Shown here: piece by piece, positions 1 to 20,283 of the stretch | Layout of the letters: each line of letters opens with the position of its first letter | Position numbering within the stretch: the stretch's first letter is position 1 | DNA from: a virus | Virus record (IMG/VR): IMGVR_UViG_3300038441_002363 | Location: 1-20,283 of that record | Strand: one strand, 5' to 3' | Length of the DNA: 20,283 bases | The notes under the pieces: generated by a model | Told to the model about the DNA's origin: nothing | What the model saw: only the letters and a program-made list of their open reading frames with translations | Database searches by the model: none | Position numbers and translations under genes: made by a program

Positions 1-291
1 CTGGCCCAGTTCAACGCCCAGGCCAAGGAGAGGCAGATTCAGTTGGAGGCCGAGGCACGGCAGAAGGAGATCCTCGCGCAGACGGCGGCAGACACGCGTC
101 GCGAGGTAGTGCAACGCGAGCAGAACGTGCTGGAGACGCTCCAGGAGTTGCTGATCCAGCGCCTCATAGAGCAGGGGTGGACACCTCCGGGAGGTACTGG
201 CCCGCTGCCCTCTGCGGCGCCGCCTGCCCCGGTTGTCCCGCCGCTGCCGCCCCCGCCGTCCGTTCCGCCAGTGCCACCCATGGGAGGATGA
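1..291 (+). CDS. C-terminal end of a phage protein, possibly the portal (5' truncated)
   Basis: The frame is open from the first base, so this is the last 96 residues of a gene that begins outside the window. The visible part starts with a charged, Gln/Glu/Ala/Arg-rich helix of about 55 residues that looks like a coiled coil. It ends in a tail that is almost entirely Pro, Val, Ala and Gly. In podoviruses of the epsilon15/BPP-1 type, the portal gene lies just upstream of the small genes and scaffold seen next, and portal C-termini often end in such helices. The portal call is therefore an inference from position and composition only; no portal core is visible. The stop codon overlaps the Shine-Dalgarno region of the next gene. 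Confidence 0.5.
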   Translation: MAQFNAQAKERQIQLEAEARQKEILAQTAADTRREVVQREQNVLETLQELLIQRLIEQGWTPPGGTGPLPSAAPPAPVVPPLPPPPSVPPVPPMGG

Positions 292-292
292 T

Positions 293-601
293 GTGTCCCG
301 ACATCGTTATGTCACCGTGCCGTGCGTCATCCACCAAGCGTCGCTTCGCGTGTCCCCTCGTACGGAGCAACTCATGGCCGTACGAATGCTCGTGGCAGCC
401 GAAACAATGCGCGCGCTTGCGGCAAAGAAGGGGCGCGTAATCGTCACGCCGTCGCTTCGATACGAGGAGCAACGGGACGCCGGGTACGATGTTGTCGCCG
501 TCGTTGCCCACGCTCAGACGGCGCCGCGCCCGGGTTGGAAGAAGACGAGACGCCAGCGTGGCCCCGTCCCCGTCACCATTTCCGTCACGGAGGGGTTATG
601 A
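293..601 (+). CDS. Small conserved-position phage protein of unknown function
   Basis: This is a 102-residue protein. I chose the GTG at 293 because a strong ribosome site (GGGAGG at about 282-287) lies at good spacing before it, and because it sits right behind the preceding stop. An upstream in-frame start at 233 would overlap the previous gene by 59 nt with an implausible Arg/Pro-rich leader. The product is a mixed sequence with a basic patch (WKKTRRQRG) near the C-terminus. I do not recognise a domain. It sits between the possible portal end and the scaffold block and overlaps the next start by ATGA, so it is probably co-translated with virion genes. A virion or head-assembly accessory role is inferred from position only. 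Confidence 0.6.
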   Translation: MSRHRYVTVPCVIHQASLRVSPRTEQLMAVRMLVAAETMRALAAKKGRVIVTPSLRYEEQRDAGYDVVAVVAHAQTAPRPGWKKTRRQRGPVPVTISVTEGL

Positions 602-960
602 GGCGCCGCTACGTGCACCGTCCGGGACACCCCAAGGCAAACGACTGCGACATGGTGGCCGTGGACGAACTCGGGGACGAGGAGGCGCCCAAACCGGAGG
701 GGCTGAACGGCGCAACCATCGCCTCGGGCCGATTTTACGAGAACCTCCAGAGCCCCATTGACGGCTCGGACATCGGCAGCCGCAGGCGCTACCACGAGCA
801 CATGAAGCAGCACGGCGTTGCGCCCGCTGGAGACTTTCGCCAGCACTGGGCGAAGGCCGAGAAGGACAGGCAGAACCCCACCCGAAACATGGAGCCAGTG
901 GCCGAAACCATTGGGCGGGTGTGGCACCAACTGGAGCAGCGCAACGGAAAGAGACGGTAG
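598..960 (+). CDS. Small conserved podovirus protein of the pre-scaffold region
   Basis: This is a 120-residue protein starting in an ATGA overlap with the gene before it. The middle carries a pattern I associate with a small conserved phage family found between portal and scaffold genes. It has an N-x-x-SPIDGS-x-I-x-S-R motif at about residues 49-62, followed by a YHEHMKQHGV-type helix. The C-terminal third is charged and helical, and the last residues are basic (NGKRR). The function of this family is not known to me. There are no cysteines to support a zinc ribbon. The gene is followed by a 3-nt gap and the scaffold candidate, so co-expression in the head operon is likely. Confidence 0.65.
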   Translation: MRRRYVHRPGHPKANDCDMVAVDELGDEEAPKPEGLNGATIASGRFYENLQSPIDGSDIGSRRRYHEHMKQHGVAPAGDFRQHWAKAEKDRQNPTRNMEPVAETIGRVWHQLEQRNGKRR

Positions 961-963
961 GAG

Positions 964-2136
964 ATGGCCGAAAGCAAGAGCATCGCGGACCACCTGAATG
1001 AGGCATGGGACAAGTCGGAGGGGACGGAAGCCGCCGAGACAACGGAAGCCGCCGAGACAGATGGCGCGGCCGGAGAAGCGGCGGAGGCGCCAGAGATGGA
1101 TGCGTCCGCCGATCCCGGTAACGAGAATGAACCAGGGGGGGCGGAGAGCGAGTCAACCCAGGAGCAGGCTGCAGCGACGGAGCCTGTCACCCAAGGCCAG
1201 AAGAAGGCCGTCACTCCCAAGGCAGGGAAAGGACAGAAGACAGCCGCGCCGGAAACGCCACCGCCCAGCGCCATTCCAGAGGCTGGGCCAAAGGCGCCCC
1301 AGTCGTGGCCCGCTCCCGTCCGCGAGCACTGGAAGAACCTGCCGCCCGAGGTAAAGACACATGTAGACAAGCGCGAGAGAGAGGTGAGGCAGGCTCTCCA
1401 GTTGTCCGCCGAGTCACGAAAAGTGGCTGCGGAGTTGGAGAAGACGCTCGCGCCCTACAGGCCCTTCATGACGGGCCAGCCGCTCAAGGAGGTGGACGGA
1501 CTCTTCCGCACGGCAGTCGCCCTTCGTACTGGCGATGACGACACAAGGGCGGCGATCGCCGCGAACATCATCGCCAATTTCCGGGTACCAGTGGACAAGG
1601 TGGCCGACATCCTTGAGGGCAAAAGCGGGCCTGCGCCGGGAGGGAAAGTGGCTGCTGGGGCTGTGCAGCCACCGCCCACCCCGCAGACGCCGCAGGGCTT
1701 CAGGGACCCACGCTTCGACCAGTTCATTGGCACCCTGCAGCAGCACGCCCAGGTGGCCGCGCTCGCGAGGAAGCAGAAGCAGCGCGACGAATTGGAGGCC
1801 TTCGCGAATTCCGGCAAGGCGGAATTCTTCTACGATGTGCTGCCACAGATGGAGGCCATCCAGCAGGTGGCATCCGCCTCCGGAGAGACTCTTTCGGTTG
1901 AGGAGTTGTACGAAAGGGCTTGCTTTGTGAGCAAGAGTGTGCGTCCATTGTGGGAGCAACGCAAGGCCGCAACCCGGGCCGCTGCGAACGCCTCCAAGGC
2001 GTCCACGCAGCCCCGCACGCGGGTGGCAACCTCCTCGTTGCGGCATGAGCCTACGGCGCCAGCAAGCGGCAGCAGGCAGCTTAGCCGCAAGGAGCAACTG
2101 TTGGCCGCCTGGGAGAAGTCGGAAGCAAAGCGGTAA
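964..2136 (+). CDS. Putative scaffolding / capsid assembly protein
   Basis: This is a 390-residue acidic, Ala/Glu-rich protein directly upstream of the major capsid gene, where podoviruses usually keep their scaffold. The first ~115 residues are low-complexity and include an 18-bp tandem repeat encoding TEAAET twice. A conserved core follows (about 118-220), with a SWPAPVREHWKNLPPEV-type start and a REREVRQALQ helix. I recognise this core as typical of scaffold-like phage proteins. A Pro/Gln linker and a helical C-terminal part complete it. A 9-residue motif, L-x-x-A-W-[DE]-K-S-E, occurs near both ends (residues 11-19 and 379-387). A basic C-terminus (KR) would fit electrostatic coat binding, as in P22 scaffold, but this is inference. 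A stem-loop candidate in the 100-nt gap before the capsid gene may help set the scaffold/coat ratio. Confidence 0.7.
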   Translation: MAESKSIADHLNEAWDKSEGTEAAETTEAAETDGAAGEAAEAPEMDASADPGNENEPGGAESESTQEQAAATEPVTQGQKKAVTPKAGKGQKTAAPETPPPSAIPEAGPKAPQSWPAPVREHWKNLPPEVKTHVDKREREVRQALQLSAESRKVAAELEKTLAPYRPFMTGQPLKEVDGLFRTAVALRTGDDDTRAAIAANIIANFRVPVDKVADILEGKSGPAPGGKVAAGAVQPPPTPQTPQGFRDPRFDQFIGTLQQHAQVAALARKQKQRDELEAFANSGKAEFFYDVLPQMEAIQQVASASGETLSVEELYERACFVSKSVRPLWEQRKAATRAAANASKASTQPRTRVATSSLRHEPTAPASGSRQLSRKEQLLAAWEKSEAKR

Positions 2137-2170
2137 CCCCCAATAGCGACACGGGGGAGGGGCGAACGGC

Positions 2171-2214
2171 TGGTGCCGTCCACGCGAAAAGCAACGTCGC
2201 GCACGCTGGCACCA
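2171..2214 (+). promoter_or_regulatory. Stem-loop candidate in the leader of the capsid gene
   Basis: TGGTGCC (2171-2177) and GGCACCA (2208-2214) are perfect 7-bp inverted arms. Inside them a second, shorter pairing (CGCG at 2183-2186 and 2198-2201) is possible. The structure lies in the 100-nt non-coding gap between scaffold and capsid genes, about 22 nt before the capsid start codon. It is not followed by a T-run, so it is not a classical terminator. It could be an RNA processing or stability element for the capsid message. The function is inferred. Confidence 0.35.
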
Positions 2215-2236
2215 ACCTTCCTACAGAGGAGCCATC

Positions 2237-3205
2237 ATGGCTTCGCCCAACATTACCGAAATCGCAACCGTCACGCTGGAGGCTCGCTCGGGTGAACTTG
2301 CCGACAACGTCACCCGCCACACCGCCCTCCTCATGCGCCTCAATGAGCGAGGCAACGTCGATCCGCTTGATGGCGGAGAGGTGATCCTTGAGGAGTTGGA
2401 GTACGCCGAGAACGGCAACGGCGCGTGGTACACTGGCTATGACACGCTACAGGTGGCGGCCCAGTCCGTCATCTCGGCCGCTTCCTTCGACTGGAAGCAG
2501 TTGGCCGTGCCCGTCATCATCTCCGGCCTGGACAAGTTGAAGAACTCCGGCAAGGCGCAGATCATCAAGTTGCTGGATGCGCGCCTCAAGAATGCTGAGC
2601 ACACCATGCTCAACATGCTGAGCGCCAGCATCTACAGCGACGGCACCGGCAGCGGCGGCAAGGAGTTGAACGGCTTGGATCTCGCGGCCCCTGCCGACCC
2701 CACGACCGGCACATACGGCGGCATCGATCGCTCTACCTCGCTGGGCACCTTCTGGCGCTCGAAGGTGTACGACCCGTCCTCGACGCCCACGAGTTCCACG
2801 ATCCGTGGTTACATGAACACCCTCTGGAACAACATGGTGCGCGGGAATGATGTGCCGGACATCATCGCCTTTGGGACTACCCTCTTCGGCACCTACGAGG
2901 CCTCGCTCCAGGATCTCCAGCGCTTCACCAACGGGAAGATGGCGGAGGCGGGCTTCCAGACGCTCAAGTACAAGAACGCGGATGTGGTGATGGAGAACTA
3001 CGGCCTCGGAGCCACTGAGGGCTTCTTCCTCAACACCAAGTACATCCGCCTGCGCCCACACAAGCAGCGCAACATGGTGCCCATCGGCGATGGCGACGGC
3101 AAGCGGATGCCGGTGAACCAGGACGCCGAGGTGGTGATCCTCGGGTGGATGGGAAACCTCACCTGTTCCAACGCGAGCCTCCAGGGCCGCTTCATCGGCG
3201 ACTGA
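2237..3205 (+). CDS. Major capsid protein (epsilon15/BPP-1-like)
   Basis: This 322-residue protein is expected to form the icosahedral shell with an HK97-type fold. Motifs that I recognise from the epsilon15/BPP-1-type capsid family are PLDGGE with ELEYAENG early on, a SGLDKLKNSGKAQII helix region, IYSDGTGSGGKELNGL in the middle, and NQDAEVV-x-x-GWMGNLTCSNA near the C-terminus. The length matches that family (about 320-335). The start is supported by GAGGAG shortly before the ATG. The preceding gene is the scaffold candidate and the following one a cement-like protein, which is the usual order. No obvious protease-cleaved delta domain is present, consistent with use of a separate scaffold. 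Identification rests on remembered family patterns, not on a search. Confidence 0.88.
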   Translation: MASPNITEIATVTLEARSGELADNVTRHTALLMRLNERGNVDPLDGGEVILEELEYAENGNGAWYTGYDTLQVAAQSVISAASFDWKQLAVPVIISGLDKLKNSGKAQIIKLLDARLKNAEHTMLNMLSASIYSDGTGSGGKELNGLDLAAPADPTTGTYGGIDRSTSLGTFWRSKVYDPSSTPTSSTIRGYMNTLWNNMVRGNDVPDIIAFGTTLFGTYEASLQDLQRFTNGKMAEAGFQTLKYKNADVVMENYGLGATEGFFLNTKYIRLRPHKQRNMVPIGDGDGKRMPVNQDAEVVILGWMGNLTCSNASLQGRFIGD

Positions 3206-3232
3206 TCAGCGGCACCGAAAGGAGACACGCAC

Positions 3233-3763
3233 ATGGCTTACACCACTTCCTACAAGCACACTTCCTCCGAGGTCGGCCTCCAACCGATCGACGAGGTGAG
3301 CACCACGCAGAACCACCCACTCGGGAAGATCGTCCAGGCCGAGGACAAGGGCTCCAACAGCAACGGCATCGGAGAGTTCATCTACGTGAAGGGCGTGGCC
3401 TCTGGGGCGCGCGGTGCGTGGGTGGGCATCAACGCGGACGATGGCGGCACCACTCTGGCGACGGCAAACGGCATCTACCCGCTCGTCGGGATCATGATGT
3501 CCACTCTGGATGCCACCACGGACTACGGGTGGTGCCAGATTACCGGGAAGGCCGTGGGCAAGGCCCTGGCCAGCTTCGCTGACAACGGCATGGTGTACCT
3601 CACCTCCACGGCTGGCAGCGTGGATGATGCCGCTGTGGCGGGCGATCTGGTGCACAACGCGAAGGGTGCCAGCGCGCTGGACTTCCCTGAGACGGGCTTC
3701 GCCGAGTTCGAACTCTCCCGCCCCTTCACCGACGACGACACGGACGACAACCTCGGACCGTAG
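3233..3763 (+). CDS. Capsid-associated (cement/decoration-like) protein
   Basis: This 176-residue protein directly follows the capsid gene, with an AAAGGAG ribosome site in a 27-nt gap. The sequence is rich in Gly, Ala, Thr and short hydrophobic stretches, as expected for a compact beta fold. It contains patterns I associate with proteins next to epsilon15/BPP-1-type capsid genes: LGKIVQAEDKGSNSNGIGEF, a KG-V-ASGA turn, DYGWCQITGKAVG, and VYLTSTAGSVDD. Cement proteins of that group clamp capsomers from the outside. An acidic tail (DDDTDDN) ends the chain. The exact role, cement or head fibre, cannot be decided from sequence. A perfect 9-bp hairpin follows 20 nt after the stop. Confidence 0.7.
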   Translation: MAYTTSYKHTSSEVGLQPIDEVSTTQNHPLGKIVQAEDKGSNSNGIGEFIYVKGVASGARGAWVGINADDGGTTLATANGIYPLVGIMMSTLDATTDYGWCQITGKAVGKALASFADNGMVYLTSTAGSVDDAAVAGDLVHNAKGASALDFPETGFAEFELSRPFTDDDTDDNLGP

Positions 3764-3783
3764 CCTCTCAGCATGAAGCAGGA

Positions 3784-3812
3784 CTGGCGCCGTGCAGTAT
3801 TGGCGGCGCCAG
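3784..3812 (+). terminator. Perfect 9-bp hairpin after the capsid/cement genes
   Basis: CTGGCGCCG (3784-3792) and CGGCGCCAG (3804-3812) are perfectly complementary around an 11-nt loop. The stem is very GC-rich but is followed by AACCCACG instead of a T-run, so full intrinsic termination is doubtful. It lies in a 74-nt gap that separates the most highly expressed structural genes from the rest of the operon. Partial termination, or 3'-end protection of the capsid mRNA, fits best; this is inferred. Confidence 0.55.
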
Positions 3813-3837
3813 AACCCACGCAGCACCAGGAGACGCA

Positions 3838-4446
3838 ATGCAGCTATACGGGACGAAGGACCCTCAGACGGGGAAATTGCAGCCGCTGATGATCGGCTTC
3901 GAAGTGAGGGCCGTCATCGACACGGAGGCTTCAGCCGAGGCTGGGCACCCGAAGCATACGGACGTGGAGTACATCACCAAGATGGTCGCGGGAGACCAGA
4001 AGAACGTGGCCGTTCGCCCCGTTCGCGACGCTGATCGACGCGAGTTTCCCGAGCAGTACCAGCACTGGAAGCGCGGGCAGACGGAGCGCGCTCGCGACGG
4101 AATGGCGCTGGAGGTGTGGCCCGGCGCCACTCGCGCCCAGGTGGAGGATCTGCGCGCCCAGCATATTTTCTCCGTGGAGCAGTTCGCCAATGCGCCCGAC
4201 GACACGTGTCGAGGCCTTGGGCACGAATTCCTCAGTCTGCGACAGATGGCCCGGGACTACCTGGATGCGGCGAAGAACGGCGCCACCCTGGCCCGCCTGC
4301 GCTCGGAGCATGAGGACCTGCGCACTCAGTTGGAGGCGGCACGCGCTCAGTTGGAGGAGGCTCGCGCCGAACTTCGGACACTGAAGGCGGCCCAGCCCGA
4401 GCGGCGCGGCCCTGGACGTCCGCCGAACAGCGCACGGGTGGAGTGA
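3838..4446 (+). CDS. Conserved phage protein with C-terminal coiled coil and basic tail
   Basis: This is a 202-residue protein. The N-terminal part carries a conserved-looking EYITKMVAGDQ segment and then REFPEQYQHWKRG followed by GMALEVWPG. Next comes a short region of helix-hairpin-helix-like character (AQVEDLRAQHIFSVEQFANAP). I recall this arrangement in uncharacterised proteins near podovirus capsid genes. Residues about 145-185 form a strong coiled coil with LRSEHEDLRTQLEAA-type heptads. The last residues contain RRGPGRPPN, which resembles an AT-hook core (GRP), so DNA contact is possible. It follows the head hairpin and precedes the adaptor gene by 23 nt. The function is unknown; a role in head completion or DNA-associated packaging is a guess from context. 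Confidence 0.62.
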   Translation: MQLYGTKDPQTGKLQPLMIGFEVRAVIDTEASAEAGHPKHTDVEYITKMVAGDQKNVAVRPVRDADRREFPEQYQHWKRGQTERARDGMALEVWPGATRAQVEDLRAQHIFSVEQFANAPDDTCRGLGHEFLSLRQMARDYLDAAKNGATLARLRSEHEDLRTQLEAARAQLEEARAELRTLKAAQPERRGPGRPPNSARVE

Positions 4447-4469
4447 TCGTAGCGCGTGAGGGTTGAGCC

Positions 4470-5195
4470 ATGGCCTATGAGACGGTGGCGGACATCGTGA
4501 CGGACGCGGCTCAACTCGTGGGCATCACCACGAGCACCATTACAAACCCCTTCACGTCCACGGATCCAAACATTCTCCAGATGGTGTACCTGCTGAAGGC
4601 AGCGGGGCGCCAGTTGGTGCGTGAGCACCAGTGGAGCCAACTCCAGGCGACGCACTCTTTTTCCACCGTCTCAGGTACGGCCACCTACTCCATGCCTGCG
4701 GACTTCGGGAGGCACATCGATCAGACGCACTGGAACAGCGAGGCACAACTCCCCCTGGCAGGACCTACCACGCCCCAGGAATGGCGTGCTCTCAAGGTGC
4801 TGAACGCCTCTGCTGGGGTACAGTTCTACTTCCGAACCAACGGATCGACGCTGGAAGTGTACCCAACGCCAACCGACGCGCAGGACCTTGTGCTGGACTA
4901 CGTCAGCACGTATTGGGTGCAGGCGACTGGCTCGGCAAACCGCGACAAGAGCAAGCCCACCGTCGCCACAGACATCCTCTGGTTCGACTCTCCGGTGCTG
5001 GTGCACCGACTGCGCCGGGATTGGCAGCGCCTCAAGGGCCAGGACTCCTCGGATGCCTCTAACGCCTACGAGGATGCGGTTGCGGCTGCCAAGTCGCACC
5101 ACCGCTCCGCGCCCGTGCTCAGCCTCGCAGGAACGCCATCGCGTCCGCGCACGATTGGGTGGTGGAATCTACCGCCTACCGGGTGGGGCCAATGA
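4470..5195 (+). CDS. Head-tail adaptor / connector protein
   Basis: This is a 241-residue protein. The first ~70 residues are helical (VADIVTDAAQLVGI, LLKAAGRQLVREHQWSQLQ) and are followed by a beta-rich part with YSMPADFGRHIDQTHWN and GPTTPQEWRALK. This layout matches adaptor proteins of the SU10/epsilon15 kind, which sit below the portal and start the tail. The position after the head genes agrees. A second helical block near 165-200 (VHRLRRDWQRLKGQD, AYEDAVAAAK) is also typical. The tail of the protein is Pro/Trp-rich. Its stop overlaps the next start (ATGA at 5192-5195), so the two are translationally coupled. The identification is by remembered motif patterns. Confidence 0.68.
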   Translation: MAYETVADIVTDAAQLVGITTSTITNPFTSTDPNILQMVYLLKAAGRQLVREHQWSQLQATHSFSTVSGTATYSMPADFGRHIDQTHWNSEAQLPLAGPTTPQEWRALKVLNASAGVQFYFRTNGSTLEVYPTPTDAQDLVLDYVSTYWVQATGSANRDKSKPTVATDILWFDSPVLVHRLRRDWQRLKGQDSSDASNAYEDAVAAAKSHHRSAPVLSLAGTPSRPRTIGWWNLPPTGWGQ

Positions 5196-5662
5196 TCGGG
5201 GGGACTCCAGCAGAACAAATCAGCGCTGCACGGCACGCGAACTTTTCCGTAAGGGCCGCCACTCCAGGCGAGCGCCAGTGGTTTTCGGAGCACGTGGGCA
5301 TTCCGCTTACGGACATGGCGCGTGGGATTGCCGCTGTGCGAGACGACGGGGCGATTCGAGCCATGTGCGTTTTCGACATGTGGACTCGGAATGCCGCATA
5401 CGGGCACCTTGCCGTGATTGAGCCAATCGCAGTCCGCCAACTCATGCGGTGGGCATTCCGCTGGTTCTTTCTGGAGACAGGGAAGGGCGTCCTGCTTGGC
5501 TCCGTCCGTGCGTCCAATGCCAAGGCGCTACGTCTCAACAAGCATCTCGGCTTCCGCGAGGCGCATAGGGTCAAGGACGGAACCAAAGAAGGGGAAGACA
5601 TGATCCTCATGGAAATGCGCCGCGAAGAGTGCAAATGGTTGAAGGAGGCCTGCCATGGCTGA
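5192..5662 (+). CDS. GNAT-like acetyltransferase-fold protein
   Basis: This is a 156-residue protein starting at the ATG inside the ATGA overlap; an upstream GTG at 5159 would lie inside the adaptor gene. The sequence fits a GNAT fold. An AAVRDDGAIRAMCVFD strand-turn-strand comes first, then a central helix with WAFRWFFLETGKGVL. A characteristic SNAKALRLNKHLGF segment follows, resembling the acetyl-CoA-fold helix 4 with N-x-x-A-x-x-L-x-x-x-L-G-F. Small GNAT-like proteins are common next to adaptor genes in related podoviruses, where their substrate is unknown. The pyrophosphate-binding loop (Q/RxxGxG/A) is not clear here, so enzymatic activity is uncertain. The last 8 nt overlap the next gene. 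Confidence 0.65.
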   Translation: MIGGTPAEQISAARHANFSVRAATPGERQWFSEHVGIPLTDMARGIAAVRDDGAIRAMCVFDMWTRNAAYGHLAVIEPIAVRQLMRWAFRWFFLETGKGVLLGSVRASNAKALRLNKHLGFREAHRVKDGTKEGEDMILMEMRREECKWLKEACHG

Positions 5663-6776
5663 GGATCCACGAGTCGCTGCTGCCAACAATCCAGGCTACG
5701 CCCAGCGCGGAACGCCCAAGCGGTACGACATGGGTGGCGAGGATGACGACGGCGGGAAGAAATCGCCCGGAGCCCCCGCCGACTTCACTGGAGCAGCACG
5801 GGAGATGGGGGACATACAGCAGCGCCTCCTCAACGAACAGACACTGGCCAATCGGCCCAACCAGAACACCCCGTTTGCCTCCTCGCAGTGGACTCGGGGC
5901 CCTGACGGGCAGTGGCAGCAGTCGGTGAGCCTGAATGGCGGCCTCGGACAAGCCTCCGACGCCCTCCAGGGCCAACTGGCTCAACAGTTGGGTGTGCCAT
6001 TGGATTTCTCAGGCCTGCCGGAGTTGGGCACGGGGGAGAGCGCGCGGCAGCAAGCGAGCGATGCAGCATACCAGCAGGCAACCTCTCGGTTGGATCCGCA
6101 ATTCAGGGAAATGGAGGAGCGCAACCGTACACGGCTTCTCAACCAAGGCTTGTCCGAGGGTTCCGAGGCCTATAGCAAGGCCATGGACAGGCTCTCCCAG
6201 CAAAGGGCAGACGCCTACAACCAAGCCAACTTCAGCGCCATTCGTGAGGGGACGGCGGCAGGTAGCGCCCTTTTCAACCAGAACCTTGCAGCACGCAACC
6301 AGGGGATGCAGGAGCGGTTGAGGCAACGGGGCCAACCGCTGGCTGAGTTGCAGGCTCTTCAGGGCTTCACTGCCATGCCTGGATACTCACAAGCGGGACA
6401 GGGACAAGCACCCAACCTCCTCGCCGCGCTTGGCATGGAGGATGCGGCGCACTACCGCAAATGGCTCGCTGAGCAGCAGTCTCGCTCAGATACAATCGGC
6501 GCGGGTTTCGATCTGCTGGGAACGCTGGCGAGCGTTGGTGGGGCCTTCCTCTCAGATGAGCGCGCGAAGACGAACGTGGAGCGGTTGCCCGAGCAGGTGG
6601 CCCCTGGCGTTCCTCTCGCCGTGTTTCGCTATCGCCCTGAGCACGGGCCGGACGGACTCTATGCAGGCGTCGTCGCGCAGGACGTTCAGCGAGAGTACCC
6701 ACGGGCCGTCACCGTAGGCCCGGGCGGGATGCTTTTCGTGAGCGGGCACTTCGCCCCCACCAGGATTGGAGACTGA
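5655..6776 (+). CDS. Phage virion protein ending in a short S74-like intramolecular chaperone segment
   Basis: This 373-residue protein has a strong GGAGG ribosome site 7 nt before the ATG. The N-terminal half is Gln/Ala/Gly-rich and disordered. Residues about 145-240 are a Gln/Arg-rich helical repeat region (DPQFREMEERNRTRLLNQGL, SEGSEAYSKAMDRLSQQRAD) that I recall from podovirus ejection or tail proteins. A short hydrophobic Gly-rich stretch follows (LLGTLASVGGAFL). The C-terminal ~75 residues start with SDERAKTNV and contain FRYRPEHGPDGLYAGVVAQDVQREYPRAV. This matches the N-terminal part of Peptidase_S74 chaperone domains, with Ser300 and Lys305 in the positions of the cleavage dyad. The usual helical second half of that domain is missing, so self-cleavage is uncertain. 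A tail fibre-associated or injected protein is most likely. Confidence 0.65.
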   Translation: MAEDPRVAAANNPGYAQRGTPKRYDMGGEDDDGGKKSPGAPADFTGAAREMGDIQQRLLNEQTLANRPNQNTPFASSQWTRGPDGQWQQSVSLNGGLGQASDALQGQLAQQLGVPLDFSGLPELGTGESARQQASDAAYQQATSRLDPQFREMEERNRTRLLNQGLSEGSEAYSKAMDRLSQQRADAYNQANFSAIREGTAAGSALFNQNLAARNQGMQERLRQRGQPLAELQALQGFTAMPGYSQAGQGQAPNLLAALGMEDAAHYRKWLAEQQSRSDTIGAGFDLLGTLASVGGAFLSDERAKTNVERLPEQVAPGVPLAVFRYRPEHGPDGLYAGVVAQDVQREYPRAVTVGPGGMLFVSGHFAPTRIGD

Positions 6777-6780
6777 GGCC

Positions 6781-7518
6781 ATGGCCGATAACTACCGCAG
6801 CAGGATGTTTCGGGACGTGGCCCGATACGCCACCCAGCAGCCTGATGGGCGGATCCTCTACTTCGAGAGCGATGGCGTCCAGTCCAGCGAGGGGGAATTG
6901 CCGCCGGGCTCGGACGCAAAGGAGTTGGAGGCGCAGGGCTTCGTGCTCCTCGACACCGACGCCTACGAGCGGACGCGGCAGTCACTCGATCCAATTGCTC
7001 GCGCTGAGAATGCCGAGGCCGATGAGCTTGCCATTGCATTCGACGCCAGCATGGGGCCAAAACCAGGGGGCGACGACATGTACAATGAGAACGAGGACAC
7101 GCTGAACAACCTACTCACCATGAGGGCCGGAGCCGCCCCCTGGGGATCGCAAATGAACGGGCAAGGCGGCGGGATGAATGGCATGGATCCGGAAATGATG
7201 GCCGTGCTGGAGCAGTACATGAACGAGGGCCGCCTTGAGGACCTCTTCACCCCATTTCAACAGCAACAGCAGTTGATCGCCCAGGCACAGCAGGCGCCGC
7301 GCCCGGCCTCGCCGACGGGGGCCGTTCTGGGTGGCCTCTCCCGCGCCATCGGCACAGGTGGGCAGGCGGCACTGAACAAGAAGATGCAGGGGGACGCCTC
7401 CGGCCGCCTGCAGGCCCTCATGGAGATGCGGCAGAAGCAGATGGGCATAAACCCTGAGACTGGACTCATGGCTACCGCCGTAGACGACGCGACGCTGGCC
7501 TCTCTCTTTGGTGGGTGA
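6781..7518 (+). CDS. Putative internal virion / ejection-module protein
   Basis: This is a 245-residue protein. I prefer the ATG at 6781 over a TTG at 6766 because GGAG at 6768-6771 gives proper spacing and the TTG would lack a ribosome site. No enzyme motif is visible. The N-terminal half is acidic and mixed. The central part has many Met, Gln and Gly residues (MNGQGGGMNGMDPEMM), and residues about 158-175 are a Gln/Ala-rich run (QQQQQLIAQAQQA). The C-terminus is a Leu/Met-rich helix. The gene is packed between the S74-like protein (4 nt upstream) and a coiled-coil internal protein (3 nt downstream). The composition fits proteins stored inside capsids and injected with DNA. The role is inferred from context. 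Confidence 0.55.
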   Translation: MADNYRSRMFRDVARYATQQPDGRILYFESDGVQSSEGELPPGSDAKELEAQGFVLLDTDAYERTRQSLDPIARAENAEADELAIAFDASMGPKPGGDDMYNENEDTLNNLLTMRAGAAPWGSQMNGQGGGMNGMDPEMMAVLEQYMNEGRLEDLFTPFQQQQQLIAQAQQAPRPASPTGAVLGGLSRAIGTGGQAALNKKMQGDASGRLQALMEMRQKQMGINPETGLMATAVDDATLASLFGG

Positions 7519-7521
7519 TGC

Positions 7522-8727
7522 ATGGACTTCGCCCTGCCTGTTCCTCTGGATGAGAACGAGACGCCGGAGACGGCGCCCCTAAGCGCTGTTGCGCCCATCA
7601 ATCCACTGATGGCGCTTTTCCTGAAGCAGCAAAAGGAGCAGCAGGAGCGCCAGAGGCGGCAGGAGGAGGCGAATTCCGTCATTCGTGAGGACGTGTCCCG
7701 TCAGCGTGGACAGGCCCAGGCGCTGAGGAATGTGGCGCTGATTTCGTCCTTCGGGGCCAATCCTCTGCTGCGCGGGCTGCAGGACGAAACGGGCAACCAG
7801 GGTGCGCAATTGGAGGGGCTTGCGGCTCGCTCTGAGGTTCGGATTGCCCCTCCCGAGGGGCGCGGTATTGACCCTCTTGGCATTGCCCGCCTCCAGCAAC
7901 TCGCGGAGTACCAGAAGGGGCGGCTTGAACTCGACCACGAGAAGGAAGCACGCCAGAAGGCCGAGGCCGAAGCGAAGAAGGCGGCAGCGGAAGCCAAGGC
8001 AAAGGCCGCGACGGCGAAGGCTGCGGCAAGTGCCGCTGAGAAGGCCAAAAAGGAGGAGGATAAGCGGGCGGAGGTCATGTGGAAGTCTGCGGAGTCCATG
8101 CGCAAGGAATTCTCAAACCTCCCGGACGTGAAGGACTTCACTGAATTCGAGGACTCCTACAAGGGGCTCCAGTCTGCCCTCAAACGCCCGGGTGGCGTGG
8201 GAAGTGCGGCGGCCATCTTCAACTTCATGAAACTGATCGATCCTGGCGTAGCCGTCATGGAAGGTGACGTGGATCGCATTCGCGCGTCGGCGGGACCTGC
8301 GGCCAAGTTCGCCGACCTCTACGAGTACGCCAAGTCCGGCAACACCCTGCCTGACACCGTGCGCAAGGAGTTGGGAGGCATGGCGGACGAACTCTACGGC
8401 ATCCGCAAGGAGCGCCATGATGGACGCCGCAAGCAGTATGAGGGCCTCGCCAAGAAGAGGGGCGTGGATCCGGACAGTGTTCTCCCTCCGGTGTTGTCGC
8501 CTGCCATGGAACCGCCACAGCGCACGCCCGCCCACCAAGCCATGCCTCCAGGCCCCGGAGGCTCACTCCTGCTCGGCCCGCCGCCAACTGCGCCCAAGAC
8601 GGGTGGCAACACGGTGCGCGTGAAGGTGAATGGGCAGGAATTGCCACCCATGCCACGTGCCAACCTGGAAGAGGCGAAGAAGCGCGCGGCCGCCAAGGGC
8701 TACACGCTTGAGGTGATCGATGGCTGA
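7522..8727 (+). CDS. Internal virion (ejection) protein with long coiled coil
   Basis: This is a 401-residue protein. Residues about 30-60 are a Gln/Arg/Glu helix. Residues about 130-190 form an extreme Ala/Lys/Glu-rich helix (KAEAEAKKAAAEAKAKAA) that should be a single long alpha-helix. A conserved-looking globular part follows (about 195-290) with MRKEFSNLPDVKDFTEFEDSYKGLQ, then FNFMKLIDPGVAVMEGDVD. I recognise this pattern from predicted podovirus internal core proteins. The C-terminus is Pro/Gly-rich and ends in a small LysM-unlike beta segment (VRVKVNGQELPPMPRANLEEAKKRAAAKGYTLEVIDG, positions 8614-8724). The last 8 nt overlap the next gene. Injection of such proteins into the cell envelope with the DNA is known for podoviruses; the role here is inferred. 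Confidence 0.6.
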   Translation: MDFALPVPLDENETPETAPLSAVAPINPLMALFLKQQKEQQERQRRQEEANSVIREDVSRQRGQAQALRNVALISSFGANPLLRGLQDETGNQGAQLEGLAARSEVRIAPPEGRGIDPLGIARLQQLAEYQKGRLELDHEKEARQKAEAEAKKAAAEAKAKAATAKAAASAAEKAKKEEDKRAEVMWKSAESMRKEFSNLPDVKDFTEFEDSYKGLQSALKRPGGVGSAAAIFNFMKLIDPGVAVMEGDVDRIRASAGPAAKFADLYEYAKSGNTLPDTVRKELGGMADELYGIRKERHDGRRKQYEGLAKKRGVDPDSVLPPVLSPAMEPPQRTPAHQAMPPGPGGSLLLGPPPTAPKTGGNTVRVKVNGQELPPMPRANLEEAKKRAAAKGYTLEVIDG

Positions 8728-10675
8728 GCCCAAGTCCATCGCCGATGAATTCGCAGACCTCACGGACGCCAAGATCGCTGACGACTTCTCCGATCTACTT
8801 GAGACGCCTGCCACTACTTCGCTCCAGCGCCTCAAGGCTGTTGCGAAGCAGCGCCCACCCGCCAAGGACCCCGGCTTTCTCTCCACTGTGGGACATGGCC
8901 TCCTCCAGGGATTCTTCAAGGGAGGCTCGGACGAGGCGGTTGGCGGACTCACGAGAGCGGGTGTTTCCCCGGGCGCCGGTGCGGCATGGCGCATGCCAGA
9001 CGGTTCCGAGGTACCCCTCAACACGGGATGGGACGTATACCGAGCCGGACGGGACACGGAACGCGAGACGTTGCGAGGTGCGAGAGAGAACAGGCCGAAG
9101 ACGGCTTTCGCCGCCGAGTTCCTCGGGGACCTTGCCTCTGATGCAGTGCTCAGTGGACTGGGCGTACCGGGCGTGGGCAACCGCGCCTATAACGTTGGCA
9201 CTGGCATGCTCTCTGGGCTGCTCGGTAGCGAGGCGGAACTCACGCCGGACAAGGCCACTGGCGATGATGTCTTACGCGCCGGTTTGGCAACGGCTCTTGG
9301 CGGGGCTGCTGGTGATCTCGGGACCACCATTGGCGAAGGCGCGTCGCGCGCCACGCCTGCCATGCTACGCGCAGCGCGCGGGTGGCTGGAGCGGCGCGGC
9401 ATCAACCTCGGCCGCCGCGCGCTCATGTCTGGGTCACAGCAACTCGCCGGAACGGTGCCAGTTTCCGACGATGCCGTGCGCGAAGCACTGGCCTCTGGCG
9501 CAATCCTCCCATTCGGCACGACCCAAGGCGCGGCACAACGATTGGAGAGGTCGGCGGAGCATTGGGGCCGGACATACGGGGCCACACTCCAGCGCCTTGA
9601 GGAGTTGGGAGTGCGGGGGCCCGATGCCGAGGCCCTGGCGCGTAGGCTCATTGCCGAGGGTGATGAAGAGGCCGCTGTTGCCGGGGCCAACACCGCCGTG
9701 CCGAACGTGTTTTATGGCAACGCGGACGCCATTGAGAGCAAAGTGCTGGAGCCTAGGGCGCTAGATGTCTTCGCGCGCCTTCGCTTGGCCCAGATGGGCG
9801 TTACGCCAACCACTACCTCATCGGCTGTGCGGAATGCTGGCGGCGTGTTCGACGACATTCTCAGCGGGACGGCTGTGCCTCAGAACTCCAGCAAGGAGGA
9901 GGCGCTTGCGGCACTTCGACGCCTTCGCCTCGCCCAGGCAGGAGTGACACCGCCACCAGCGGCACCAGCGGCCAAGGAGGTATCGCCGCAGGCTCCACCA
10001 CGGCTCGTGGAATTGCCGGACCGCCCTGCCGACCTGCCGCTTTCTCAAGCGGAAGGCCTCAAGCGGACGCTCCAGGGTGAGGCAAAGTACGGTAGGATCG
10101 AGGACACACCCGTCAATGAGGCGAAGCGTCGCGTCGCCAGTATGATGCGACAGGCCATCGAGGACAAAGTGGACGAGGCGGCCTTGACTGCGGCCCCGGG
10201 TTCTGAACTGGACGCCATGACGGGCGCCTTCATGCCTGTAAAGCAGCGCCTCTCGCGAACTCTTGCGGCTTCAGAGGCAGCCGACAAGGGCGCGGCAGCA
10301 GCGGCGAAGCGCGCCGGACTCAGTCTCACCGACTACCTCTGGGGCCTTGGCGCTGGCGGCGCAGGTCTGCTTGGAGGAGGCGGCGGGGGTGGCATGCTAG
10401 GCGCAGGCGCCGCGATGCTTGGACACCGCTTCCTGCGCAATCGTGGACCGTCCACTGGCGCGGCAACGGCCTATTGGGCGTCTCGCCTTGCTGGCGCTGG
10501 CGCCAATGCCGCTGCCGCAAACCCTTCTGCCACGAGAAAACTGGAAAGCCTTGCCGCATCCAAGATGCTAGGTGACCAACTGGCTCCTGTGGCGGAGGAG
10601 AACCAAGGCCGGGCCGTGCAGTCGGCCATTTCTCGCTACCTCTCTCGAATCAACGCCGCCCAGGAGAACCCATGA
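8720..10675 (+). CDS. Large internal virion / DNA-ejection protein
   Basis: This 651-residue protein is the largest in the window. It opens with MAEPKSIADEF, which closely resembles the first residues of the scaffold candidate (MAESKSIADHL). Residues about 50-200 are Gly/Ala-rich with amphipathic, membrane-active-looking segments (GHGLLQGFFKGGSDEAVGGL, LGDLASDAVLSGLGVPGVG). The middle is helical. An 11-residue element R-L-R-L-A-Q-[MA]-G-V-T-P is duplicated at residues 353-363 and 401-411. Residues about 534-575 are a very Gly-rich hydrophobic stretch (GAGGAGLLGGGGGGGMLGAGA) that could insert into membranes. No transglycosylase Glu motif was recognised. The position at the end of the internal-protein block supports a role in DNA ejection through the envelope; this is inferred. 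The stop overlaps the next ATG. Confidence 0.6.
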   Translation: MAEPKSIADEFADLTDAKIADDFSDLLETPATTSLQRLKAVAKQRPPAKDPGFLSTVGHGLLQGFFKGGSDEAVGGLTRAGVSPGAGAAWRMPDGSEVPLNTGWDVYRAGRDTERETLRGARENRPKTAFAAEFLGDLASDAVLSGLGVPGVGNRAYNVGTGMLSGLLGSEAELTPDKATGDDVLRAGLATALGGAAGDLGTTIGEGASRATPAMLRAARGWLERRGINLGRRALMSGSQQLAGTVPVSDDAVREALASGAILPFGTTQGAAQRLERSAEHWGRTYGATLQRLEELGVRGPDAEALARRLIAEGDEEAAVAGANTAVPNVFYGNADAIESKVLEPRALDVFARLRLAQMGVTPTTTSSAVRNAGGVFDDILSGTAVPQNSSKEEALAALRRLRLAQAGVTPPPAAPAAKEVSPQAPPRLVELPDRPADLPLSQAEGLKRTLQGEAKYGRIEDTPVNEAKRRVASMMRQAIEDKVDEAALTAAPGSELDAMTGAFMPVKQRLSRTLAASEAADKGAAAAAKRAGLSLTDYLWGLGAGGAGLLGGGGGGGMLGAGAAMLGHRFLRNRGPSTGAATAYWASRLAGAGANAAAANPSATRKLESLAASKMLGDQLAPVAEENQGRAVQSAISRYLSRINAAQENP

Positions 10676-10998
10676 CGCGATTTGGAATAATCCTCTGCCT
10701 GCTGGCGCTGCCTGCCATGGCGGCGGACTACGACACCGTGCCGGTCCTCACCTCGGCTACCAACGTCACGTCCGGACTCTCAAGCCAGACCGCCTATAAG
10801 ACGATCCTTGTGGAGAACGGCGGGAGCAACGCGATCTACTGCTCGCGGAATCCCAGCGTCACCACTGACGATGGACACGAGGTTGCCGCAGGCGACGCGC
10901 GCTCCTTCCCGTACGACGGTCCGCTCTACTGTATTTGCTCCGTCGCCCAGACGGGCACCGCGCGAAACCACACCATTATCTGGGGGAGTTACCAGTGA
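10672..10998 (+). CDS. Small exported phage protein, beta-rich, signal peptide
   Basis: This 108-residue protein starts in an ATGA overlap with the internal-protein gene. The first 18 residues are a clear signal peptide: basic MTR, hydrophobic FGIILCLLALP, and an A-M-A cleavage site before ADYD. The mature part is short, Thr/Ser/Gly-rich and probably a beta-sandwich, with NAIYCSRNPSVTTDDG and PLYCICSV. Three mature cysteines (in YCSR and YCICS) fit an oxidising periplasm. Similar SNAIYC-type folds occur in phage fibre or head-spike proteins, but those normally lack signal peptides. It is first of three overlapping genes that all carry export signals. The function is unknown; an exported fibre-like domain is a possible reading. 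Confidence 0.62.
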   Translation: MTRFGIILCLLALPAMAADYDTVPVLTSATNVTSGLSSQTAYKTILVENGGSNAIYCSRNPSVTTDDGHEVAAGDARSFPYDGPLYCICSVAQTGTARNHTIIWGSYQ

Positions 10999-11630
10999 CG
11001 CGCCGCGCATCAGCGCTTCTTGCCGGTGTGGTGCTGACGGGCCTCAGCGGAATTGGCGCCGCCATCTTTTCGTCCGTCGGCGCCACCGCTAACCCGTTCT
11101 CCGGTCCATTTGGTAGCAGCGGCGGTGGGTCCAGCGTCGTGCGGACGGGTGAGGATTTTGTGCGCGTTGGACTCGGCGAGGATGTCTCGTACGAGCACGT
11201 TACCATCACAGGTACGTCGTCGTCTGCCGACGCACTGACGATCCTTAGTGGACGCATCCGAATGGCACCAAGCACCGTGAGCTCCGGCGCGATCTTCTAC
11301 TTCGACCCGTCCATTGGATTTGTGCTCAATGGCCAACTCAACATCGCCCCAGGCGGGCCTGTTTTCGCCGACTACCTGCTGCCGCGCCAGAACAGCCTCC
11401 CTGTGACGGTTGGAGACTCGGACGGCACCGTGTTCGCCTGCCAATCGTCCCCGGGCACATGCGATGCCGCGCACAAGGGAGCAGTGCTGTGCGTGAATGA
11501 GTCCGCAACAAGTGCCACCCGTCTCTGTAGGTGCATTCTCACGGCCAGTGGAGGGGACTACCGCTGGTTGAACATGGACACCGCCACTAGGGGCTCAACC
11601 ACAACCGACTGTCCGGACACCGCGCCATGA
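10995..11630 (+). CDS. Exported Cys-rich fibre-like protein
   Basis: This is a 211-residue protein. The GTG at 10995 lies in a GTGA overlap with the previous gene and is preceded by GGGGGAG at a good distance. The longer frame from 10935 is inside that gene. The N-terminus (TRRASALLAGVVLTGLSGIG) is a basic start followed by a hydrophobic stretch, so it is a signal peptide or anchor. The rest is beta-rich with Gly/Ser linkers. The last ~75 residues contain six cysteines (ACQSSPGTC, VLCVN, RLCRCIL, DCPD) and end in DYRWLNMDT. This resembles C-terminal head or knob domains of phage fibres. The combination with a signal sequence suggests a disulfide-stabilised protein displayed on, or secreted across, the membrane. 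The role is inferred. Confidence 0.6.
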   Translation: MTRRASALLAGVVLTGLSGIGAAIFSSVGATANPFSGPFGSSGGGSSVVRTGEDFVRVGLGEDVSYEHVTITGTSSSADALTILSGRIRMAPSTVSSGAIFYFDPSIGFVLNGQLNIAPGGPVFADYLLPRQNSLPVTVGDSDGTVFACQSSPGTCDAAHKGAVLCVNESATSATRLCRCILTASGGDYRWLNMDTATRGSTTTDCPDTAP

Positions 11631-12247
11631 AATGCTCCACAATCGCCGCCGTAGCACTGTGCCTCACAACGATGAGCGCCGAAGCCGCACAGCGCCGCGC
11701 CTGGGTGGCCGTGGGTGATTCGATCACCTATGGGTACGCCCATGATGCAACCCCATATCCAGTGCGCCTCTCCGAGTTGCTCGGGGTGCCGGTTGCCAAC
11801 ATGGGCATCGGCGGAGACACGGCTGCCAACATCAACACGCGGTTCACCTCCTACGCACTCCCATATCCGTACAAGGGCGTCATCATCGAGGAGTGCCTCA
11901 ATGATCTGATCGCCGGAACCTCTGCGACGACGTGCTGGGAAGCAACAGCGACGGCAGTGGATGCGGCTCTCGCTGAGGGCTTCCTCGTCGTCCTCGTCAC
12001 CGCCATCCCCTGCGGGAATTACGTGGGGTGGAACGGCACCAAGGAGACGGAGAGGGGAGTTTACAACCTCAACGTGCGAACAAAGGCCGAGTCTGACCCC
12101 GCCCACATCTTCCTTGTGGACCTCGACGAGGTGGTGTCAGACGACGGAACCACGATCAAGGCCGCCTACGATTATGGTGACGGACTCCACTTGGACGGCG
12201 ACGGAATGCAGGCGCTGGCGCAAGCGGTGGCCGACGCGATTCAGTGA
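11627..12247 (+). CDS. Exported SGNH (GDSL-type) hydrolase / acyl esterase
   Basis: This 206-residue protein starts in an ATGA overlap. Residues 1-20 form a signal peptide ending AEA. The SGNH blocks are visible. Block I is VGDSITYG with the nucleophilic Ser. Block II is NMGIGGDT with the oxyanion Gly. Block III is EECLNDL, which has the Asn but lacks the usual Gly of GxND. Block V is DGLHLDGDG with the Asp/His pair D-x-x-H. The protein is therefore expected to be an active serine esterase that removes acyl groups, often O-acetyl, from glycans. The substrate is unknown. Export points to the periplasm or cell surface, where LPS, capsule or peptidoglycan acetyl groups would be candidates. Alternatively it is a virion enzyme that borrowed a secreted host gene. 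Confidence 0.82.
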   Translation: MKCSTIAAVALCLTTMSAEAAQRRAWVAVGDSITYGYAHDATPYPVRLSELLGVPVANMGIGGDTAANINTRFTSYALPYPYKGVIIEECLNDLIAGTSATTCWEATATAVDAALAEGFLVVLVTAIPCGNYVGWNGTKETERGVYNLNVRTKAESDPAHIFLVDLDEVVSDDGTTIKAAYDYGDGLHLDGDGMQALAQAVADAIQ

Positions 12248-12267
12248 GGACTGCCTAGGCCCACACC

Positions 12268-13860
12268 ATGCCCCGCCGCCCCGTCCCCGCCACCGCGCAG
12301 ACCATGGCTTTCCCGGCACCCATCGGTGGACTCAACACCGTGGCCACGGGCACGGCCATGCCGCCAGAGGATTGCGCCCTGGTGTGGAACCTCATCCCCG
12401 CTGAGTCCGGCCTGCGCGGCCGGTTGGGGTACCGGGAGTGGTGCACGGGCCTCACGGGCAGCACCAATGACAGGGTGCGCTCCCTCATGGCCTTTGCGGG
12501 GAGTGAGCCCTCTCTCAACCGCCTCTTCGCCACGACGGACACAGGCATCTACGCTGTTACCACTTCCTCCGGTTCGCCCAGTACCGCCTACTCGTTTGCC
12601 GTCTCCTCGGGGGATGCAGGGTATGGCGTTTTTCGGGTGGTGGTTACCTCTGGCGGGCACTTCGGCCTGTACTGCGACGAGGTGAATGGCCTGCACGTCT
12701 ACACCCAAACGGGGAGCAGTTGGGCCGCAGTGCCCATGGGGGGAAGCCCGGGACAGATTGCCAACGTGGACCCGGACAGCCTCGTGCACGTCACCGTCTT
12801 CAAGCGACGGATCTGGTTCACGGAGAGGGACACAGCATCCGCATGGTACCTCTCTGCAGACGCCATTTATGGCACCGCCACGGAATTCAATTTCGGCACC
12901 CAATTTCGCCAAGGCGGGCACCTCGTTGGCCTCTACAACTGGAGCTACGACGGCGGTGCGGGCATGGATGATGCCCTTGTCGCCATCTCCTCGGGTGGGG
13001 ACGTGGTGGTGTGCCAGGGGTTGGACCCGTCGGACCCAGACTCGTTCAACGTGAGGGGCGTGTGGACTATTGCTCCGCCCCCCAAGGGCCGTGAAATTGC
13101 CTATGAGGTGGGTGGTGATCTCTGGATCCTCTCTGGCAATGGGGTGATCCCCATTTCCCGCCTCGTGGTGGGTTCGGACAAGGCGTACGAGACGGCGAAG
13201 ATCTCCAACCTATTCAACGCCCTCATGCTCACTCGACGGCAGGCACGCGGTTGGAGCATGCGCCTGCACCCCGAGGACAACGCTCTCCTGGTGCTGTACC
13301 CGGACTATTCTACGGAAACCGGCCAGTGCCTCGCCCAGAGCCAAGCAACACGTGGGTGGTTTCGCTACCGCAACCTGCCCATGCACTGCGCCGCTGTCTG
13401 GGAGGGGAGGCTGCATTTCGGGACGCTGGATGGGCGCGTGTGCGTGGCGCGGGACTACTTGGACAACGTAGGGCGAGCCGATCTAAGCACCTATGAGCGC
13501 GTGGACTGCACCCTCATTCCTGCCTTCCAGCGCGCGAGAGGGAACCGCGTTTCCCTCAAGCAGATTCGGGCCCTCATTCTCACGGATGGCGCTACGCCCA
13601 ACGTGAGGCTGGAGGCCCGGTACGACATGGACTTGAGCGAACTCACGGAGCCGGAGGAGTCCGTCAGTACCGCCCCCAACATTTGGGATACGGCCATTTG
13701 GGATAGCGACGTGTGGGGCGGGGATTCGGCAAGCGTCAACCCTCTCCAGGGCGCCCTGAGCATAGGGCACTCGGCTTCTGCCGCCATCCGCCTCCAACCC
13801 CTCGGCCGCACCACTCTTGTCCAGTTGGAAGCCCAATACGAGGTAGGAGGATTCCTGTAA
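12268..13860 (+). CDS. Tail tube / hub-like structural protein
   Basis: This is a 530-residue protein. It begins, after a short leader, with AFPAPIGGLNTVATGTAMPPEDCALVWN. This opening is characteristic of a large podovirus tail protein family related to tail tubular protein B or tail hubs. Repeated beta-propeller-like blades follow, for example LFATTDTGIYAVT, FGLYCDEVNGLHVYTQ, VFKRRIWFTE, DALVAISSGGDVVVCQG and GRLHFGTLDGRVCVA. NIWDTAIWDSDVW near residue 475 is a Trp-Asp pattern I also recall from this family. The start is not certain: ATG 12268 lacks a good ribosome site and ATG 12304, just before AFPAP, lacks one too. A 20-nt gap separates it from the esterase. It should sit below the adaptor in the short tail. 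Confidence 0.78.
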   Translation: MPRRPVPATAQTMAFPAPIGGLNTVATGTAMPPEDCALVWNLIPAESGLRGRLGYREWCTGLTGSTNDRVRSLMAFAGSEPSLNRLFATTDTGIYAVTTSSGSPSTAYSFAVSSGDAGYGVFRVVVTSGGHFGLYCDEVNGLHVYTQTGSSWAAVPMGGSPGQIANVDPDSLVHVTVFKRRIWFTERDTASAWYLSADAIYGTATEFNFGTQFRQGGHLVGLYNWSYDGGAGMDDALVAISSGGDVVVCQGLDPSDPDSFNVRGVWTIAPPPKGREIAYEVGGDLWILSGNGVIPISRLVVGSDKAYETAKISNLFNALMLTRRQARGWSMRLHPEDNALLVLYPDYSTETGQCLAQSQATRGWFRYRNLPMHCAAVWEGRLHFGTLDGRVCVARDYLDNVGRADLSTYERVDCTLIPAFQRARGNRVSLKQIRALILTDGATPNVRLEARYDMDLSELTEPEESVSTAPNIWDTAIWDSDVWGGDSASVNPLQGALSIGHSASAAIRLQPLGRTTLVQLEAQYEVGGFL

Positions 13861-14339
13861 TGCCGACCCCAGCGCCTATTCCTCCGCCTCAACGTCACGA
13901 GCCAACCACCATCACCATGAAGGGCCTCAAGGTAGTAATCCCCACGGCCGCCATTGTCTTCGTGGCGCTGGCTATTACGCCGGGGCTTGCCTACCTCGTG
14001 GTGCCCAAGGGCGCACCGCTGGAGGCTGGCCCTGCGCCGCTCCCCGTGCCTCAGGTGCCGCTGCTCTCCTCCACGCCAGCCGCGCTGCCCATGTTGGCAA
14101 TGGCGCTGCCAGGGAAATTGCCCCCGCCCGGCCCGAACCAACTGCGCGCGGGACAATGCGATCCTGAGCGGGCGCAGGTGGAGATCAACAACGGCTGTTG
14201 GGTGCGTACGGAAACCCCACCGCCGTGCCCCAAGGGCAAGCAATGGGAGCACGAGGGCCGGTGCTGGCTGCCCGTGGCGGAGGCCAAGCCCGTGCCGACG
14301 ACAGGAGAGCCGCGAACGGCAGGGATCGCGGACCCATGA
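13860..14339 (+). CDS. Membrane-anchored Cys/Trp-rich protein resembling myxobacterial kinase-linked domain
   Basis: This 159-residue protein has its ATG overlapping the previous stop (TAATG). Residues about 21-45 are one hydrophobic membrane segment (LKVVIPTAAIVFVALAI), preceded by a short cytosolic Pro-rich part. A Pro/Ala/Leu-rich linker follows. The C-terminal domain has the pattern C-x(11)-NGCW-V...PPCPKG-x-x-WEHEGRCWLPV. I associate this pattern with short modules encoded with Ser/Thr protein kinases in myxobacteria, where the function is unknown. Finding it in a tail gene block is odd and may mark uptake of host DNA. Topology predicts the Cys domain outside the cytoplasm, where disulfides can form. 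A spanin-like or signalling role cannot be proven. A long hairpin starts 9 nt after the stop. Confidence 0.6.
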   Translation: MPTPAPIPPPQRHEPTTITMKGLKVVIPTAAIVFVALAITPGLAYLVVPKGAPLEAGPAPLPVPQVPLLSSTPAALPMLAMALPGKLPPPGPNQLRAGQCDPERAQVEINNGCWVRTETPPPCPKGKQWEHEGRCWLPVAEAKPVPTTGEPRTAGIADP

Positions 14340-14347
14340 AAGACGAA

Positions 14348-14379
14348 GGGCCCGGCTGCCTACGACGGCGGCCGAGCCC
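14348..14379 (+). terminator. Long GC-rich hairpin ending the tail operon
   Basis: The arms 14348-14360 and 14367-14379 pair over 13 positions, with one mismatch and one G-T pair, around a TACGAC loop. The hairpin lies directly after the last plus-strand gene of the operon and before a convergent minus-strand gene, as expected of a terminator. The nearest T-run (GGTTTTG) is about 12 nt beyond the stem, so it is imperfect as an intrinsic terminator. It may serve both strands. Confidence 0.6.
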
Positions 14380-14401
14380 CTGCTGCTCCGGTTTTGAATC
14401 T

Positions 14402-14882
14402 TCACAGGGCCGCGTGCGCGGTGGTCCTGAAGTGCCGGTCCGGAACCGGCGAGGTCGCCGCAGCAGCAGCCATCTGCGGGAGAGCCATAGACGTTCTACC
14501 TCGGCACCGCTCCGTCTGCAAGGGTCGGCGGCGTAACTGGCGTCGGCGGGCTCCACAAGACTCAAGGCGGACAGGCCCTCCGCGTGCTTGATGAGCGCGG
14601 TGCGGTGCGCCTCTTCTGGATGGCATGCAGCCGCCGAGAGAAGGGCATTTGGCGCGTGGACGGTGATGGCGCGATGAGCGCTCGTCATGGCCCACTCGCG
14701 CAGTCCCGTCAGTGCCTCGGGGGCAAGATGTTGCCGAATGCGCCAGCGGCCAAGCATCCACGCCATCCACGACCCGTCCGGGCACGCTTCCCACCTCTCC
14801 TTGGCGCTCAAGTTCGTGTTGGCGCCCACCGCATCGCGGGTTCGCAAGCGGACTCCTCACGCAGCATCTCCAAGTAGTGCAT
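14402..14882 (-). pseudogene. Frameshifted Ala/Trp-rich protein gene of a phage-associated family
   Basis: The start ATG at 14882 has a perfect GGGAGGA ribosome site (14887-14893 on the complement), so this was or is a real gene. The first frame gives MHYLEMLREESACEPAMRW and then runs into a stop after 24 codons. Shifting by one base at the CCC run 14825-14827 (GGG on the coding strand) continues naturally as GANTNLSAKERWEACPDGSWMAWMLGRWR. A helical, Ala-rich part follows down to about 14500. A second shift there would lead to MAAAAATSPVPDRHFRTTA and a stop at 14402. The AC-x(3)-W and W-x-A-C-x(6)-W-x-x-W features match a helical, often Ala-repetitive family I recall from phages and bacterial genomes; its function is unknown. 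It is a decayed gene, or a sequencing indel in a homopolymer. Confidence 0.55.
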
Positions 14883-15026
14883 TGCTTCCTCCCAGGCCCG
14901 AGGCCGTTTACTGGTTATCGCACGGCGCCTTCGAGAAGTTGCTACGCCACAGGTAAGAAATCCGCCAAGAGATCGGCCGCACGGCAGGCGTGACGCTGGG
15001 CGTTCGGCAGCGTACACTGAGCGCAT
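14883..15026. promoter_or_regulatory. Divergent intergenic region
   Basis: These 144 nt separate the minus-strand broken gene from the plus-strand lipoprotein operon, so promoters for both are expected here. The plus-strand promoter candidate at 14990-15018 is described separately. The minus-strand side holds the GGGAGGA ribosome site, but no convincing -10/-35 pair was found. Confidence 0.5.
14990..15018 (+). promoter_or_regulatory. Putative sigma70-type promoter of the lipoprotein operon
   Basis: GTGACG (14990-14995) and TACACT (15013-15018) resemble -35 and -10 boxes (4 of 6 matches each) with the ideal 17-bp spacer. Transcription would start near 15025, only a few bases before the ATG at 15027, so the message would be leaderless. 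There is no Shine-Dalgarno sequence between box and start, which agrees with this reading. Confidence 0.5.
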
Positions 15027-15638
15027 ATGCGCTACCTCCATGCAGTGCTTCTGCTGTGTCTCGGGTGTGCCTCTGGCGATGCGTACGAGCGCGGAGCCTA
15101 CCGTCCGCCCGTGCGTGCCCCAGTCCGCGCACCCACCACCAACCCCACGACGGATGCACCTCGCTATGCCCCGCCTGGGCATGCGCCTCAGCCCGGCGTG
15201 TATCCGCGCTCGCCCCATTCCAGGGTGCTCACATCCACGAGTGAACCGGGGATCTGGGCCAGCAGTGAGCCAGAGGCCGAGTGGTCCAGCAGCATGTGGG
15301 AGATCCTCCTGCCGGTGCCAGATCCAGCCAGCAGCGACGACAAGCGTCACGCATCTCGCTGTGGAGGAACTATGCGCCTCGCCGCAAAATGGTCCATTGG
15401 CGAGCCAGAAATGCCCATGGACGATAAACGCTGCCTCGCCGCGCTACTGTACGCCTATTGCGTGAGTGCCGACACGGATTTTCCTGAGGAGCGGGTCGGG
15501 AAATTCAAGGACGCGGCCGCCGCGTTTGTGCGCCGCTCCTGCGACGAAGAGCGCAGGCGACGAATGATCCCAACATTCGGACCAATAGCAGCTAAGTGGC
15601 ACGAGTTGTATTCGTGGTCGCGACGAGGAAGCCAGTGA
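15027..15638 (+). CDS. Proline-rich lipoprotein A with four conserved cysteines
   Basis: This 203-residue protein has an N-terminus (MRYLHAVLLLCLGC) that is a short signal peptide ending at Cys14, so lipidation is likely although the lipobox (C-L-G-C) is not ideal. Residues 20-65 are Pro/Arg/Ala-rich and flexible. EPGIWASSEP (73-82) begins a folded domain with cysteines at 112, 136, 145 and 172. This organisation is shared with lipoprotein B (16007-16633): CAS after the lipid site, YERG, a Pro-rich spacer, PGIWAS-x-EP and four cysteines in nearly the same positions. The two are paralogues. The +2 residue after Cys14 is Ala, which would allow outer-membrane sorting in many Gram-negatives. The function is unknown. 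A surface exclusion or virion-assembly role is only a guess. Confidence 0.72.
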   Translation: MRYLHAVLLLCLGCASGDAYERGAYRPPVRAPVRAPTTNPTTDAPRYAPPGHAPQPGVYPRSPHSRVLTSTSEPGIWASSEPEAEWSSSMWEILLPVPDPASSDDKRHASRCGGTMRLAAKWSIGEPEMPMDDKRCLAALLYAYCVSADTDFPEERVGKFKDAAAAFVRRSCDEERRRRMIPTFGPIAAKWHELYSWSRRGSQ

Positions 15639-15823
15639 CCGAGACGGCAGGCATTCTCCAGAATTCTCGTGCTCTTCTGGACCTCTTCGACGACGCCACT
15701 CTGCAGGCGGTGGTGGACGGCAACACCCGCCTGCTTCCAATCGACCTGCCTGTGGACGCATCCACCCAAGCCATAGCAGCAGACATCCTCAAGGAACGCT
15801 CCCCCAAGGCCCCAATCCCATGA
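15635..15823 (+). CDS. Small protein between the paralogous lipoproteins
   Basis: This is a 62-residue protein. The GTG at 15635 is in a GTGA overlap with the lipoprotein A stop, which is why I chose it over an ATG at 15596 inside that gene. The sequence is soluble-looking and mostly helical, with SRALLDLFDDATLQAVVDGNTRLLP and a C-terminal DASTQAIAADILKE. It has no cysteine, signal peptide or known motif. The stop overlaps the next ATG by ATGA. Coupled translation on both sides suggests that it works with its neighbours, perhaps as a cytosolic partner. No family was recognised. Confidence 0.5.
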   Translation: MTETAGILQNSRALLDLFDDATLQAVVDGNTRLLPIDLPVDASTQAIAADILKERSPKAPIP

Positions 15824-16203
15824 GAATCAACTTCGCCAGCAGTACCCTCAAGCCAAGCCCGCCCGGATGGCGCCTCACCTACTTCGACGGCGACGGAGAT
15901 CCCGTGGCGAGTTTCTGGGCGCCAACCAAGGAAGCGGCGATGAACCACGCTGCTGCAACCGTGCCGTCTAGGCGCAACCCACAACCCATCCCACACGAAA
16001 GGCCCCATGCGACACACCCTCCCCGTTGTCCTTCTCTTCCTCTCCTGTGCCTCACCAGCACCTTCCACCTACGAGCGTGGCACCCCCGCACGCCCTGCCC
16101 CAGCACCCACGCGCCCCGGAGTAGGCCTGCCCCTCCCGGGCCAGCCTCACTCCAATCCGGAGGTACAACCACACCCCAGGCCCAAGCGCTACCTCCCTCC
16201 TGA
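15820..16203 (+). CDS. Small protein with long 3' overlap into lipoprotein B
   Basis: The frame is 127 codons long, but only the first ~52 residues look like a protein domain (GWRLTYFDGDGDPVASFWAP, KEAAMNHAAATVP). This is a short alpha/beta piece like many small phage DUFs. The remaining ~75 residues are Pro/His/Arg-rich and lie across the start of lipoprotein B in another frame, a 197-nt overlap. That tail reads like a shadow of the lipoprotein frame. A TAG exists in another frame at about 15968, right where the domain seems to end, so a one-base shift may have removed the original stop. The start, in an ATGA overlap, is well supported; the end is not. Confidence 0.42.
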   Translation: MRINFASSTLKPSPPGWRLTYFDGDGDPVASFWAPTKEAAMNHAAATVPSRRNPQPIPHERPHATHPPRCPSLPLLCLTSTFHLRAWHPRTPCPSTHAPRSRPAPPGPASLQSGGTTTPQAQALPPS

Positions 16204-16633
16204 ACCGGACGGGAGGCCAGGAATCTGGGCGAGTGATGAACCGACTCAGCGTCCACTCGCCTTCATCTTGCTTGAACCGGTGGAGATGCCGGATGGCAAA
16301 GAAGAGGGCCTCGCGCGCCGCCACATGACGGAGTGCGCCAACGATATGAACAAGAGAGCAGATCTCGCTCGGCCGCCACCAACAACACACTTCTCCGACA
16401 TGCGGAAGGATGTGCGCAAATGCCTCGCGCACTCGCTCATGGCGGCGTGCCTCAATCTCCGAGAGATGCAGTACAAGAGTCGTGGGCCAGACACCAGTCG
16501 CTATGGTGGTATGGAACCAGCCATCAGGCTGAACAAGCGCGCGATGGAGCGCGCCTGTGAGGATCGAGAAGTGGCTGCTCTTGCTGCGCGCGAGTATGGC
16601 GTGATTCTTCCTGGATGGGTGCTGCCATGGTAA
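16007..16633 (+). CDS. Proline-rich lipoprotein B, paralogue of lipoprotein A
   Basis: This 208-residue protein has a start with GAAAGG nearby. MRHTLPVVLLFLSC is a short signal peptide with lipidation expected at Cys14 (box F-L-S-C), followed by ASPAPSTYERG and a Pro-rich linker to about residue 70. PGIWASDEP (71-79) opens the folded part, with cysteines at 110, 139, 148 and 184. These match 112, 136, 145 and 172 of lipoprotein A, including a shared C-L-A-x(5)-A-x-C around the middle pair and C-[DE]-[DE] at the last. The conserved cysteines suggest two disulfides outside the cytoplasm. The rest of the domain has diverged strongly, so the duplication is old, or the genes were acquired separately. 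The function is unknown. Confidence 0.72.
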   Translation: MRHTLPVVLLFLSCASPAPSTYERGTPARPAPAPTRPGVGLPLPGQPHSNPEVQPHPRPKRYLPPEPDGRPGIWASDEPTQRPLAFILLEPVEMPDGKEEGLARRHMTECANDMNKRADLARPPPTTHFSDMRKDVRKCLAHSLMAACLNLREMQYKSRGPDTSRYGGMEPAIRLNKRAMERACEDREVAALAAREYGVILPGWVLPW

Positions 16634-17025
16634 CGACGCCAACGCCTCCGACTGGCACGCCCTCCAGCCACGCAGACCTCGTGCTTGAGAGCATGCTTGC
16701 GTTCAAAGCAGATATGGCGTGGGCGATGGAGTGCTTGGAGTTGCTCTCTCTCGGCGTTCCGGTCGGTGGCATCCTCCTTGAACTCCGATCGGTATGCCAT
16801 GACGATGCGTGGAGAGAGCGACAGACGCCGACATGGCATCAGGCGATGGCCGAAGCCAAGAAGGCACTGGGTGAGGATGCGTGGCAGGTGAACCTCTGTA
16901 CCTACGCTCTCCGTCACCAGTGGGGACTTCCCCAACCCACCTACGAGCGACGCCTGCAGAAGGATGCGCTCGCGCAGGGCCTCTCGTGGTTGGTAACGGG
17001 AGAAGCCCCGTCCACGCCCCAATAG
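16627..17025 (+). CDS. Protein of unknown function downstream of lipoprotein B
   Basis: This is a 132-residue protein. Two starts compete: ATG 16627, with GGATGGG in front, and ATG 16615; I favour 16627, which overlaps the lipoprotein stop by 7 nt. Apart from a Thr/Pro-rich beginning, the chain is helical (LVLESMLAFKADMAWAMECLELL, WHQAMAEAKKALGED, NLCTYALRHQWGL). It has several Trp and three Cys, and no signal peptide or membrane segment. It is likely cytosolic. No domain was recognised. The tight spacing to the lipoprotein and its position just before the tail fibre suggest one transcript. Confidence 0.55.
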   Translation: MVTTPTPPTGTPSSHADLVLESMLAFKADMAWAMECLELLSLGVPVGGILLELRSVCHDDAWRERQTPTWHQAMAEAKKALGEDAWQVNLCTYALRHQWGLPQPTYERRLQKDALAQGLSWLVTGEAPSTPQ

Positions 17026-17068
17026 CCCACGCAGCACCCCGTAGCCCCAACCCCCGAAAGGAAGCACC

Positions 17069-18145
17069 ATGCCCAGATCCGCAACAGGTAGTTACACCTC
17101 ACCCTCCTCCCAGTTTTCCTCAGGCACCACAATTTCCAGTTCCGTGATGAACGGGAAACTCAACGACATTGGGGAGGAACTCACGGACTCTCTCTCCCGC
17201 TCCGGCAAGGGGGCGATGACAGCGGCGCTCCGTGTCCCGGATGGTTCCATTGCCCTCCCCTCGTACACCTTCACCAACGAAACGAACCTCGGGTTTTACC
17301 GCCCCAGCACAGGCGTAATAACAGCAGTGGATGGTTCCACGGAGATCATGAAGTGGAGCACGGCCGAGGTGCGGGTGTACGCCGCTGCTGTGTTCGAGGA
17401 TTCTGTAGAAGTGGCCACCGGCCTTGTCATATTCGGTGGCGCCACTATCACACAAAGCACATCAAACACGGCTGGTCTTACGGCCACAGGCAATGGGACT
17501 GGCGCTGGCGTCCGTGGGGTTGGAGGCGCTACTGGGGCAGGAGGATCATTCCAGGGCGGTGCCACAAGCGGTGCAGGCATCAATGTCACCGGAGGCCCGA
17601 GTTCCACTGGAGCGAACATCACGGGCGGTTCCGGCACGTCAGCAGGTGCCGTAATCACGGGGTCTGGCGCTGGAGTGGGCGCTCAGATCGCCGCTGGCAC
17701 CGCCTCAACAGGCGCAGACCCCACCAATGCCCTGGAGCTCACCAACGGCAATTTGAAACTGAGCGGCGCCGTTCCAAACTCGAACGAGGCGCTCGCCAAT
17801 ACGCTAACTCCGCTCAACCTGCCGAAGGCATGGGTAAGGTTTCTGACAACTGGAGGCGGTTCGACTGGCACGACAGTAACGGCTGGCTTCAACATCACCA
17901 GCGTCGCTGTCAGCGGCACAACGATCACCATCACGCTAGCGAGCGCCGTCGCTGCTACTGGTGCGGCCTTCGTTACCCCCGGCAATTCCTCCAGCAACCT
18001 CGTGTTTGAGGCCACGGTTGTAGGCGCCACTGTTACGCTGGAGGCGCGTGAGTTGGAGATATCTGGAACGGCCTTTGATCTGTACAACTTCCAGACAGGC
18101 GCAGCGCGGGCCGTGCAAGTTTTGGTGTTTGGCGAGCAGGCTTAG
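17069..18145 (+). CDS. Tail fibre protein
   Basis: This 358-residue protein has a GGAAG ribosome site before the ATG. The N-terminal ~75 residues (SVMNGKLNDIGEELTDSLSRSGKGAMTAALRVPDGSIALPSYTF, positions 17142-17271) match the usual virion-attachment start of phage tail fibres. TFTNETNLGFYRPSTGVITA resembles fibre repeats. Residues about 132-215 are a Gly/Ala/Ser/Thr-rich block of GAGV-x-G-x-GG-type units, expected to fold as a narrow beta-structured shaft. The last ~110 residues are a beta-rich tip (WVRFLTTGGGSTGTTVTAGF, VAVSGTTITITLASAVAATGAAF), ending in LYNFQTGAARAVQVLVFGEQA. The tip probably binds the host surface. No chaperone or hypervariable adenine-rich repeat was found. The stop overlaps that of the convergent lipoprotein gene. 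Confidence 0.8.
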   Translation: MPRSATGSYTSPSSQFSSGTTISSSVMNGKLNDIGEELTDSLSRSGKGAMTAALRVPDGSIALPSYTFTNETNLGFYRPSTGVITAVDGSTEIMKWSTAEVRVYAAAVFEDSVEVATGLVIFGGATITQSTSNTAGLTATGNGTGAGVRGVGGATGAGGSFQGGATSGAGINVTGGPSSTGANITGGSGTSAGAVITGSGAGVGAQIAAGTASTGADPTNALELTNGNLKLSGAVPNSNEALANTLTPLNLPKAWVRFLTTGGGSTGTTVTAGFNITSVAVSGTTITITLASAVAATGAAFVTPGNSSSNLVFEATVVGATVTLEARELEISGTAFDLYNFQTGAARAVQVLVFGEQA

Positions 18146-18849
18146 CGCGTCCCAGTGAATTCCGCCGAAAATTGCCCGGTCTGGTCGCACGGACTGGACC
18201 GGGTATCATCGCCATCGGTTAGCGTAACTGAGCCATGCGAAACGATCCGTACACCATTGGCGGTTGGATATACCGTGATGTCAAAGACGAGCATGTTGGC
18301 GCGTATGGCCACGCCATCACCACAAGTGCCCCATGGCCCGGGGGGGCAAGAGTAGATACCCGTCCACGCCGCATCTGGAGCATTGGTGTACGCCAATAGT
18401 GGAACGGTCCCAGAGCCATCCGGACAGAATCCAGAGATAGATCCGTTGAAGCGGTCTGCGCTAACAAACACCGGCACGCTGTGCGACCTGCTGTAGGTCC
18501 CTCCGTTGACTGAAAGTACAGACGTCCCGAGCCACGTGCCTGCAATCTCGGTTGAGAGCGCCGCAGGCGCTGGAACCACGTCCGGACACCCGTCAGCATC
18601 CTGAAATCCGTTCCTCGTCTCAGGCTCGGACGGGCAGGCGTCGGCCGAGTCCTCGATCCCGTCTCCATCCTCATCAGGAGGCGCCTCGCAGTACGGCCAG
18701 CACCCATCGTCTGGGGGGAGGTTCTGGGCCTGCTGAGCGAGGCAGTCCTCGCAACTGGTAGGCGCCTCTGGCCCACATCCTGATGCTCCAAAAAGAGCGT
18801 ACGCAGAAACCACGATTGTAAGAAACAGCCCCCTGTACGTATTATCCAT
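18142..18849 (-). CDS. TSP3-repeat lipoprotein, short form
   Basis: This is a 235-residue protein. The ATG at 18849 is chosen for its AGGAG site 8 nt upstream; the longer frame from 18954 crosses a hairpin. YRGLFLTIVVSAYALFGASGC is a lipoprotein signal with lipobox A-S-G-C at residues 21-24. A Cys-rich stretch (SCEDC, GCWPYC) leads into one thrombospondin type 3 calcium repeat (DEDGDGIEDSADACPSEPE and FQDADGCPD). The C-terminal ~130 residues form a beta domain (IAGTWLGTSVLSVNGG ... SAEFTGTR). It is related to the domain of the next gene, as shown by W-x-GT, GFCPDGSGT, a WTGIYSCPP equivalent and an FTG-x-R end. Such modular lipoproteins are usual in myxobacterial outer membranes. In a phage they look like acquired cargo. 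Confidence 0.78.
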   Translation of the reverse strand: MDNTYRGLFLTIVVSAYALFGASGCGPEAPTSCEDCLAQQAQNLPPDDGCWPYCEAPPDEDGDGIEDSADACPSEPETRNGFQDADGCPDVVPAPAALSTEIAGTWLGTSVLSVNGGTYSRSHSVPVFVSADRFNGSISGFCPDGSGTVPLLAYTNAPDAAWTGIYSCPPGPWGTCGDGVAIRANMLVFDITVYPTANGVRIVSHGSVTLTDGDDTRSSPCDQTGQFSAEFTGTR

Positions 18850-18867
18850 GGTGTTTCTCCTGTTGAA

Positions 18868-18907
18868 GCACTGGGCGGGGTGCTTTCCTAGGGCGCCCGC
18901 CCAGTGC
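18868..18907. repeat. Perfect 12-bp inverted repeat between the two TSP3 lipoprotein genes
   Basis: GCACTGGGCGGG (18868-18879) and CCCGCCCAGTGC (18896-18907) are exact reverse complements with a 16-nt loop. It lies between the end of the long-form lipoprotein and the ribosome site of the short form, on the shared minus-strand transcript. It has no adjacent T-run in either direction, so it may act as an attenuator, RNA processing site or protein-binding site rather than as a full terminator. Confidence 0.65.
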
Positions 18908-18958
18908 GGTTGTACTGCCTTGGTTATCGCTGCTTTTCCTGGTCTCGCGCTCACACCA

Positions 18959-19771
18959 CTACTGGCGCGCCCCCGAGAAGGTCATCACGAAGGGCTTGGA
19001 AATGCCGCACCCCGTCGCCGTACCGCTGCCAGCGGCGCCAAGGTTCCCGTTTGAGGCGGCAAGAGCGAACGACGCGCTGTTGAACGTGAAAACCACGGAC
19101 TGGCATCCTCCGGAGAAGGCCACGGGCGCGCAGGCCAGCGTGCCATCCCAGCGGACGCTGTACTGATCAGTGTAGGTGTTCGTATTCATGGTCCCGTCGC
19201 CGAGCGGGCACACGGGCACGAAGCGGACGGAAAAGCCATTGGCCGTACCATTCATGGTGCCGGTAAACTGAAGCGGGGCCTCGTTCTGCACGGTGATTGT
19301 CACCGTGCCGGACCAGCGCGCGTTGAAGGCCGGATTCACGTCCGGACATCCATCCGAGTCCTGGTAGTTGTTCACCACTTCCGCTCCGGCAGGGCAGGCG
19401 TCCTGAGAATCCGGAATGCCGTCCCGATCCCCGTCAGTGGGCGCCGGGGGTGTATCCGGGCAGCCGTCAGAGTCTTGGTAGCCGTTCTGAGTCTCGGGCT
19501 GCGTCGGGCATGAATCGTTGGTGTCAGGAATGCCGTCACGGTCAGTATCCGTGGGCGTGCTCGGCGGAGTGTCGGGGCAACCGTCCGAGTCGTTGTAGTT
19601 GTTGAACGTCTCCGGCTCATTCACGCAGGCGTCTGCGGAGTTGACGATCCCATCACCGTCTGCGTCGGCAGAACCGGGCGGCAGCGGATCCTCGCCTCCG
19701 CATCCAGCCATCCCAAGGGCATAAGTGGTAACCGCGACTGCAAGAATGAAACGTGTATTGGTAGTGTTCAT
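18959..19771 (-). CDS. TSP3-repeat lipoprotein, long form
   Basis: This is a 270-residue protein. The ATG at 19771 has GGAGGGG 7 nt upstream and directly precedes a signal peptide. The in-frame extension up to 20137 has no signal logic. [18 protein letters not shown] gives a lipobox M-A-G-C. Three thrombospondin type 3 repeats follow, beginning [28 protein letters not shown] and [14 protein letters not shown]. Each is followed by NNYxDSDGCPD or a close variant (about residues 32-143), and they should bind several calcium ions in a rigid rod. The C-terminal beta domain ([18 protein letters not shown] ... MTFSGARQ) is paralogous to that of the gene at 18142-18849. The short-form gene follows after 109 nt with a 12-bp hairpin. 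An outer-membrane or surface role is likely; the ligand is unknown. Confidence 0.82.
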
Positions 19772-20003
19772 TTCAACGCCCCTCCATTGGGCGCACTGCG
19801 ATTGGTGCAGCGATCTGCGAGGGTGGGCGCGGATGGTTTCCGAGGCCCGCCGTGCCGCCCTCGACGGTTGGGTTACTACCATGTTGTCGCGGGTTCTCCG
19901 CGATTGTTTCTGGTACCTTGGTGCTATGGGCGCCGCCCTCCGTACAGCGGGCATCGTCGCAGATCCCGTTGCTGGTGCCCAGGTAAGTGTCGGAGTCGCA
20001 TCG
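19772..20003 (-). other. Open extension beyond the stop codon of the right-edge gene
   Basis: Directly after the TGA at 20004-20006, the same minus-strand frame stays open for 76 codons to a TGA at 19773-19775, one base before the lipoprotein start at 19771. The first part has a coding look ([18 protein letters not shown]) and GC-rich third positions; the second half is less convincing. No ATG, GTG or TTG with a ribosome site starts it independently. It may be a readthrough extension, the remains of a longer gene cut by a nonsense change, or chance in GC-rich DNA. No clear promoter for the lipoprotein gene was found here. Confidence 0.35.
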
Positions 20004-20283
20004 TCACTCACTGGACTGCCCATCATCGTGAGGATCGAGAGTGTCGCGCGGCTCCGGCAGTTCCAGGCACCACATGTAGCGAATCGCCCAAGCGTAGCGC
20101 TCTGCCTCGGTGCTCCATGGGAGTGCCTTCGCGGCATATTCCAGCGCCTGGGGCCACGTGCACTCGTCGAAGGGTTCGGCCCACCCGCCTTGTGCGGCCC
20201 GTGCCGCGTAGGAGGCGCGGTAGAGTCCGCCGACGTTCACGCCCAGTTCCTTGGCCTTGAGGATGAAGGCCCCACCCTCCGAC
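20004..20283 (-). CDS. C-terminal part of an unknown protein (5' truncated at window edge)
   Basis: The frame is open to the right edge, so the gene begins outside the window; 92 residues are visible. An internal ATG/GTG at 20240 is not needed as a start because the reading frame continues upstream with [15 protein letters not shown]. The visible chain is mostly helical, rich in Ala, Tyr and Trp ([52 protein letters not shown]) and ends in an acidic tail ([10 protein letters not shown]). There is no membrane segment or recognised motif. It shares the orientation of the TSP3 lipoproteins and could be in the same transcript. Confidence 0.5.

Follow-up and report, generated by a model that had tools for sequence, protein, structure and literature searches.

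Two phage lipoproteins that have a small extracytoplasmic domain, Ltp of TP-J34 and Llp of T5, act in superinfection exclusion. The P22 exclusion protein SieA is, to our knowledge, not a lipoprotein. A structure of Ltp is cited in PMC10883804. In P22, immI and the exclusion gene sieA are located between the ejection gene 16 and the tailspike gene 9, in a region that is very variable among P22-like phages and that lies within the late operon, from which it is largely not expressed (PMC8022706). In myxobacteria, SitA lipoproteins carry a conserved escort region of ~375 to 500 aa joined to an unrelated C-terminal toxin domain (PMC5562445, PMC8546572). Mx8-like phages have a P22-like morphology, and a 2018 review of myxobacterial phages makes no mention of receptors or exclusion (PMC6070905). 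How does a pair of lipoprotein genes located beside the tail-fibre gene of such a phage compare with these systems?

The stretch of DNA analyzed here (the window) is the whole of a linear virus record of 20,283 bases (IMGVR_UViG_3300038441_002363). The major capsid proteins of Mx8 and Mx9 are 53% identical to that of the window, the p52-like neck protein of the window is 51% identical to its homologue in Mx8 and 50% to that in Mx9, and an all-ORF phmmer search returned matches in Mx8-like phages for most of the structural genes. The conserved Mx8 head and neck proteins are thus present, which places the window among the Mx8-like phages (Myxoctovirus relatives). By these sequence matches the window is a fragment of an Mx8/Mx9-like podovirus, bearing out the phage origin assumed in the preliminary description, and its host is most likely a myxobacterium.

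Lipoprotein A (15027..15638, + strand, 203 aa) and lipoprotein B (16007..16633, + strand, 208 aa, with a Shine-Dalgarno-like GAAAGG upstream) both begin with a short N-terminal signal and a lipobox ending in cysteine, the form expected of signal peptidase II substrates. The lipid cysteine is Cys14 in both proteins, in the lipobox LCLGC in A and LFLSC in B, each followed by AS. The lipobox of A is degenerate, since its Cys at -3 is non-canonical and fits a PROSITE-like pattern only if Cys is allowed at that position; those of B and of a third relative described below (LLSAC) match the pattern and fit better than A. Neither protein has a transmembrane segment other than the signal. A Pro-rich linker (aa 15-73 in A, 20% Pro; aa 15-70 in B, 30% Pro) leads to the motif PGIWASSEP at aa 74-82 in A (PGIWAS, aa 74-79, 15246..15263, + strand) and PGIWASDEP at aa 71-79 in B (PGIWAS, aa 71-76, 16217..16234, + strand), and then to a predicted helical C-terminal domain (~aa 103-200 in A; four helices, aa 101-205 in B). 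The cysteines of A are at positions 11, 14 (lipid), 112, 136, 145, and 172, and those of B are at 14 (lipid), 110, 139, 148, and 184. In all of this the preliminary description was accurate: its lipoprotein anatomy, coordinates, and cysteine positions are exact, and the elements that it listed as common to A and B (CAS, YERG, the Pro-rich linker, and PGIWASxEP) are real. It had also recognized no family, and searches of Pfam, PHROGs, NCBIfam, PADLOC, and PDB sequences returned no match for either protein.

On which membrane would these proteins be displayed? According to the myxobacterial sorting rule (Lys+2, Ala+7) quoted in PMC5562445, the residues that follow the lipid cysteine are informative. 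At +2, each of A and B has Ala, and thus no Lys; at +7, neither has Ala. On the basis of these residues, A and B are probably displayed on the outer membrane.

A and B are paralogues. Over their full length they align with ~33% identity (BLASTP E=3e-12), and their local alignment score of 144, compared to a shuffle mean of 39, was reached in none of 1,000 shuffles. The relationship extends beyond the linker: the C-terminal part alone, taken without the linker and the PGIWAS motif, gave a BLASTP E of 1e-4 and a Gumbel P of ~2e-4. The refuting outcome named in the preliminary description, a lack of similarity beyond the linker, was thus not observed. This C-terminal signal sits in the stretch with cysteines 1 to 3 and their surroundings (P ~3e-5). 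The last ~50 aa, which hold cysteine 4, align at chance level (P 0.36), and the C-terminal score is nonsignificant when the cysteines are masked. The alignment of cysteine 4 therefore rests on its order, its predicted helix position, and the third family member. Thus, the pair reported in the preliminary description is real and was slightly over-described on two counts. Its four aligned cysteines are supported for the first three and overstated for the fourth, and its tandem arrangement holds in the sense of nearby paralogues on the same strand, in a loose form because two ORFs (C and D) start between A and B. No duplication of a block A-C into B-E was found: the all-ORF search gave no match between C and E, and A and B are not linked by a DNA repeat. 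The preliminary description suggested fast divergence under selection by hosts or competing phages; with three sequences and ~33% identity, synonymous sites are saturated.

A search with the neighboring tail-fibre protein led to another Mx8-like phage contig of 32,103 bases (IMGVR_UViG_3300003322_001065; L027), and there the search for further members that the preliminary description had called for yielded one. The gene at 10836-11588 (- strand, 250 aa) was recognized by the A/B profile with E=2.2e-9 and by a second profile search of contigs with E=4e-7, and shuffling gave P values of 3.5e-9 against A and 3e-6 against B. It has in common with A the string PRSPHxRVL...EPG(I/L)(W/Y)A, its lipid cysteine is followed by exactly four further cysteines, and it has tryptophans near the C-terminus. 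The spacing C2-x8-C3 is present in all three members (RRCLVTALHSIC in L027, KRCLAALLYAYC in A, and RKCLAHSLMAAC in B), with a chance probability of ~5e-4. Because the C-terminal similarity of the L027 protein is weaker (P ~0.01), its membership rests mostly on the signal, linker, motif, and cysteine pattern. The lipobox, Pro-rich linker, PG(I/L)(W/Y)A motif, four C-terminal cysteines, and C2-x8-C3 spacing are common to A, B, and the L027 protein, and the recurrence of this architecture in a third homologue makes the pattern a family trait. At the level of sequence, the three proteins form one small, previously undescribed family of phage lipoproteins. Phage lipoproteins as a general kind are already known; what is new in the family is a third member in another Mx8-like phage.

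Pattern scans of viral and genome contigs with A, B, and their alignment gave no confirmed relative, tblastn against phages and plasmids gave none, and a final scan found only the L027 contig again. In the collections searched, with bacterial genomes covered by short patterns only, no relative beyond these three turned up. A PGIWASxEP match in contig L007 was rejected as a chance occurrence, as the ORF has no signal peptide and reached no better than E=0.05 with the three-member profile.

We then considered the fold of the C-terminal domain, for which the preliminary description expected the same structure in A and B with two disulfides. AlphaFold2 models were built on two-row alignments, and those of A and B used the same two sequences, so they are not independent. 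The model of B has a C-terminal four-helix domain at aa 101-205, with pLDDT values of 62 to 92 for blocks of aa 101-200; the model of A has four helices at similar places and is of low confidence (mean pLDDT 48). In both models, helix 1 carries cysteine 1 and helix 2 carries cysteines 2 and 3; cysteine 4 comes shortly after helix 3. The expected common structure is thus supported in part, by four helices in both models, and weakened by the poor model of A and the shared input. A four-cysteine C-terminal domain is consistent with all three members, each of which has four non-lipid cysteines there, and the C-terminus of A and B is modeled as a small helical domain, which is probably held by two disulfides. 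A Foldseek search with the B model (the A model was too weak to search) returned nothing at E<=0.001 in PDB or BFVD. A and B are, like Ltp and Llp, lipoproteins of phage origin that have a small extracytoplasmic domain; they differ in that no solved structure was matched by their sequences or by the modeled fold of B.

A and B are located between structural genes and a tail-fibre gene. On the near side lies F (13860..14339, + strand), a membrane-anchored Cys/Pro-rich protein with a hydrophobic segment that is homologous to Mx8 p60 (phmmer 1e-7) and Mx9 p94 (1.5e-6), followed by G (14476..14847, - strand), a probable gene divergent from A whose GC3 signal extends to ~14475. ORF C (15635..15823, + strand, 62 aa), which has no family in NCBIfam, overlaps the stop of A at GTGA, and ORF D (15820..16203, + strand, up to 127 aa) overlaps C at ATGA. 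In a different reading frame, D also covers the first ~197 nt of B, and its extent is uncertain, as it may end earlier (e.g., by a frameshift) or truly overlap. ORF E (16627..17025, + strand), 132 aa from an internal ATG and with no phage homologue found, overlaps the stop of B at ATGGTAA. The three overlaps (A-C, C-D, and B-E) suggest translational coupling. Only 43 nt after E begins the tail fibre/spike gene (17069..18145, + strand), which matches Mx8 p64 (phmmer 2e-27) and the PHROG category of virion structural protein. A sigma-70 scan recognized no promoter for A and B. Beyond the fibre gene lie two further lipoprotein genes, LP1 (18142..18849, - strand), with a thrombospondin-3-like repeat, and its paralogue LP2 (18959..19771, - strand), with several thrombospondin-3 repeats.

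The matches of F to Mx8 p60 and of the fibre gene to Mx8 p64 make the stretch from F to E the counterpart of Mx8 p58-p63. In Mx8, this stretch contains the lipoproteins p58 and p59, the relative of F (p60), and the antirepressor Ant; p64 is tail-fibre-like, and Mx9 p14, in a like position, is annotated as a tail fibre. Like A and B, p58 and p59 (annotated as hypothetical) are predicted lipoproteins in the corresponding slot before the p64-like gene, but they have no detected sequence similarity to A and B and are on the opposite strand. In P22, the immI/sieA region likewise fills a variable slot, with an ejection protein gene on one side and the tailspike gene on the other; the correspondence is of position only. 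SieA resembles A and B as the product of a membrane-acting accessory gene, and its exclusion role serves as an analogy; it differs in that there is no homology and in that A and B are on the late-gene strand.

Are lipoprotein genes common beside the p64-like gene? We counted them within ~3 kb of it by using simple home-made lipobox rules; the counts are approximate, as the second form of the rule missed LP1 and LP2 and the first form caught both. Predicted lipoproteins were present in 7 of the 9 Mx8-like phages with covered surroundings: the window (A, B, LP1, and LP2), Mx8 (p58 and p59), L009 (17069-17548), L018 (9460-9876), L019 (17736-18245 and 18242-18853), L021 (20160-20645 and 20853-21431), and L027. 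Mx9 and L014, the latter on a contig that reaches only ~1 kb beyond the gene, have a p64-like fibre gene and no predicted lipoprotein nearby, and L012, whose contig stops within the gene, was left out of the count. For the complete Mx8 genome this rule predicts no lipoproteins other than p58 and p59, and lipobox matches elsewhere in these phages are mostly antisense to other genes. Apart from the L027 member, the other lipoproteins beside the p64-like gene come from several families, none with detected similarity to A and B, and are mostly on the opposite strand. The L027 copy stands at the end of a leftward gene cluster that also includes replication-initiation, DpdA, and methyltransferase genes; it is outside the late gene cluster.

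From its position, an exclusion role for A and B, which the preliminary description gave as an example, is plausible. Our preferred reading, with a probability of roughly 40% and a basis in position and anatomy, is that A and B may be envelope proteins encoded by moron genes for superinfection exclusion or lysogenic conversion. In favor of this reading are the slot, the fact that different lipoproteins recur in it, and the location of the L027 copy outside the late cluster. The signal would be cleaved before Cys14, with the lipidated N-terminus as the anchor; a disordered Pro-rich stalk of ~60 residues would lead to the PGIWASxEP motif, and the small helical domain, probably with two disulfides, would be the working end that acts on the cell envelope. 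As accessory genes in a variable slot beside the tail-fibre gene, A and B would modify the envelope of a cell that is infected or lysogenic and thereby reduce adsorption or injection by related phages or by released progeny, and two diverged copies could widen or split the target range. Several observations count against this reading. A-E are on the late-gene strand and Mx8 p58/p59 on the opposite one; because of that strand and the short distance from E to the fibre gene, late expression of A-E is possible. The lipobox of A is degenerate at -3, the sigma-70 scan gave no promoter, the window, being a fragment, lacks the integrase and repressor regions that would attest lysogeny, and Ala occupies +7 in the L027 member, a residue that under the quoted rule counts against simple outer-membrane retention. 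A more far-reaching proposal, which we consider rather unlikely, is that the tail-fibre locus of Mx8-like phages could be an interchangeable lipoprotein cassette in which the outer-membrane lipoproteins of each phage are matched to its fibre or receptor, with the A/B family as one set of such specificity factors, duplicated so that two receptors, or rival phages of two classes, could be blocked in a social bacterium.

Other explanations of the same genes have to be weighed against exclusion or conversion. Spanins are either a short lipoprotein (o-spanin) that pairs with a coiled-coil protein of the inner membrane (i-spanin) or one lipoprotein that ends in a C-terminal transmembrane segment (u-spanin). 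Pro-rich outer-membrane lipoproteins recall Rz1-type o-spanins, and A and B are on the late-gene strand, shortly ahead of the fibre gene; they might be the outer-membrane lipoproteins of a spanin-like complex or serve some other late disruption of the outer membrane. We consider this lysis role unlikely because the Rz-like spanin p68 (PHROG E=0.001) and the NlpC/P60 endolysin p72 of Mx8 are together beyond p64, away from the lipoproteins. In addition, A and B, at ~200 aa and with a predicted helical domain, have no C-terminal transmembrane segment and are unlike u-spanins or Rz1, no adjacent i-spanin was recognized, and the L027 homologue is in a leftward cluster with replication genes. The proximity of E to the fibre gene and the recurrence of lipoprotein genes beside p64-like genes could also point to a partner of the tail fibre or a late-infection envelope helper, for example in fibre assembly, progeny release, or as a virion-associated lipoprotein. 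Such a role seems quite improbable, as the neighboring lipoproteins are of several unrelated-looking families, mostly on the opposite strand, and Mx9 and L014 have the fibre with no predicted lipoprotein there.

Could A and B instead take part in social competition, as SitA-like lipoproteins passed between kin by outer membrane exchange, with C and E as immunity or partner proteins? Like SitA toxins, whose transfer and killing depend on TraA, they are probably outer-membrane lipoproteins with a disordered region after the lipobox and a phage carrier, and a small ORF lies downstream of each copy; SitA genes are found on Mx-alpha prophage-like elements (PMC5562445, PMC8546572). Unlike SitA, A and B have no escort region at 203 and 208 aa, and their C-termini are homologous and shared rather than unrelated, polymorphic toxins, which makes this role less likely; no NCBIfam model matched A or B, and the lack of a match between C and E also argues against it. 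We give it little probability. Strong divergence, patchy distribution, and the presence of several different lipoproteins in the same slot are also consistent with neutral or decaying cargo, that is, host-derived lipoproteins acquired without a phage function. This is doubtful, since the frames, signal, motif, and all four cysteines are intact in both copies and the same architecture is maintained in another phage lineage, that of L027.

For transduction in Myxococcus, Mx8 is the standard phage. Should an exclusion role hold for the lipoproteins encoded next to the tail-fibre gene, p58 and p59 of Mx8 would offer a ready genetic test. The A/B family would then represent a new cysteine-rich helical domain for exclusion, and phage conversion would be linked to traits of the cell surface in a bacterium in which outer-membrane lipoproteins pass from cell to cell.

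Several further features of these phages were observed. The repeats of LP1 and LP2 weakly resemble those of the myxobacterial proteins MtsC and TraB, and LP1/LP2 have relatives in L018 and, weakly, in L009. In L019, the lipoprotein gene at 18242-18853 (- strand) has a collagen-like GPAGPPGPAG stretch and overlaps the second lipoprotein gene at 17736-18245. The DpdA-family gene of L027 (13098-14129, - strand; Pfam E=8e-39) suggests 7-deazaguanine DNA modification in that phage. A signal-peptide-like start, odd for a virion protein, is present on the p64-like homologues of Mx8 (L003, 23911-24984), L012 (16624-17255), and L027 (~7940-9059) and is absent from the window copy. The p52-like neck gene comes after the p57-like gene in the window (12268-13860) and in L008 (7450-9030), and it is directly 3' of the p51-like gene in Mx8, Mx9, L009, and L027; by gene order, the structural module is rearranged in the window and L008. 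Mx8 p52 (L003, 13980-15590) and phrog_5107 are annotated as amidase and the Mx9 homologue is classed as a head-closure protein; the amidase label looks wrong. Finally, the window encodes at 11627-12247 a GDSL/SGNH hydrolase (Pfam E=6e-18); its N-terminus resembles a signal peptide, and it is a weak homologue of Mx8 p67.
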